From: Verrucomicrobiales bacterium
GTDB taxonomy: Bacteria; Verrucomicrobiota; Verrucomicrobiia; Verrucomicrobiales; DEV007
DNA length: 64,000 nucleotides
Assembly (NCBI GenBank): GCA_016795505.1
Contig: JAEUHH010000120.1
Location: 1-64,000 of the forward strand
Reading direction: 5' to 3'
Shown piece by piece: positions 1 through 64,000 of the stretch; within the stretch, counting starts at the first letter, position 1; each line of letters starts with the position of its first letter. The position numbers and the translations under genes are program-made. The notes beneath the pieces are model-generated. The model made no database searches and was not told the DNA's origin. It saw nothing but the letters and a program-made list of their open reading frames with translations.

Positions 1-36
1 GACGTGGCACTTTTTTCGCCCAGCACGGGATCAAGA

Positions 37-2904
37 ATGGAGATGAAACGAATCACCCGATCGAAGCCACTGATTCTCACCGCGCTCGCGGGACTGCTTG
101 CCGCGGAAGCCGCGCATGGCGAAGGCACGGAGGGCGAGCAATTTTTCGTACGCCGCATCGTCCCCTTGCTTCACGAGAAATGTCTCTCCTGCCATGGTCA
201 GGACGAAACGAAGATCAAGGGCGGCTACGACTTGCGCACGCCCGAGGCCGCGCTGAAAGGCGGCGACAGCGAACTGCCGGGCATCGTTCCGGGCAAGCCG
301 GAGGAAAGCCCCCTTTACCTCGCCTCGACCCGCGAACATGAGGACTGGGAGGCGATGCCGCCGAAGGAAGCGGACAAACTTTACGCGGAGCAGCTGAAAT
401 GGATCAAGGACTGGATCGCCGCCGGTGCGCCGTGGCCGGATGACGCAAAAGCCAAAGCCATCGCCGAAGCCCATGCCAAAGCGTGGGAAGCCGAGGATGG
501 CATCGTCGTGAAGACGGCGGGTGGTCTCTCGCCGGAATGGACGAATCGCCGCTATAAGCCCGACGGACTGTGGGGCTACCAGAAAGTGGTTTCGGTTTCA
601 GCCGAATTCGATTCGATTGACTCGTTCATCGCCAAACGGATGCCCGAGGGCGTGACTCCCGCCCCTGCCGCCGATCCGAAGACCTTCATCCGTCGCGCCA
701 CCTTCGACCTAACCGGCCTGCCGCCAACTCCCGAGGAAATCGCCGCCTTCGAAGCGGACTCAATCCGCAATCCCCAATCCGCAATCCGCAATCTCCTGGA
801 TCGCCTCCTCGATTCGCCCCACTACGGCGAGCGCATGGCGCAGCATTGGCTCGATGTGGTGCGTTATGCGGACAGCAGTGGATTTGCGAACGACTACGAG
901 CGCGGCAACGCGTGGCGCTATCGCGACTACGTGGTCCGATCGTTCAACGAAGACAAACCCTACGACCAGTTCATCAAGGAACAGATCGCCGGCGACGAGA
1001 TCGATCCGACGAATCCCGAGCTGCTGGTCGCGACCGGCTTTCTCCGGATGGGACCGTGGGAGCTGACCGGGATGGAGGTCGCGAAGATCGCGCGGCAGCG
1101 TTTCCTCGACGATGTCACGAACAGCGTCGGCGTGACCTTCCTTGCGCATTCGCTGGAGTGCGCGCGCTGTCACGATCACAAGTTCGACCCGGTCCCGACG
1201 GCCGACTATTATTCGATCCAGGCGGTCTTCGCGACGACCCAGCTCGCGGAACGCGAGGCGGCGTTTCTCCCTGACGAAAACACCAACGGATTCGAGGAGA
1301 GGGCTTACTTGGAGAAGAAACGCGAGGAATACCGCGACACCCTCGCGCGATTGGACAGGGTCTTGTTGGAGAACGCACAGGGTTGGTTCAAGAAAAATGG
1401 CAAGGATCCCGCGCGGTGGAATGCCGCGGTCACCCAAGCGCAAAAGGGACAGGGTAAAGGCAACGCGGGCCGGCGAGATTTCCCCGATGTCTTCGGCGCG
1501 GCGCGCAATCTGATGATGAAAGATGGCGTGCCGGAGGAGGGGTTTCCCCCGAAGCTGGTCGGCTTCACGCCGGAGCAGTTCGGGATGGAACGCGTCGCCC
1601 GGAAGGGCCTCGAACGCCTCCGCTGGGAAATGGATCGCTACGAGCCCTACGCCCTCGCCGTTTACACCGGGGCAACGCCGGAAATGAAAGCCGTCCTGGC
1701 TCCGCTGCGCGTGCCGAAGAACCCGATGGCCGCGGGCGAGCTGGAGCAGACCTGCATCCTCACCGGCGGCGATCCCTTCGGCACGGGACCGAAGGTGAAG
1801 CCGGGCGTGCTCTCGGTGCTCAGCGGCACGGCGGAGTTCGGTGCGACCCTGCCCGAGACGCCGCAGGGCCGGCGCGCCGCTTTTGCCGACTGGGTCGCGC
1901 ATCCTGACAATCCGCTCACGACGCGGGCCATCGTCAACCGCGTCTGGATGTGGCATTTCGGCGAACCGCTCGCCGGCAATCCCAACAATTTCGGCAGCAC
2001 CGGGAAAAAGCCGACCCATCCGGAGCTGCTCGATTGGCTCGCGGCGACCTTTGTCGAGTCGGGCTGGAGCTTCAAGGACCTGCACCGCGTCATCATGACC
2101 AGCGCGGCCTACGGGCGCAGTTCAATGTTTGAACTTCAGAGTTCCAAGTTGAGCCGGGAAGAGTTGGAAAAGAGCTACGCCGTTTTCAAACCACGGAGGC
2201 TGAGTGCCGAAGAACTGCGCGATGCCATGCTCGCGGCCACCGGTGAACTCAACCGCACCCTCGGAGGGATTCCAAACCGGCCCGAGATCAATCTCGAGGC
2301 GGCGATGCAGCCGCGGCAGGTGATGGGCACCTTTGCCTCGGCATGGGTGCCGAATCCGAAGCCGGAGCAACGGCACCGGCGTTCCCTCTATGCCCTCAAG
2401 CTGCGCGGCCAGTCCGACCCCGCAATGGAGGTTTTCAACGCTCCTGCGCCCGACTTCTCCTGCGAACGCCGCGAGGCGAGCACGGTGACGCCGCAGGTCT
2501 TCGCCCTTTTCAACAGCCAGGCGAGCCAGTCGCGCGCCCTCGCCCTTGCCAAGCGGATTCTGGACGAGACGTCGGATGAAAAAGCGGCGATCGAGCGCGT
2601 GTTTCTGCTCGTGTTAGGACGCCGGCCTTCGGAGAACGAAATCACGACCTGTCTCGACCATTGGCGGACGATGGTGCCGGTGCAGGAAAAGGCGGTCTAT
2701 CCGGAATTCAAACCACCTCTCACGGTGCGGCGCGAGGCGGTCGAGGAGAACACGGGGGAGAAATTCGCCTTTGATGAAAGGCTGCACGCCTACGCCGATT
2801 TCATCCCCGATCTCCAGCCGGGCGATTGCGACGCCCGGACGAGGGCGCTGGGCGATGTGTGTCTCGCGCTGCTGAATGCGAACGAATTTGTGTATGTCTA
2901 CTGA
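37..2904 (+). CDS. Secreted PSCyt1/DUF1549/DUF1553 protein
   Basis: A protein of about 955 residues with a cleavable signal peptide (hydrophobic stretch LILTALAGLLAAEAAHG). The GTG at 4 would place eleven odd residues in front of it, so the ATG at 37 (or 43) is preferred. An N-terminal planctomycete-type cytochrome c domain holds KCLSCH about 50 residues in. DUF1549 follows, with a second CARCHDHKFDP motif typical of that family, and then DUF1553 (VNRVWMWHFGEPL, HPELLDWL) to the end. These proteins are exported and thought to bind haem; their substrates are unknown, although genomic links to polysaccharide and sulfatase loci are common. The partner DUF1501 gene lies downstream at 3631 on the same strand, but a toxin-antitoxin cassette on the other strand lies between them. 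Family assignment is firm; function is not. Confidence 0.9.
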   Translation: MEMKRITRSKPLILTALAGLLAAEAAHGEGTEGEQFFVRRIVPLLHEKCLSCHGQDETKIKGGYDLRTPEAALKGGDSELPGIVPGKPEESPLYLASTREHEDWEAMPPKEADKLYAEQLKWIKDWIAAGAPWPDDAKAKAIAEAHAKAWEAEDGIVVKTAGGLSPEWTNRRYKPDGLWGYQKVVSVSAEFDSIDSFIAKRMPEGVTPAPAADPKTFIRRATFDLTGLPPTPEEIAAFEADSIRNPQSAIRNLLDRLLDSPHYGERMAQHWLDVVRYADSSGFANDYERGNAWRYRDYVVRSFNEDKPYDQFIKEQIAGDEIDPTNPELLVATGFLRMGPWELTGMEVAKIARQRFLDDVTNSVGVTFLAHSLECARCHDHKFDPVPTADYYSIQAVFATTQLAEREAAFLPDENTNGFEERAYLEKKREEYRDTLARLDRVLLENAQGWFKKNGKDPARWNAAVTQAQKGQGKGNAGRRDFPDVFGAARNLMMKDGVPEEGFPPKLVGFTPEQFGMERVARKGLERLRWEMDRYEPYALAVYTGATPEMKAVLAPLRVPKNPMAAGELEQTCILTGGDPFGTGPKVKPGVLSVLSGTAEFGATLPETPQGRRAAFADWVAHPDNPLTTRAIVNRVWMWHFGEPLAGNPNNFGSTGKKPTHPELLDWLAATFVESGWSFKDLHRVIMTSAAYGRSSMFELQSSKLSREELEKSYAVFKPRRLSAEELRDAMLAATGELNRTLGGIPNRPEINLEAAMQPRQVMGTFASAWVPNPKPEQRHRRSLYALKLRGQSDPAMEVFNAPAPDFSCERREASTVTPQVFALFNSQASQSRALALAKRILDETSDEKAAIERVFLLVLGRRPSENEITTCLDHWRTMVPVQEKAVYPEFKPPLTVRREAVEENTGEKFAFDERLHAYADFIPDLQPGDCDARTRALGDVCLALLNANEFVYVY

Positions 2905-2968
2905 ACCGGCACCCAGCCCCGCGCAGGGCCTCGGATCGGACCTCCGGATCTCGTCGGAGATCGGTCGA

Positions 2969-3367
2969 TCAGGTGAGGAGCGCACCCAGACGTTCCGTCG
3001 CTTCTCCCCGCGTCAAACGGCTGGCGGCGACATCGAGTGTGAGGGATTCCCAGTCCTCGCAGTCAGGCGCAGGACGATATCCGTTCAGTTGAAGGAAGAC
3101 GAGACAGGAACCGAGTGCGACATGCTTGTTGCCGTCAATGAACGGGTGGTTGCTGCAAAGGTAGAAGAGGTACGCCGCGGCGACTTCCACGGTGTCCTTG
3201 AAAGGAGATTGGCCGCCGAAGCTGGCCTGTGGTGCCGCCACTGCGGACTCAAGCAAAGCCCGGTCGCGCAAACCATCCGATCCTCCGAATCGGGCAATCG
3301 CTTCGGCGTGAATCTCCTCGACGATCGCAACCGTGAGATGGAGACACTGGTTGGAATCCGCATTCAT
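2969..3367 (-). CDS. Doc/Fic-fold toxin of a type II TA pair
   Basis: A 132-residue protein of the death-on-curing (Doc) branch of the Fic superfamily. Early HAEAIARFGGSDGLRDRALL and the signature HPFIDGNKH at residues 74-82 are visible. Doc proteins phosphorylate EF-Tu and block translation, while Fic proteins AMPylate targets. The signature is normally HxFxDANKR; here the last Arg is His, so activity may be altered or lost. The start codon overlaps the stop of the upstream antitoxin gene in an ATGA arrangement (3364-3367), a usual layout for translational coupling. The length matches Doc (about 125-130 residues). The toxin role is inferred from family and context. Confidence 0.88.
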   Translation of the reverse strand: MNADSNQCLHLTVAIVEEIHAEAIARFGGSDGLRDRALLESAVAAPQASFGGQSPFKDTVEVAAAYLFYLCSNHPFIDGNKHVALGSCLVFLQLNGYRPAPDCEDWESLTLDVAASRLTRGEATERLGALLT

Positions 3368-3591
3368 GCGAGCCGCTTCATGGTTCGGGCATATCTGCTC
3401 ATCGTATCTTTGATGAGATCTGTGACTTCTTCAGCCGGGGGCATCTCCACAATGGGAGAAATCGTTATCGTCCCTCCCGCATGCACCTCCACATTCACCT
3501 CGTCTCCCACCTTGAGGCGGGCGAGCTGGAGCAGGGCCGAGTCGAAGATGATGCCCTGCGAATTCCCGATTTTGGTGATGGTCTTGATCAT
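3364..3591 (-). CDS. AbrB/MazE-type antitoxin
   Basis: A 75-residue protein whose first 50 residues (IKTITKIGNSQGIIF, then LKVGDEVNVEVHAGGTITI) form the swapped-hairpin AbrB/SpoVT DNA-binding fold found in MazE-like antitoxins. The C-terminal tail (EEVTDLIKDTMSRYARTMKRLA) is the part expected to wrap the toxin. It is the first gene of a two-gene operon with the Doc toxin, overlapping it by 4 bp. Antitoxins of this class repress their own promoter, and a strong promoter ends almost at the start codon. The pair sits between a DUF1549/DUF1553 gene and its DUF1501 partner on the opposite strand, which suggests an insertion. Confidence 0.85.
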   Translation of the reverse strand: MIKTITKIGNSQGIIFDSALLQLARLKVGDEVNVEVHAGGTITISPIVEMPPAEEVTDLIKDTMSRYARTMKRLA

Positions 3592-3596
3592 GTGTA

Positions 3597-3625
3597 ATAC
3601 TATGTTTTACGCCCTTGCCTGTCAA
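3597..3625 (-). promoter_or_regulatory. Sigma-70 type promoter of the TA operon
   Basis: Read on the minus strand there is a perfect TTGACA (-35, 3625-3620), a 17-bp spacer and TAGTAT (-10, 3602-3597). The -10 box ends only 5 bp before the antitoxin ATG (3591-3589), so transcription would begin at or next to the start codon and the mRNA would be leaderless or nearly so. The promoter also lies just 5 bp upstream of the ATG of the divergent DUF1501 gene at 3631. Boxes and spacing are seen; use in vivo is inferred. Confidence 0.65.
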
Positions 3626-3630
3626 CAGCC

Positions 3631-5067
3631 ATGAAAACCCGCCCCTACTTCCCCTGCGCCGGCGCCCGCGCCCTGCATGTCCCGACGCGGCGCGACTTTG
3701 TCTATGGTCTCGGCGCCTCGCTCGGCAGCGTGGCTTTCAGCGCCCTGCTCGCCGACGATAAGACGAAGGCGGGACCGCTCGCGCCGAAACCGGGCCATTT
3801 CCCCGACGCGAAGGCGAAACACGTCATCTTCCTCTTGATGGAAGGCGGCCCGTCGCACATCGACACCTTCGATCCGAAGCCGATGCTGGAAAAGATGCAC
3901 CTCAAGGAATTCGTCCGCGAGGGCAAGCAGAAGTCTGCCATGGAAAGTGGGAAGCGCTACTATGTGCGCAGCCCCTTCCGGTTCATCAAAGCCGGACAAA
4001 GCGGTGCCGACATGGCGGAAAACTGGTCGCACCTCGCCAAAGTGGCGGATGAGATCTGCTTCTTCCGGGGCTGCACGGTGGACAGCGTGAACCACCCCAC
4101 CGCCATGTATCAAATGAATACCGGAAACCGCTTCGGCGGCGATCCGGGGATCGGCTCGTGGGTGAACTATGGGCTCGGCTCGGTGAACCAGGATCTTCCG
4201 GGTTTCATCGTCCTGCCCGAAGTCAGCTATCCGCAGGGCGGTGCGGCGAACTGGAGCAACGGCTACCTGCCCGCGCATTACCAAGGCACCCCGCTGCGGC
4301 CGAAGGGTTCGCCCATCCTCGATCTCTCCCCGCCCGCGGGCGTAACGCGCGAACATCAGCGCAAGAACCTCGATCTGATCGCCTCGCTCAATGCGGCCCA
4401 TGCCGCGGAGCATCCCGATCATGCCGAACTCAGCGCGCGGATGGACAGCTACGAACTCGCTTTCCGCATGCAGATGCAGGTGCCCGAGACGCTCGATCTT
4501 TCCAAGGAGAGCGACAAAACCCGGGAAGCCTACGGCATCGGCAAAGACACCACCGACGCCTTCGGTCGCAAATGTCTCCTCGCCCGCAAGCTGGTCGAGA
4601 AAGGGGTGCGCTTTGTGCAGCTCTACCATGGATCCTGGGACAGCCACGACTACATCGAGCGCGCCCATGGCAATCTCGTCGCGGGCGTGGATCAACCCAT
4701 CGCCGCGCTCATCGCGGACCTGAAGGACCGTGGATTGCTCGAGTCCACCCTCATCGTCTGGTGCGGTGAGTTCGGCCGCACGCCCGACAATGGCGTCCGG
4801 GGCGGCACCGCCTACGGACGCGACCACAATCCCAATGCCATGACCATCTGGCTCGCCGGCGGCGGCTGCCGGGCCGGTCACACCATCGGAGCGACCGACG
4901 ATCTCGGCATGGAGGCCATCGACGGCAAGGCGCACGTCCGTGATTTCCACGTCACCCTGCTGCGCCTGCTGGGCCTCGACGACAACCGGCTCACCTTCTA
5001 CCACGGAGGCCGCTTCAAGCAGCTCAGTCAGTTCGGAGGCCGGGTCATCGACAACCTCATCGCGTGA
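3631..5067 (+). CDS. DUF1501 family protein (Tat-exported)
   Basis: A 478-residue DUF1501 protein (distant sulfatase/alkaline-phosphatase-like fold). The N-terminus carries a twin-arginine export signal, TRRDFVYGLGASLGS, at about residues 19-33. Family blocks are HVIFLLMEGGPSHIDTFDPK near residue 65, then RKCLLARKLVEKGVRFVQLY, HGSWDSHD, and WCGEFGRTP with GRDHNPNAMTIWLAGGG toward the end. DUF1501 genes normally sit directly behind a DUF1549/DUF1553 gene. Here the partner ends at 2904 and the toxin-antitoxin cassette occupies the gap, so co-transcription from the upstream gene may be disturbed. The enzymatic role is unproven. Confidence 0.9.
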   Translation: MKTRPYFPCAGARALHVPTRRDFVYGLGASLGSVAFSALLADDKTKAGPLAPKPGHFPDAKAKHVIFLLMEGGPSHIDTFDPKPMLEKMHLKEFVREGKQKSAMESGKRYYVRSPFRFIKAGQSGADMAENWSHLAKVADEICFFRGCTVDSVNHPTAMYQMNTGNRFGGDPGIGSWVNYGLGSVNQDLPGFIVLPEVSYPQGGAANWSNGYLPAHYQGTPLRPKGSPILDLSPPAGVTREHQRKNLDLIASLNAAHAAEHPDHAELSARMDSYELAFRMQMQVPETLDLSKESDKTREAYGIGKDTTDAFGRKCLLARKLVEKGVRFVQLYHGSWDSHDYIERAHGNLVAGVDQPIAALIADLKDRGLLESTLIVWCGEFGRTPDNGVRGGTAYGRDHNPNAMTIWLAGGGCRAGHTIGATDDLGMEAIDGKAHVRDFHVTLLRLLGLDDNRLTFYHGGRFKQLSQFGGRVIDNLIA

Positions 5068-5104
5068 CCAGCCGCGTTTCGGAGCGGTTCGCGCGGCCGG
5101 CTGC

Positions 5105-6391
5105 TCAGCCGAACAAAGACGCAATCGGCTTGCCCATGTCGGTGATCGGCACGGGCCGGGAGCCGTCGAACAGTTCCTTCACCGGATTGATGCCGAGCGC
5201 CGCATGGATCGTGGCGTGGAAATCAGGGATCGACACCGGATGCTCCACGATCTCCTTGCTCAGCTCGTCGGTCACCCCGTAGGCACCACAGTGGTTCAGG
5301 CCACCACCGGCCAGCACCAGGCTGAAAGCCGTGCCCTGATGGCCGCGCCCGCCCCGGCCGTCAAAAGCCGCCGGCCGGCCGAACTCCGTGCCCACCGCGA
5401 TCAGCGTCTTGTCGAGCAGGCCCTTTTTCTCCAGATCCGAGATCAAAGCGGACAGGGCGATGTCCAGCTCCTTGATCAGGAGATGCTGGTTCTGCTGTCC
5501 TTCGTTGTGGGTGTCCCAGCCGGTGCCGTTGATGAAGTTCAGGTTGTGCGACACTTCGATGAAACGCACTCCGGCTTCGACGAGGCGACGGGACAGCAGG
5601 CAGCGTTGGCCGAACTCGCCGCCGTACTCATTGCGGAGATCGGCCGATTCGTCCTGGAGGCGGAAATGCCGCATGAAATCCGGTCCCGCGAGCCGCAGAG
5701 CCTCGCTCTGGGCGGCGCGGTACTGGGCGATCACCGACTCGCCGGGCACCCGCGACTGGAGGGGCTGGAGCAGGGCCTGACGGCGGGCGGCGCGCTCGGG
5801 ATCGACATCCTCGGGCCGGGAAAAGCCGGCCGGACCACTCTCGGTGTCGACCAGATAGACGAAGCCGGCCTTGGCGCCGAGGAAGCCCGGGCCACGGCTC
5901 ACATTGGGGTAGCCGATGAGCATGTAAGCCGGCACGTCCGAGCTGGCCGCGCCCAGCTCGTGCGCCACGATCGATCCGATGGACGGGTAGGTGACACTGC
6001 CACTGATCATTCGGCCGGTGTGCACGAGGTTCGTGGCAAAGGCGTGCTCATCGATGACATGGTGGTTCACCGTCCGCACCGCCGTGAGACGCTCCGCCAG
6101 ACGCGCCGTGCGCGGCAGGTGCTCGCAAAACTGGACCCCCGGCACCGCGGTGTCGATCGCCGCGTAGTCGGAACCCGCCACCTTGGGATTGGCCTTCGGA
6201 TTGCCGCGCTTCTTGGGGTCAAAGGTGTCGATCTGGGCCATTCCCCCGCCGAGCCAGATGAAAATGCAGTGTTCGGCTTTGCCCTTTGGCATGGCGGCGG
6301 CAGCCGCGTTGGCGAGCGCCGATTTCGGATCGAAGGCGGCGGCTCCGGCGGCGAGGAGACCGGTTTGGGTGAGGAAGGAGCGGCGGTTCAT
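5105..6391 (-). CDS. DUF1501 family protein (Tat-exported)
   Basis: A 428-residue DUF1501 protein with a short twin-arginine signal, [19 protein letters not shown], at the very N-terminus. Conserved blocks include [48 protein letters not shown], and TEFGRPAAF with [15 protein letters not shown]. It is the second gene of a minus-strand pair, 70 bp behind the DUF1549/DUF1553 gene at 6462-10241. It ends 37 bp from the convergent DUF1501 gene at 3631-5067. The two DUF1501 proteins are clearly diverged from each other, so this is not a recent duplication. Confidence 0.9.
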
Positions 6392-6461
6392 GGCGGGAGT
6401 GACGGAAAAGTAAGGGGTGAACAGGGAAAAGCAAAAAGGGGACGAGCGCAGAGTTTACGAT

Positions 6462-9400
6462 TCAGGGAGCATAGACCCACTCGGGGGCATTGAGCAGAGC
6501 CCACAGGACATCCTCAAGCCGGAGACGCCAATCCTCGGCGAGGGCGGCGGTCGGCGGATCACCGCGGCGGGCGGCTGCCTCTTTCTCCTGAGCCAGCGTA
6601 TTCGCGGGGCCGTCGAGGTGATTCGACCAGGTCACGTAGCGCTCCGGACGTCGCGGACCCTCCGCCTTCGGCGCGGGGCGGTTGGCCTCGGGCACGATGC
6701 GGCTTTCGTAGCCGTCCGCCAGCAGGGCGTGGTATCGCTCCTTCTCCTCGGCCGAAGGCTGTCGGGTCAACAGGCGCAAGTAGAGCCGGTCAAGGAAACG
6801 GTCCAGCGGCTGATCTTCCAACGCCAGACGGGTGATGCCGTGGTCGTCGCTCAGCCGGGTCAGCCACACACCCATGGTACCGTTCGCAAGGATGGCCGGC
6901 TGAAGCACATTCGACTCCGTGGAGCGCACGCTCACCGGGTCCTGGCGCGCGCCGCGCCAGCCAAAGGTCTCCATCACGCTGGCGACCGCCTGGATCCGCG
7001 GCAGCGAAAGACTCGGGCGGTCGCGCTCGTTCGATGTGGAGGCCAGCATCCAAGCCCGGCGCGGCTGGCCGAGGGTGATGGAATTTGAATATACCCGCAC
7101 GCTGTCGAGGTCCAGGCTCACTTCCTCCAGACGGAAGGGCTTGCCCGTGGCGCTGAACAGCGAGTCCACGATTTGCTCCGCTCCAAGACGCCGGGGCGCC
7201 GGGGCGATGTAGAGCGGTCCCGTCTCCTGTGCCTCCGGGTCCACGGCGCGCTGGTAGGCATGCGACCGCAGGATGTCGCGGGCCAGCGCCTTCACATCGT
7301 AACCCGATGCGATCAGCCGCCGTCCCAGCCACGCAAGCAACTCCGGATGGGAAGGCTCGCCCTTCTCCCAATCCGCCACCGAGGCTACGATGCCGCGACC
7401 CATCAGCCGCTGCCACACCCGGTTGGCCATCACCTGGGCAAAGCGCTCATTCTGGGGCGCCGTGATCAGCGCCGCCAGCCGATCACGCGGGTCCGCGGGG
7501 TCTTCCGCCAGCGTGAGCGCGGTCTTTTCATCGCAGAAGCGGTCGAAAGGCCACCCCGGTTCCACCTTCGAGCCGGGCTTCAGCGTCACCTCGATCAGCG
7601 GCTTGCGCCCGCTCTGGTGGATGCGGTCCATCGGAACACTGCTCGTGGCGGGCACATCGACCGGTCCCTCCTTCAGCAGCGCGGCGAGCTGGAAGAGATC
7701 CTCCTGCTTCGACTCGTGCGCCGGCGCGTCGTGGCAGCGCGCACACTTCATTTCCACGCCGAGGAAAGCCGCGCCGACGATGATGCCCTTCTCGGCCATC
7801 GGCACATCATTCTGGGAAGCCGTTCCGAATCCCGCCGGACCGCCGAAGCGCTCGCTGCCCTCCATCCGGATCAGCTCGGTGACGAACAGGTCCACCGGCT
7901 TGTTGTCCAGCAGCGACTCGTGGATCCACCAGCGGAACGGACCCGTGTTGTTCAGCGTCGGATTGATGATGTTCGGATTTTCCGCCAGCACATCCTGCCA
8001 GTAGCCCGTCCAGTGGTCCGCCCAGCGGGCGTCGGCCAGCAGGCGGTCAATTGCCGCCGTCCGGCGGGTCTTCGGATCGTCGGCCAGGAAAGCCTCGATT
8101 TCCGCCTCTGTTGGAGGCACCCCCACCGTGTCCAGTGAGACGCGGCGGAGAAAGGTCAGGTCGTCCGTCAGGTTCGTCGGCTTGAAATCCGACACTTCGA
8201 ACTGCGGCCACGCTGCCCCTTCCTCCACCCATTTTTCCAGCAGCGCGACCTCCGCCGCTGACAGCGGTTCGCCTTTCGGCGGCATGATGTCATCGCCCGC
8301 CTCGTCCGGCTTCAGGCGCCAGATCAGGGGACTGCCCGCCGAATCGCCCGGCACGATGGCCGGACCATCCGACTTGCCACCCTTCAGCGCGGCCGCGTGG
8401 CGGTCGAGTTGCAGCCCGCCCTTGGCTTTGCCGCCCTGGTGACAGTCGTAGCACTTCGCCTCCAGCAACGGGCGCACCTGTTTGAAGTAATCGACGGACC
8501 CGCTCTTCGCCTCGGTCGACTCCGCCGCCACCCGAGCGATGCGGTCGCCAATGAAATGGTCGATCTCATTGTGCGCCGGATATCCCGTCGGCAACGGAGG
8601 TACTGCCACCGGCTCCACCGACGCCAGCCAGGCCTGGGCCGCATCCCGGCGCTTCGCCCAGTAGCCTGCGTGCTCGGCGCGCTTCGCCGCGCGGGCCTCT
8701 GCATTCACCCCCGCCAGCCAGGTGCGGCGCTCCGCCTCGTAGGCCGCCCAGCCCGCGTCCGTGTAGGGGATGCGGCGGTCGCCCGGTGCCAGCAGCCACC
8801 ATCCGGTCTCTCCCGCCAGCGAGATCGCTGCCACCGTCTCGCCCAGCTCCGGGCGCATCTTGCTCTTGCCCGAGACATAGCCCACCATCGTCTCCAGCAC
8901 CACGAAGTGCTCTCTGCCATCCGAGGCGTACTCCGTCCACTTCTCCCGGTTGCCCGGAGGCACAAAACGGAAGTCCGGTCCCAGGTTCAGATACTCGTCC
9001 TGCGCCGAGACCAGACCATGGCCGCCGGTGTCCCCTGGACGCGGCGGCGTCTCCAACACCTTCTGGCCGTCGATGAGCAACCTCGCCGCTCCCCGACCCC
9101 GCAGCAGCAGCCGGTGTTTCCCCGCCGGCAGCCGCACCATCGCCGCGGCGCGGAACAGATGCGGATTCGCCCGGTCAGCCCGCACCCCCGTCGCCACATA
9201 TTTCTGTGGCGCTTCGAAAAAGCCGAAAGCCGTCTCCCGATAGGTCTCCGTGACCTCGGGGTCCTCCGGCCAGCCATTCGCTTCCGGCACCCCCTTTTCA
9301 CTGATCTGTACCAGCACCCCGTCCGCCGGCACCATCTCCGGCGTCACCGCCGGCGGCGGCGGCACATGCTGGTAGCGGGCCATCAACACCTCCGGAGCCA

Positions 9401-10241
9401 CCGCCCGGCGATGGATCGTCAGCTCGTCCAGCCAGCCCGAGAAGCTGTGGGCCGCGCCCCGCGTCGAACCCGTCCCGATGACCAGATCATCCGCATCCGA
9501 GACCGGCGGCAGAGCCGTCGCTCCGCCCATGTCCCACGTGCCTTTCGTCTCCCGGCCATCGATGAAGGCCCGCAGGCTGTCAGCCTTACCATAGGTGTAG
9601 GACACCGCCACGTGGTGCCAGCCCGACTCCGGCACCACCGCCGTGCTCCACCAGCGGTGCCAGTCCCGCTTTTTCGTCTCCGGATGCTCGCTGGAGAACA
9701 GAAAACCCAATTGTGCCCCTGCGCCCGTGCCCTGGAGCCGCACCGCATAGTTTTGGTTCGACTCCCCGAGGTTCTGCCCCAGCTTGCCGTGGCGACCCTT
9801 TCCGACCAGGTAAGCCGCCTGACCCTTGCCGATCGACTTCACCTTCACCCAGGCCTCCACCGTGATCGATTCCCCTTGGCGAAAACGGATGTCCACCGGG
9901 CCGCCCTTTTCCTGGTCACGCACCACGATCCAGCCATCCGCGCCCGGGAAAGTGCCCGCCCGGTTGTCCCCCGCATGATCCGGGTAGCGCGGCGCCCGCG
10001 GACCCGGTGCCGGCGGATCGGCCGGCTTGGCCTTGCCCTGCCACTCGCCCGGCTCCTGCGCCCCATCAAAACGCCAGCGCAGCACCACTCCGTCATCTTC
10101 GGTCGCCTCCGCGGCATGGAGCCGTCCAGACGTCGGACCGTCGGAAAGAAATGCCGCCGCAACAGCTGCGATCGCGAGGACCGGGAAACCGCCCCCCAGT
10201 GAGAGACGCGGCGAGGGCCAGAACCGGAAAGGGGAATTCAT
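6462..10241 (-). CDS. LamG-PSCyt1-DUF1549-DUF1553 fusion
   Basis: An exported protein of about 1259 residues. The ATG at 10241 is preferred over an in-frame GTG two codons earlier because it begins a signal peptide (FPVLAIAAVAAAFLSDG). Domains in order: a LamG/concanavalin A-like domain (about 45-290; WHHVAVSYTYGKADSLRAFI, FSGWLDELTIHRRAV), a beta-rich linker region (about 300-560), PSCyt1 with KCYDCHQGG (about 580-690), DUF1549 with KCARCHD (about 700-900) and DUF1553 (VMANRVWQRLMGRGIV, PSHPELLAWLGRRL) to the end. LamG suggests glycan binding; the cytochrome c motifs suggest electron transfer. The DUF1501 partner follows at 5105-6391. Confidence 0.88.
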   Translation of the reverse strand: MNSPFRFWPSPRLSLGGGFPVLAIAAVAAAFLSDGPTSGRLHAAEATEDDGVVLRWRFDGAQEPGEWQGKAKPADPPAPGPRAPRYPDHAGDNRAGTFPGADGWIVVRDQEKGGPVDIRFRQGESITVEAWVKVKSIGKGQAAYLVGKGRHGKLGQNLGESNQNYAVRLQGTGAGAQLGFLFSSEHPETKKRDWHRWWSTAVVPESGWHHVAVSYTYGKADSLRAFIDGRETKGTWDMGGATALPPVSDADDLVIGTGSTRGAAHSFSGWLDELTIHRRAVAPEVLMARYQHVPPPPAVTPEMVPADGVLVQISEKGVPEANGWPEDPEVTETYRETAFGFFEAPQKYVATGVRADRANPHLFRAAAMVRLPAGKHRLLLRGRGAARLLIDGQKVLETPPRPGDTGGHGLVSAQDEYLNLGPDFRFVPPGNREKWTEYASDGREHFVVLETMVGYVSGKSKMRPELGETVAAISLAGETGWWLLAPGDRRIPYTDAGWAAYEAERRTWLAGVNAEARAAKRAEHAGYWAKRRDAAQAWLASVEPVAVPPLPTGYPAHNEIDHFIGDRIARVAAESTEAKSGSVDYFKQVRPLLEAKCYDCHQGGKAKGGLQLDRHAAALKGGKSDGPAIVPGDSAGSPLIWRLKPDEAGDDIMPPKGEPLSAAEVALLEKWVEEGAAWPQFEVSDFKPTNLTDDLTFLRRVSLDTVGVPPTEAEIEAFLADDPKTRRTAAIDRLLADARWADHWTGYWQDVLAENPNIINPTLNNTGPFRWWIHESLLDNKPVDLFVTELIRMEGSERFGGPAGFGTASQNDVPMAEKGIIVGAAFLGVEMKCARCHDAPAHESKQEDLFQLAALLKEGPVDVPATSSVPMDRIHQSGRKPLIEVTLKPGSKVEPGWPFDRFCDEKTALTLAEDPADPRDRLAALITAPQNERFAQVMANRVWQRLMGRGIVASVADWEKGEPSHPELLAWLGRRLIASGYDVKALARDILRSHAYQRAVDPEAQETGPLYIAPAPRRLGAEQIVDSLFSATGKPFRLEEVSLDLDSVRVYSNSITLGQPRRAWMLASTSNERDRPSLSLPRIQAVASVMETFGWRGARQDPVSVRSTESNVLQPAILANGTMGVWLTRLSDDHGITRLALEDQPLDRFLDRLYLRLLTRQPSAEEKERYHALLADGYESRIVPEANRPAPKAEGPRRPERYVTWSNHLDGPANTLAQEKEAAARRGDPPTAALAEDWRLRLEDVLWALLNAPEWVYAP

Positions 10242-10399
10242 GCCCACATCCTACACCCGGACCGGGTCCCGCGGCACCCTCGACCGCGTACCACTTTCGG
10301 GGTGGCCCGATCGCGTGCCCGGCCGCCCCGCCCCGGTGGTCAATGGGTCGGACATCATCGGGGTGGGGCATCCAAACCGTGGACGGCCCCGGAGTCTTC

Positions 10400-10517
10400 G
10401 ATGAGACCCTCTTTGATCGGCGATCAAAGAGGGTTCGATCGGAAATCGGGCGGCCCAGGCCTGGTCTGGACGCGGATCAAACCCGGTTGACTCGCCGATG
10501 AAACCGGGTTGAACTGG
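10400..10517. repeat. Dispersed palindromic repeat, locus 1 (four units)
   Basis: The 334-bp gap between divergent genes (10242-10575) holds no gene but contains two pairs of short units. The first pair (10400-10442) includes a 27-bp perfect palindrome: arms 10407-10419 and 10421-10433 around a single G. The second pair (10474-10517) has the cores AAACCCGGTTGA and AAACCGGGTTGA facing each other. All units share the pattern GATCnAAnnnGGGTT / CGATCGG found at five other places in the window. The core bases differ between pairs but stay complementary within a pair, which points to selection for a hairpin. Confidence 0.75.
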
Positions 10518-10575
10518 CAGCCGGGACTCTTTCCCGCTCCTTCCCCGTGGCCCAATCACCCCGCCCATCCGACCG

Positions 10576-11283
10576 ATGATCCGCCGCCGACCGCTCCTCT
10601 CCATCCTGGCCGCCCTCTCGGTGGTCGACGCCACGGCGCCGGCTGCCGAGGTGGACTATGAAAAGGATCTGCTGCCCATCCTGATGGCCAAGTGCGCAGA
10701 CTGCCACAGCGATCAGGAGGGAATGGCCAAAGGGGGGCTGAAATTTGACAACGTGAGCCATTTCCGATCCCAGTTCGGCGAGGGCAAAAGCTGGGTGGTA
10801 CCGGGGAATTGGGACGCCAGCCAGCTCTTCCTCACCGTCTTCCGCCCCTCGGACGACAAGGCGGCGATGCCGCCGAAGGGCAAGGGCGAGCGCCTGAATC
10901 TGGATGAGGTGCGGCTGGTGATGCAGTGGATCGCCGACGGCGCGCCGATCGACGGCGAGCGCGGTCCGCGGGGCTCGATGCCGGAAAAGATTGAGGATCT
11001 TTTTCTCGACCTCCCGCCGGATCTGGCGGAGAAGCTGCGCCAGGAATTGTCGGTGAAACCCGGCACGACTCCGACGTCATCGTCGCCCGCGGCCTCCGCT
11101 CCGCCAAAGGAGGAAGCCTGGACCAATCGCGAGGGTCGCACCATCCGCGCCACCCTGCTGCGGGTGGAGGGCGAGACCGCGGTGTTGCGCCTACCCGACG
11201 GACGCGAAGTGCCCTACCCGCTGGCCCAGCTTTCCCCCGAGAGCCAGTCCCGTGCCCGCGAGGTCGCTGGAGCGATGAAGTGA
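10576..11283 (+). CDS. Small exported cytochrome c (PSCyt1) with SHD1-like tail
   Basis: A 235-residue protein with a signal peptide (LLSILAALSVVDATAPAAE). A PSCyt1-type cytochrome c domain follows, with KCADCHSD at about residues 39-46, GWVVPG-like spacing and AAMPPKG near residue 97, and the closing segment RLVMQWIADGAPID. A proline/serine/threonine-rich linker then leads to a C-terminal SHD1-like beta domain (TNREGRTIRATLLRVEGETA, then LPDGREVPYPLAQLSPES). It lacks DUF1549 and DUF1553, so it resembles a stand-alone version of the haem domain. It lies divergent from the fusion at 6462-10241 across the repeat cluster. Confidence 0.85.
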   Translation: MIRRRPLLSILAALSVVDATAPAAEVDYEKDLLPILMAKCADCHSDQEGMAKGGLKFDNVSHFRSQFGEGKSWVVPGNWDASQLFLTVFRPSDDKAAMPPKGKGERLNLDEVRLVMQWIADGAPIDGERGPRGSMPEKIEDLFLDLPPDLAEKLRQELSVKPGTTPTSSSPAASAPPKEEAWTNREGRTIRATLLRVEGETAVLRLPDGREVPYPLAQLSPESQSRAREVAGAMK

Positions 11284-11303
11284 CGGGCCCCAGTCCCGCG
11301 GCG

Positions 11304-12557
11304 TCACTGCTCGCTGGCTTCGAAGGGGGGGCCGCCGAGCAGATGGGCGAGGACTTCGCCAGCGAGATACAGGGAGCCGGTGACGAGGATGGGAGCCTCG
11401 TCATCACCATCCGCGGCGGCGAGGGCTTCGGCGGCGGAGGCGGCGGTGGTCCAGGGGATGCCGGACAGGGTCGCGGTGGAATCGGCGACGACGGATAGCC
11501 AGGCGGCGATCAATTCTTCGACCGTGAGGCCACGGGAGGAGGCCACTTTCACGAAAATCCACCGGGCGACGAGCGGCGCAAGGCGGCGCAGGGTCTCGGC
11601 GGTGTCTTTTTGGGCGACGCCGCCGAAGATCACGGTGGCCCGGGTGTCGGGTCCGCGATCCTCGCGCCAGGTGTGGGCGAGCACGGCGGCGGCATGGGCA
11701 TTGTGGGCGCCGTCGATGGTGATGCGGTCTCCGATGCGCTGGTAGCGGGCAGGCCACTCGACGCGGGCGAGGCCGGTGGCAAGGGCGGCGGCGGGCAGAC
11801 CGGGGTACAGCGTGGTGACGGCGGCGGCGGCGAGGGCGGCATTGGCCCGCTGGTGGGCGCCGGTCAGGGCGCCGGGGACGGGCGGGGCGTCATCGGGCTC
11901 GATCCAGCGTAGCGGGGCGCCTTTCTCCCGTGCGGCGGCGGCGATGACGGTGGCGGCTTCGTCGGGCTGCACGGCGGAGAGCACGGGCCGGCCGGGCTCG
12001 ATGATGCCGGCTTTCTCTCCGGCGATGGCGGCGAGGGTGTCGCCGAGCCACTGGGTGTGGTCGAGGCCGATGGGGGTGATGACGGAGACGTCGGAGGTCA
12101 GGGCGTTGGTCGCGTCGAGGCGGCCCCCCATGCCGGTCTCGAGCACGATGACGTCGCAACCGGATTCGACGAAGTGCCCGATGGCGAGGGCGAGGGTGAT
12201 CTCGAAGAAGGTCGGGTGGGGTTCGCGGCCCTCCAGATGCCGGCGGATGCGGGTGAGGCCGGCGGCAACGGCGGCCTCGGGGATCAGGGCGCCATCGACC
12301 CGGATGCGCTCGCGGAACGTGACGAGGTGGGGCGAGGTGAACAGCCCGCAGCGGTGGCCGGCCGCGCGCAGGATGGCGTCGCTCATGGCGCAGACGGAGC
12401 CTTTGCCGTTGGTGCCGGCGACGTGGAGCACGCGGCGGCCGTCGAGGGCACGGTCGAGCCCCAGGCCGGCCAGCAGGTCGCGCATGGGATCCAGGCCCAG
12501 CTTGATCCCGAAGAGCTGGGTGGCGTAGAGCCAGTCGATGGCCTCGTCGTAGGTCAC
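11304..12557 (-). CDS. folC: Folylpolyglutamate / dihydrofolate synthase
   Basis: FolC adds glutamate to folates and, in bifunctional forms, makes dihydrofolate from dihydropteroate. The protein begins VTYDEAIDWLYATQLFGIKL, the usual FolC opening. The ATP-binding loop HVAGTNGKGSVCAM follows at about 45, then FTSPHLVTFRERIRVDG, ETGMGGRLDATNAL and GEKAGIIEPGRPV. The frame stays open up to 12635, which would overlap accD by 14 bp. The GTG at 12557 gives a protein of 417 residues matching the family start, so it is used here; the upstream residues are proline-rich and unlike FolC. It follows accD on the same strand, an arrangement common in bacteria. Confidence 0.92.
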   Translation of the reverse strand: MTYDEAIDWLYATQLFGIKLGLDPMRDLLAGLGLDRALDGRRVLHVAGTNGKGSVCAMSDAILRAAGHRCGLFTSPHLVTFRERIRVDGALIPEAAVAAGLTRIRRHLEGREPHPTFFEITLALAIGHFVESGCDVIVLETGMGGRLDATNALTSDVSVITPIGLDHTQWLGDTLAAIAGEKAGIIEPGRPVLSAVQPDEAATVIAAAAREKGAPLRWIEPDDAPPVPGALTGAHQRANAALAAAAVTTLYPGLPAAALATGLARVEWPARYQRIGDRITIDGAHNAHAAAVLAHTWREDRGPDTRATVIFGGVAQKDTAETLRRLAPLVARWIFVKVASSRGLTVEELIAAWLSVVADSTATLSGIPWTTAASAAEALAAADGDDEAPILVTGSLYLAGEVLAHLLGGPPFEASEQ

Positions 12558-12621
12558 CGGGGCAACGGCGGGAGGCGGCGGACAGGGAAAAAGGGTCCCC
12601 GAACCCGCAGCCGGGTCGCGG

Positions 12622-13476
12622 TCAGGCAGCAGCACCGGAGCGCGCGCGGGGCAGCATGAACTTGAGCAGGCGGCTGAGCCGGTCGCGCATGTCGGCGCGG
12701 GAGACGATGAGGTCCACCAAGCCGTGCTCCATCATGAACTCGGCGGTCTGGAAGCCGGGCGGCAGATTCTGGTGGGTGGTCTCTTTGACGACGCGGGGGC
12801 CGGCAAAGCCGATCATGCACTTTGGCTCGGCGATGATCACATCGCCCAGGGTGGCGAAGCTCGCGGTGACGCCGCCGGTGGTCGGGTGGGTGAGCACAGC
12901 GATGTAGGGCAGGCCGGCCTCGGCATGGAGGGCGAGGGCGCCGCTGGTCTTGGCCATCTGCATGAGGCTCAGGATGCCTTCGTGCATGCGGGCGCCACCG
13001 GAGGCACAGACGACGATGACGCCGCGTTTCTCGGCGGTGGCCAGCTCGATGGCGCGGGTGATTTTCTCACCGACGACGGAGCCCATCGAGGCGCCGAGGA
13101 AGCGGAAATCCATGACCGCCAGCACGACGGGCGAACCGGCGATGGTGGCCTTGCCGGAGACGATGGCGTCGCGGAGGCCGGTCTTTTGCTGGTAGCTTTT
13201 GATCTTGTCGTTGTAGGACTTGAAGCCGAGGGCATCGACGCTCTCCAGCTTGGCGTCGATCTCCTCGAAGGAACCGGGATCGCAGAGCATCTCGATGCGC
13301 TCGCCGGAGGTCATGGTGAAATGGTAGTCGCACTTCGGGCACACCCGGAAGCGCTGTTTCATGTCCACTTCGTGGATGATGGCCTTGCACTCGGGGCAGT
13401 TGTGCCAGAGGCCCTCGGGCATGTCTTTCTTTTTCGTGCCGAGGGAGCTGATGGAGCGACGCTTGAAGATGGGCAT
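12622..13476 (-). CDS. accD: Acetyl-CoA carboxylase carboxyltransferase beta subunit
   Basis: AccD pairs with AccA to move the carboxyl group from biotin to acetyl-CoA, the first step of fatty acid synthesis. The 284 residues show the N-terminal zinc ribbon (CPECKAIIHEV and CPKCDYHF), the FEEIDAKLESVDALGFKSY segment, and the crotonase-like core with FLGASMGSVVGEKI, VCASGGARMHEG, LTHPTTGGVTASFA and EPKCMIGFAGPRVV. Length and order match the family. It ends just before folC and is preceded on the same strand by a ComF-like gene, so all three may be read together. Confidence 0.96.
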   Translation of the reverse strand: MPIFKRRSISSLGTKKKDMPEGLWHNCPECKAIIHEVDMKQRFRVCPKCDYHFTMTSGERIEMLCDPGSFEEIDAKLESVDALGFKSYNDKIKSYQQKTGLRDAIVSGKATIAGSPVVLAVMDFRFLGASMGSVVGEKITRAIELATAEKRGVIVVCASGGARMHEGILSLMQMAKTSGALALHAEAGLPYIAVLTHPTTGGVTASFATLGDVIIAEPKCMIGFAGPRVVKETTHQNLPPGFQTAEFMMEHGLVDLIVSRADMRDRLSRLLKFMLPRARSGAAA

Positions 13477-13550
13477 GGCGGGAAAGTGGGTTGTGGAGGT
13501 GTGGATGGGACCGGCCGCGGGGCGACAGGGGCGGGTCGTTGGGATTCACT

Positions 13551-14363
13551 CTAGCCACGTACCACGGTAATCACAACCACCTTTGCGGCCCCGCCGGTCT
13601 CGACGAGGACGCGGGCGCATTCGGCGGCCGTGGCACCGGTGGTGAGGACGTCGTCGACCAGCAGCACGGATCGCCCGGCGATGCGCGAGCGCAGGCGGCG
13701 GCCCGGGGCGAGGGCGAAGGCGCCCTGAAGATTCGAGAGCCGGTCGCCGCGATCCAGCGCCGCCTGGTGGCCGGTGTGGCGCACCCGGCGCAGGGCGGGG
13801 GTCAAGTCGAAGGCATCGCCGACGGAACGCCGCAGCACGCGGCAAAGCTCGGCGGCCTGATTGAAGCCGCGATCCCGGAGTCGGCGGCCGTGCAGGGGCA
13901 CGGGCACCAGCGTCCAGCGCTCGCCGGCGGCGAGGCTCCCGGCGAGCCGGTCATCGGTCAGGGCGCCGCGCAGCAACTCGCCGAGCAGGGCACAGAGGGC
14001 GTGCTGGCGACCGTATTTGAACCGGTGGATCAGCTCACGGGCCAGTCCCTCGTTGCGATAGGCTCCGACCGCGAAGTCGAAAGCCAGGTCGAGGTCGGCG
14101 CAATTCCCGCAGCGGAACCGGGCCACGGCCTCTGACACTTCGCCGGCATAGCTCTGGCCGCAGACGCCGCAATAGGGTGGCGCGATGCGATGCAGTCGAC
14201 CTTCACAGGGCTGGCACAGCCAGGTACGGTCTGCGTCGCCATCGCCATCGAGCGGCTCCTCACAGCCGGCACAGTTCCGCGGGTAAAGCAGGCCGAGGAA
14301 CCCGCCTGTCAGGGCTGAGGCTACGCGGTAGGGGAGCGATGTCTGGGCCCGGGACGTTGTCAC
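13551..14363 (-). CDS. ComF-family phosphoribosyltransferase
   Basis: A ComF-like protein of about 270 residues, a family tied to DNA uptake or primosome restart. The N-terminal zinc-finger part has CAGCEEP, CQPCEGRLHRI, CGVCGQSY and CGNCADLD. The phosphoribosyltransferase part has HRFKYGRQHALC, LVPVPLHGRRLRDRGFNQA and the PRPP loop VLLVDDVLTTGATAAECA. The frame is open up to 14549, but the extra N-terminus would run through a palindromic repeat (14437-14487), so the GTG at 14363 is chosen. accD begins 74 bp downstream. Confidence 0.88.
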   Translation of the reverse strand: MTTSRAQTSLPYRVASALTGGFLGLLYPRNCAGCEEPLDGDGDADRTWLCQPCEGRLHRIAPPYCGVCGQSYAGEVSEAVARFRCGNCADLDLAFDFAVGAYRNEGLARELIHRFKYGRQHALCALLGELLRGALTDDRLAGSLAAGERWTLVPVPLHGRRLRDRGFNQAAELCRVLRRSVGDAFDLTPALRRVRHTGHQAALDRGDRLSNLQGAFALAPGRRLRSRIAGRSVLLVDDVLTTGATAAECARVLVETGGAAKVVVITVVRG

Positions 14364-14436
14364 GGCACAGAAAAAAGTGGTGGAAGTCAGGAAGGGCCAC
14401 CCAACCGTCGGATCATCCGTCAGCCGACTGGCTAGG

Positions 14437-14487
14437 TTTCCGAACAAACAGGGTATCATCTGAAATGCAACCCTGTTGGATCGAAAA
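14437..14487. repeat. Dispersed palindromic repeat, locus 2
   Basis: This is the main feature of the roughly 400-bp gap between comF and the gene starting at 14761. Facing cores AACAGGGT (14447-14454) and ACCCTGTT (14470-14477) are separated by 15 bp. The outer flanks TTTCCGA and TCGAAAA are partly complementary. It is the closest relative of the copy at 23030. No gene was supported in the rest of the gap; the open frame from 14602 to 14760 is taken as untranslated. Confidence 0.72.
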
Positions 14488-14760
14488 CAGACTCTGGAGA
14501 ATCGAACCCAAGCAGTAAGTCCCTGCCGTTGAGTCGCAAACGCCGACACCGTAGTACCGCCGCCCGTTCACTCCCTCCCAAATGGTGTTCCTGCCGCCTG
14601 ATTGGACCGCAGCGCGAACGTGGAAACCTCCGCAAAACCGATTGACCGGAGTGCCTTACTCGGCAGAAAATGGCCCGGAATGAGCCGTCTCAAACATATC
14701 CTCTCCCAAGTATTCCCCCCATCCAGCAACAGTCCCATCGCCACGACGCGGGAGGGAAAG

Positions 14761-17565
14761 ATGGGCTCGCCGAGACGTTGGGGTATCCGTTTTCTCCTCA
14801 TGGCCATTTGTTTCGGTGGGATCTTCGCATCGAAGTCATTGGCAGCTTCTGGCGTGGTGATCTACAAGAACACCGATCAGTCGGGTGACGCCACCGCGCG
14901 CGGCCTGGCTTTCGTCAAAATGGAGCAGTTTCCCCAAGTGACGAATTTCACCATCGGGACAGGGGAAACTTTTCGGATCCTGAACCAGAGAATCGCGGGG
15001 ATCGTCTCAACGCCCGACTTGAGTCGCGCGACACTTGTGGATGAGGCTGGTTTCACGAGCCTGCGAACCAAGATGGGCGAGATCGCCGCAATGCAGCAGC
15101 GCTTTCCCAAAGCACGGGCCGACCTGGAGCCTCTGAGGGCAGAATATGATCGCGCCCTCCAGATGATCGCCAGCGGCAATGTGCTCTCGGCAGGACGCTG
15201 GATGTCTCGGGAGAATTATCAGCGCGAAGCGGCAGCCGGACAGGGAAAGAAGGTGGATTTGGTGGTCGACGGAAAGCAGCTGACGGGTGCCCAGGTTCGT
15301 TCAAGGAACGGAGGTTCCGTGGTCATTGCCCACTCCGGTGGAGTGGCTTCGATTCCCATCGAAAAACTCTCGGATGAACAGATCAGGCTCTTGAATTCCA
15401 CCTCGATGACCGTGGTGATTGATCGCACCGCTGTGCCGCAGCCTCCGGCAATGAGTACTGCCACCGTTCCGGTGCCGACGCCTGCGGCAACGACCACCAC
15501 GATTCCGCCATCTCCGAACCCGGTGTCGATCGGGATGGTGACACCGGCTCCACCACCTCCCGTAGACGCACCTCAGTCGCCGATGATGCCTCCGATCATC
15601 CGACACTTTCCGGTGGGAAACGATGCCGATGACAGGCCGACGGAGCCGCAACGGGTTCCCATCGATCGCACCCGAGAGCCGGTTGCGGGCGTGATCGATG
15701 ACTTGAAACTATGGAATCCCACGGAAAAGGAATCCTTCGAAATGAGGCCGCTGGGACTCTTCCGCTTGGAACTCGCGCATCACAAAGCGATGGGCTTGCT
15801 GGGTGATCTGAAGGGTGAGGCCCACGAGCGAATGCTGGAAGCCATTCGCCAACAAGCTCTTATCAAGTTGGAAATGGAATCCAAGGAGCGCGCCGCGGAT
15901 ATGCTCGTGACGATCCCGACCCATTCCCAGGTTCCGGCTTCGGAAAAGCCGCAGCGGGTCCAACCCATCACCTCGGCAACCGAACTCGATGTCCCACTCG
16001 GAGCCCTGCCACCAGAGTACGCGGCCTTCGTCCGCCTCATCGCCGATCCTTGGACTAGCCAGGCGGAAGACGCAGTCAACCTCGTGGAGATGATGCCTCC
16101 AAGCACTTGGATCAAGCCTGTGCAGGATTTAGAAGCGGTAGGTCACCCGCTGGTGGCCAAGACCGTGGAAGATCTGAAAAGAAGCATCGATGCGGTGGAG
16201 TTGACCGAGGCTCAGCATGCCCAATTCATGGAGGGTACTTACAACAATATCTGGGAGACGGCGGATACGGCGGCAAATGGCGGCTTTGCAACGACAGATG
16301 CCCAAGGAAGGATGTTGCGGGACGATGGAGCGACCGCCGTAATGGGATCCATTCTGGAGGCCGGCTTCTTTTCGATCGCCAGTGCGATAGGGCGGACGAT
16401 GGTGGGGACCCCGGAAGATCGGTTCACGCAGGCGAGATTGGATGCCATGGGTGCTCTCTTTGGTGAACTACCGAAGATTTATCCGCCGACTCCCCCAGCA
16501 CCCGGTTTGATCACTCCTGAGATCACCCAAGAAAGTATCGCTCTGGTCAACACAAGCGGCCGCGATCTCACCCAAGTGACGATCAAACTGGTCAGCGTTC
16601 ATTTCATTTCGGCGCCATACGACTTCGGTATGAGACAGGTTTTTGTCCCCCGGCTGGCCAAGGGCGAGAAAATCCATCTCAAACCAGAGATGCGACGTCT
16701 TTTTCGCGAGGAGGGTTGGAAAGAACGGGAAGCTCGGCCGGGGTCGGCGTCGATTGTACACAACCCGGAGGAAGCCTGGGCTTATGGTGCGGGTGGTACC
16801 GTTTCCGCGAAAGTGACGGCCTACGCGCTGGAAGGCCATGAGATCGAACGGGTGGTCACCTTCCCCGAGAATGCGGTGCGCACAGCCAAGTGCGAACTTG
16901 ATGATGCGCTCAGGACACTGGGTACGCCCGGCAATCAATCGGGAGATCATCAATGGGCAATCAACACAGCCAGACGGGTCATCTCGATGATTCCGCCCGG
17001 TCACCCGCTGGGGGCGGAAGCCGCCTTTTTGATCAATAGCCCGGCGGCGGCGGCGGAAAAAGGAAAAGCCATGGTCACCGAGGCCATCCTGAAACGGATT
17101 GTCGGCACCTACAAAGGTTCTTACGAGATGACATGGGGCATCCAACCGGTGCAAGGCCACAAGATCCCCCCCGGGCAACTGGATGCGCAGATCACGGAGA
17201 TTGGCACATCCGTGTCTGACGGGCAGCAGAAGATCGATTCGGCGATCCAGCTCGATATCACCGGCTTCACACCCGAAGGCTACCTCGGCGGGGTGTTGTC
17301 GTCACCAAACGATCCAAAACTGCAGCGGCGGGTGATAGCCAAGGCGCCCGTGAAAGAGGAGATGGACTTTACTCTGGAGTTCATTCCCGCTCCTGGCGAA
17401 CCGGCATCGCTATCCCTGGTTGATTCACATCTCACCCAGTGTTTTACGCGCCTCTTCCTCGTGTTTGCCGACGGGCAGCTCAACAATCCGAGCGCCATCG
17501 CCGGCGCGGGTCAGTTTGAGGTGGAATGTGACATGACTCTTTCGAAAGAGGTTCCCGAAGAGTAA
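14761..17565 (+). CDS. Large secreted protein with SHD1-like domain, function unknown
   Basis: A protein of about 934 residues that matches no family I can name as a whole. The ATG at 14761 is preceded by a purine-rich GAGGGAAAG and starts a signal peptide (IRFLLMAICFGGIFASKSLA); the frame is open from 14602 but that part looks untranslated. About residues 161-213 resemble an SHD1-like beta domain (VVIAHSGGVASIPIEKLSDE). A proline/threonine-rich linker (about 220-290) and a long mostly helical region follow, then a C-terminal beta-rich part. It converges on the TIR-WD40 gene with only 16 bp between the stops. It may be an unrelated envelope protein or belong with that pair. Confidence 0.75.
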   Translation: MGSPRRWGIRFLLMAICFGGIFASKSLAASGVVIYKNTDQSGDATARGLAFVKMEQFPQVTNFTIGTGETFRILNQRIAGIVSTPDLSRATLVDEAGFTSLRTKMGEIAAMQQRFPKARADLEPLRAEYDRALQMIASGNVLSAGRWMSRENYQREAAAGQGKKVDLVVDGKQLTGAQVRSRNGGSVVIAHSGGVASIPIEKLSDEQIRLLNSTSMTVVIDRTAVPQPPAMSTATVPVPTPAATTTTIPPSPNPVSIGMVTPAPPPPVDAPQSPMMPPIIRHFPVGNDADDRPTEPQRVPIDRTREPVAGVIDDLKLWNPTEKESFEMRPLGLFRLELAHHKAMGLLGDLKGEAHERMLEAIRQQALIKLEMESKERAADMLVTIPTHSQVPASEKPQRVQPITSATELDVPLGALPPEYAAFVRLIADPWTSQAEDAVNLVEMMPPSTWIKPVQDLEAVGHPLVAKTVEDLKRSIDAVELTEAQHAQFMEGTYNNIWETADTAANGGFATTDAQGRMLRDDGATAVMGSILEAGFFSIASAIGRTMVGTPEDRFTQARLDAMGALFGELPKIYPPTPPAPGLITPEITQESIALVNTSGRDLTQVTIKLVSVHFISAPYDFGMRQVFVPRLAKGEKIHLKPEMRRLFREEGWKEREARPGSASIVHNPEEAWAYGAGGTVSAKVTAYALEGHEIERVVTFPENAVRTAKCELDDALRTLGTPGNQSGDHQWAINTARRVISMIPPGHPLGAEAAFLINSPAAAAEKGKAMVTEAILKRIVGTYKGSYEMTWGIQPVQGHKIPPGQLDAQITEIGTSVSDGQQKIDSAIQLDITGFTPEGYLGGVLSSPNDPKLQRRVIAKAPVKEEMDFTLEFIPAPGEPASLSLVDSHLTQCFTRLFLVFADGQLNNPSAIAGAGQFEVECDMTLSKEVPEE

Positions 17566-17581
17566 GCCAGCCAAAGGCAAG

Positions 17582-20500
17582 TCAGTCCAGCCACTGGCGG
17601 AGTAGATGCAGATAGGGATTGCCGGCGCTGCGTCCTTTGGCAGACTCGGATTCCAGTGCTTTTCGGACTTCGATCCATCGGTCAGCGGTAATGAATTCCA
17701 CTTGGCCGGTCGCGGTGACCTGCTTTTTCGCCAGAAGGCGCATGAAATCGGGGAACCAGGGTGGTGGCAAGTTGCCGCGCGGATTGAAAACTTCCCAGTA
17801 TCGAGAACCTCGCCCCGTCGGAATGAGGCGCGAGCCGTCAAGGGTGAAGCGCACGCCTCCTTCCCATCCGGATGGGATGGGAAGGATGGCCATCGGTCTG
17901 CCATCCAATGCGTTCCAGAGTCTCAGGGTACGGTCAGCCCCGCAGGTGACGACCCGATCTCCCGCCGGATTGAAGGACGCGCTTTCAATATTCCCCCGAT
18001 GGCCGGTCAGTACGGCCACCTGATTACGGGTCTCAAGTTCCCATACCCAGACGAGACTGCCAATCATGTAAGCATGCGCCAGAATCAGCTTCCCATCAGA
18101 GCTAAACTCGGTGTATTGGGCGACGGCGGGTGCATCGGGCTTTTGGCCCGACATGGTGCGTCCCCAATCCAACGCGGCATTGCGTTCGACCGCGTTCAGA
18201 GTGCCCTGCAGCTTGCCGGAAGGGAGCTCCCAGAGCCGTATCGTGGCTTTCCCGTCTCCAGAGGAGCCCGCAATCAACCTGCCGTCGGGAGAGAAATCGA
18301 GGTTCGACACCGAATCTCCGGGCAGGATGCGGAGTGAGACGATCCTGCGTTTCGATTCGATCTCCCAGACATCGCCCTCCCGTGTGGCGAGGAACTTTCC
18401 ATCGCGGCTGAATACCACGGGTAAAGCGGGACCTGATCTCCCGAATCCACCCGATAGCTCGGTGAATTCCATGAGCCGCGTGACCCGCTTGGCATCCCAG
18501 AGCGTGCCCGGAGCAGGCAGCGAGGAACCTGAAAACAGCCGCGTTCCGTCAGGACTGAATGCCGCGACATCACCGGGATCGAGGGTGGCCAGGACATCTC
18601 CGCTGGCCAGGTTCCATAACTTCGGCGCCTGACCGGGCATGATGGAATTTTCCGGCAAGGTAGCCAGGAGGGCGGGGTCCTTTCCCAACACGATCGATCC
18701 GATCGGTTCCTGCTCTCTCGCTTGCAAGCTCGCTTCGAGCCGCCCTTCATTCAGCGACCACACTGAAACGGAACGCCGATCAGGAGATATCCCGCCAATC
18801 CGCCGTCCGTCGGGAGCCCAGCTGATTCCGGAGCCGAACTCGGGGAGTCCTTTGGTCGATTCCACAAACAACCTCTCCGGCACCGGAGCCAACGACCAGA
18901 GGATGACCGACCGGTCATCCGAAGCGGAGGCGATGCGGAGCCCGTCGGGGCTGAAACGGGCCATCAGCACGTCGGCGGTGTGGCCTCCCAAAACCTGCAG
19001 CAATTTCCCATCCGCGGCATCCCAGACCCGCACCGTATCGTCATTGGCGGCAGTCAAGATCCGGCGACCGTCCCGACTGATGTCGAGGTAGGTGATCGGC
19101 TCCTGATGTCCGTCCAAAGTGGCGATCAGGCGATAGTCGATCAGGCTCCAGATTCGGGCGCGATTGTCATTTGAGCCTGTGACAACCCAGAGTCCGTCGG
19201 GGCTGAAGCGTGGTGAGATATACGACTGTTCGCTCTCCGGAAACTCATGGATGGCGCGACCGGTGGTCGTTTCCGCAAGAAAGACACTTCCCGTGACGAA
19301 GACGATATAGTGCCGGCTATCCGGGCTGAACTCGATCCAGTTGGCCACACCACCACCGGGGCCTGATTCTCCGCCCGATTTGGACGAGGCACCATTTTCG
19401 AGCTGATAGAGCGTAATATGCCCATGACTATTGGTCGTACCGACCCACTTGCCATTCGGACTGATTTGGGCTTTTACCAGGAAATCTCCCAGCGCGCCGG
19501 TCAGCGCGGCGCCGCTTTTCGCGTTCCACACTTGGGCCTCGTGGAAGGGGGTTGCCGTCAGCAGACGGGTTCCCTCTCGGTCGAAATTCACCGTTGCTCC
19601 GCCGGTCCCCGGAAGCGTCGCGATCTCCCTGCCACTCTCCGTTTCTCGCAGCACCACTCCGAATGCGGTGGATACAGCGACCTCTCCACCGTCCCGGCTA
19701 TACTTCGCTTCCCTGATCTGTTCTTTGGACTCCATACGTCCAACGGGATCATTTTTTTCGACATCCCAGAAAAGGGCCTTGCTGCCTCCGGCCGACACGA
19801 GCCGCCTTCCATCGGGATGAAAATCGACCGAATACACCGATTCATCGTGTCCCGTCCAGATGCGACTCGGTTGGTACGGTCCCCACTCGTTTAATGCCGC
19901 CACCGCCATTTCTGCGGCAATCATTGCCTCCGAGGGATAGGTCTCCATTGCCCTCGCCAAGTAGGCCAGCGCGTCGGAAACCTGACCATCCGCCGCCAAT
20001 TGCAGCCCTATCTCCCGATCGGATTTCGCGGACTCTCTGGTGACCCGCTCTTTTTCCAGCCGTTCTTCCTCGCTCCTTTTCAGAGCCTCATCGGCCTCGA
20101 TCTGCCTCTTCTCCGCCAGCTTTTGCTGCTCCCAGGCTTGATGGCCAAACCAGCCCGAGACCGCGAGCAGCGCCAGGATGATCGAGGCGACGGCCAGCCA
20201 ACGGTTACGCCGCCTCCGCCTCTCCTGCACCTGACGGATCCGGTCTCGCTGGACCAGGTCGTCCAAGCCCACCCCCATCATGCCGGCAATCAACTTCAGC
20301 TTGGCAAACTCCAGCACCTCCCCATGACCACGGCGCAATTCTTTCGCTGCGACTTCGTGGGGAGGCTCATGCGCCTTGTCACGAACATCGCCGGCGATGG
20401 GTTCCTGCTCCAGAAGCGCGGATAGATCCTCCACCCCATTTTCATCGAGCGGATGGCGCAAGGCGGGACAGAAACACTCCCGCTCCGGCCGGACCCCAGC

Positions 20501-21022
20501 CTTCAGTCCCAGGCTGGCGTTCGGCTCGCCATCGATGATCACGGCGAAAATCTGATCGCCCCGTCCCAGTTGCTTGAAGTAGCGAACCTCTTCGTTCACA
20601 TACCGGGAAACGGCCGAACGCGGCGAGCAGATCACAATCAGGAAGCGGCTCTGTTCCAACGCTTCGCGGATGGACCCGCCGAGATCAGAGTTGATCGGCA
20701 GTTCCTTCTCGTCCTGAAACACCGGGAAAAAACGCTTCGGCATCGCTTCGCCATCGACGGTCGTCCGGTCAGCGAATGCCTCGGGAATGCGATAACTCTC
20801 CAGCGAGTGATGGAGCCACTCCGCCCAGCGGACACGGTCGCGGCTTCCATCCTGCCGGATCGCGAGATTGTCCTGATGGCTGTAGCTGATGAACGCCCAG
20901 TAGCGAAACTCGGGACCGGGCACTTGAAATGGCTCCCCACAATTGGGGCAGTCCACCTCCTGACCATACAGGCTCTGGTCGGCGGCCAATCTCTGGTCAC
21001 AATGTGGGCAGTGGATTTTCAT
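17582..21022 (-). CDS. Zinc-ribbon / TIR / transmembrane / WD40 protein
   Basis: A protein of about 1146 residues from the ATG at 21022; the frame is open to 21103. Visible in order: a zinc ribbon (CPHC at 5-8, CPNC at 25-28); a TIR domain at about 41-170 with AFISYSHQDN, FFPVFQDEKELP and SRFLIVICSPRSAVSRYVNE, where the Glu at about 144 aligns with the catalytic Glu of NAD-cleaving TIRs; an Arg-rich stretch and one membrane helix (WLAVASIILALLAVSGWFG, about 275-295); a charged coiled coil (about 298-345); then a WD40 propeller to the C-terminus. Bacterial TIR domains can cleave NAD and make cyclic ADP-ribose signals. It is divergent from a SLOG-membrane gene 205 bp away, which suggests a two-part signalling or defence system. 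Enzyme activity is inferred. Confidence 0.88.
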   Translation of the reverse strand: MKIHCPHCDQRLAADQSLYGQEVDCPNCGEPFQVPGPEFRYWAFISYSHQDNLAIRQDGSRDRVRWAEWLHHSLESYRIPEAFADRTTVDGEAMPKRFFPVFQDEKELPINSDLGGSIREALEQSRFLIVICSPRSAVSRYVNEEVRYFKQLGRGDQIFAVIIDGEPNASLGLKAGVRPERECFCPALRHPLDENGVEDLSALLEQEPIAGDVRDKAHEPPHEVAAKELRRGHGEVLEFAKLKLIAGMMGVGLDDLVQRDRIRQVQERRRRRNRWLAVASIILALLAVSGWFGHQAWEQQKLAEKRQIEADEALKRSEEERLEKERVTRESAKSDREIGLQLAADGQVSDALAYLARAMETYPSEAMIAAEMAVAALNEWGPYQPSRIWTGHDESVYSVDFHPDGRRLVSAGGSKALFWDVEKNDPVGRMESKEQIREAKYSRDGGEVAVSTAFGVVLRETESGREIATLPGTGGATVNFDREGTRLLTATPFHEAQVWNAKSGAALTGALGDFLVKAQISPNGKWVGTTNSHGHITLYQLENGASSKSGGESGPGGGVANWIEFSPDSRHYIVFVTGSVFLAETTTGRAIHEFPESEQSYISPRFSPDGLWVVTGSNDNRARIWSLIDYRLIATLDGHQEPITYLDISRDGRRILTAANDDTVRVWDAADGKLLQVLGGHTADVLMARFSPDGLRIASASDDRSVILWSLAPVPERLFVESTKGLPEFGSGISWAPDGRRIGGISPDRRSVSVWSLNEGRLEASLQAREQEPIGSIVLGKDPALLATLPENSIMPGQAPKLWNLASGDVLATLDPGDVAAFSPDGTRLFSGSSLPAPGTLWDAKRVTRLMEFTELSGGFGRSGPALPVVFSRDGKFLATREGDVWEIESKRRIVSLRILPGDSVSNLDFSPDGRLIAGSSGDGKATIRLWELPSGKLQGTLNAVERNAALDWGRTMSGQKPDAPAVAQYTEFSSDGKLILAHAYMIGSLVWVWELETRNQVAVLTGHRGNIESASFNPAGDRVVTCGADRTLRLWNALDGRPMAILPIPSGWEGGVRFTLDGSRLIPTGRGSRYWEVFNPRGNLPPPWFPDFMRLLAKKQVTATGQVEFITADRWIEVRKALESESAKGRSAGNPYLHLLRQWLD

Positions 21023-21227
21023 GCTCGCCACCAGGAAGGTGGGCATCGGCTGATTACTTCTCCCGCGGGCAAGAAAATGCAAACGGATCATTGCCACGTT
21101 CAAGGCCGGCGCATGAGCATGACGCCCTACGTCGCCCTACGAGCTGCCAGCCTGTCTGACACAGAAGTCCACTGACTCGGCGTCTTGGGATTGGACAAGA
21201 GCCAGGTTCCAGCCAAGACTCCTTCTC

Positions 21228-22781
21228 ATGTTGTCGCCTGTTTGGATCGTAGGGTTTTCGGGGCATCGCAAAGTTCCCGATCGGGAGGGAGCCGCTCGGG
21301 AATTGGAGATGCTTTTTCAGAGATTGGCCGAAAGGATCAAAGCTGCCGGGGGCACGCCAGCTTTGTGCACAAGTCCGGCGGCGGGAGCCGACCTCCTTGC
21401 CCTGACTGCGGCCGAAAAGGCGGGCTTCTCGATCCATCTGGTGTTGCCGCTTCCAGTCGACGAGTTCCGTCACGATTTCGAGGACACCGCCGAGTGGTCC
21501 ATCGCCTCTGAATGGATCGCCAAAGCCACCATGGATGCCGAGGGTAGTACCATCAGGACACCCAGTGCCATCCTACCCAGACCGGAGTGTTATTATGAAT
21601 CAGGACTGGATATCGTCTCCGCCAGCGATGTGCTGGTCGTGTATTGGGATGGCGAACCTGCCAATGGACTTGGCGGGACCTCTGATGTGGTCGATCTGGC
21701 CAAAAGTCAGGGAAAGCCCGTGTTGCGGGTCGACACGCGGGCACAGCCACACGGGGCCGAAAGTGTTTCACCGTTGACCGGGCTTCCCGAGTCTTGGCCC
21801 GAGCCGGATCCGGTGATTGAGCGGCTCAATCACCTGATTCGCGAAGAACACGTTTCGGCCACCGCCAACGCCGGGGAGATCCAGAACCTCTTCGACTCCA
21901 TCGCCGACCGCCGGGCCCCCCAATTTCGACGTGGCGTCGCCAGGGCCATCTGGATTCATGCGCTGGCCGCCTTGATCGGCGCCGTACCGAGCCTCTTCTA
22001 CTTCGCGATCGTACCCAAGAGTGCGGCTCCCAGCAAAGAAAGCCTCGAAAAGTGGGGTAAACTGGCGCAAGCTTTTACCGCAGTCGAATTGGTGCTGGTC
22101 CTTGCCGCCTTGGTGGTGACACTGCTGCTCTACTGGGGAAAGACCCAACAACGCTGGCTGATGACGCGGTTTGCGGCCGAGTTGGTTCGGGGGCTTCGAG
22201 CCGCCCGACCGTGGCTGAACCCGCTGAACCCACAGGTGGATCGCCACCTTCCCGGATGGCGCCGATTTGCGATCACGGTCAGCTTGCGGGCATGTCCAGA
22301 TGCCCTGCCAGGTGAGTCGTTGGACAAAAAGAAGCAGCACTACCTGAAGTGGAGGATTTCCCACCAAGCGGAGCACTATCGGGAGAAATCGGAGTCCGCC
22401 GAGCATGCGCATCATCGATGGCATACCCTCGCCAAATGGGCAGCGATTCTAGCGCCCTTTGCCGTCACCTTTGCCCTGGCCGACAAGATGTTTGAACTCG
22501 AATTGACAAAAAGTTGGTGGGGCGCCTTTTGTGGAAAGTTTCTACCGGTTGCCCTGCCGCTCACGGCCGCTTCCGCGACCGCAATGCGGAATGCGCTTGA
22601 CCTCACCCGCCGGGCAACCCGCTATCCTGAAATGGTCCAGCGATTGGCCGCATCCGAGTTGGCATTGGAATCCGCCAAGACCGAACTCTCCGCCTCGCAA
22701 GTCATCTCCAGAACGGAGGAAATCCTGCTGGACGAACTGATCGAGTGGAATCTGGCGGCCTCAAATGCTGGAGCACACTGA
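21228..22781 (+). CDS. SLOG domain fused to a SLATT-like four-helix membrane module
   Basis: A 517-residue protein. Residues 1-175 have the SLOG (LOG/DprA-like Rossmann) pattern: VGFSGHRKVPD at the start, AAGADLLAL, LVLPLPVDEF, and SDVLVVYWDGEP followed by GGTSDVVDLAKSQGKPV. SLOG domains bind nucleotide-derived ligands; in Thoeris ThsA a SLOG domain senses the TIR product. The rest holds four predicted membrane helices (about 240-262, 284-304, 401-418, 433-452) with the charged pattern RWLMTRFAAELVRGLRAARP after the second pair start, which recalls the SLATT effector module. The divergent neighbour encodes a TIR protein. A ligand-gated membrane effector is the likely role, by analogy. Confidence 0.8.
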   Translation: MLSPVWIVGFSGHRKVPDREGAARELEMLFQRLAERIKAAGGTPALCTSPAAGADLLALTAAEKAGFSIHLVLPLPVDEFRHDFEDTAEWSIASEWIAKATMDAEGSTIRTPSAILPRPECYYESGLDIVSASDVLVVYWDGEPANGLGGTSDVVDLAKSQGKPVLRVDTRAQPHGAESVSPLTGLPESWPEPDPVIERLNHLIREEHVSATANAGEIQNLFDSIADRRAPQFRRGVARAIWIHALAALIGAVPSLFYFAIVPKSAAPSKESLEKWGKLAQAFTAVELVLVLAALVVTLLLYWGKTQQRWLMTRFAAELVRGLRAARPWLNPLNPQVDRHLPGWRRFAITVSLRACPDALPGESLDKKKQHYLKWRISHQAEHYREKSESAEHAHHRWHTLAKWAAILAPFAVTFALADKMFELELTKSWWGAFCGKFLPVALPLTAASATAMRNALDLTRRATRYPEMVQRLAASELALESAKTELSASQVISRTEEILLDELIEWNLAASNAGAH

Positions 22782-23029
22782 CTGATCGTATTCCCGAAAC
22801 GGCATTACATCGAACCACGATCTCCCAGGACGCTATTCCGTGTACTCTCTCCGCGCCCCTGGCTCTCGGCCCGACCGTTCACTTCTTGGGGACCAGACGC
22901 TTGCTGGACCCAGATTCGATAGCCCGGCAAAGCTTTGACTGCATGGCCCGCAAAGCGGAGAGACCGGCTCATTTTTGACGACGCAGAGAGGGATAATGTA
23001 CAAAAAGCCCCCGCAGCCGATGGGGCAAG

Positions 23030-23082
23030 TTTCCGATCCAACAGGGTATCATGTCCGATGCAACCCTGTTCGATCGGAAAGG
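23030..23082. repeat. Dispersed palindromic repeat, locus 3
   Basis: The best hairpin of the family. Left arm 23030-23047 and right arm 23063-23080 pair over 18 positions with one C-C mismatch: TTTCCGATC pairs with GATCGGAAA, and AACAGGGT with ACCCTGTT. The loop is 15 nt. It lies in the 382-bp gap between the convergent SLOG-membrane gene (ends 22781) and alaS (ends 23164), where it could serve as a two-way terminator although no T-run follows. No gene was seen in the rest of the gap. Confidence 0.8.
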
Positions 23083-23163
23083 GGTGCTTCGCCCTTGCTT
23101 CCGCCGGCTTTTTGCTTTTTCCGCCAAGTGTCGCGCAACACACCGTCCGCGCACGAAAGCCGA

Positions 23164-25977
23164 TTACCGCCCCACCATCTCCCGCGCCTTGGAGAGCATG
23201 GCATCGACCTGAGTGGCGTCGGGGCCGGCTCCTCGCGCCATCTCGGGCTTGCCGCCGCCCTTGCCACCGACGATGGCGCAGAGGTCGCGGACGAGATCGC
23301 CGGCTTTGAGGGTCGCGGTGAGGGCGGCGGGCACGAGGGCGCCAACCTGCACGGAGCCGTCGGCCACCACGGCGAGCACGGCGGGGTGGGCGAACTGGCG
23401 GGCCTTGAGGCCGTTGAGCGCCTCCTGGAGTAGGGCGGCATTGTCGCCGGGGATCAGGGCGACGAGCGGACCGTCAGCGGCGGCGGCCTGCTCCAGCCAT
23501 TCGGCGGCGGCCCGGGCGGCGGCGCCGGCCTGGAGTTTCTTCAGACGCTTCTCGGCTTCGACGGCGGCTTCGTTGGTTTCCTCCAGGGTGCGCTGGCCGT
23601 GGGCGAAGGTGGCATTGATCTGGGCGATGTCGGCACGCTCGGCCAGCAGGGCGCCCATGATGTGGGGGAAATCGTTGACGGTGACCGGCGCCTCGCCGAG
23701 GGCGGCGAGTTTCTCATTCGCGGCGGCCAGCTTGGCGCGCGCGGCCTTGAGATCGACATCCCATTTTTCCACCATCTCATTGAGATAAGCCCAGGCGGCA
23801 TCGCCGCACACGGCCTCGACGCGGCGGATGCCGGCGGCGATGGCGCCCTCGCTCTTGATCTTGAACAGGCCGATCTCGCTGGTGCGGCGCACGTGGGTGC
23901 CGCCGCACAGCTCCATCGAGTAGCCATCCAGAGCGCCGCCGTGGCCTCCGATCTGCACGACGCGCACGAGGTCGCCGTATTTGTCGCCGAAGAACTGCAT
24001 CACATCGGCGCGGCCTTTCACCTCGGCATGGGGCACCTCGCGCCACGAGACGGGATCGTCGGCGGCGATGCGGGCGTTGACCGACTCCTCCATGGCGGCG
24101 ATCTGCGCGGGGGTGATGGCGGCGCTGTTGAAGTCGAAACGCAGCCGGTGCTCGTCGACGGACGAGCCCTGCTGGGTGGCGTCGCGGGACACGATCTCGT
24201 GCAGGGCCCAGTGGAGCAGGTGGGTGGCGCTGTGGTGGGCCTCGATGGGCCGACGGCGGGCGGTGTCGAGCCGCAGGGTCACGGTGTCGCCGGGTTTCAC
24301 TGGAGCGGCGGCGGGGACGAGATGGGCGCGGGCCTTGCCGATCTGTTGGACTCCGGTGACGGGAAATTCGGTCCCGGACACAGTCAGGGTGCCGGTGTCG
24401 CCGACTTGGCCGCCCATCTCGGCGTAAAAGACGGTCTGGTCGGTGATGACGAAGAGGGCATCGTCCTGCGGATGCACCTCGAGCACGGTGGCCTGGGTCT
24501 CGTCGGCCTCGAAGCCGCGCATTTCCGTCACGGCAGAGGTGGAAATGTCGAGCGCGCGGACGACGGCGGATTTTTGCGCGGCGCGGGCCCGCTCGCGCTG
24601 CTGTTCCATGAGGTCCTCGAAGCGGGCCATGTCGACGGTGAGGCGGCGCTCGGCGCACAGCAGCTCGGTCAGGTCGACGGGGAAGCCGTAGGTGTCGTAA
24701 AGCTCGAAGGCGGCATCGCCCGAGAAAGTGTCACCGGTCACGACCGTTTCCTCGAAGCGCTTCAGCCCGCGGTCGAGCGTCTGGTTGAAGCTCGCCTCCT
24801 CCTGCTCCAGGGTGGCGCGGACGGTGTCCTGGCGGGTCTTGAGTTCGGGAAACTCGTCGCCCATTTCTTCGACCAGAGTGGCGACGAGGGCTCCGAAAAA
24901 GGGCTTGTCGCTGGAGAATCCGAGTTGGCGTCCGTATTTCACCGCGCGGCGCAGGATGCGGCGCAGCACGTAGTTGCGGCCGGTGTTGCCGGGCAAAATG
25001 CCGTCGGCGATGGAGAACGACAGCGTGCGCAGGTGGTCGGCGATGACGCGGAAGGCGATGGCGTCCTTCATCTCCGCTGTGAAAGTGGCGCGGTCGGCGC
25101 CGGGGGCGGGATAGATGTTCGTGTAGGTCTTGCCGCTGAGGGCTTCCAGCCGGCGGAAGATGGGCTGAAAGACGTCGGTGGCGTAGTTGCTCGGCTTTTG
25201 GGAAAAATCGGTGAAGCGTTTCGTGCCCTGAATGATGGAGCAGGCACGCTCGAAGCCCATGCCGGTGTCGACATGCTTGGCGGGCAGCTCGCGGAAGGTG
25301 CCATCGGCCTCGGCGTTGTACTGGATGAAGACGAGATTCCAGATCTCGATGCAGAGGTCGGAGTCGTTGTTCACCAGTTTGCCCTGCGAATCGCCCTCCG
25401 GGGTGAGATCGACGTGCAGCTCGGAGCAGGGGCCGCAGGGGCCGGTCTCGCCCATCATCCAGAAATTGTCCTTCACCCCGCCGTTCACGATCTGGACGGC
25501 TGGATCGCAGCCCTTGGCACGGAACAAGGCGGCCCAGATGTCCCAGGCTTCCTGGTCGAACTCGCCGGGATCGCCCGGTTTCGGCGCATAGACGGAGGCG
25601 TAGAGCCGGTTGGCGGGCAGACCCCAGCGTTCCACGACGAGTTCCCACGCCCACTCGATGGCCTCCTTTTTGAAATAATTGCCGAAGGACCAGTTCCCCA
25701 GCATCTCAAAGAAGGTGTGGTGATAGGTGTCGTAGCCGACATCCTCGAGGTCGTTGTGCTTGCCGCCGGCGCGGATGCACTTCTGGGTGTCGGCGGCGCG
25801 GGGCGGGTCGTAGGGGGCCTTTTCGACGCCGAGGAAATACGGAACGAAGGGGTTCATCCCCGCGTTGGTGAACAGCAGGCCCGGCGATTGCGGCAGCAGC
25901 GAGGCGGACGGCACGATGGTGTGCTGTTTTTCGCGGAAGAAATCGAGGAAGGATTGCCGGATGTCGCGTGAGGTCAT
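23164..25977 (-). CDS. alaS: Alanyl-tRNA synthetase
   Basis: AlaS charges tRNA-Ala with alanine in the cytoplasm. The 937 residues begin with RQSFLDFFREKQHTIVPSAS and GLLFTNAGMNPFVPYFLG, typical of class II AlaS. The editing domain shows HHSATHLLHWALHEI and CGGTHVRRTSEIGLFKI, including the zinc-binding His and Cys residues. The C-terminal C-Ala part ends with IVGGKGGGKPEMARG. Length is slightly above the usual 875. The start codon matches the conserved N-terminus. It stands alone on the minus strand, followed by a palindromic repeat. Confidence 0.97.
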   Translation of the reverse strand: MTSRDIRQSFLDFFREKQHTIVPSASLLPQSPGLLFTNAGMNPFVPYFLGVEKAPYDPPRAADTQKCIRAGGKHNDLEDVGYDTYHHTFFEMLGNWSFGNYFKKEAIEWAWELVVERWGLPANRLYASVYAPKPGDPGEFDQEAWDIWAALFRAKGCDPAVQIVNGGVKDNFWMMGETGPCGPCSELHVDLTPEGDSQGKLVNNDSDLCIEIWNLVFIQYNAEADGTFRELPAKHVDTGMGFERACSIIQGTKRFTDFSQKPSNYATDVFQPIFRRLEALSGKTYTNIYPAPGADRATFTAEMKDAIAFRVIADHLRTLSFSIADGILPGNTGRNYVLRRILRRAVKYGRQLGFSSDKPFFGALVATLVEEMGDEFPELKTRQDTVRATLEQEEASFNQTLDRGLKRFEETVVTGDTFSGDAAFELYDTYGFPVDLTELLCAERRLTVDMARFEDLMEQQRERARAAQKSAVVRALDISTSAVTEMRGFEADETQATVLEVHPQDDALFVITDQTVFYAEMGGQVGDTGTLTVSGTEFPVTGVQQIGKARAHLVPAAAPVKPGDTVTLRLDTARRRPIEAHHSATHLLHWALHEIVSRDATQQGSSVDEHRLRFDFNSAAITPAQIAAMEESVNARIAADDPVSWREVPHAEVKGRADVMQFFGDKYGDLVRVVQIGGHGGALDGYSMELCGGTHVRRTSEIGLFKIKSEGAIAAGIRRVEAVCGDAAWAYLNEMVEKWDVDLKAARAKLAAANEKLAALGEAPVTVNDFPHIMGALLAERADIAQINATFAHGQRTLEETNEAAVEAEKRLKKLQAGAAARAAAEWLEQAAAADGPLVALIPGDNAALLQEALNGLKARQFAHPAVLAVVADGSVQVGALVPAALTATLKAGDLVRDLCAIVGGKGGGKPEMARGAGPDATQVDAMLSKAREMVGR

Positions 25978-26064
25978 GGCTGAAATGGGGGCGTAAGAGA
26001 TACGCCCGGAAGGCGCGACGGCAAGCGGAAGGGTGGCCCGGAAAAGGGGCCGGGGTGGCGGCGC

Positions 26065-26493
26065 TCAGAGGGTGAACTCGTACAGCACAAAGGGCTGCGG
26101 CTCGGCGCTCCCGGACAGCGAGGCGTAGAGGCCCCGGGCAGCCTGATTGTCCGGCTCGGTGCCCACCCAGGCCAGCCGGCAGCCGAGGGCGCGGCCGCGG
26201 TCGAAAAGTGCTTCCATCAGTCGCCGCCCGATGCCGCGCCGGTGATGGGTGGGGGCGACACCGACCTCGTTGATCCAAAGCTGGACCGACTTGTCGGGAT
26301 GGTAGTGGTCCACCGCCGAGGCAAAGCCAACGATGCAGCCATCCTCAACGGCGACGGCCAGGTGATGGCGGGGATCCTCCAAAAACTGCCGGGCCCACGC
26401 CTCGACGACGGGCTCGTCGAAGACTCCGTCCGCGACGCGATGCAGGACGGCTTCCTCGCCGCTTTTCAGGATGCGGATTTCAACGGAATTCAT
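26065..26493 (-). CDS. GNAT-family N-acetyltransferase
   Basis: A 142-residue acetyltransferase of the GNAT superfamily from the ATG at 26493 (MNSVEIRILKSGEEAVLHRV); ten more in-frame codons upstream look spurious. The acetyl-CoA loop is seen in the segment INEVGVAPTHHRRGIGRRLM (R/Q-x-x-G-x-G/A pattern), followed by AWVGTEPDNQAARGLYASLS and the terminal VLYEFTL strand. The substrate cannot be told from sequence. It lies just upstream of alaS on the same strand (87 bp), possibly with its own promoter. Confidence 0.85.
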   Translation of the reverse strand: MNSVEIRILKSGEEAVLHRVADGVFDEPVVEAWARQFLEDPRHHLAVAVEDGCIVGFASAVDHYHPDKSVQLWINEVGVAPTHHRRGIGRRLMEALFDRGRALGCRLAWVGTEPDNQAARGLYASLSGSAEPQPFVLYEFTL

Positions 26494-26692
26494 CGGGCCA
26501 AGGGAGGAAGGGTGTCGGAACAAATGCTCAACCCTTCACCGGGCTCAGGAGCCGGCTCAGGTGAGTGGGAATCAGAATAGGGGATGCCGGCGGCCGATTC
26601 AACGCGCCGATTTCGGCGCTTTCGCAGGGGGGTGCGGCGGCCCCGTCATTGCGGCATTGTCACGGGCGGACGGGCTTTCGTAAGTTCCCGAC

Positions 26693-29600
26693 ATGAAACG
26701 GATCGGTCATGGATTGATGGCGGCGCTGGGCCTGATGGGCCTCGCGATTTCCTCCGGACAGGCGGCGCCTTGGGTGGTCGAGAATGGTCAGGCCCGTGCC
26801 GAGATCGTGATCGCGGAGAAGCCGGCGCGTTCGACGCGGCTGGCGGCTCAGGAATTGCGGGATCAGGTGGAGAAGATGTCGGGGGCGCGGCTGCCGATCG
26901 TGACGCAGCCGACGAGCGGGGCAGTGAGGCTCTACGTCGGGCGGAGCGCCCACACCGAGGCATTGGGGCTGTCGCTGGAGGGGCTGAAGGACGGGGCCTA
27001 CCGCCTGGTGTCGGGTCCGGACTGGCTGGCTTTTCTGGGGGACGATACGGACTTTGTCCCGATCGAGCCCTGGGCTCGCAGCAACGCGGACATCGTCAGC
27101 GGCAAGCTGCAGGCCGAGTGGGATCGGATCACGGGCGATCTGTGGGGCGCACCCTATCCGGGGATGTACAAGCACCGCCTGAAGCTGCCGGGCACGACGG
27201 GCCTGCCGGATGGGGCGGAGGTCCCGGCGGGACAGATGCTGGAGGTGTGGGGCTTTGACGAGCGAGGGAGCTTCAATGCGGTGTGCGGCTGGCTGGAATC
27301 GCTGGGGATGCGGTGGTACCTGCCCGGCGAGCTGGGCCAGGTGACGCCGATGCTGAAATCGATCCCACTGCCGGCGATCGACGAGACGGTGCGGCCGGAC
27401 TTTCCGCTGCGACGGATCAATTTCCGCTTCGGGGTGGTGGGTGCGGAGACGGCGCGCTGGGCGATGCGGCTGGGCCTGCGGGATCCCTACGGCATTCAGG
27501 TCGCGCACGGGCTGGAGACGATGACGGGGCGGGATGAAATTTTCGCAAAACGGCCGGAGTGGTTCGCCCTCTACGGCGGAAAGCGCCACTACACGCCTGG
27601 CTACAGCAAGAACCAGCTCTGCTACTCGAACGAGGAGCTCTTCCAGCACGCGGTGCGCTATGCGCGGGCGCAATTCGACCAATACGGGCTGGAGACGGTG
27701 TCGATCATGCCGCCGGACGGCTACACCTCGATCTGCCAGTGCGAGAAATGCGCCGGCAAGGATTCGCCGGACCGCGACGACCGGGGCCTGCTGTCGGACT
27801 ATGTGTGGGACTTCGTGAACCGGGTGGCGAAGGAAGTGGGCAAGACACACCCGGACCGCCGCATCCTCAACTGCGCCTACGGCGTCTACACGCTGCCGCC
27901 GCTGAAGATCGACAAGCTGGAGCCCAACGTGCAGGTCTGCATCGTGGGCGGCCGGCGCCCGCTGAGCGACCGGCCGGAGGAACAGGCGGAGATCCGAAAG
28001 CTGCGCGAGGCCTGGGACGCGAAGACCGACCAGCCGCTGCTGATCTTCGAGAATTACCCCTTCACCGACCGGGGCTGGTACCTGCCGTCGTTTTTTCCCA
28101 CCGTGCTGGGCGAGAGCATCAATGCCACGAAGGGTATCTCGGCCGGGGAGGACATCTGGCTGACGGTGGCGCAGGACTTCCACGAGCGGGGTATCGCGAT
28201 CAATCACTTCCTCGTCTATTTCACCGCCAAACTGTGGTGGGGCGGCCCGGAGCGGGAGGCACGGGCGCTCTTCGACGAATACTGCCGGCTGTTCTATGGC
28301 CCGGCCGCGAAGGAAATGGCGGCCTTTTTCGCCCACTGCGAGGCTCACTGGCGGGAGATGGAGAAGTACAAGGAAAAGGCCGACGCGGGACTGGCTCTCT
28401 TTGCCGCGGCGAAGGCAAAGGCCGCGGGCGACGCCACGGTGGCGGCGCGGGTGGCGCTGATCGACACCTATCTGGACGATTTGCGCAGCAAGAGCGAGCA
28501 ATTGGGCAAGAAGCGCGGCCCGGTGCCGCAGATCCGGCTGGTGGGAGACGCGGCGGGCGTGGTGATCGACGGCGACCTGAGCGACGACTATTGGCAGAAG
28601 TGCCCGGTGTCGGCCAAAGGCAGCCTGCGGGAACTGCAAACGGGGCGGGCGCCGGTCTTCGGCACGACATTTCAAATGGGCTGGCAGGCGGGCAGCCTCT
28701 GTCTCGCCATCCGCTGCGCCGAGCGGCCTGGAGACAAGCCGAACGACACGGCGACGAAGGACGACGATGCGGCTGTTTTCTATGGCGACGCCATCGAGAT
28801 CCTCATCGAGACGGCCTCGCACGCGCACTACCAGATCGTGGTGAGTCCGTCGGGCCGGGTGGTCGATCTCGACCGGCAGGCCGGAAAGCGGGATTTCCAG
28901 TGGGATTCCCAGGCCGAGGTGGCCACACGCCTCGCCGACGACCACTGGGTGGCGGAGATCCGCATCCCGGTGACGCAGGATGAGAACGATCCGCTTCATC
29001 AGGTGATCGGGCGCAAGCCGACCCAGAGCCTGCCCTGGTATATCAACGTGTGCCGGCAGCGGGTGCGGGAAAATGGCCAGGAGCACACCGCCTTTTCGCC
29101 GACGGGGACGGCGGGCTTTCACGAGCCGATCAAGTTTGCCCATCTCTTCGACGGGCGATCGCATGCCTTCGAGGCCGATCCGACGGTGACGGACTACGTC
29201 ATCGCCAGCCGGGCGGCCGACGACCTGCTGCGCCAACGGAAGACCGCAGAGGCGCTGGCGGCCTATGAGACGCTGGCGGCCGGAGAGGTGACGGACTACC
29301 AGCGCGCCGACGCCCTGTCGCAGGCGGCCGCAGCGGCGCGGACCCTGGGCGATTTCGCGAAAGCCGAGGCGCTGGCGGACCGCATCCCGATCGAAGCGGT
29401 GGAAAAGGCGACTCGGATGGAGAACCGCCTGGCCGAGCGGCGGGCGCCAGATCTGGTGCGCGACTTTGGCGCTGAGGACATCGGAGCCTGGCCTTTCTGG
29501 AAAGTCGGGGAGGGCTACGCAGCGAGAGGGAGAGCCCACGCCATCTTGAAGGCTGGTCCCGCCGCCGAGGCCGATCTGGTCAAAGCCATCGAATGGACGG

Positions 29601-30007
29601 GCGATCCGCGGAGACGGGCCGCGCACTGGCTGGCTCTGGCCCAGAACCGCGAACACACTCTGAAGGACGATCCGGGTGCCCTCGCCGCCTACGGCGAGGT
29701 GGTGCGGGATGCCGTTCAGATCGGTGGTTCGGATGAATTCAACGCCATTCAGGGCCAGGCGCGGATCCTGAGCCGCCGCGGCGATCACGAGGCCGCGCTC
29801 GCAGCGCTGCGCCGCATCGATATCGACCGGCAGGGCGGCCACTGGCTCGGCTCAATGCTGCTGGCGCTGGGAGATGCGCTCACCGCCGCCGGCCGGACCG
29901 AGGAGGCTGCCGCCGCCTACCAGCGCGTGGTGTCGAGCGACCAAACCGAGGCCGGCCATCGCAAAACCGCCGCAGAGCGTCTAAGAACCGGGAATTCCGG
30001 CCGTTGA
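26693..30007 (+). CDS. Secreted DUF4838 / CBM9-like protein with helical repeats
   Basis: A protein of 1104 residues with a signal peptide (LMAALGLMGLAISSGQAAP). The first part (about 30-150) resembles the alpha-glucuronidase-type N-terminal domain (STRLAAQELRDQVEKMSGAR). The DUF4838 core follows (SICQCEKCAGKDSP, ILNCAYGVY, DFHERGIAINHFLVYF). A CBM9-like sugar-binding domain starts near residue 610 (VVIDGDLSDDYWQKCPVS, and AVFYGDAIEILIET later). The last 250 residues are TPR-like helices. Such proteins are common in polysaccharide-degrading Verrucomicrobia and are presumed to act on uronic acid glycans. Its end overlaps the longest frame of the next gene, but that gene's likely start is 95 bp further on. 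Confidence 0.85.
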   Translation: MKRIGHGLMAALGLMGLAISSGQAAPWVVENGQARAEIVIAEKPARSTRLAAQELRDQVEKMSGARLPIVTQPTSGAVRLYVGRSAHTEALGLSLEGLKDGAYRLVSGPDWLAFLGDDTDFVPIEPWARSNADIVSGKLQAEWDRITGDLWGAPYPGMYKHRLKLPGTTGLPDGAEVPAGQMLEVWGFDERGSFNAVCGWLESLGMRWYLPGELGQVTPMLKSIPLPAIDETVRPDFPLRRINFRFGVVGAETARWAMRLGLRDPYGIQVAHGLETMTGRDEIFAKRPEWFALYGGKRHYTPGYSKNQLCYSNEELFQHAVRYARAQFDQYGLETVSIMPPDGYTSICQCEKCAGKDSPDRDDRGLLSDYVWDFVNRVAKEVGKTHPDRRILNCAYGVYTLPPLKIDKLEPNVQVCIVGGRRPLSDRPEEQAEIRKLREAWDAKTDQPLLIFENYPFTDRGWYLPSFFPTVLGESINATKGISAGEDIWLTVAQDFHERGIAINHFLVYFTAKLWWGGPEREARALFDEYCRLFYGPAAKEMAAFFAHCEAHWREMEKYKEKADAGLALFAAAKAKAAGDATVAARVALIDTYLDDLRSKSEQLGKKRGPVPQIRLVGDAAGVVIDGDLSDDYWQKCPVSAKGSLRELQTGRAPVFGTTFQMGWQAGSLCLAIRCAERPGDKPNDTATKDDDAAVFYGDAIEILIETASHAHYQIVVSPSGRVVDLDRQAGKRDFQWDSQAEVATRLADDHWVAEIRIPVTQDENDPLHQVIGRKPTQSLPWYINVCRQRVRENGQEHTAFSPTGTAGFHEPIKFAHLFDGRSHAFEADPTVTDYVIASRAADDLLRQRKTAEALAAYETLAAGEVTDYQRADALSQAAAAARTLGDFAKAEALADRIPIEAVEKATRMENRLAERRAPDLVRDFGAEDIGAWPFWKVGEGYAARGRAHAILKAGPAAEADLVKAIEWTGDPRRRAAHWLALAQNREHTLKDDPGALAAYGEVVRDAVQIGGSDEFNAIQGQARILSRRGDHEAALAALRRIDIDRQGGHWLGSMLLALGDALTAAGRTEEAAAAYQRVVSSDQTEAGHRKTAAERLRTGNSGR

Positions 30008-30078
30008 AGGGTCATTCCGCCCGCCGGACCTGCCACCTGCCGAAAATTGGTTGTGTTTATCGGGAACGGTCGGAAATT

Positions 30079-30084
30079 TATAAT
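30079..30084 (+). promoter_or_regulatory. Candidate -10 box (TATAAT)
   Basis: A perfect TATAAT in an AT-rich patch, 18 bp before the chosen ATG at 30103. No good -35 box at 16-18 bp is present (TTGTGT lies 22 bp upstream), so the promoter call is tentative. Confidence 0.35.
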
Positions 30085-30102
30085 AATTCCTCATCTGACG
30101 CC

Positions 30103-30984
30103 ATGCCCGAACCGCGGTCTTTCGTCACCCCCCTCTTCACCAGCGCCCTCTCGCTGTCGTTGGTCTTCACCATCGGATGCACGTCCCCGGTCGTGTCGCC
30201 GTCCGCTCTGAGCCTCGCCCAGCAGCGGCTGGCCCGCGAAGTCGGGACGGTCCCGAAAAAAGGCACTCTGGTCGTCGTCGACTACACCAAGCCCTCCTCG
30301 GAGAAGCGGATGACGGTCATCGACCTGAAGACCGGCCGGGCCAGGATGAACAGCCTCGTCGCCCATGGCGTGAACTCCGGCCTCGTCTATGCCCAGAGTT
30401 TTTCCGACGAAGTCGGCTCGGAGAAGTCCTCGCTCGGTCTCTACCGGGTGGGCGAGGAATACATGGGCAAACATGGCCCTTCGCTGCGCCTCGACGGTCT
30501 GGACCGGGGTTTCAATCTCAACGCCCGCAAACGGGGGATCGTGGTGCACTCGGCCAGCTACGTGTCGAAGGAGACGATGCACGAAAATCGCCACGAATAT
30601 GGCCGGATCGGCCGCAGTCAGGGTTGTCTCGCGCTGAATGAGAAGGATCTGGTCAAGCTGGACCGCAAAATGCAGCGCCCGGCCTATGTCTTTGCCTACG
30701 CGCCGACCCTGCTCGCCCAGGGCGCCTACCCGCCCCTCAATCCGGCTCCCCCCCAACCGGTTCTGGCCCAGGCGGACAATCCCGCGCCGACGCGGAAGCC
30801 GACGACTCCCGTGGTGGCCTCCGCTCCGGCGCCAGCTCAGAAAGCACCGGCCCCCGCCCCTGCTGCGGTGGATCTGCCGGCCATTCCCCGCCCGACTCAG
30901 GTCGAGACCGGCCCGGTGGCGTTGGGTGATGCTCCGGCGCAGACCGGATTCTACACGGTGTCTGGCAGGGCTCCGGTGCAATGA
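30103..30984 (+). CDS. Lipoprotein with murein L,D-transpeptidase (YkuD_2-like) domain
   Basis: A 293-residue protein from the ATG at 30103; upstream in-frame codons from 30004 look untranslated. It has a lipoprotein signal (ALSLSLVFTIGC, Cys about 26). The catalytic part shows VVDYTKPSSEKRMTVIDL, GIVVHSASYVSKE and the IGRSQGCLAL motif with the likely catalytic Cys, as in the YkuD_2 family that remodels peptidoglycan cross-links or binds them. The C-terminal 85 residues are rich in proline and alanine and probably form a flexible tail. The stop overlaps the start of the DUF2293 gene (ATGA at 30981-30984). Confidence 0.85.
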   Translation: MPEPRSFVTPLFTSALSLSLVFTIGCTSPVVSPSALSLAQQRLAREVGTVPKKGTLVVVDYTKPSSEKRMTVIDLKTGRARMNSLVAHGVNSGLVYAQSFSDEVGSEKSSLGLYRVGEEYMGKHGPSLRLDGLDRGFNLNARKRGIVVHSASYVSKETMHENRHEYGRIGRSQGCLALNEKDLVKLDRKMQRPAYVFAYAPTLLAQGAYPPLNPAPPQPVLAQADNPAPTRKPTTPVVASAPAPAQKAPAPAPAAVDLPAIPRPTQVETGPVALGDAPAQTGFYTVSGRAPVQ

Positions 30985-31679
30985 CCCGGTCGGCGGAAGC
31001 CACTCCGGAGAAACCCGTCGTTCACATTTCGTTTCGCGACGGTTCCTGCTCGGAGTGCGGGGAACCCTTCCTCAAAGGCCGATTCATCCTGTTCGACGGT
31101 CCGGATCGGCCCGTCTGCCTCCCCTGCGGTGGCTTGGATCACCTGATCTTTCTGCCCAGCGGCGACACCGCCCTCACCCGTCGGGCCACCAAATACTCCG
31201 TCCTCAGCGCGGTGGTGGTGCAGTTCAGCCGCCGGCGCAAACGGAACGAGCGGCAGGGCATCCTGGTGGAATCCGCCGCCCTCGAGAAAGCGGAAGCCGA
31301 GTGTCTCGACGACGCCGATGCCCGCGCCAGAGCCCGGGACCGGGCGTCCGTCAAGCGGGAAGCGATGGATCTGGACTACCTGAAGCGCTTCACGGCCCAA
31401 TTGATGGACCGCTACCCCGGCTGCCCCGCCGACGAAGCCACCGCCATCGCCGAACACGCCTGCGAAAAATACAGCGGACGTGTGGGGCGCTCGGCCTCGG
31501 CAAAGATCCTCGATGATCGCGCCATCGATCTCGCCGTCCGCGCCCACATCCGCCACGTCCACACCGGTTACGACCGCCTGCTGGCCGCAGGCACTCCGCG
31601 GGCCGAAGCCCGGGAGTCCGTACTGGGACAGGTCGATCGGGTGGCCAGAAAGTGGATGAGCGGGAAGGCCGCCTCGTAG
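30981..31679 (+). CDS. DUF2293 domain protein with zinc-binding N-terminus
   Basis: A 232-residue protein. The N-terminal part has CSECGEPF and CLPCGGLDHL (probable zinc site) followed by RRATKYSVLSAVVVQFSRRR. The C-terminal DUF2293 block contains KREAMDLDYLKRFTAQLMDR, AEHACEKYSGRVGRS and DLAVRAHIRHVHTGYDRLL. The family is of unknown function. The start codon overlaps the stop of the transpeptidase-like gene by 4 bp, so the two are likely translated together. Confidence 0.82.
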   Translation: MTRSAEATPEKPVVHISFRDGSCSECGEPFLKGRFILFDGPDRPVCLPCGGLDHLIFLPSGDTALTRRATKYSVLSAVVVQFSRRRKRNERQGILVESAALEKAEAECLDDADARARARDRASVKREAMDLDYLKRFTAQLMDRYPGCPADEATAIAEHACEKYSGRVGRSASAKILDDRAIDLAVRAHIRHVHTGYDRLLAAGTPRAEARESVLGQVDRVARKWMSGKAAS

Positions 31680-31763
31680 TAGCCCGGTCCAGCCCGTGCC
31701 CAATTTGGGAATTCCGCGACACTTCCCAGCAAAAGGGTGACCCGGAACCGTGGATACTTCCGA

Positions 31764-31786
31764 TTTGTTATGGAAATTATAACAAA
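31764..31786. promoter_or_regulatory. Perfect 8-bp inverted repeat upstream of the PIN-like gene
   Basis: TTTGTTAT (31764-31771) faces ATAACAAA (31779-31786) around a 7-bp spacer in an AT-rich patch between the DUF2293 gene and the PIN-like gene. A TATACT hexamer (31794-31799) lies 8 bp beyond it and 21 bp before the chosen start. The layout fits an operator beside a promoter; no good -35 box was found. Confidence 0.45.
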
Positions 31787-31820
31787 GCAGGGGTATACTG
31801 CCCAAAACCATTGCCACCGA

Positions 31821-32417
31821 ATGATCTGGGCCTTTGTCGATTGCGAAAATGTCGGACCCCTTAAAAACATCGATTTCAGTCCGTACGAGCGGGTGATCCT
31901 GTTCCTCGGCCCCAACAACCACACGCTCTCCCTGCCGGCGGGCACCGGCTACCTGATCCAGCCGATCCAAGTGGCGAAGGGCGGCAAGAACAACCTCGAT
32001 TTCCACCTCGCTCTCCACATGGGCATGCACCACGGCACGGTGCCGATGAGTGTCGCCTTCCATCTCATCAGCAATGACAAGGGGATGGATGTGCTGGTGG
32101 AGCATCTCATGTCGCTGGGCAGGCCCTGCCGGAAGGTGCCGGTGGTCCTGTCAGATGTTGCTCCGAAGCCTGTCGTAGCCCAGCCGCCTACGAAACAGAC
32201 GCATCACTCGCCTTCAGACCCTCGCATAACGAAGCTGATCGACGGTCTGAAGTCAGCAAATCGACCCAAAAAGAGGCAAAGTCTTCTGAACTGGATCGGT
32301 AGCTCCATGAACGGACAAAGTCCAAAGCCGGACCCCGAAGTGATATTGAACGAATTGATCAAACGAAAAGCCATTCGGGAAAACGGCGGCAAAATCGAGT
32401 ACTGCCTGAAAACCTGA
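31821..32417 (+). CDS. PIN/NYN-like nuclease domain protein
   Basis: A 198-residue protein from the ATG at 31821, where MIWAFVDCENVG gives the expected first strand with Asp7, Glu9 and Asn10. Other acidic positions of the PIN-like active site are Asp60 (KNNLDFHLALHMG) and Asp86/Asp90 (ISNDKGMD). The C-terminal 90 residues (from about 110) are basic and may bind nucleic acid (RPKKRQSLLNWIGSSMN, PEVILNELIKRKAI). PIN-like proteins usually cut RNA. The frame is open from 31737 but those residues cross the inverted repeat and look untranslated. recG follows closely. Confidence 0.8.
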   Translation: MIWAFVDCENVGPLKNIDFSPYERVILFLGPNNHTLSLPAGTGYLIQPIQVAKGGKNNLDFHLALHMGMHHGTVPMSVAFHLISNDKGMDVLVEHLMSLGRPCRKVPVVLSDVAPKPVVAQPPTKQTHHSPSDPRITKLIDGLKSANRPKKRQSLLNWIGSSMNGQSPKPDPEVILNELIKRKAIRENGGKIEYCLKT

Positions 32418-32489
32418 GCCCCGTTGGCACCACTCGACCGGTCCCCACTTTTCCCCTCCCGACTCCACGCCTTGTGCCACATTCCCGGC

Positions 32490-34580
32490 GTGCCGTCCCC
32501 CGCCGACTCCACTCTCTCGCCCGTCACCCTCCTGGAGGAGTGGATACCCCTGCTCGGCGGTCGGGGCGGGCGCGGCTTGGACAAAAAAACGGCCGAGGGT
32601 CTGGACTCGCTGGGGCTCGTCACGGTCGATGACCTGCTGGAGCATTTCCCGCGGCGCTACGAGGACCGGGTGCGCTTTGACCGCTTTCCCAATCAACCCA
32701 CCGACCGCCCGCTCTGCCTGCGCGGCGAGGTGACCGATGCCCAGCAGCGGTTCATGCCGGGCCGGCGGCGCCTTTTCGAAGCGACTCTGGAAGATCCTTC
32801 CGGCGATGTGTTGAGCGGCCGCATCGTCCTGCGGTGGTTCAACATGCCCTACATCCACAAGCTCATCGCCGTGGGCCAGGAGCTGGTCGTCTTCGGCCAG
32901 CCGCGGGAAAAGGGCCGTCGCCTCGTCATCGATCACCCGGACTACGAGATCATCGAGCGCGAGCACGCGGGGGAGCCGGGCGCCGCCGGCATTCACATGG
33001 ACCGCATCGTGCCGGTCTATCGGTTGACCAACGGAGTCAGCCAGCGCTTTCTGCGCGCACTGCTGTTCCAGACCCTCGAGGCCATCGTCGACGAGGATCT
33101 GCCTGACCGCTTCCCCGAGGCCACGCCTCCCGAGCCGGGGTGGTTCCGGGCGCGGGCCCTCCGGGCGGTGCATTTTCCCCGGACCTTTGAGGATCTCGGC
33201 CACGCCCGCCGTTTCCTCGCGCTGGAGGAGTTTGCCCAACTCCAGTTGGGCCTGCTGCGCCGGCGCGCCCTCTGGGAGTCCGCCGGCGGAGTGCCCCATG
33301 CCGGACCGGGTGCGTTGCTGGAGCGCTTCATCGCCTCCCTGCCCTTTCCCCTCACCGGCGCCCAGGTGCGGGCCATCGCGGAGGTCCGCGCCGATCTGTC
33401 GGCCGCCCGACCGATGAACCGCCTGCTCCAGGGCGACGTGGGGGCCGGGAAAACCCTCGTCGCCACCGCCGCCATGTTGCTCGCCGTGGAAGCCGGCTTC
33501 GACGGCGCCCTCATGGCCCCCACCCAGATCCTCGCCGAGCAGCACTTCCGCAACCTGCGCGGCTGGCTCGAGCCCCTCGGCGTGACCGTGAAACTCCGCA
33601 CCGGTTCGCGCCGCGACGATGGCGAGGCCCTGCCGCTCTTTGCCAGCACGACCCCGCCCGGCACCGATGGCTTCGGCAGCATCACCGTGGGCACCCACGC
33701 GCTCATCCACGGCGACGGCTCCGACTTCGACCGGCCGCTCGGCGTGGTCGTCATCGACGAGCAGCACAAATTCGGCGTCGCCCAGCGCGAGGCCCTCGTC
33801 GCCCAGGGCGACCGGCCCGACCTGCTCATCATGACCGCCACGCCCATCCCGCGGACCCTGACCCTCTCCGTCTATGGCGATCTCGATGTCTCCATCCTCG
33901 ACGAACTGCCCGCCGGACGCGGCAAGATCATCACCGGCATCCGCGATACCGCCAAGACCGAGGCGGCGGCGCAATTCCTCCGCGACCAGCTCGCCGCCGG
34001 GCGGCAGGCCTACATCGTCTACCCACTGATCGAGGAATCCGAAAAGGTGAAATCCGCCGCCGTCACCGCCGAGTTCGAAACCTGGCAGCGCCGGCTCGAC
34101 GGCTACAGCTGCGGACTGCTGCACGGCCGGCTCGGCAGCGAGGAAAAGGACGCCGTCATGGAAGCCTTCCGCCGCGGCGATCTCCAGGTGCTCATCGCCA
34201 CCACCGTCATCGAGGTCGGCGTCGACGTGCCGAATGCCAGCGTCATGTTCATCTACGGCGCCGAGCGGTTCGGGCTTGCCCAGTTGCACCAGTTGCGCGG
34301 TCGCATCGGCCGGGGAGCCCACAAAAGCTACTGCATCCTCATGCTCGATGCCGAAAATGCCGAAGCCGCCTCGCGGCTGCGCATCCTGGAGGAGACCCGC
34401 GACGGCTTCCGCATCGCCGAGGCCGATCTGGCCATCCGCGGGCCCGGCGAAGTCCTCGGCACCGCCCAGAGCGGTCTGCCCGATCTGAAATTCCCCGAAT
34501 TTCTCACCGACCCCGCCCTGCTCCAGCAGGCGCGGGAACTGGCGAAAGCCCACCTCGCAGGGAAGACCGGTCCGGGATAG
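32490..34580 (+). CDS. recG: ATP-dependent DNA helicase RecG
   Basis: RecG remodels stalled forks and Holliday junctions. The roughly 696 residues show the wedge domain (LLEHFPRRYEDRVRF), then helicase motifs: LTGAQVRAIAEVRADL, Walker A LQGDVGAGKTLVA, the DEQH-type box VVIDEQHKFGVAQR, TATPIPRTLTLSVYGDLD, VGVDVPNASVM, and QLHQLRGRIGRGAHKSYC. The longest frame begins at a TTG at 32424; the GTG at 32490 is as good and is used here because the earlier residues look unlike RecG. It starts shortly after the PIN-like gene and ends 6 bp from a convergent glycosyltransferase gene. Confidence 0.95.
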   Translation: MPSPADSTLSPVTLLEEWIPLLGGRGGRGLDKKTAEGLDSLGLVTVDDLLEHFPRRYEDRVRFDRFPNQPTDRPLCLRGEVTDAQQRFMPGRRRLFEATLEDPSGDVLSGRIVLRWFNMPYIHKLIAVGQELVVFGQPREKGRRLVIDHPDYEIIEREHAGEPGAAGIHMDRIVPVYRLTNGVSQRFLRALLFQTLEAIVDEDLPDRFPEATPPEPGWFRARALRAVHFPRTFEDLGHARRFLALEEFAQLQLGLLRRRALWESAGGVPHAGPGALLERFIASLPFPLTGAQVRAIAEVRADLSAARPMNRLLQGDVGAGKTLVATAAMLLAVEAGFDGALMAPTQILAEQHFRNLRGWLEPLGVTVKLRTGSRRDDGEALPLFASTTPPGTDGFGSITVGTHALIHGDGSDFDRPLGVVVIDEQHKFGVAQREALVAQGDRPDLLIMTATPIPRTLTLSVYGDLDVSILDELPAGRGKIITGIRDTAKTEAAAQFLRDQLAAGRQAYIVYPLIEESEKVKSAAVTAEFETWQRRLDGYSCGLLHGRLGSEEKDAVMEAFRRGDLQVLIATTVIEVGVDVPNASVMFIYGAERFGLAQLHQLRGRIGRGAHKSYCILMLDAENAEAASRLRILEETRDGFRIAEADLAIRGPGEVLGTAQSGLPDLKFPEFLTDPALLQQARELAKAHLAGKTGPG

Positions 34581-34586
34581 CCAGCC

Positions 34587-35375
34587 TCACGGCTCCTGCC
34601 GTGCCTGCGCCTCGGCCTCCAGTCGCTGCTGCAGGCGCGGCTTTTCGCCGCTCAGCCTGCGCTCCCAGCGGCGGAAGAATTGCTTCGTGGCGATCACCAT
34701 GCAGAGAATGCCGTATTTCAGCGCCTTCTTGAAGCTGATCGAGCTGCTGTCCTCCTCGTAGCGCGTCGGGCAGGTGATCTCGCACGTGCCGTAGCCCTGG
34801 TCCACCGCCGCGACCAGCAGGTTGTTGTCGAAGATGAAATCGTCGCTCAGCCCGTGGAAATCGATGCTCTCCAGCAGCCGGCGCGAGTAGGCCCGGTAGC
34901 CCGTGTGGTACTCGGTGTGCCGGCGGCCCAGGCAGAAATCCATGTAGTTCGTGATGAACCAATTCGCCAGATACTTCCACACCGGCATCCCGCCCGACAG
35001 CGCGCCGCGGCCCGACGTGCGCGAGGCCAGCACCAGATCGTAGGTGCAATCCAGCAGCAACATGCCCGCCATCGCCGGGATCAGCTTCGGCGAATATTGA
35101 TAGTCCGGGTGCAGCAGGATCACGATGTCCGCCCCCGAGTCCAGCCCATACTGCAGGCACTTCTTCACATTGCCGCCGTAGCCGAGATTCGGGTTGTTCA
35201 CATGCACCTCAATGCCGATCTCCTTCGCGATCTCAACTGTACGGTCTCGCGAGCAGTCGTCGCTCAGGATGATGAAGTCCGCGATTTCACGCGGGATCTC
35301 CGCCACGGTTTTGGCGAGAGTCTTTTCGGCGAAATAGCCGGGCATGACGACGGCGACTTTTTTTCCTTGGAGCAT
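34587..35375 (-). CDS. Family 2 glycosyltransferase
   Basis: A 262-residue GT-A type glycosyltransferase from the ATG at 35375; twelve upstream in-frame codons seem untranslated. The N-terminal nucleotide-sugar part has VAVVMPGYFAEKTLAKTV and FIILSDDCSRDRTVEIAKEI, with LGYGGNVKKCLQYGLDSGAD and the acidic motif HPDYQYSPKLIP. The middle holds SGRGALSGGMPVWKYLANWF and GYRAYSRRLLE. No clear long membrane anchor is present beyond the partly hydrophobic C-terminal third. It resembles dolichyl-phosphate-mannose-synthase-like enzymes; donor and acceptor are unknown. It is convergent with recG. Confidence 0.88.
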   Translation of the reverse strand: MLQGKKVAVVMPGYFAEKTLAKTVAEIPREIADFIILSDDCSRDRTVEIAKEIGIEVHVNNPNLGYGGNVKKCLQYGLDSGADIVILLHPDYQYSPKLIPAMAGMLLLDCTYDLVLASRTSGRGALSGGMPVWKYLANWFITNYMDFCLGRRHTEYHTGYRAYSRRLLESIDFHGLSDDFIFDNNLLVAAVDQGYGTCEITCPTRYEEDSSSISFKKALKYGILCMVIATKQFFRRWERRLSGEKPRLQQRLEAEAQARQEP

Positions 35376-35580
35376 GGCGGGATGAATGGGCAATGAGACG
35401 CCGCCGGCCATTCCTCAACTTCCCGACCGGAGACGGCGGGGACCATGGGGAACGATTCCCCCCTGCGCAAGGCGGAAAAACACCCGTCATCCCCGTCCGA
35501 TTTGACAGCCCCGATCCCCGGCCGACCATGCCAGGCGGCCATATCACTGCTCCCGTCGTCGCGAAAAAGCCCCGCCTCCC

Positions 35581-35901
35581 ATGCGCCATCCCGCCCGCCC
35601 CGGTCTCTCCGGTCTCGTCCGTCGCCTCGCTGTTCCGGCCCTGGCCGTGGCACTGGCCGGCTGCGCCACCGCTCCCGCCACCAGCCCGCAGGCCTGGCAG
35701 CCGAATCGCACCGTCTCCGTCGTCGTGGCTCCCTACTGGCGCGAGTTTCCCCCCGATGCCGCCGGCCTCGGTGTGATCCCCCAGCGCACCCTGGCCCGCG
35801 GCACCCGCGTGCGCCTGCTGCGTCACCACTTCGGCTTCGCCGAGGTCCAGCTCGACACTCTCGAGCGCGGCTGGCTGCCCCGCGGCATGCTGGAGCGCTG
35901 A
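35581..35901 (+). CDS. Small SH3-like lipoprotein
   Basis: A 106-residue protein with a lipoprotein signal ending AVALAGC (Cys about 28). The mature part resembles a bacterial SH3 domain: VVVAPYWREFPP, then LARGTRVRLLRHHFGFAEVQ and the ending RGWLPRGMLER. It probably sits at the cell envelope and may touch peptidoglycan. It stands alone on the plus strand and converges on the alpha/beta hydrolase gene with 10 bp between the stops. Confidence 0.75.
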   Translation: MRHPARPGLSGLVRRLAVPALAVALAGCATAPATSPQAWQPNRTVSVVVAPYWREFPPDAAGLGVIPQRTLARGTRVRLLRHHFGFAEVQLDTLERGWLPRGMLER

Positions 35902-35911
35902 GTCCCGCGCC

Positions 35912-37252
35912 TCACTCCGACTTCAGCCCCACCGTATTCACCGCGATCACCCGGTAGCGGTGCGCTTGGCCCGGCTTCGCGGTCTCGTCGGTGTATTCCA
36001 TCCGCACCAGCGGCGCCAGCGGCGTGTCACTGTATTGCAGACCCTGGAATATCGGCCGGCCAAACGGATTCTTCCCCTCCTTCGGCACCGTCGCGATCAC
36101 CTCGCCATCGCGCTCGATGATGAAATGCGCGAGCCCGCTCTCCAGATCGGCTTCCGCCGACCACGTCAGCGTGCCGTCCTTCACCACCGGAGCCCCCGGA
36201 GCCGGCGGAGGCGTCGTGTCGGCCACCGCCGTGTCCGTCACATACTGCCGCCAGGCCGCCGCCACCGCCGTGTTCGGCAGCCACACCGCCTTCGATGCGT
36301 CGCCGGCAAATTCGTTCGCCGGCTTCGCCTCCACCGACAGCAGCGGTGCCAGCCAGGCCTCGCCCGTCGGCATCGGCTTCAGCGGGTCGCCCGCCGTCTC
36401 CGGCAGACGGGCCGACAGGATCGCATCCAGCCACGGGATCGCCAGATAGCGCTGGTTGCCGCACTCGTGGGCGCTCAGCGGATCGACCGCCACCCCGATC
36501 AGCGCACCCTTCGCCCGCATGGCGGTGAAAAATGCCTCGTTCGACGGCCACACCCCTGCGAATCGTCCCTCCTTCACCGTCACCCCTTCCTTCGTCCCCG
36601 GATTGCACATCACCGGCACCCCCAGCGCCCCGTCCGGGATCGTGTGCGGCTGGATCGTCGCCCGGTCCGGGTTCGGCGTCAGCAGCGGCACCCCCGAGCG
36701 CAGCCAGGCCGCCGCCACCCGGTCCGGATGCAGCAGCGTCATGCCTCCCGCCCAGTGACCGCCACCACTGTGGCCCCACAGCGCCCACGGCACCCGAGCC
36801 AGCTCCGGGTGCCCCGACTGCGCCCCCAACTCGGCCAGCGCCTTTTGAAAAGCCGCTCCCGATCCATTCCGCGGGTCACACCACTTCTGGCAATCCGCCC
36901 CCTCCGGCTGCTCGTAGGATGGCGACACCAGCGCGCAGGCATGCTTCCGCGCCAGCGCCTGCCAGTGCAGATCGTGCGCCCCCGTCTGACCCGACTTGCA
37001 CGAGCCCTCGCCACAGCCGTGCTGGTGGACGATCACCCCGCGCAGCGACTTCACCCCCGGCGGCACCCAGGCCGTGTAAGTGACCGGAAAGATCAGCCCG
37101 TCCGGCGCCGTCGACGCCTCGTAGCGTACCCGGTGGTAGGGCGGCTCCACCGGCGGGATCTGGTCGTAGGGCGGCAGCGGCGCCGCCGAGACACCCGACC
37201 ACGAGGCCGGCCACAGCACCAGAGCGAGCAGGGAAAGAAGACGCGTATGCAT
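35912..37252 (-). CDS. Secreted alpha/beta hydrolase
   Basis: A 446-residue exported protein with a signal peptide ([20 protein letters not shown]). The hydrolase core shows [14 protein letters not shown] and the nucleophile elbow [11 protein letters not shown] with Ser at about 162, plus [14 protein letters not shown]. The C-terminal 100 residues (from [20 protein letters not shown]) look like a fibronectin type III-like domain. The frame is open to 37558, but those codons overlap rfbA in another phase and give an Arg/Ser-rich nonsense stretch, so the ATG at 37252 is the start. It follows rfbA by 10 bp and is probably read with it. The substrate is unknown. Confidence 0.85.
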
Positions 37253-37262
37253 GTCGGTATCC

Positions 37263-38153
37263 TCAGGCTTTCTGGCTTCCGAAGTTCCCCAGCTTCTCCC
37301 GCAGCACCATCTCCAGATAGCCCCGGTATTCCGGACTCTTCGTGTCCGCGATGACCCGCTCGAACTGCGCCTGATCAATAAAGCCCTTCGCGAACGCGAT
37401 CTCCTCGATGCACGCGATCTTGTAGCTCTGCTGATTCTCGATCGTCGCGATGTAGTGGCTCGCCTCCAGCAGACTCTGCGGGGTCCCGCTGTCCAGCCAC
37501 GCGATGCCCCGGCCCAGCGGCTCGCACCGCAGCTTGCCCTGCTGCAGGTAGGACACATTCAGGTCCGTGATCTCCAGCTCCCCGCGCGCCGACGGCTTCA
37601 AGTTCTTCGTGTACTCCACCACATGCCGGTCATAGACATACAGCCCCGGCACCGCGTAGTGGCTCTTCGGCTGCTTCGGCTTCTCCTCCAGACTCAGCAC
37701 ATTGCCCTCCCCGTCGAACTCCACCACCCCGAACCGCTCCGGGTCCCGCACCGGATAGCCGAACACACACGCCCCCTCCGCCTGCGCCAGCGCCCGGCGG
37801 AAGAAGTCCAGCTTCCCGTAGAAAATATTGTCCCCCAGGATCAGCGTGCACGGGTCCCCCCCGATGAATTCCTCCCCGATCAGGAAAGCCTGCGCGATGC
37901 CCTTCGGCTCCGGCTGCACCGCGTATTGCAGATTGAGCCCCAGATTGCGCCCATCCCCCAGCAGGGCCTCGAAAGCCGGCGTGTCCTTCGGCGTCGAGAT
38001 GATGAGGATGTCCCGGATCCCGCCCAGCATCAGCGTCGAGAGCGGGTAATAGATCATCGGCTTGTCATAGACCGGCAGCAGTTGCTTGCAGGCCACAAGT
38101 GTGAGCGGATACAGACGCGTGCCGGCGCCGCCGGCGAGGATGATGCCTTTCAT
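37263..38153 (-). CDS. rfbA: Glucose-1-phosphate thymidylyltransferase
   Basis: RfbA (RmlA) makes dTDP-glucose, the first step toward dTDP-rhamnose for surface polysaccharides. The 296 residues start [18 protein letters not shown] at the ATG at 38153, followed by [50 protein letters not shown] and [18 protein letters not shown]. Length matches the family. The frame continues open upstream to 38561 and beyond, across a repeat, but the family start is clear. No rfbB, rfbC or rfbD gene is in the window. An alpha/beta hydrolase gene follows after 10 bp. Confidence 0.95.
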
Positions 38154-38371
38154 GCTGATTGCTGGGATGGGGTGAGCAGGGAGTGAAAGAGAAAACGAGA
38201 GGGAGGATGCGTCAGTGCCTGTACGGACCCGCGCCCGAATGTCGGGACAGATCCCACACAGCCCGGTCGCCTGCCAAACGAAAAAGGTCCCGGACGACCC
38301 CGACGAAACCACAGAATGGCCAATTGCCAACTCCGCCCATCCCCGCCGCAACCTCGTCCCCGCCGCCCGGA

Positions 38372-38421
38372 TTTCCGATCCAACCCTCTTTGATCGGCGA
38401 TCCAACCCTGTCTCATCGGAT
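38372..38421. repeat. Dispersed palindromic repeat, locus 4
   Basis: Two units in the same direction, CCAACCCTCTTTGATCGG and CCAACCCTGTCTCATCGG, the first preceded by TTTCCGAT. It lies about 220 bp upstream of rfbA. Here the units are direct rather than facing, so this copy would not form the long hairpin seen at locus 3. Confidence 0.7.
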
Positions 38422-38781
38422 TGGCCGCCCAGTCGTACGGGCCTTGGCTCAGGCTTCTCGAAGCGATTGGGGCTGAAGTCCAAGCGCCATTTTTCACGGC
38501 AGGCCGGCGTTCCGCGCTCGACGAAACGCACGCGATCACCCACCCCCGGCAGTCGCGCCAAGAAGCAGGCCGAAGTCTCTCTCGTGCGCTCGTCGGCTGC
38601 GGAATACCTGACTTTTGCAGCAGCAGGCGGCGACTCGGAAGCCAGCGTGGAGATGCGGTATGTGGATAAGAATATCTGGCCGACGCAGAGGATGATGACC
38701 GCGCTCTACGATGTCTCCATCCCGGCCATCAACAACACCCCGACACCGGCGCGAGCCACACACCCCCCGCGCTCCGCGGTC
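38422..38781. other. Gene-free stretch with a long open frame and one in-frame stop
   Basis: Together with 38154-38371 this makes a 628-bp gap between rfbA and the Pycsar-like gene. On the minus strand one frame (the rfbA frame) is open from 38704 down into rfbA. Just before it a TAG (38707-38705) separates the hydrophobic pieces VARAGVGVLLMAGMETS and [19 protein letters not shown]. This could be a broken small membrane-protein gene or chance in GC-rich DNA. No start codon or ribosome site is convincing. Confidence 0.3.
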
Positions 38782-39423
38782 TCACGAGCCGAGGGTGCCG
38801 AGGATCAGGGCGGTGCGGGCGAGGATCCAGGCGCCGAGGGCGATGAGCAGGCAGGTCATGCCGAGACGGACATTCCGCAGCTTGGCCTCGAGGACGAGGG
38901 ACTTGGAGTGGATCTGCCCGAGGACGGAGCGCTTCACGGCGTCGTTCGACTGCTGGCTGAAGAGATCGGCATACTCATCGGCGGGGATGGAGGCGATCTG
39001 ACCGGTGAAGTAGAGATTCGGGTGGTGATTGGCTCCGGCGGTCTTGCGAATGGCACGGGGAAAGGCGGCGGCGATACCGCGGCCGAAGGCGAGACACATG
39101 GCGATGAGGAACACGCCGTAGAAGCCAAGAGCGATCCACTCAGAGGGGGCGGGGCCACCGGACCGGGTGAAATCGACGCCGGCACCCAGATTGACCATGA
39201 TGCCGATGAGGATGGCCGAGGTGCTGAGGGTGATCTGGGCCTTCATATCGGCTCGATTGATCTGCTGCTCGATGTCGAGGTAGAGCATGTAGATGAGCCG
39301 GGTGACGTCGACCTGGGTGTCCTTGACCAGCAGGGTCACGGTCCCCAGCAGCGAGGCGGCGGAGGTGGTCGGCTCTCGATCCGGCTTTTCAGGTGAGGCG
39401 GATGGGGTATCGGCAGGCTCCAT
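38782..39423 (-). CDS. Pycsar-effector-like membrane protein (DUF5706 / PycTM type)
   Basis: A 213-residue protein. Two hydrophobic helices (about 70-82 and 95-115) follow the motif QQINRADMKAQITLSTSAIL, which fits the family pattern ADxKA. The segment HHPNLYFTGQIASIPADEY followed by the QIHSKSLVLEAKLRNVRLGM stretch and a final helix (CLLIALGAWILARTALILG) completes the match. In Pycsar defence the membrane effector opens on a cyclic pyrimidine nucleotide made by PycC. No cyclase gene is near, so this is an orphan, or it answers to a distant signal. It starts 88 bp behind the WD40 gene and could be the last gene of that operon. Confidence 0.68.
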   Translation of the reverse strand: MEPADTPSASPEKPDREPTTSAASLLGTVTLLVKDTQVDVTRLIYMLYLDIEQQINRADMKAQITLSTSAILIGIMVNLGAGVDFTRSGGPAPSEWIALGFYGVFLIAMCLAFGRGIAAAFPRAIRKTAGANHHPNLYFTGQIASIPADEYADLFSQQSNDAVKRSVLGQIHSKSLVLEAKLRNVRLGMTCLLIALGAWILARTALILGTLGS

Positions 39424-39511
39424 GGCGAGCGATGCCTATAGGATGAATCGCCCGGAAGACAAGAACATGGCGAATTTGTTACACAGGCCGCCCGCCGTGG
39501 GCACGCATTTT

Positions 39512-40501
39512 CTAAGCTTTGGCCGCCAGCCGGGTGAGACGCAGCTTTTTGTCGTGGTGCGTGGTGGCGACGCGGAGGCCGTCGGGATGCAGGGACATGC
39601 CACGGGCGGTATTCGGCAGGGCGAAGACGTGGTAGGGCTTTTCGTCGGCGGGCTTCCAGAAATCGAGGTGGCCCTTGGCGCCGCCGAGACAGCCGACCAG
39701 AAAGCCGTCGGGGTGCTCGCAGAGGCTCCAGATGCGCTCACTGGTGACGCCCTCGGTGACGTGGTTCCGCAGGATCTTGCCGCTCTCCCACTCGTAGCGC
39801 AGGGCGATGGGCTGCTGGACGTTGCCGAGGGGGTTGGTGGCCTTGTGGAGGCCGCCAGCGATGAGGGTCTTGCCGTCGGGGCTGAAGGCGAGGGCGCGGA
39901 CGCCGCCGTAGTGGACGCCCTGGCCGTCGTTGAAGGAATGCAGCTCGGCGGCGTCGAGAGTGCGGACGACCTTGCCGGTGGCGACCTCCCACTGGTGGAT
40001 TTTCCCCTCCAGATCGCCGGCGAGGAGCCACTGGCCGGAGGGGTGGAAGAGGACGCTGTAGATATCGAGGGCGGGGCCGGTGAACTCGCGCACCTTGGAG
40101 CCGTCGGCGACGGACCAGAGGCGGGCGATGCGGTCATTGCCGCCGCTGGCGAGGAGCTTGCCGTCGGGGCTGAGGGCGAGGGAACGGATCCAGCCCTGAT
40201 GGGCCTTCACCCGGCGCGCGGGTTTGGGCGCGGCCTCGGCGGCGGGCCAGAAGATGATGGAGTCGTCGCCGCCGGCGCTGATCAGGGTCTGGCCGTCGGG
40301 GGTGAGGACGAGGTCGAAGATCCACGAATCGTGCCCGGCGAGGGTGGCCTGGCCCTCGCCGGCGAGGTCCCAGCGGTAGATGAGCCGGTCCTCGGCGGTG
40401 GCGAAGACGCGCCCGCCGGCGGGATCGAAGCGGCAGGCCATGAGCGGCGCCCCGGCGGCGAACTCCTGCGCCACGTGGGCCTGTTTGGGATCGGCAGCCA
40501 T
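39512..40501 (-). CDS. WD40 repeat protein of a DUF1549/DUF1501 operon
   Basis: A 329-residue protein with no signal peptide and about seven WD40 blades. Clear repeat cores are TLAGHDSWIFDLVLTPDGQT, KAHQGWIRSLALSPDGKLLA and YGGVRALAFSPDGKTLIAGG. WD40 propellers act as protein-binding platforms. It is the third gene of a minus-strand operon, 13 bp behind the DUF1501 gene at 40515, after the DUF1549/DUF1553 gene at 41870. WD40 proteins next to DUF1501/DUF1549 genes recur in Planctomycetota and Verrucomicrobiota; their role there is unknown. Confidence 0.88.
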   Translation of the reverse strand: MAADPKQAHVAQEFAAGAPLMACRFDPAGGRVFATAEDRLIYRWDLAGEGQATLAGHDSWIFDLVLTPDGQTLISAGGDDSIIFWPAAEAAPKPARRVKAHQGWIRSLALSPDGKLLASGGNDRIARLWSVADGSKVREFTGPALDIYSVLFHPSGQWLLAGDLEGKIHQWEVATGKVVRTLDAAELHSFNDGQGVHYGGVRALAFSPDGKTLIAGGLHKATNPLGNVQQPIALRYEWESGKILRNHVTEGVTSERIWSLCEHPDGFLVGCLGGAKGHLDFWKPADEKPYHVFALPNTARGMSLHPDGLRVATTHHDKKLRLTRLAAKA

Positions 40502-40514
40502 CGCGGGAGACGGG

Positions 40515-41822
40515 TCAGATGAGGAGGTCGTCGATGGGATGGTGGGCGGGATCGGCCATCGGGGTTTTCTGCCCGGCGACGGTGAAGTGGCCGGAGCTCT
40601 TCAGCCCGAGGGCGGCGAGGTAGGTGTGGAAGAGGTCGCCGCCATCGACTTCGCCCTCGGTGACCTCGGTGCCGTTGGCATTGGTCGCGCCAAAGACGGC
40701 CCCGCGCTGGATGCCGGCGCCGCCGAGGCAGATGCTCCAGGCATTCCCCCAGTGGTCGCGGCCGTAAGTGGCATTGATCCGCGGGGTGCGGCCGAACTCG
40801 GAGAGCACCACAATGAGGGTGTGGTCGAGCAGCCCGCGATCGTAGAGATCGCCGACGAGAGTGGCGAAGGGGCCGTCGAACTCGCCGATCTGCTCGAGGT
40901 GGAAATTGAAGTTCTCGCAGTGGGTGTCGTAGTTCGAGTGGGACACCTTGACGTAGGTGATGCCGTGCTCGACGAGGCGGCGGGCCAGCAGGCAGTGGCG
41001 GCCGAAGTCGTGGGTGCCGTAGCGCTCCTGGTCCTTGGCGGACTCCTTGGTGATGTCGAAGATGTCGCGCTGGCGCATCAGCTCCAGGCCCTGCTCGAAG
41101 CTCTGGGTGTAGGCGTCGGTCATGGCGGTGCGGCGGCGGGAGAGGAAGCGCTCGTTGAGTTTGCGGCGGAAATCGTTGCCGGTGAGCGAGGCCTCCTCGG
41201 CGAGGCCTTGGGGACGCTCGGAGTATTGGAGGGGCTTGCCGCCGCCGAGGGCGACGCTGCCGTATTTCGGCCCGAGATAGGCGGAGTCGGCGTTGCGTCC
41301 GCCGGCGCCGTTCGGGGTGATGACGATGTGCCCGGGCAGGGAGCTGGCGGTCTCGGCCTGCTCGGCGATGGCCTTGGACACGACGGCGCCAAGCACGGGG
41401 TAATCCTGGGCCGGGGTGCGGCGGCGGCCGGTGGACATGAGGTAGGCGCCCTTGCCGTGGTCGCCTTCCCTGGTGTTGATGCTGCGCACGACGGCGAGGT
41501 GGTGCATGATCTGGGCGGTCCGGGGCAGCAGCTCGGAAATATGGAGGCCGGGCACGGAGGTGGGGATGGCGCGGAAGGGGCCGCCGGTGTCGGTGCCGGG
41601 CTTCGGGTCCCAGGTCTCGAGCTGGGAGGCACCCCCGTGGAGGTCGATGACGATCATGCGTTTCTGCTGCCGGTCCATCTCGGCGGCGACGGCCGAGCCG
41701 CCGAAGTGGCTCAAGCCGGGCAGGATGGCACCGCCCAGGCCGACGCCGGCGGCGGTGCGGAAGAGGTCACGGCGGCTCAACTCATGATCGGCGGACTGAC
41801 AGGCATAGCGGCAGGATTTCAT
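40515..41822 (-). CDS. DUF1501 family protein (Tat-exported)
   Basis: A 435-residue DUF1501 protein with a twin-arginine signal, SRRDLFRTAAGVGLGGAILP, at about residues 16-35. Family blocks include MIVIDLHGGASQLETWDPK, HHLAVVRSINTREGDHGKGA, RHCLLARRLVEHGITYVKVS, NYDTHCENFNFH, LSEFGRTPRINATYGRDHWG and SICLGGAGIQRGAVFG. It is the middle gene of a three-gene operon, 47 bp behind the DUF1549/DUF1553 gene and 13 bp before the WD40 gene. Confidence 0.9.
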   Translation of the reverse strand: MKSCRYACQSADHELSRRDLFRTAAGVGLGGAILPGLSHFGGSAVAAEMDRQQKRMIVIDLHGGASQLETWDPKPGTDTGGPFRAIPTSVPGLHISELLPRTAQIMHHLAVVRSINTREGDHGKGAYLMSTGRRRTPAQDYPVLGAVVSKAIAEQAETASSLPGHIVITPNGAGGRNADSAYLGPKYGSVALGGGKPLQYSERPQGLAEEASLTGNDFRRKLNERFLSRRRTAMTDAYTQSFEQGLELMRQRDIFDITKESAKDQERYGTHDFGRHCLLARRLVEHGITYVKVSHSNYDTHCENFNFHLEQIGEFDGPFATLVGDLYDRGLLDHTLIVVLSEFGRTPRINATYGRDHWGNAWSICLGGAGIQRGAVFGATNANGTEVTEGEVDGGDLFHTYLAALGLKSSGHFTVAGQKTPMADPAHHPIDDLLI

Positions 41823-41869
41823 GGCGGCGGATGGGTCGGGGCTGGTGGTAAAAGACGGGATGGGATGGA

Positions 41870-44722
41870 TCAGAAGACAAAGCGGAACTCCACCGAGGTG
41901 AGCAGCGCCCAGGCGGCGTCGCCGAGCAGGCGGGCTTTCTGGTCGGCGGGGCCCTTTTCGAGGGCGGCGGCCAGCTCAGCCGTCTCGGCGGGGGCTGGCA
42001 GTCGTGTCAGGGTGGAGAGGTAGAGCTCCTCGGCCATGGCCTTGGCATCCGGCAGGCCGGCGGCCCGGTTGGCGAGGGCGGAGGCCCAGCCGCGCACGGT
42101 GCCTCCGTTTTCGAAGTAGAGCGCCTGCTCGGGGGTGGCGAAAAAGTCGGTCTGGGGCTGGCCGGGCGCGCCGCCGAAGAAGCGGACGAAGGTGGTCTCC
42201 TGACCGCGGAGCCGCTCGCGGAAGAGGGCCTCGGCGCCGGCGTCGCGTTCCTTCACCTTGGCGGGATTGGCCTTGTCGGCTTCGGTGAATTTGTTCTTCG
42301 TCTCCCACTCGCGGACGGCGCCGGCGCGGAGGGAGTCGATCTGGCTGGTGGCCTGCATGATGGACCAACTCAACTGCTCGGGGCTGAGGGGCAGCAGGTC
42401 CATGGCGGCAAAAGAACGGCTCCAGGCAGCGGTGAGGGCGTCGCGGGCTTCCATCTCGGCGCGCTCGGCGGCGGCGATCCGGCTTTGGGCCTCGGCAGCG
42501 GCGGTTTCCAACTCCTTGATGCGGGCCGGCAGGCCGGCCAACTCGGCGCGGGTCTTTTCGGTGGCGGTTTTCGCGGCGGCGAGGGCTTTTTCGGCCGAAT
42601 CGGCCCGGCCTTGGGCCTCGGCGGCGGTCTTCGCGGCGGCGGCGGCCTCGGAGGCGAGCGTTTGGGCGCGGGCGCCAACAGCGGCGGCGGCCTGCTTCAC
42701 CTGGGCATCGGTCGGCAACTTGGCGGCGGCAGTGGCGGCTTTGGCAGCGGCGGCCTTGAGGGCTTCGGCGGCGGGATTTTTGGCGGCAACGGCTTCCTGG
42801 GCCTTGGCGGCCTCGGCCCGGGCGGCGGCGAGGGCCGATTCCTGAGTGGCGAGGGCGTTTGTGGCGTCGGCGAGGGTTTTTTGGAGCGGAGCGGCCTGTT
42901 CCCTGGCCTGGGCGACGGCCCGGCTGGCACCCTCGGCGGCCTGTCGGGCGGCGGTAGCGGCCTGGGTCGCGGAATGCCAGGCCAGCGCGGCTTTGGCCTC
43001 GGTCACAAGACGGGCGGTATTGAGGGAGGCGATGCGGGTGGCCTCTTTTTGCTTCGCGGCGGCATCAAGGGTGGTCTGTCGGGCGGCGACGGCTTTCTCC
43101 GCCTCGGCCAGCTTGGCCTTGGTGGTGGCGATCCGGGTCTGGAGATCGGCGAAGGCCTTGGCTTTCGCCTCCGCGGCGGTACGCTTCGCGGCGAGCTCGG
43201 TCTCGGCGGCTTTCAGAGGCTTGGCGGCGGCTTCGGCCCTGGCCTGGAACGTCTTGGCGGCTGCGGTCAGCTCCGGCGTTTCACCGGCTGACGCGAGGGC
43301 CTGGGTGACTTCGGCGGCGGCCTCGGCGAGGGCCTGGTGGGTCTCGCGGAGCGGCCGGGCTTTGTCCTCGGCGGCTTTCTGCGCGGCGGCGGCCTCGTCG
43401 GCGGCTTTTTTGGCGGCAACGCTGTCGGTTTCGGCCTTGGCGATCTCGGCGGACAGCGGCACCACGGCCACGCTGGTCTCCACGACGGCCTTTTGGGCGA
43501 CGCGGAAGGCCTCGGTCGCGGCGGTGGCGGCGCGATCCTGCTCGGCGGCGGCCTTTTCCAGGGCCGGGAGGCGCTGGGCCAGTTCCGCGACCAGTTGCGG
43601 CGAGGGCGGCGCGGGATCGAGGGAGCGCTGGAAGGCGCGGGTCAGGGCCAGTTCGCGGACGAAAGCCCGCATGTCGAATTTCATCGCTCCGATCTCGCCG
43701 GCGAGCAGATCGAGCAGCTCCGGATGGGAGGCGGGGTTGCCCGAGTGATCCAGATCGAGGGGCTCGACCAGACCGCGGCCGAAAACGATGGCCCAGAGGC
43801 GGTTGGCGATGTTGCGGCGGAATTGCGGGTGCATTCCCGCGCCCAGCGTCTCGGCGAGCCGGGCGCGGCGGCTGTATTTCGGGATCGGGCGCACCGATTT
43901 GTCCTTTTCATTCGGCGCCACCGCCCATTCCGCCCCGGCGGGCTCGACCAGTTCGGCCGATCCCACCAGGCGCGGTCGGGTGGTTCCTCCTGCTTGAGTA
44001 AAAACGGACAGATAGTTCAGGTCACCGGACGCCTGTTCGCCGACCACGCCGGGCTTCTTCGTGTCGGGGCGGAACAGGTAGGTGCGGTTGAAAAAGGCCT
44101 GCAGGCCGGCGTAGTCGCGCTGCTGGTAGTCATCGACACGGGGATGGTCGTGGCACTGGGCGCAGGCGATGTCCTGGCCGAGGAAAAGCCGGCCGGCATC
44201 CTTGGTCAGTGCATTCTGGTCGGCCTCGCGCTCCAGCAGCCAGCGGGCGGTGTGGCGGGTCTTCTCGTCGGATCCGTCGGCGGCGATGAGATCGCGGACG
44301 AGGGCATCCCACGGCCGGTTGGCGGCGAAGCTTTCCTCCAGCCAGTCGCGCCACGGACCGGTTTTGGTGTGGGCCTCACCGCGGCGCTCCATCAGCATCA
44401 CATCGAAGCGCACCGCCATCCACCGGGCGAACTGCCGGTCGGCCAGCAGGGTGTCAACGAGCCGGGCGCGCTTGTCCGGAGCCGGATCGGCGAGGAAGGC
44501 CCGCGCCTGGGCGGCGGTCGGGATGGTGCCGTGCAGGGCGAGCCAGGTGCGGCGGAGAAACTCGGCGTCGCCCGCCAGACCGGCCCGGCCGGCCGGCTGG
44601 CCCTGCTCCAAGAGCGCGTCAATGCGGGCGTGGAGCGGCTCGGGACCGGCACCGCGGAGCCCGGCAAAGGGCACGAGGCAGAGCCATCCGGCCAGAAAGG
44701 GGATCGGCGACAGAAATCTCAT
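41870..44722 (-). CDS. DUF1549/DUF1553 protein with a long coiled coil inside DUF1553
   Basis: A protein of about 950 residues from the ATG at 44722, with a signal peptide (PIPFLAGWLCLVPFAGLRGA). It lacks the N-terminal PSCyt1 domain and opens directly into DUF1549 (LARIDALL-like start, then CAQCHDHPRVDDYQQRDYAG with a haem-like motif). DUF1553 begins with FRRNIANRLWAIVFGRGLVE and HPELLDLLAG. It is then interrupted by roughly 340 residues of Ala/Lys/Glu-rich coiled coil (about 400-740) before the family resumes with LLPLSPEQLSWSIMQATSQI. The coiled coil may tether or multimerise the protein in the periplasm. It heads the operon with DUF1501 and WD40 genes. Confidence 0.87.
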   Translation of the reverse strand: MRFLSPIPFLAGWLCLVPFAGLRGAGPEPLHARIDALLEQGQPAGRAGLAGDAEFLRRTWLALHGTIPTAAQARAFLADPAPDKRARLVDTLLADRQFARWMAVRFDVMLMERRGEAHTKTGPWRDWLEESFAANRPWDALVRDLIAADGSDEKTRHTARWLLEREADQNALTKDAGRLFLGQDIACAQCHDHPRVDDYQQRDYAGLQAFFNRTYLFRPDTKKPGVVGEQASGDLNYLSVFTQAGGTTRPRLVGSAELVEPAGAEWAVAPNEKDKSVRPIPKYSRRARLAETLGAGMHPQFRRNIANRLWAIVFGRGLVEPLDLDHSGNPASHPELLDLLAGEIGAMKFDMRAFVRELALTRAFQRSLDPAPPSPQLVAELAQRLPALEKAAAEQDRAATAATEAFRVAQKAVVETSVAVVPLSAEIAKAETDSVAAKKAADEAAAAQKAAEDKARPLRETHQALAEAAAEVTQALASAGETPELTAAAKTFQARAEAAAKPLKAAETELAAKRTAAEAKAKAFADLQTRIATTKAKLAEAEKAVAARQTTLDAAAKQKEATRIASLNTARLVTEAKAALAWHSATQAATAARQAAEGASRAVAQAREQAAPLQKTLADATNALATQESALAAARAEAAKAQEAVAAKNPAAEALKAAAAKAATAAAKLPTDAQVKQAAAAVGARAQTLASEAAAAAKTAAEAQGRADSAEKALAAAKTATEKTRAELAGLPARIKELETAAAEAQSRIAAAERAEMEARDALTAAWSRSFAAMDLLPLSPEQLSWSIMQATSQIDSLRAGAVREWETKNKFTEADKANPAKVKERDAGAEALFRERLRGQETTFVRFFGGAPGQPQTDFFATPEQALYFENGGTVRGWASALANRAAGLPDAKAMAEELYLSTLTRLPAPAETAELAAALEKGPADQKARLLGDAAWALLTSVEFRFVF

Positions 44723-44832
44723 GGGAGACGGTGGGAGACCGGGAGGGACGGCTGCCAAGTTGGTCGCGAAAGCCGCTCATGGCGAGCGGGTTCCGCCTGA
44801 CGAGCCGCGCGCATTCGCGCTTGGCGCGGTTG

Positions 44833-44901
44833 CGCGATCAAACAGGGTTGCCTCTCCGATCTAACCGGGTTGCTTCGGCGATCTAACCCTGTTCGATCGG
44901 A
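44833..44901. repeat. Dispersed palindromic repeat, locus 5 (three units)
   Basis: Three units: CGATCAAACAGGGTTG, GATCTAACCGGGTTG and GATCTAACCCTGTTCGATCGG. The outer two face each other (AACAGGGTT and AACCCTGTT); the middle one has the CCGGGTT variant. The last unit overlaps the 3' end of mazG: its CTA (44883-44885) is the mazG TAG stop, and the final codons (IPIEQG) are encoded by repeat sequence. Confidence 0.78.
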
Positions 44902-45737
44902 ATCGCGGCCTGTTTTTCCGCCTCCCAGGCGGCGTCCATCTGCTCCAGGCTGGCGGCTTCGAGGCTCAGACCCTGGTCGCGCAGGCGCCGCTCCACGGCC
45001 TGGAAACGGCGGACGAATTTCGCATTGGCATGGTGCAGCAGCAGCTCGGGCTCCATGCGCTGCTTGCGGGCCAGATTGACGACGGCAAAGAGGAGGTCGC
45101 CGATTTCCTCCGCCACGCGGCCGGCCTCGCCCGAGGCGAGGGCACCGGCGACTTCATCGGTCTCCTCGCGGATTTTTCCCAGCACGGGCGTCAGGTCGCC
45201 ATCGGGCCAGTCGAAGCCGACGCGGGCGGCCTTTTTCTGGAGCTTGGCGGCATTGACCAGGGCGGGCAGGCCTTCGTTGGCTTTGCCGAGGTAGGGCTTC
45301 GGCGGCTCGTTGCCGGCGGAATCCTCGCCCTTTTCGGCCCGCTTGATCCGATCCCACTGCCGCAGCACGTCGGTGGCGTCCTCGACCCGGCTCTCGCCGA
45401 ACACGTGGGGGTGGCGGCGGATCAATTTGTCGCCGATGGCGCGGGCGATGGTGTCGAGGTCGAAGTCGCCGCGTTCCGAGGCGATCTCGGCATGGAAAAC
45501 GGGCTGGAGCAGGAGGTCGCCCAACTCGTCGACGATGGCATCGCGGTCGCCGGACCGGACCGCCTCCGCCACTTCATAGGCTTCCTCAATGAGGTGCGGG
45601 AGCAGCGACTCGTGGGTCTGCTCGGCATCCCACGGGCAGCCGCCGGGGGCGCGGAGCCGGTGCATGATGGCGCGCAGCCGGTCCACGGGCGGCAGGTGGT
45701 CGAAGTCGTCGGCGACGCCAAAGGCGGGAGCTTGCAT
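44883..45737 (-). CDS. mazG: Nucleoside triphosphate pyrophosphohydrolase MazG
   Basis: MazG hydrolyses nucleoside triphosphates to monophosphates, cleaning the pool and, in E. coli, lowering ppGpp. The 284 residues contain two MazG modules: CPWDAEQTHESLLPHLIEEA with EEAYEVAEAV and DELGDLLLQPVFHAEIA near the N-terminus, and VGFDWPDGDLTPVLGKIREE with EEIGDLLFAVVNLAR later. These supply the metal-binding EExxE and ExxD sets. The last six residues and the stop come from a dispersed palindromic repeat, so the C-terminus was probably rewritten by insertion. It is flanked by the DUF1549/DUF1553 operon and a hydrolase gene on the same strand. Confidence 0.94.
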   Translation of the reverse strand: MQAPAFGVADDFDHLPPVDRLRAIMHRLRAPGGCPWDAEQTHESLLPHLIEEAYEVAEAVRSGDRDAIVDELGDLLLQPVFHAEIASERGDFDLDTIARAIGDKLIRRHPHVFGESRVEDATDVLRQWDRIKRAEKGEDSAGNEPPKPYLGKANEGLPALVNAAKLQKKAARVGFDWPDGDLTPVLGKIREETDEVAGALASGEAGRVAEEIGDLLFAVVNLARKQRMEPELLLHHANAKFVRRFQAVERRLRDQGLSLEAASLEQMDAAWEAEKQAAIPIEQG

Positions 45738-45785
45738 GGCGGCGACCTTGGGGCGGGAGGCGGTGGCTTTCCAGCGAAAATCCGG

Positions 45786-47468
45786 TCACGGGGCCGCATC
45801 GGCCGATCCACGCTCGAAGGTGGCGACCGGTCCGAGCCGTCCGTAGGCATCGACGGCGCGGATGGCGAACGCATCGATGTCGCTGAGGCTTTCGAGTGCG
45901 ACGAGCCGGTCGTCGCCGCGGCGCTGGGCGACGGTGCGCCAGGTCGGGGAGGTCTTTCCTTTGGGCTTTCCATCCTCGTGCCGGCCGGTCTGCACGACCC
46001 ACCATCTCGCGGCGGAGACCGGGCCGTCCGCAGGCATCCAGGTGAGGCGCCACTCGGTGCGGCCGGTTTCGTTGCCATTCTCATCGAGCACCGGCGCCTC
46101 GGCGAGGCTGATCGATGCGGCTCGGGGCAGGGACCGAGCGGGGTCATCCATGGGCGCCAGCCACGGGCTGGGCGGGGGCACGGCGCGGTCGGGGTAGACT
46201 TCCCTGGTGATGAGATTCCGGATGCCACCCCGGTTCGAGGCGAAGGCCTCCCAGCGCCAGTGGAGCTGGCCGCTGCCGGCTGATTTCCCCAGGTAGTCGC
46301 GGGTCTGGCGGATCTGGGAGAAGATTTCATTCACTCCGCGCCCGTCGGCTTCCCCACCCGTGCCAATGCGGCTGGAGGCAATGCCGGGCCAGAGGTGGCG
46401 TCCGAGCGGGTTTTCATCCTGCCACCAGCGGAACAGGTCGGTGAAACTCTGCGGCCCTCCGGATTTCCAATAAAGCTGGGGCGAGAGGTAGTCGACCCAG
46501 CCTTCCTGGAGCCAGCGACGGGAGTCGGCGAAGATCTTGTCGTAGGCATCCATGCCGTCGATGCCGGGCGGGTGTCCCGGCCGCCAGATGCCGAAGGGGC
46601 TGATGCCGAGGCGGACCCATGGCTTGGTCCGATGGATCTCGCGGCTGAGATCGCGGATGAGGCCGTTGACGATCTCGCGCCGCCAGTCCTCGCGGCTGAG
46701 TGGTCCCTCGGGCCGGTCGAGGCCGGCACCGAGGCGGTAGCGAGTCCAGTTATCCTCGTCGTCAAAGGTGGCTTCGGCACCCTTGGCCGGGTAGGGGTAG
46801 AAATAGTCGTCCATGTGGACGGCATCGATGTCGTAGCGGCGAACGACATCGGTGACGGCGGTGACAATACGGGCGCGAACAAATTCCGACGAGGGATCGA
46901 GCCAGAGCAGCCGGCCCACCGGCCTGACCAGCCAGGGATACTGCCGGGTGATGTGGTCCTCGGGCATCACGGGCCCGTAGGTCCCGGTGGCGGCGCGGAA
47001 GGGATTGAACCAGGCGTGCAGCTCGAGGCCACGGGCATGGGCCTCGGCCACGGCAAAGGCGAGCGGATCCCAGTGGGGCTCGGGGGCTTTTCCCAGCTCT
47101 CCGGTCAGGTAGTAGGACCAGGGCTCCAGCGGGGAATCGTAGAAGGCGTCGCACATGGTGCGCACCTGGAGCACGACGGCATTGAAATGGAGCCGGGCGG
47201 CGCCGTCGAGGATCTCGCGGAGCTCGGCCTGCTGGGTCTCCACGGGCAGGCCGGGCTTGGACGGCCAGTCGAGATTGTAGACGGTGGCGATCCACAGGCC
47301 GCGAAATTCGCGGACAGGCTCGGAGACCTCTGGGGTCGTTGCGTTCGGGGTCGGTCGCCACCCTTCCTCGGCCCGGCCCGGGAGGGCGGCCGCGACGGCG
47401 AGCGACAGCAGCGGATTCCAAAGCCATCGGGCTTTTGTAATCGAAATCTGAGGCATTCTGGTGTTCAC
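45786..47468 (-). CDS. Family 10-like glycosyl hydrolase (GHL10 / DigH type)
   Basis: A 560-residue exported protein with a signal peptide (LLSLAVAAALPGRAE). The start is a GTG at 47468 or the ATG at 47456. The GHL10 TIM-barrel shows REFRGLWIATVYNLDWPSKP, NAVVLQVRTMCDAFY, RGLELHAWFNPFRA, DIDAVHMDDYFYPYP and GWVDYLSPQLYWKSGGPQSF. Related DigH enzymes cut denuded peptidoglycan glycan strands, so an envelope role is likely. The C-terminal 100 residues resemble a fibronectin type III-like module. It lies just upstream of mazG and divergent from the LemA gene. Confidence 0.9.
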   Translation of the reverse strand: MNTRMPQISITKARWLWNPLLSLAVAAALPGRAEEGWRPTPNATTPEVSEPVREFRGLWIATVYNLDWPSKPGLPVETQQAELREILDGAARLHFNAVVLQVRTMCDAFYDSPLEPWSYYLTGELGKAPEPHWDPLAFAVAEAHARGLELHAWFNPFRAATGTYGPVMPEDHITRQYPWLVRPVGRLLWLDPSSEFVRARIVTAVTDVVRRYDIDAVHMDDYFYPYPAKGAEATFDDEDNWTRYRLGAGLDRPEGPLSREDWRREIVNGLIRDLSREIHRTKPWVRLGISPFGIWRPGHPPGIDGMDAYDKIFADSRRWLQEGWVDYLSPQLYWKSGGPQSFTDLFRWWQDENPLGRHLWPGIASSRIGTGGEADGRGVNEIFSQIRQTRDYLGKSAGSGQLHWRWEAFASNRGGIRNLITREVYPDRAVPPPSPWLAPMDDPARSLPRAASISLAEAPVLDENGNETGRTEWRLTWMPADGPVSAARWWVVQTGRHEDGKPKGKTSPTWRTVAQRRGDDRLVALESLSDIDAFAIRAVDAYGRLGPVATFERGSADAAP

Positions 47469-47530
47469 TGGTTCCTGTCACCCCCGGAGGACCGGGACTG
47501 ATCTCCACTTAGAAACAACCTTATCATGCC

Positions 47531-48124
47531 ATGAGCACCGTATTAATCATCCTCGCGATTGCCATTCCGGTGGTGTTGGTCATTTTCGTGATCGGCCTCT
47601 ACAACGGCCTCGTCCAACTCCGCAACCGCTACAAGAACGCCTTTTCCCAGATCGACGTGCAGTTGAAGCGGCGCCACGACCTGATCCCGAACCTGGTCGA
47701 GACGGCCAAGGCCTTCATGACTCACGAGCGCGAGACGCTGGAAGCCGTGATCCAGGCCCGCAATCAGGCGGAGAGTGCCCGCCAGCGGGCCGGGGCGAAC
47801 CCGGGCGACGCCTCCTCGATGCAGGCGCTGGTGCAGGCGGAGAGCGGCCTCGGCGGCGTGATGGGCCGGCTGTTTGCCCTGTCCGAGAGCTACCCGGATC
47901 TGAAGAGCAACCAGAACATGCTGCAATTGCAGGAGGAGCTGACCTCGACCGAATCGAAGGTGGCCTTTGCCCGGCAGGCCTACAACGACTCGGTGATGCA
48001 CTTCAACAACAAGATCGAGATGTTCCCCTCGAACCTGCTGGCCGGTCCCTTCGGCTTCGTGCCGGCGACCCTGTTCGAAGTGAGCGATGACCGGGAGCGC
48101 GAGGCGGTGAAAGTGTCGTTTTGA
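47531..48124 (+). CDS. LemA family protein
   Basis: A 197-residue LemA protein with one N-terminal membrane helix (LIILAIAIPVVLVIFVIGLY). The family block QLRNRYKNAFSQIDVQLKRR is followed by HDLIPNLVETAKAFMTHE, YPDLKSNQNMLQLQEELTST and ESKVAFARQAYNDSVMHFNN, ending with FPSNLLAGPFGF. LemA proteins are predicted coiled-coil membrane proteins of unclear role and are often linked to a metallopeptidase, as here with the M48 gene 297 bp downstream on the same strand. Confidence 0.93.
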   Translation: MSTVLIILAIAIPVVLVIFVIGLYNGLVQLRNRYKNAFSQIDVQLKRRHDLIPNLVETAKAFMTHERETLEAVIQARNQAESARQRAGANPGDASSMQALVQAESGLGGVMGRLFALSESYPDLKSNQNMLQLQEELTSTESKVAFARQAYNDSVMHFNNKIEMFPSNLLAGPFGFVPATLFEVSDDREREAVKVSF

Positions 48125-48421
48125 TGGGAACTCACCCAAGGTAGTCGGATCGCCAACGAGTTGAAAGCTTGCTCAAAGCTGCCAATTTTTATTCAGGATC
48201 GAGCCTGCAAACCATGCTGCCTGTGGGAGGAGAATCGATGACATCCTTCCCTGCATTTCAAACGGGCGGGTCCCTTTTGGTCCGTGTGGCTTGCGCCGGG
48301 CACTGGGCCTGAATCGAAACGATCCCGGAACCATTGGATTTGGATCGGCGCGCGCGCTGATTACAACGAGTTGCTGAAAGGAAGCCTGCAAAAGTCCCGC
48401 CCGATTCCCCCGTCTCTCCCC
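48125..48421. other. Gene-free stretch between LemA and M48 genes
   Basis: No coding region is supported in these 297 bp. A weak hairpin near 48165-48178 (AGCTT facing AAGCT) is followed by an AT-rich run and could be a poor terminator for LemA. The M48 frame is open from 48284, but the sequence before 48422 does not look like protein. No repeat of the palindromic family was found here. Confidence 0.4.
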
Positions 48422-50374
48422 ATGGACTTCTTCGAGCATCAGGAACAAGCGCGGCGCAAATCGCATGTGCTGGTCCTTTATTTCATCCTGGCCGTCATCG
48501 GCATCATCGTGTCGATCTACGCGGTCGTGTTCGGCGTGCGGCTGTTCACGGAGCAGCAGACGGACCTGACGCAGATCTGGGATCCCGAGATGTTCGCCAT
48601 TTCCGCGCTCGCGACGCTCGGAGTGATCCTGGCGGGGACCGGCTACAAGACACTCCAGCTCAGTGCCGGCGGGGCGGTGGTGGCCAAGGAACTGGGAGGG
48701 CGCAAGCTCGACCCGAACACGACGGACTACCACGAGCGGCGGCTGGTCAACGTGGTGGAGGAGATGGCGATCGCCTCGGGCGTGCCTGTGCCGGAGATCT
48801 ATGTGATGGACGACGAAAACGCCATCAATGCCTTTGCCGCCGGGCGCTCCACCAGCGACGCGGTGATCGGGGTCACGCGGGGCTGCATGAAGCTCCTCAC
48901 CCGCGACGAACTGCAGGGGGTGATCGCCCACGAGTTCTCCCACATCCTGAACGGGGACATGCGGCTGAACCTGCGGCTCATCGGCCTGCTGTTCGGCATC
49001 CTGTTCATCGCCATGATCGGGCAGCTGATCCTGCGGGGCGCGGCGAATGGGGCGCGGCACACGCGCAGCAAGGAAGGCGGCGGGGCGGCCCTGTTCATCC
49101 TGCTGCTCGGCCTCGCGCTGATGCTGATCGGATATGTGGGCCTGTTTTTCGGCAAGCTGATCAAGGCGGCCGTGTCGCGGCAGCGGGAGTATCTCGCCGA
49201 TGCCTCGGCCGTCCAGTTCACCCGCAATCCCGACGGAATCGCCGGCGCCCTGATGAAGATCGGCGGCCTCAAACACGGCTCCCGCATCCGCAATCCCATG
49301 GCCGAGGAGGCCAGCCACCTCTTTTTTGGAAATGCCCTCGGCGGCTCGCTGATGGCGACGCACCCGCCGCTGACTGACCGGATCCGCCGGCTGCTGCCGC
49401 ACTGGAAAGGGGAATTCTCCCAGGCTCAGTTGCCCGACATTTCGCCCAGCGAGGATGAGCGCCAGCGCGAGCGGCGCGGGCGCGGGGCAGCGACGGCTCC
49501 GGTGTCTGATTTCGTCGGCGGCGGAGAGACGGTGATCCAACTGTCGGAGGACGAAGCCTTTGCCAGTCTGGAGAAAGTCCATCCCGAGCAGGTGGATCTC
49601 GGCCAGAGCCTGCATGCCGGCTTTCCCGCCCACTGGCTGGAGGCCGTCCACAGCGAATCGGGCGCGCAGGCGATGCTCTTCGCCCTGCTGCTGGCTCAGG
49701 ACGACGAACTCCGCGGCCAGGAGCTGAGCCGGTTGCGGGAGGCGACTGACGAAAACACCTACCTCGCCACGGTCCGGCTTCATCGCGAAGTGGCTGGGCT
49801 GCACTCGTCGGCCAAACTGGCGCTGGTCGATCTGGCGATCGGCTCGATGCGCCATTTCTCGCCCGATGAGTATCAGCGGTTCCGCTCGATCGTGGAAAAC
49901 CTGATGGCCAGCGACCGGCAGATCAATCTCTTCGAATTTACCCTGCAAAAGGTGATCCGCCGTCACCTGGACATTTACTACGGCCACGAGAATCCGCTCC
50001 GCATCCGGTATCGGAAAATCGATGCGCTCCAGGAGGATGCCGCCGTGCTGCTCTCGACGATCGCCGCTCTCGGCCACCACGGGGACGCGGAGGCGGCGCG
50101 GGAGGCCTTCCGGCACGGGGCTTCCCAGATCGAAGGTCAGACCTGGGCGACGCTTTCGCCCCTGCCGCTGGAGCAGTGCGGCCTCGAACGGATCGACGTG
50201 GCGCTGGATCGCTTCGCCCAGGGCACCCCCCTGGTGAAGCGCCAGATCGTTCATGCGTGCGGCCGGGCCGTCATGGCCGACGGGCGGGTGACCAGCGACG
50301 AGGCCGAGCTGATCCGGGCCGTCGCCGATGCGATCGGTTGCCCGATCCCGCCCTTCGTGAAGACGGCCGCCTGA
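48422..50374 (+). CDS. M48-family membrane metallopeptidase
   Basis: A 650-residue HtpX/Ste24-like protease from the ATG at 48422. Two N-terminal membrane helices (about 16-41 and 57-75) precede the zinc site HEFSHILNGD (His170, His174), with the third ligand in SRQREYLADASAVQ. A further hydrophobic pair lies between them (LIGLLFGILFIAMIGQLIL, and the LFILLLGLALMLIGYVGLFF segment). The C-terminal 300 residues are extra compared with HtpX and end in a helical TerB-like segment (ACGRAVMADGRVTSDEAELI). Paired with LemA, it probably works in membrane protein quality control. Confidence 0.9.
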   Translation: MDFFEHQEQARRKSHVLVLYFILAVIGIIVSIYAVVFGVRLFTEQQTDLTQIWDPEMFAISALATLGVILAGTGYKTLQLSAGGAVVAKELGGRKLDPNTTDYHERRLVNVVEEMAIASGVPVPEIYVMDDENAINAFAAGRSTSDAVIGVTRGCMKLLTRDELQGVIAHEFSHILNGDMRLNLRLIGLLFGILFIAMIGQLILRGAANGARHTRSKEGGGAALFILLLGLALMLIGYVGLFFGKLIKAAVSRQREYLADASAVQFTRNPDGIAGALMKIGGLKHGSRIRNPMAEEASHLFFGNALGGSLMATHPPLTDRIRRLLPHWKGEFSQAQLPDISPSEDERQRERRGRGAATAPVSDFVGGGETVIQLSEDEAFASLEKVHPEQVDLGQSLHAGFPAHWLEAVHSESGAQAMLFALLLAQDDELRGQELSRLREATDENTYLATVRLHREVAGLHSSAKLALVDLAIGSMRHFSPDEYQRFRSIVENLMASDRQINLFEFTLQKVIRRHLDIYYGHENPLRIRYRKIDALQEDAAVLLSTIAALGHHGDAEAAREAFRHGASQIEGQTWATLSPLPLEQCGLERIDVALDRFAQGTPLVKRQIVHACGRAVMADGRVTSDEAELIRAVADAIGCPIPPFVKTAA

Positions 50375-50383
50375 TCGGGCGGG

Positions 50384-52132
50384 CTATTTTTCAATCAAAT
50401 AGTCACCGATGGCGACCGCTCCGAGGCCGCAGGTGAAGAAGGTGGCGAGGGCGTCCTCAACGGAGTGGACGATCGGCTTGCCCATCACGTTGAAGCTGGT
50501 GTTCAACACCACGGGCACGCCGGTCCGTTGGTGAAACGCCGAGACGAGGGCGTGAAAGCGCTCGTTCCACTCCCGCTTCACCGTCTGGAGCCGGCCGGTG
50601 CCATCCACGTGGACCACCGCCGGGATGAGGCCGGCCATCTCGGACCGGACTTTCAGGGTGCGCTCCATGTAGCGGGTCTCCTGGTAATCCTCGAAGTAAG
50701 CCGGCCCGTGCTCGTGCAGGATGGACGGGGCAAAGGGCCGGTAGGCCTCGCGGAATTTCACCAGCTCATTGATCTTGTCCTTCATCCCCGCCGGACGGGG
50801 GTCGGCGAGGATGGACCGGTTGCCCAGGGCCCGGGGACCGAACTCGGCCCGTCCCTGGAACCAGCCGACGATCTTGCCCTCGACCAGCAGATCCGCGACC
50901 GCCTCATGGATCGTGCCAGGCAGGTGGCGCAGCTTGCCCAGACCGCCGAAGCGCTCGACGTGGGCGAGGGTTTCACGGGAATACTCGGAGCCGAGGTAGG
51001 GCGTGGCCACCGATGCTGAGAAAGGGCGCCCCGGATGATCCGCCTGCCAGGCCATCAGCGCGGCACCGACCGCATTGCCATCGTCCGCCGGAGCCGGCGG
51101 CACGTGAAGCGCCTCGAAGGGGGAGCGGGCCAGAATGGTGCCGTTGAAGGATGAATTCAGCGCGCAGCCGCCCGACACGATGAGATTCTGCGAAAGCCCC
51201 CGGCGGTAGAGCCAATCGAGCAGTTGCTCCATCCACTCCGCGAAGACCCGCTGGCCCGTGTGCGCGAGATCGGCCGCCTCATCGGGAGAACTGCCCTCGG
51301 GGCGGACATGGGCGGCGAGCTGGCGATGGATCTCCGTCAGGCGCTTGCGGCCGGCATGGATCAGGGCGCCGTCCTCGACCCGGTAACAACTGCGGAAAAG
51401 CCGCGCGATCTCCTCATTGAACTTCCCGTAGGGCGCCAGTCCCATCACCTTCCATTCCTCACCCTTCACCCAGTCGAATCCACACAGCTGCGTGAGCTCC
51501 TTGTAGAAGAAGCCCAGACTGGCCAGACCCTTGTTCTTCCGGATCAGCTTCACCTGACCATCGCGGTAGTGAAAGTAAGCCAGCGACGAGGTCTCGCCCA
51601 GTCCGTCCACGACCATGCAGACGGCCTCGTCGAAGGGGCTGCCCGCGCAGGCATAGACCGCATGGGTGTCGTGATGCGGAAAATGGCGGAAACGCAGCCG
51701 CGTCGAGCCGAAGTCCTGCCGCAGCCGGAAAGCCAGATTCGAGCCGGTCTCGGCCTGCTTCATCTGCATCACCTGCATCCAGGCCATCAGATATTGCTTG
51801 AGCTGGAAGCCCGTCATGCGGCTGGCGCCCGGCGAGTAGATTTTCTCGCGATCGTAGAGGTGCACGATGTATCCCAGATTGATGAGATGGTGCATCGTGC
51901 GGCTCCAACTGGTGCCCACCACGAACTCACCCTCCGGATCGCCGTATTGCTCGATCAGGTCGACGATGCGGATGGGATGATCCGGCGCACAGCCGAAGGC
52001 CCGCTTGTCCTGGAGGTACCGCTCCGCGCCCTCGGCAAAGACCAGTTCGCCCGCCCCGTTCACGATGGCGATGGCGGGATCGTGAAACGTGGTGGCCAGT
52101 CCGATGTAGGTCTTTCTATCCGCGGATTGCAT
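50384..52132 (-). CDS. Carbamoyltransferase (NodU/CmcH family)
   Basis: A 582-residue two-domain carbamoyltransferase. The N-terminal Kae1-like part has YIGLATTFHDPAIAIVNGAG, FAEGAERYLQDKRAFGCAPD, FPHHDTHAVYACAGSPFDEA and VVDGLGETSSLAYFHY. The middle has LIVSGGCALNSSFNGTIL. The C-terminal part has the YrdC-like motif WFQGRAEFGPRALGNRSILA and ends with PVVLNTSFNVMGKPIVHSVE. Such enzymes transfer a carbamoyl group from carbamoyl phosphate to sugars or antibiotics through an adenylate. The acceptor is unknown and no biosynthetic cluster surrounds it. It converges on the M48 gene with 9 bp between the stops. Confidence 0.92.
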   Translation of the reverse strand: MQSADRKTYIGLATTFHDPAIAIVNGAGELVFAEGAERYLQDKRAFGCAPDHPIRIVDLIEQYGDPEGEFVVGTSWSRTMHHLINLGYIVHLYDREKIYSPGASRMTGFQLKQYLMAWMQVMQMKQAETGSNLAFRLRQDFGSTRLRFRHFPHHDTHAVYACAGSPFDEAVCMVVDGLGETSSLAYFHYRDGQVKLIRKNKGLASLGFFYKELTQLCGFDWVKGEEWKVMGLAPYGKFNEEIARLFRSCYRVEDGALIHAGRKRLTEIHRQLAAHVRPEGSSPDEAADLAHTGQRVFAEWMEQLLDWLYRRGLSQNLIVSGGCALNSSFNGTILARSPFEALHVPPAPADDGNAVGAALMAWQADHPGRPFSASVATPYLGSEYSRETLAHVERFGGLGKLRHLPGTIHEAVADLLVEGKIVGWFQGRAEFGPRALGNRSILADPRPAGMKDKINELVKFREAYRPFAPSILHEHGPAYFEDYQETRYMERTLKVRSEMAGLIPAVVHVDGTGRLQTVKREWNERFHALVSAFHQRTGVPVVLNTSFNVMGKPIVHSVEDALATFFTCGLGAVAIGDYLIEK

Positions 52133-52204
52133 CGCGGAGAATACATGCGAATCCCCGATCGCGAGCGGCGATTTCGACCGCCCTTTTGCCGGGTGGCAGG
52201 CCGG

Positions 52205-52654
52205 TCACTTCGGCTCGGCGGCGGCGGCGGGCGGGGCCGTTTCTCCGGCTTCGGGCGCCACCTTGAAGCTCTGGTTGCGCCGCCAACGCTCCAGCAGGCG
52301 CTGCGCCTCCTCCCGCTGCGGTTCGGTGAGCAATTCCCGCGCCTTGGGCAGGTAAACCTCCTCCAACAACTGGCGGTCCCGGGTCAGGTAGTCGCGCCGC
52401 AGCTCCCAGCGGGCTGCCAGAGCCTCGTCCACCAGCGGACGGAAGGCCGCGCGTTGTTCGTCGGTCAGCTTCAGTTGATTGGCCAAATGATTGGCGACGA
52501 ATTCCCGTGACCGGTCGGTCTTCCAGCCCTCGCTCAGCGGGACCACCCGGATCAGCACGAACAGCAGGGTCAGAAAGCCGAGACCGAAGCCGAGGCCGAA
52601 GACCGCGACCACACCACAGCCGGCTTTTACCTTGGGAGAGAGCATCGTGGGCAT
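52205..52654 (-). CDS. Membrane-anchored Spy/CnrX-like protein of an ECF locus
   Basis: A 149-residue protein from ATG 52654 (or 52645). One membrane helix (VVAVFGLGFGLGFLTLLFVL) is followed by a helical periplasmic part with LTDEQRAAFRPLVDEALAAR and LLTEPQREEAQRLLERWRRN, recalling the paired LTxxQ motifs of Spy/CpxP and CnrX-type sensors. It follows the anti-sigma-like gene by 8 bp in the order sigma, anti-sigma, sensor, so it likely takes part in the signal input. The assignment is by motif and context. Confidence 0.7.
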   Translation of the reverse strand: MPTMLSPKVKAGCGVVAVFGLGFGLGFLTLLFVLIRVVPLSEGWKTDRSREFVANHLANQLKLTDEQRAAFRPLVDEALAARWELRRDYLTRDRQLLEEVYLPKARELLTEPQREEAQRLLERWRRNQSFKVAPEAGETAPPAAAAEPK

Positions 52655-52662
52655 CGGAACAG

Positions 52663-52965
52663 TCAGGGTAGCGTCACCGGCAGCCAGTCGGACAATTGCG
52701 TCACCACCGACTCCGCACCCGCCGGCAGGGAAAAGCCATGCAGCAGCCCGACGGCGAGCAGCGTGACTGTGAGAACGGGCGTCAAACCCCACGCGGTCCC
52801 CCAGAGCCAGCGGCCGAACAGATCCACCACCCCCTCGGATTCCGCCCGCGCCTGCCGGATGCGGGCCAGCAGTCGCGTCTCGAATCCGAAATCGGCGTCG
52901 CTCCCGGTCCGATGCTCCCGGGCCAGGGCGATCAGCTCCTCGTAGGCGTTGTCTGGGTGTTTCAT
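52663..52965 (-). CDS. Small single-helix membrane protein, likely anti-sigma factor
   Basis: A 100-residue protein from the ATG at 52965. A soluble N-terminal half (EELIALAREHRTGSDADFGF, FETRLLARIRQARAE) is followed by one membrane helix (LTPVLTVTLLAVGLLHGFSL) and a short outside tail. It has the size and topology of an anti-sigma factor and lies 20 bp behind the ECF sigma gene on the same strand, the usual arrangement. No zinc-binding HxxxCxxC motif is present, so it is not of the ZAS type. Confidence 0.68.
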   Translation of the reverse strand: MKHPDNAYEELIALAREHRTGSDADFGFETRLLARIRQARAESEGVVDLFGRWLWGTAWGLTPVLTVTLLAVGLLHGFSLPAGAESVVTQLSDWLPVTLP

Positions 52966-52985
52966 GGTAACAAATGGGGAAAAAA

Positions 52986-53654
52986 TCAGCGCCGGGTCTC
53001 TCCAAACAGGCGGTCGTGCCATTCCCGGAGCCGTTGCCGCGCCCGGAAGGCCCGGACTTTCACGTTGGCCTCGCTCCAGCCGGTGAGCGCCGCGGTTTCC
53101 TTGACGCTTTTCTGCTCGAGATCGATGAGCGTGACGACGAGCCGGTCCTTCTCCGGCAGGTGTTCCAGGAGTCGCTGGACCACCTCCCAAGCCTCCCGCT
53201 GTCGCCGGATCGCGTCGCCTTCGGCATCGGCCGCCGAGCGGATGGGCAGTTCCTCCACCAGCACTTCCAGATCCCGCCGCTGACGATGCCGCCGGAGATG
53301 ATCGTAGCAGGTCCGGATGGCGACCCGCATGATCCAATGCTCGAAAGGCGCATCGCCCCGGTAGCGACCCAGACCGCGCCAGACGCGGATGAAAACCTCC
53401 TGCTCCAGATCCTCGCGTTCGTGCGCGCCCCGGGCGAAACGCCCGACCATCGCCGAGACCCGGCCCCGATACCGGACCGCCAGACGGGCAAAGGCAGCGT
53501 CGTCGCCCCGCAGGGACGCCTGGATCCATTCGTTTTCATCGTCCTCCGGCACGGATGGGGTTTGTTGGGCAAAAGCGGCATCGGTTCGGCCGGCGACCCG
53601 CCCTTCCCGGAGTCCGGGCGACCCGTCGGAAGGGCACGAGGCGGCTGAAGACAT
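52986..53654 (-). CDS. ECF RNA polymerase sigma factor
   Basis: A 222-residue sigma-70 family protein of the ECF group. Region 2 spans about 45-120: FARLAVRYRGRVSAMVGRF, DLEQEVFIRVWRGLGRYRGD and HWIMRVAIRTCYDHLRRHRQ. Region 4 spans about 155-215: LLEHLPEKDRLVVTLIDLEQ and the HTH ETAALTGWSEANVKVRAFRA. It is the first gene of an operon with an anti-sigma-like gene and a Spy/CnrX-like gene. A strong hairpin-plus-T-run lies 30 bp upstream of its start on the same strand, which would cut off read-through from the ECF locus before it. Confidence 0.92.
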   Translation of the reverse strand: MSSAASCPSDGSPGLREGRVAGRTDAAFAQQTPSVPEDDENEWIQASLRGDDAAFARLAVRYRGRVSAMVGRFARGAHEREDLEQEVFIRVWRGLGRYRGDAPFEHWIMRVAIRTCYDHLRRHRQRRDLEVLVEELPIRSAADAEGDAIRRQREAWEVVQRLLEHLPEKDRLVVTLIDLEQKSVKETAALTGWSEANVKVRAFRARQRLREWHDRLFGETRR

Positions 53655-53683
53655 AGTCGGCGCCGGTGGCTCCGGCGTTACAC

Positions 53684-53723
53684 AAAAAAACCGGGGACCG
53701 GCGCGGTGCCAAGTCCCCGGTTT
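53684..53723 (-). terminator. Strong intrinsic terminator upstream of the ECF sigma gene
   Basis: An 11-bp perfect stem (53688-53698 pairs with 53713-53723; core ACCGGGGAC / GTCCCCGGT) with a 14-nt loop. Read on the minus strand the stem runs into seven T residues (53690-53684). It lies after the 54195-54440 gene and 30 bp before the sigma gene start. In the plus direction only a poorer TTTCTGTTTT follows. It may end the upstream operon or act as a leader attenuator. Confidence 0.75.
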
Positions 53724-54194
53724 CTGTTTTGGGGGGAACCAGGGTCCTACCGGTGTGCAAGCCGGGACCTTTCAAGAGATTGTTGTCGCCTCGGGCCGGC
53801 CTGTGACAGCCATCCGAGTCATCACCCAGCCCGGCCATCCCAATGGCGGAGCCCGGTCGAGCAGCGGTAGCAGCAGGAGCCGGAGTCGGCTCGGGCCCTG
53901 ATTTCGCGGGCTCCCGGGAAAGGCTTTGCGCCGTTCGGTGCCCCCCGTCTGGCATCCGGCACCCGGCAGCGCTCTGCCGGGTCGTTTACTTGGCCGTGGG
54001 AAAGAAAAAAGTGCCGCTGACGCCGGGTTGGAGGAACCGTGGAGCATAACCACGACGCCAGCGGCTCCCAGCCCGAAGGCCGGGAAAATTTCGTTGATCA
54101 TCGATCAACTGACATCTTTGACGCAATCCAAACTAGGAAAGTCACTATCGGAAGAAACTTTTTTTCGGAGCATCGAAAAAAACTTTTCCAAACT
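53724..54194. other. Gene-free stretch between the two ECF loci
   Basis: About 470 bp with no firm gene. It contains a perfect 9-bp hairpin (ACCCGGCAG at 53961-53969 facing CTGCCGGGT at 53974-53982, 4-nt loop) and an AT-rich hairpin (54159-54167 facing 54174-54182, loop GAGCAT). A minus-strand frame from 54101 to 53772 begins with a signal-peptide-like stretch (GLGAAGVVVMLHGSSNPASA), but the remainder is proline/arginine-rich and unconvincing. A small RNA or decayed secreted-protein gene is possible. Confidence 0.4.
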
Positions 54195-54440
54195 CTATTC
54201 GGTTGCCCCGGAACCCCCATTTTGGTGGATCCGCTCCAGGATCTTTTCGATCCGCCTGTCGCCGTTCGAGACATTCTCACTGGCCTTCGCCCGCTCCAGA
54301 ATGCGCGCGATCCGCGCCTCCGATTCCGCAGCGGCATTGCCGTTGGCATTCGCCAGAGTCGCCTCGAAAAGGGCCGCGATCTCGCGCTCCTTCACGGAAA
54401 AGGCCTCCTCAGAGTAGGGGATTTCGATGTCGTCAGTCAT
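54195..54440 (-). CDS. Small acidic protein co-translated with an ECF sigma factor
   Basis: An 81-residue soluble protein (ATG at 54440) with no membrane helix and no family that I recognise. It is acidic and largely helical (SVKEREIAALFEATLANANG, ESEARIARILERAKASENVS, ERIHQN). Its start overlaps the end of the sigma gene by 8 bp, so it is likely translated with it and may be a soluble regulator of that sigma factor. The downstream side is the gene-free stretch with hairpins. Confidence 0.65.
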   Translation of the reverse strand: MTDDIEIPYSEEAFSVKEREIAALFEATLANANGNAAAESEARIARILERAKASENVSNGDRRIEKILERIHQNGGSGATE

Positions 54441-55086
54441 CCTGGGGCTGGGGTGGGAGGTTAGAGAAGGAGAGATCTGCCTCGCCGTCGCTGAGTTTCA
54501 GGTATACGGCCTTGAATCGGTCCATCGCCCGGTAGAGCCGCATTTTCGTGGCGCTGAGCCCGGTGCCGAGCAGTTCCGCCATGTCTTCCAGGCTCATTTC
54601 GGACACAAAGCGGAGCATCAGGATCTCCTGATCGTCCTCCTTGAGTTTCCGGATGGCGGCTTGCACCGTTTCCGAAAGATCCAGGATTCCATTCTCCGAG
54701 TCGGCGGTCGCCCGGCGCTCCGTCTCATCGAGAGCGGCAGTCGCCTCGAACTCGCCGATTCGCTCCCGGCGAATGGCAAGATTACGGCGGCGGGTGAGGC
54801 AGAGATTGTGGACCACGCGGAAAAGCCAGGTTTTGAACAGGGAACGCCCCTCGAATTGATCGATTTTCTGATACAGTCGCAAAAACACGTCCTGACAGGT
54901 CTCCTCGGCTTCTTGCACCTGGCCGAGCAGCCGCAGGCAGGTGTGATAGACGAGGCTCTCGTAGCGTTTAAGCAACTCATGGAAGGCTTTGATGCATTCC
55001 GGTTTTTCGGCACGACAGAGGGCTACCAACTCCTCATCGGAGAGGTCTTCGAGTCCGGGTGGGTTGGCGGGGTCGGTTGTGGACAC
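54433..55086 (-). CDS. ECF RNA polymerase sigma factor
   Basis: A 217-residue ECF sigma factor with a GTG start at 55086. Region 2: FHELLKRYESLVYHTCLRLL, EETCQDVFLRLYQKIDQFEG and FKTWLFRVVHNLCLTRRRN. Region 4: IRKLKEDDQEILMLRFVSEM and the HTH LEDMAELLGTGLSATKMRLY. It is clearly distinct from the sigma factor at 52986. The small acidic protein gene overlaps its 3' end. Upstream lies the ahcY terminator, so it should have its own promoter; no clear one was seen. Confidence 0.92.
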   Translation of the reverse strand: MSTTDPANPPGLEDLSDEELVALCRAEKPECIKAFHELLKRYESLVYHTCLRLLGQVQEAEETCQDVFLRLYQKIDQFEGRSLFKTWLFRVVHNLCLTRRRNLAIRRERIGEFEATAALDETERRATADSENGILDLSETVQAAIRKLKEDDQEILMLRFVSEMSLEDMAELLGTGLSATKMRLYRAMDRFKAVYLKLSDGEADLSFSNLPPQPQDD

Positions 55087-55154
55087 GGGCCTGGAGGAAG
55101 AGGGCGATCGGGGAATTTAGGCGCGTTCTGACCCTCAAAAGGTCACATTCGGGC

Positions 55155-55193
55155 AAAAAAAGAGCGTGGGCCCTGCCGGACCCACGCTTTTTT
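55155..55193 (-). terminator. Intrinsic terminator after ahcY
   Basis: Stem AGCGTGGG (55163-55170) facing CCCACGCT (55181-55188) with a 10-nt loop. Read on the minus strand it runs into seven T residues (55161-55155), 60-90 bp after the ahcY stop. In the plus direction six T residues also follow, so it can work both ways. Confidence 0.85.
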
Positions 55194-55245
55194 CGATCAA
55201 TCTCCTCTGGAGCGGAGCGGACTCTGCCGCGTCCGGGAGGCCGCC

Positions 55246-56673
55246 TCAGTAGCGGTAGGACTCAGGCTTGTAGGGACCCTCGACCGCCACGCCGATGTAG
55301 GCAGCCTGATCGGGGGTCAGCTTCGTCAGCTTGGCGCCGATCTTCTCCAAGTGCAGGCGGGCCACCTCCTCGTCGAGGTGCTTCGGCAGCACGCGGACTT
55401 CGCCGGGCTGATAGGTCTCGCGATTCTTCCACAGGTCGATCTGCGCCAGCGTCTGGTTGGTGAAGGAATTCGACATCACGAAGCTCGGGTGGCCCGTGGC
55501 GCAGCCGAGATTCACAAGGCGACCCTCGGCGAGCATGTAGAGCTGGCGACCGTCTTCGAAGGTGTACTGATCCACCTGCGGCTTCACGTTCATCACCTTC
55601 ACTCCGGCGAGCTTGTTCAGCGCATCGACCTGAATTTCGTTGTCGAAGTGGCCGATGTTACAGACGATCGCCTGGTCCTTCATTTTCGTCAGGTGCTCCA
55701 GGCGGATGATGTCCTTGTTGCCCGTCGTGGTCACGTAGATGTCCGCCCAGCCGAGCGTGTCTTCGATCGTCAGCACGCGGTAGCCTTCCATCGCCGCCTG
55801 CAACGCGCAGATCGGGTCGATCTCGGTCACCACCACCTGCGCACCCTGGGCCCGCAGCGCCTGGGCGCAGCCTTTGCCCACGTCGCCGTAGCCGCAGACC
55901 ACGCCGACTTTGCCGGAGATCATCACGTCGGTGGCGCGCTTGATGCCGTCCACCAGCGACTCGCGGCAGCCATAGAGGTTGTCGAACTTCGACTTGGTCA
56001 CCGAGTCGTTCACATTGATCGCGGGGACGCGCAGGGTGCCGGCTTTGGCCATTTCATAGAGGCGGTGCACACCGGTGGTGGTCTCTTCGCTGACGCCCTT
56101 CCAATCCTTGAGGTACTGGGACCACTTGATCGGGTTTTCCCCGTGTACCCGCTTCAGCAGGTCCTTGATCACCTGCTCCTCGTGGGAACCGCTGGGGCCG
56201 TTCACCCAGTCGGAGCCTTCCTCCAGCTCGGCGCCCTTGTGGATCAGCAGCGTCGCGTCACCCCCGTCGTCCACGATGAGCTGCGGACCCGAACCATCCG
56301 GCCAGGTCAGCGCGTCGAGGGTGCAGTCCCAGTATTCCTCCAGCGTCTCGCCCTTCCAGGCGAAGACCGGCACGCCCGCGGCGGCGATGGCGGCGGCGGC
56401 GTGGTCCTGGGTGGAGAAAATGTTGCACGAGCACCAGCGCACGTCGGCACCCAGATCGCGCAGCGTCTCGATGAGGACGGCCGTCTGGATCGTCATGTGC
56501 AGGGAGCCCATGATGCGCACGCCGTCGAGCGGCTTTTGGGCCGCATACTTCCGGCGCGTGGCCATCAGGCCCGGCATCTCATGCTCGGCGATGGAGATTT
56601 CCTTGCGGCCGAACTCGGCCAGGGTGATGTCGGCTACCTTGTAGTCGAGCTTGGTGGAGGCTAGGGTGCTCAT
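55246..56673 (-). CDS. ahcY: Adenosylhomocysteinase
   Basis: AhcY splits S-adenosylhomocysteine to adenosine and homocysteine with bound NAD, clearing the product that inhibits methyltransferases. The 475 residues show [23 protein letters not shown]-type [37 protein letters not shown] and the NAD loop [20 protein letters not shown], ending with the family C-terminus [10 protein letters not shown]. It has the long insertion of the bacterial 470-residue form. It follows metK on the same strand after 84 bp that hold a palindromic repeat, and ends at a strong terminator. It is probably controlled by the divergent ArsR-methyltransferase gene. Confidence 0.97.
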
Positions 56674-56700
56674 GATTCAGTTTGTTTGGGTAGTAAATGG

Positions 56701-56750
56701 TTTCCGATCAAACAGGGTTGGATCGGAGATGAGACAGGGTTGGATCGGAA
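56701..56750. repeat. Dispersed palindromic repeat, locus 6
   Basis: Two direct units, TCAAACAGGGTTGGATCGG and GAGACAGGGTTGGATCGG, preceded by TTTCCGA. It fills most of the 84-bp gap between metK (ends 56758) and ahcY (starts 56673). In this place it could change the relative output of the two genes by affecting mRNA stability or termination. Confidence 0.78.
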
Positions 56751-56757
56751 GACGGGA

Positions 56758-57957
<1,200 letters not shown>

Positions 57958-58028
57958 GGAATGTCGGTTTTTTGGGATTGGATTGAATCGACTAATCGTG
58001 ATACGTTGATGGATCGCACAACGGTTGC
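57958..58028. promoter_or_regulatory. Shared control region of metK-ahcY and the ArsR-like gene
   Basis: A 71-bp divergent intergenic region that must hold both promoters and any operator. It has an imperfect inverted repeat around the centre of AATCGTGATACGTTGAT (about 57994-58010). No SAM riboswitch fold was found and the space is too short for one plus a promoter. The operator assignment is tentative. Confidence 0.4.
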
Positions 58029-58967
58029 ATGTCGTCAATTCTGAAAACTCTCCGGCTCGTCGCCGATCCCACGCGGGTGCGCATCCTCATGCTGTTGCGG
58101 GAGGAGGACCTGAGCGTCGTCGAGCTGCAGGAGATCCTGGCCATGGGCCAGTCGCGGATCTCCTCCCAGCTTTCCCAACTGAAGCTGGCCGGCCTCGTGG
58201 CCGACCGGCGCTCCGGGAAGAACATCATCTACCGTTTCGAGCCCCCGACGCAGGAGGCGGGGGGGAAAAGCCTGCTGGCCGTGCTCGACCTGGCCGCCGC
58301 CGAGCTGCCTGAGATCGCCGCCGACCGGGCCGCCCTGCGGCTCGCGATGCGCAAGCGCAAGGACCGCGTGCGGGCCTATTTCGACCAGTTGGCGGGCAAA
58401 TTCGGGCGCACCTACTGCCCGGGCCGCTCGTGGAAGGCACTGGGCGAGACCCTGCTGAAGCTGATGCCGCCCATGGTGATCGCCGATCTCGGCGCCGGCG
58501 AGGGCACCTTCTCCCAGTTGCTCGCCCAGCGGGCCGAGCGGGTCATCGCGGTCGACAACAGTGAGAAAATGGTCGAGTACGGCACCGCCACGGCGCGGGA
58601 GAATGGCTTCACCAATCTGGAATACCGCCTCGGCGACATCGAAGATCCGCCGATCGAGCCGGGCTCGGTGGATCTGGCCTTTTTCAGCCAAGCCCTGCAC
58701 CACGCGCAGAAGCCCCGCCGCGCCGTCGAGCGTGCCCACGAGATCCTCAAGCCCGGCGGTCGCATCGTGATCCTCGACCTGCTCAAACACAGCGTCGAAG
58801 AAGCCCGCGACCTCTATGCCGACGTGTGGCTGGGCTTTTCCGAGCTGGAGATCTCCGGCTATCTGGAAGACGCCGGCTTTCAGGAGATCGACCTGGCCAT
58901 CGTCGACCGCGAGCGCGAGTCGCCGCACTTTCAGACGCTGATGGCGATGGGGCGGAAGGTCGGTTGA
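58029..58967 (+). CDS. ArsR-type regulator fused to a SAM-methyltransferase domain (SahR-like)
   Basis: A 312-residue protein. Residues 1-75 form an ArsR winged helix ([20 protein letters not shown], then [20 protein letters not shown]). Residues 145-300 form a class I methyltransferase fold with DLGAGEG at 153-159 and [14 protein letters not shown], and [15 protein letters not shown] later. The same architecture is known for SahR in Proteobacteria, where it senses S-adenosylhomocysteine and represses SAM-cycle genes. It is divergent from metK-ahcY, which fits that role closely. Whether the domain still methylates anything is unknown. Confidence 0.88.
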
Positions 58968-59120
58968 GGATCGGGGTTGGAAGTGGGAGGCGACTCTCAG
59001 GCTCCCGCGAAGCCGGCACTCGACCGCGACGGCAATCGGGGACAACCTCCACCCGGCAGCCCAGCGGCCAGCGGCGATCCATTTCGCTCCTGGCTACCGG
59101 ACCCGACGACACATCGACTC

Positions 59121-59612
59121 ATGGACCCTCGCCTTTTCCGCATCACCCTCGCGTGCCTGGGCGCCCTCGTGGCGCTCGGCGGCGGCCTGATCCTGAGAGC
59201 CGACTCGGTCGCACCCGGGGTCTGTGAAGTCACCATCACCGCACACATCAGCGATCTGCGCTTCGACAAGGAAGCGTTCACCGTCAAGGCGGGTCAGAAA
59301 GTGAAGCTGACCCTGGTGAACCCGGAAAACAGCATCAACCTGCAGCCCCACAACCTCCTCGTCATCGAGCCCGGCAAACTGGAGGAAATCGGCGCCGCCG
59401 CCACTGCCGAGATGGCCGACCCGACGTTTCTATCCGACCGGCACGCGGTGCCCACGTCGAACTACGTCCTCCACCACACCAAACTGCTGCTGCCCGGCGA
59501 AACGGAGACCCTCGAGTTCACCGCCCCGGACGTGGTGGGCGACTACCCCTTCCTCTGCTCCTATCCCGGCCACTGGGCGGCCATGCACGGCATCATGACG
59601 GTGGAAAACTGA
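59121..59612 (+). CDS. Azurin-like cupredoxin
   Basis: A 163-residue exported copper protein from the ATG at 59121; an upstream in-frame start at 58977 adds an unlikely leader. The signal or anchor is LACLGALVALGGGLIL. The cupredoxin core shows LRFDKEAFTVKAGQKVKLTL, QPHNLLVI with ligand His77, and FLCSYPGHWAAMHGIM with Cys146, His151 and Met155. The spacing C-x4-H-x3-M is that of azurin. It likely carries electrons in the periplasm. No copper chaperone or oxidase gene is near. Confidence 0.88.
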   Translation: MDPRLFRITLACLGALVALGGGLILRADSVAPGVCEVTITAHISDLRFDKEAFTVKAGQKVKLTLVNPENSINLQPHNLLVIEPGKLEEIGAAATAEMADPTFLSDRHAVPTSNYVLHHTKLLLPGETETLEFTAPDVVGDYPFLCSYPGHWAAMHGIMTVEN

Positions 59613-59724
59613 CCGTTTCCCCGCCGGCCGGTCCGCCATCCGCGACTTCGAGACCGCCCCGCGGTCACAAAAAGTTCACCGCTCCGGATTGCGGCCCTAC
59701 CGGCCTGCGGGTAAGCCTTTCCCC

Positions 59725-61053
59725 ATGAGAATACCGCCGCTTCTACCCGCCCTGCTCGTTTCCACCCTCGCCGTGTTGCATGCCCGCGAGACTCAGACCG
59801 ACGGCGACTGGAGCCTCCAGACCGTCTCCCTGCGCGATACGCCCGAGGCCGAGGTCATGATCCGCATCGGCGACATCGACAATCTCGGGTTCGGCTTCGC
59901 CGACGACTTCAATCCCTTCACCGGACGCCCCACCGATCCCCATGGCTTCCCCTTCGACCCTGCCGCCGGCGACGCGGCCGGCACCGACCGCATCATGGTC
60001 GGCAGCCGCTTCACCGGGGAGGATCTGCCCGCCGGTCAGGATGGCTACACCTTCGACTACCACCCTCAGGACCGGCCCCTCAAGACCGAGTCGCTCGTAC
60101 TGCCCCTCGCCGCCCTCGCCGGCGTGGACATCCGCGACGCCGTGCTCTGCCTCTTCGTCGACGACTTCCAGATGCCCACCTTCCGCAGCGACTACCAAGT
60201 CACCCTGAATGCCGTGCGCTTCCCCGAGATGGAGCGCGTCCTCGCCGCCCTCGACCAGACCGGGCCGGTGGGAAAAGTGCTCTACATCCGGCTCAGCCAG
60301 GAGATGCTCCAGCAGCTCCGCGGCGAGACCCTCGCCATCCGCGTCGATGACCCCACCACCGGCGCCGGCGATGGATTCGCCTTCGACTTCGCGAAGCTCC
60401 TGGTGAACGTGAAAGCCTTCCCCTACCTCGGCACCGCCAGCGGACGGGTCGTCGATGACGAGACCGGCGAGCCCATCCCCGGCGCCACCGTCGAGATCCC
60501 CGGCATCGTCACCGGCCGGGCGGGAGCCGACGGCACCTTCCAGCTCACCCGGATCCCCGCCGGCCTCGCCGTCCTCAGCGCCGGCGCACCCGGATACCAG
60601 TCGGGCGAAGCCCCCGTCGATATCATCGCCGACGAGGAAAGCGCCGGCCTTGAACTGCGCTTGCAGCGCTCCGCTGCCGCCGATTTTTCCGGCCAGGCCA
60701 TGCGCGCCGGCGATCGCATCACCCTCAACAAAATCCAGTTCGACGTGAACAGCGCCGTGCTCCGCCCCGAGGGCGTGGCCGAGCTCGACCGGGTCGCGCA
60801 CTTCCTCCAGCAAAACCCCGCCGCCGAGATCGAGCTGTCCGGCCACACCTCCAGCGAGGGCGGCGCCACCCTGAATCGCGAGCTCTCCTTCCGCCGTGTC
60901 CAGTCCTGCAAGGTCCATCTCGCCGCCGCCGGCATCGATCCCGCCCGCATCACCACCATCGGCCACGGCCCCGACCAGCCCGTCGCCCCCAACGACACCG
61001 AGCCGAACCGCGCCCTCAATCGCCGCGTCGAGATGAAGGTGACGCGGCTCTGA
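59725..61053 (+). CDS. OmpA-family protein with carboxypeptidase-regulatory-like domain
   Basis: A 442-residue protein from the ATG at 59725 with a signal peptide (PPLLPALLVSTLAVLHA). The N-terminal 230 residues are beta-rich and not recognised (MIRIGDIDNLGFGFADDFNP). A carboxypeptidase-regulatory-like domain follows (ASGRVVDDETGEPIPGATVE, LTRIPAGLAVLSAGAPGY). The C-terminal OmpA domain that grips peptidoglycan has KIQFDVNSAVLRPEGVAEL, IELSGHTSSEGGATLNRELS, RRVQSCKVHLAAAGIDPARI and PNRALNRRVEMKVTRL. It probably sits in the outer membrane or periplasm. Confidence 0.88.
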   Translation: MRIPPLLPALLVSTLAVLHARETQTDGDWSLQTVSLRDTPEAEVMIRIGDIDNLGFGFADDFNPFTGRPTDPHGFPFDPAAGDAAGTDRIMVGSRFTGEDLPAGQDGYTFDYHPQDRPLKTESLVLPLAALAGVDIRDAVLCLFVDDFQMPTFRSDYQVTLNAVRFPEMERVLAALDQTGPVGKVLYIRLSQEMLQQLRGETLAIRVDDPTTGAGDGFAFDFAKLLVNVKAFPYLGTASGRVVDDETGEPIPGATVEIPGIVTGRAGADGTFQLTRIPAGLAVLSAGAPGYQSGEAPVDIIADEESAGLELRLQRSAAADFSGQAMRAGDRITLNKIQFDVNSAVLRPEGVAELDRVAHFLQQNPAAEIELSGHTSSEGGATLNRELSFRRVQSCKVHLAAAGIDPARITTIGHGPDQPVAPNDTEPNRALNRRVEMKVTRL

Positions 61054-61265
61054 CCGGCGGCGGAGGCTTTGGGAAGGCGGCTTGGGGAGGGGGGTTTAGG
61101 CGCCTGAATTCGAAAAGTGCGGCCGATTCGACAAATTACCTCAGAAGCATCTTAGGGACGGTTTGCGCACTTCCGAAGCCACGTCATATTTGCCACTTCG
61201 AATCGAAAAGAATGCCAATGTTCCAGCGATACCCCACTGCACACTAAGTTCTAAGCCCATCGAAT

Positions 61266-63518
61266 ATGCGTCTTGAATCCAAATCCGACCGGATCGAAAA
61301 CCAACTGACGTTATGGGATGATCCCGTAAACTCGCCCGACTCCCTAAGAAGGACTGAATACGCAGATCGAATTCTAAAAGGGTTGGATTACTGGAGCAGA
61401 AGCGAGAGCCTTATCATTGGCTTGTATGGCCCGTGGGGCAGCGGAAAAACATGGTTATTGAATCAATTGCGCAGGAAAATTGAAGCCGCGGAGAACGGAA
61501 TCATATTTTGTGATTTCAGACCGTGGCAAATCCATACCAACGAACAAATTCTAGCGGAATTCTTTCTAAAAATACTGTCGATCTTAGAAGTCAAAGCGAA
61601 TGAGTCGAAACAAGCGAAGAATCGCGCGGGCTTTTGGAAGAAACTGGGACAGTTGACCACTGTAACTGAATTGGGGACGACAGTTGCTGCCGCGACCTAT
61701 TTCAAGGAGCATCCGGAATTGGCGACGAGTCTCGGAGCCTTGAGCAAATTACTTTTCCTTGCGGAGAGTAGCGCAAAATCCGACGGAGAGGTTCCAACGA
61801 CCACGGAACTCCGAGAGCAATTGACCAAGTCCTTTTCAGAACCTGAGGCGCCTCGCATACTCGTAGCAATCGATGACTTCGATCGCCTCGAAGACGAACA
61901 GATTCGGATGATGATCCGCTTGATCAAGACCACGGCAAATCTTCCCAACCTTAATTACATCCTGCTCGGAGATCGGTACCAGATTGCCAAAGCACTTGAT
62001 CCAATTTCGGCAAACTGCGGAGATTTGTACCTTGAGAAAATCATCCAGATACCTTTGACCATTCCCCACTTTTCGGAATCGGAACTGCGGGCCCGACTTT
62101 GGGATGGTCTGGAACTTATCGCGGTGGATTGTCGATATGATTTGGCAGCAAAGGTCGGGAGATTTGAATCATTCTGGCGAGAGTTTCTTCGCACGAAGCT
62201 GACAAACTTTCGGAGCATACACCGACTGCTGACCTTGACCTCATTTCACTCCCGCTGTCTTACCAAAGACGCCTTGCTTGAGGTCGATTTATTGGATCTC
62301 ATTGGCATCGATTTCCTGAGAATGTTTGCGCCTGGGCTTTACCGAAAAATTGCAAACGACCCACCTGTTGAAAGCTGGATCATTGTAAATCGACCATTTC
62401 CGAAAAATGGTGGGGAACGCGTCGATTCGCCCGCTGCCTCTGATTTGATCCATTTGGGTGAAATCGATCCGACGGCTTCATTTCATCTATTGTCACACCT
62501 TTTTCCGAATTTCAGTACTTTGTTACCTAATCTTGTCACCCCAGCAGGGTATAGCAATGACCACCATAAGTATAAGTTAATATCACCAGAGCGACCAATT
62601 TGGAATGATCATTTTCAATCGCTCTATTTCGAACTCTCGGCCAATGCCAATCACTTTCCATCCTCAAGATACAAAGAATTCACCCTTCTCCGAGATCCGA
62701 ACGAAATGATCCGACTGATGGAGGAGTGGAAACCGCGGGGTTGGCGCAACCAACTTTTATCAAGATTAAATGATGATCCTGTCTTTTATAACTCTGATGA
62801 CGACCCAACACCGTTTCTTTTAGCCTTGAGTTCAATATCGGATGATCTTTCAACGAAGGGCTCGCATTTAGAAAGTGAAATAATGATAGCGGATCGGCTC
62901 TGGACCACACTTCTTGGAAAGCTGATGCCAGGGGATCGGCTCCCGTTTTTTCGAGAATTAATACTTCGTTCATCCGGCGTTACGATTCCTCTCCTTGTTT
63001 TGGAACAAATAAGGACAAAAAATAATGCAACATTTTCCAGATCAATTTCAGCAGGTTCTGCTATTCCGACTGCTGACAGATCCGAGATTGAGTCATTAGC
63101 AGATTGTCTACTTGAAGTCGTAAAGAGTCGATTTTGGAAGCGCCTTTTTCCGGTTTCACAAAATGAGTCCTACCGGTTCTACCGAATGGCCAACGCTTTG
63201 GGGCCTGTTCGAGTGGAAAGTATTCTCCGCATTAATTTAGGAACGCTCAACGAAGAAATCGATTTGGACGGGGTCTGGAGTTTGTTGATAGCAGTGATAA
63301 GCGGTCTTGGCCCAGCGCATCGCTTAAATCTTTTCGACCGGGGGACGCTCGAAACTGATGCCAGTAAGCACATCGTTGAGGAATTGCAGCGGTTTGCTTC
63401 GCTCCCGTTCTGGCACGAAGTCTCCGAAGCGAAGGTGCCTCGGGATATAAAGAAGGACGTAAGTGAAGTCGTCTTGGCACACTTAAAACATGGCGTGATT
63501 TCGATTTTTGCCGATTGA
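61266..63518 (+). CDS. KAP family P-loop NTPase
   Basis: A 750-residue KAP NTPase. Walker A GPWGSGKT is at 55-62 and Walker B ILVAIDDFDRL begins at 198. Between them lies a stretch with two hydrophobic segments (about 134-165), as in KAP proteins whose membrane helices interrupt the P-loop domain. After Walker B come YILLGDRYQIAKALD and a long C-terminal part (about 330-750) that I do not recognise. KAP members include the phage-exclusion protein PifA and QatA of the Qat defence system. The gene is visibly AT-richer than its neighbours and uses many A/T-ending codons, a sign of recent transfer. A tandem repeat begins at its stop codon. A defence role is inferred. Confidence 0.86.
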   Translation: MRLESKSDRIENQLTLWDDPVNSPDSLRRTEYADRILKGLDYWSRSESLIIGLYGPWGSGKTWLLNQLRRKIEAAENGIIFCDFRPWQIHTNEQILAEFFLKILSILEVKANESKQAKNRAGFWKKLGQLTTVTELGTTVAAATYFKEHPELATSLGALSKLLFLAESSAKSDGEVPTTTELREQLTKSFSEPEAPRILVAIDDFDRLEDEQIRMMIRLIKTTANLPNLNYILLGDRYQIAKALDPISANCGDLYLEKIIQIPLTIPHFSESELRARLWDGLELIAVDCRYDLAAKVGRFESFWREFLRTKLTNFRSIHRLLTLTSFHSRCLTKDALLEVDLLDLIGIDFLRMFAPGLYRKIANDPPVESWIIVNRPFPKNGGERVDSPAASDLIHLGEIDPTASFHLLSHLFPNFSTLLPNLVTPAGYSNDHHKYKLISPERPIWNDHFQSLYFELSANANHFPSSRYKEFTLLRDPNEMIRLMEEWKPRGWRNQLLSRLNDDPVFYNSDDDPTPFLLALSSISDDLSTKGSHLESEIMIADRLWTTLLGKLMPGDRLPFFRELILRSSGVTIPLLVLEQIRTKNNATFSRSISAGSAIPTADRSEIESLADCLLEVVKSRFWKRLFPVSQNESYRFYRMANALGPVRVESILRINLGTLNEEIDLDGVWSLLIAVISGLGPAHRLNLFDRGTLETDASKHIVEELQRFASLPFWHEVSEAKVPRDIKKDVSEVVLAHLKHGVISIFAD

Positions 63519-63851
63519 TTTCCTGGCGGTGGAAATCCCCTCGCTTTCGTTTGTGAGCCCGTTTCCAGTGTGGAAGTCCCCTTCCAAACCCTTCGATTCC
63601 CGTTTTCGTGGCGGAAATCCTCTCCCAACCCGTTGGAAACCCGTTTCCGTGGCGGAAATCTCCTCCCAACCCATTGGAAGCCAGTTTCCGTGGTGGAAAT
63701 CCTCTCCCAACCCATTGGAAGCCAGTTTCCGTGGCAGAAATCCTCTCCCAACCCTTTGGAAGCCACCTTCCGTGGCGGAAATCCGCTTTCAATCCGTTGG
63801 AAGCCTATTTCCGTGGCAGAAATCCCCTCCCAACCCGGTTCGGAGCCATTT
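63518..63851. repeat. 41-bp tandem repeat array
   Basis: Units begin at 63561, 63602, 63643, 63684, 63725, 63766, 63807 and (partial) 63848, exactly 41 bp apart, with a degenerate first copy at 63518. Each unit has two palindromic parts, TTTCCGTGGCGGAAAT and CCAACCCATTGG, joined by conserved ATCCTCTCC and AAGCC. Copies differ by a few bases. There are no unique spacers, so it is not a CRISPR array. The period is not a multiple of three, so it is unlikely to be coding. Confidence 0.9.
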
Positions 63852-63852
63852 C

Positions 63853-63874
63853 GGTGGGAAAAGGCCTTCCCACC
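63853..63874. other. Hairpin at the array end and gene-free tail
   Basis: GGTGGGAA (63853-63860) faces TTCCCACC (63867-63874) with a 6-nt loop, closing the array. No T-run follows. The remaining 126 bp to the window edge show no supported gene; an ATG at 63992 is too near the edge to judge. Confidence 0.5.
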
Positions 63875-64000
63875 AGCCCTGACTCCCGTAACCGAAAAGA
63901 AAGTGGCCATTTTTTGCAGATTTTTCTCGCCAATCGCGGTGAGATTGGCTCACACTCACCCCATCACCCGTATCCGGGAAAGACGACTATCATGGCTCGC

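Follow-up and report, generated by a model that had tools for sequence, protein, structure and literature searches.

The 41-bp tandem array found near the end of the window (the whole stretch of 64,000 nucleotides of Verrucomicrobiales DNA that was analyzed) forms the 5′ half of a bipartite module, which combines a dyad array of fixed 41- or 42-bp period with a gene located behind it and coding for a helical protein of approximately 240 to 260 residues. This module recurs in dozens of bacteria belonging to two phyla, the partner gene being of the FFDSG family in Verrucomicrobiota and of the DUF6261 family (PF19775) in Bacteroidota. Searches of the literature on DUF6261, 41-bp tandem repeats, and repeats of Verrucomicrobia did not reveal any description of this association among open-licence papers, the single paper found to name DUF6261 being on an unrelated subject.

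Tandem array of the window locus

Reading of the sequence and TRF analysis revealed that the array is real and extends on the + strand from position 63,519 to approximately 63,857, with a degenerate first copy (63,519 to 63,559), seven full 41-bp units (63,560 to 63,846), and a partial last copy (63,847 to ~63,857), as proposed in the preliminary description. The TRF score of the array was 304 to 362, with 83 to 84% matches between copies, and the scores of the other arrays of the window did not exceed 73. Each unit contains the dyads TTTCC-n5-GGAAA and CCAA-n4-TTGG, with axes 20.5 bp apart. Both of the palindromes initially attributed to each unit are present, but they are less uniform than claimed and not letter-exact in all units: TTTCCGTGGCGGAAAT was found with at most one mismatch in six units (63,601 to 63,823), 0.66 matches being expected over the window when up to 3 mismatches are tolerated; two units contain an exact CCAACCCATTGG, and two others a close version of it. 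The additional hairpin reported behind the array, GGTGGGAAAAGGCCTTCCCACC, is indeed present at positions 63,853 to 63,874 of the + strand, at the array end, and is not followed by a run of T; terminator prediction on the + strand of this locus called none in the hairpin or in the array-gene interval. The window array folded better than shuffled sequences (z = −4.95), and a search of Rfam did not match it to any known RNA family. A coding repeat was ruled out, since a unit of 41 bp is not divisible by 3 and chance accounts for the several open frames.

The gene located upstream of the array (61,266 to 63,518, + strand) encodes a KAP P-loop NTPase related to PifA (PADLOC E value of 3e-53). Its TGA stop codon occupies positions 63,516 to 63,518, and the array begins at the next base. 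The gene is AT-rich, as had been noted, with a GC content of 0.467 versus 0.649 ± 0.033 in windows of equal length, and is likely an acquired gene, independent of the array. The link between the array and KAP or other defence genes implied by the preliminary description was not retained, since the genes flanking the module, which are ordinary-looking and include no conserved neighbours, were different at each of the 23 loci that were inspected. Thus, the KAP gene in front of the array is a chance neighbour lying outside the module, and the constant partner is the gene on the other side. Since the array and this gene are what recurs in the midst of different neighbours at the 23 loci, the function is expected to reside in these two elements. 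The suggestion that the array binds a protein or forms a structured element retains its plausibility, backed by the conservation of dyads across dozens of arrays.

The array sequence is present in a single copy in the 6.5-Mb genome, and neither palindrome recurred elsewhere in the genome above pattern controls. Thus, the array is not scattered at many unrelated sites, as would be the case for a simple minisatellite; instead, its architecture recurs before one gene family. Scanning other Verrucomicrobiota for the unit, as initially proposed, led to the detection of this array alone when the exact pattern was searched in 388 genomes of the phylum. This result is misleading because related arrays are alike in shape and not in sequence. 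A pattern scan of genome contigs detected a single distant array whose 41-bp unit is related (locus L022). The L022 contig, CAMAZK010000044.1, is part of a metagenome-assembled genome labelled Akkermansia muciniphila, a name that is probably incorrect, as the genome was grouped in f4 g24, apart from f2, presumed to be the Akkermansiaceae.

Other repeats were observed in the genome containing the window. A 42-bp array of 5.8 copies with the dyad GTGCCGGAGCCTCCGGCAC (L090:17737-17980; G000:C63) has no FFDSG gene near it, and the gene located behind (from L090:18140 on) had the look of a DUF1549/DUF1553-type gene upon inspection by eye. A 21-bp array of 11.9 copies of AGAGGCGATTGCGTTCCTTCG, with half the period of the module, precedes an unrelated open reading frame (L074:4236-4484; G000:C3). 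Short tandem pairs of 21 to 22 bp of the CGATCCAACAGGGTCTGATCGG type occur across the genome (window positions 38,376 to 38,419 and 44,835 to 44,900; L002:16589-16632) and apparently form a separate REP-like family; in 467 kb, 27 of the 71 TRF rows had a period of 21 or 22. A solitary unit-like stretch, AACCCGGCGTTTCTGTGGCTGAAATCCCC, is located just before a possible start codon (L015:1501-1516; G000:C48:9171-9186) and is perhaps a decayed remnant.

Partner genes in Verrucomicrobiota and Bacteroidota

The partner gene of the window array starts at an ATG located at position 63,992 of the + strand and runs out of the window, which contains only its first nine bases (ATGGCTCGC, 63,992 to 64,000), to position 64,783 of contig C3 (L002:5993-6784). 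The window locus thus displays the arrangement that characterizes the module, with an FFDSG-family gene immediately preceded by a dyad array of the 41/42-bp class. The product, P0003, is composed of 263 residues and begins with MARWDFAFFDSGVRFDS; the gene following the L022 array encodes a homologue beginning with MARYGFAFFDSGVRFDS. The AlphaFold model of P0003 is all-helical (pLDDT of 83), and the core of the protein is not basic (21 Lys plus Arg versus 24 Asp plus Glu). ToxN-type endoribonucleases have a mixed alpha/beta fold; P0003 appears to differ from these enzymes, since it had no match in Pfam or NCBIfam, nor to any PADLOC toxin, and its predicted model is devoid of strands. No transposase or recombinase match was obtained either. 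The fold search performed with the FFDSG model did not reveal any known DNA-binding fold, and its best matches (McpS/TorS/PilJ and the DGR Avd protein 8ube, Z score of 8.5) were rejected as being within the chance range for helical bundles.

Searches with the protein and then with a profile identified three paralogues in the same genome, nine homologues in a genome of the same genus, and others in other families of the class, with multiple divergent gene copies and decayed fragments per genome. Carriage by phages or plasmids was rejected, the viral, plasmid, and phage collections searched providing no match. Several proteins lacking the FFDSG N terminus (L040, L043, and L034) end in long poly-serine tails; the C termini of the FFDSG clade are acidic and proline-rich.

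Combination of TRF and self-comparison of upstream DNA revealed an array with a period of 41 or 42 bp immediately preceding 23 of the 26 near-full-length Verrucomicrobiota homologues of the discovery set, with unit sequences that look unrelated to one another. A fresh set was obtained by a later search of the order and of extra regions, requiring at least 500 bp of upstream DNA and leaving out L162, which is the L022 contig again with the same unit. An array with a period of 41, 42, or a multiple and a score of at least 25 was present at 21 of the 27 near-full-length genes of this set, two more genes had a weak one, and no clear array had any other period. The same score was reached by 4 of 788 other open reading frames; of these hits, one corresponds to a stretch of N and two to the same array (about 3, or ~0.4%). 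The difference between the two groups was highly significant (Fisher P of about 3e-33). A few FFDSG copies are devoid of an array, namely, L140 and L142, as well as a single member of each of two close gene pairs, L165 and L168. The latter loci (G1091:C10 and G1120:C414) each contain two FFDSG-family genes 2.6 to 5.2 kb apart, with an array on just one of them. The arrays of the module usually contain 4 to 9 copies.

DUF6261 genes of Bacteroidota are found beside repeats, and this association was the starting point of a survey of that family. In a Tannerella genome encoding 15 DUF6261 genes, 13 had an array of 41, 42, or 83 (41 + 42) bp upstream of the ATG. A draw of 198 Bacteroidota genomes provided two more genomes carrying DUF6261, with arrays at four of five genes, one of them farther off (−600 to −405), bringing the overall count to 17 of 20 genes. 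In Tannerella, an 18-copy array of 21 bp was also observed at L021:6165-6540; its unit, TTTCCGTGGCGGAAACAAAAG, contains the first palindrome of the window, and no DUF6261 gene was seen alongside. In addition to the upstream dyad array of 41, 42, or 83 bp, the DUF6261 and FFDSG families share a similar protein length, all-helical predicted models (pLDDT of 91 for DUF6261), and the same best structural neighbours of the McpS/TorS/PilJ type, with Z scores of 8 to 10 that are in the range usual for helical folds. The families differ in sequence, no member of the FFDSG set matching the PF19775 profile at an E value of 0.5 or less. Alignment of the two profiles by hhalign was weak (probability of 7%, E value of 0.005) and collinear over 192 columns. 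A common descent of FFDSG and DUF6261 is plausible, this evidence being suggestive.

Symmetry, period, and turnover of the arrays

The units are two-fold symmetric in most arrays. The z scores for dyad symmetry in comparison to shuffled units ranged from 1.3 to 8.9 in 27 arrays and from 0.5 to 8.6 in the 13 Tannerella arrays; the mean was 3.4 in the newer set, with P < 0.05 in 17 of 21 arrays, L162 included. In a tandem repeat, any axis is accompanied by another at a distance of half a period, and the dyads thus recur every 20.5 to 21 bp, corresponding to two helical turns. The periods are restricted to 41, 42, and 83 (41 + 42) bp across the two phyla, 41 or 42 bp corresponding to four helical turns. 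Complementarity across the axis was maximal at 5 to 15 nt; the stems comprise approximately 6 pairs and surround a centre of approximately 4 nt in which pairing is weak. Mismatches in the arms displayed no wobble bias (80 G-T and 67 A-C; P = 0.32), an observation unfavorable to selection acting on a single RNA strand, since a strong wobble preference would have been detected. Conservation was lower for the edge copies (0.75 and 0.79) than for the inner copies (0.86), the usual sign of homogenisation by exchange. A shared sequence core, GCnTTC-n-GAAnGC, was tried and rejected as weak (2.45 mismatches versus 3.29 in shuffles).

The array is invariably located 5′ of the gene, and many arrays stop close to the start codon, several of them within 24 to 62 bp of it. 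Rho-independent terminators between the array and the gene are not general, since they were predicted at 4 of 55 loci versus 1.4 in shuffles. A strict TTTG/TAnnTTTG promoter was found upstream of the array at two Tannerella loci (L097 and L106) and between the array and the gene at one, and no promoter position was consistent across loci. The spacer displayed a weak enrichment in TTTTTCTTG, and the 8-mer TTTTTCTT was present at 5 of 23 loci, for a maximum of 3 in shuffles.

The array sequence changes much faster than the protein, the unit sequence differing at almost every copy of the module: units may be only 63% alike for proteins with 93 to 94% identity, the value for shuffled units being 42%. 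Comparison of L135 with L137/L138 and of L152 with L172 showed that one half-unit was 85 to 95% identical and the other at the background level (33 to 43%), the replaced half-unit being palindromic in both versions. Such clustering by half-unit was significant (P < 0.05) in 5 of 25 compared pairs, which are not independent, and is a tendency rather than a rule.

Mode of action and relation to known systems

We tentatively favor a role of the array at the DNA level, as an array of binding sites in phase with the helix that functions together with the product of the gene behind it and has a private sequence at each locus, a reading that has in our opinion slightly less than an even chance of being correct. 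The DNA level is favored because the rigid four-turn period is found in two phyla, without wobble bias in the arms or a general terminator. The array would work as double-stranded DNA, with dyad axes two helical turns apart offering symmetric sites on the same face of the helix. Such sites would allow a protein acting as a dimer or multimer, in the simplest case the product of the gene located behind, to assemble along the array, either to control expression of the module itself or to form a nucleoprotein complex, the address being private to each locus. The similarity of the units within an array would be maintained by unequal exchange or gene conversion, while different arrays drift apart. 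Several observations count against this DNA-level reading. The proximity of the array ends to the start codon favors transcription through the array. The extent of unit divergence between loci encoding nearly identical proteins would be surprising if the array were an operator recognized by sequence alone, except if the specificity resides in one dyad. The non-basic core, the lack of a known DNA-binding fold and of a consistent promoter, and the existence of a few array-less copies are also unfavorable.

Alternatively, the array may be transcribed, providing every 20 to 21 nt a hairpin bound by the protein in a manner similar to type III toxin-antitoxin systems, in which the toxin is neutralised by a repeat RNA encoded ahead of it, or acting as a structured leader controlling translation. 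The short distance separating several arrays from the start codon and the promoters located upstream of the arrays of L097 and L106 keep such a role in contention. The constant 5′ position of the array, stems and centres of hairpin-like dimensions, the folding of the window array, and the presence of up to 15 paralogues per genome also fit this RNA-level explanation, as does the conservation of monomer length in ToxIN-family antitoxins, in which sequence and copy number diverge (PMC5086642). This alternative is nonetheless rather doubtful in view of the scarcity of terminators, the sense strand devoid of wobble bias, the predicted strand-free fold, and a 41/42-bp ruler better explained by DNA twist. 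We consider it improbable that the gene and its array form a selfish mobile cassette, with the array as an end, target, or recombination site, since P0003 has no transposase or recombinase match, the arrays of different copies are unrelated in sequence, and none was found in viral, plasmid, or phage collections, even though random surroundings, divergent multiple copies, decayed fragments, and the abutment of the window array on the KAP stop codon speak in favor of this explanation. A neutral minisatellite lying by chance between two genes would account for homogenisation within the array and for degenerate edges, which are typical of tandem repeats, and unrelated arrays do exist in this genome, including the 42-bp array at L090. 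This explanation is very improbable, being already contradicted by the fixed period, the dyad symmetry, and the almost systematic association with a single gene family in two phyla versus ~0.4% of control open reading frames.

The module resembles type III toxin-antitoxin systems (ToxIN, CptIN, and TenpIN) by the presence, immediately before one gene, of an array of tandem repeats, a feature by which these systems are recognized (PMC5086642), and by the conservation of unit length despite variation in sequence and copy number. It differs by a 41/42-bp unit containing two dyads in place of a known pseudoknot unit and by the absence of a general terminator between array and gene. The module does not fully fit this class because two hallmarks fail, the terminator and, by prediction, the fold. 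Operator, iteron, and centromere-like arrays, such as replication iterons and ParR-parC, similarly place phased repeats ahead of a gene whose product is a candidate for binding them, with sequences that differ between systems, but replication or partition genes were not seen near the module, which has up to 15 chromosomal paralogues. REP/BIME palindromes associated with RAYT transposases (PMC3733652) are also extragenic palindromes tied to a protein family; unlike these elements, the module is not dispersed, has a strict tandem period, and lacks a transposase domain. A REP/RAYT or dispersed repeat was ruled out, since the array occupies a single genome site and P0003 does not match Y1 transposases. 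A CRISPR or TIGR-type guide array was also ruled out, as whole units repeat, rather than a constant repeat separated by varying spacers.

More speculatively, and with a probability that we consider low, these modules may represent an unreported class of orthogonal protein-nucleic acid modules present in two phyla, in which each paralogue would recognize or be checked by its own array. The unit would then combine a dyad shared by close relatives and read by the protein with a second dyad that may be entirely replaced while retaining its palindromic character, providing the locus address in the manner of a system of conflict or incompatibility. Repeats of this type are easily written off as minisatellites or mistaken for open reading frames. 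One shape, consisting of two dyads per 41 or 42 bp located before a gene, is nevertheless associated with two families of uncharacterised proteins, in two phyla, with a sequence that is rewritten almost everywhere. The association offers the first functional handle for DUF6261 and its verrucomicrobial counterpart, in the form of a testable pair, each protein with the array preceding its gene. It also provides a natural collection of protein-nucleic acid pairs that seem to be private, with up to 15 of them in one genome.
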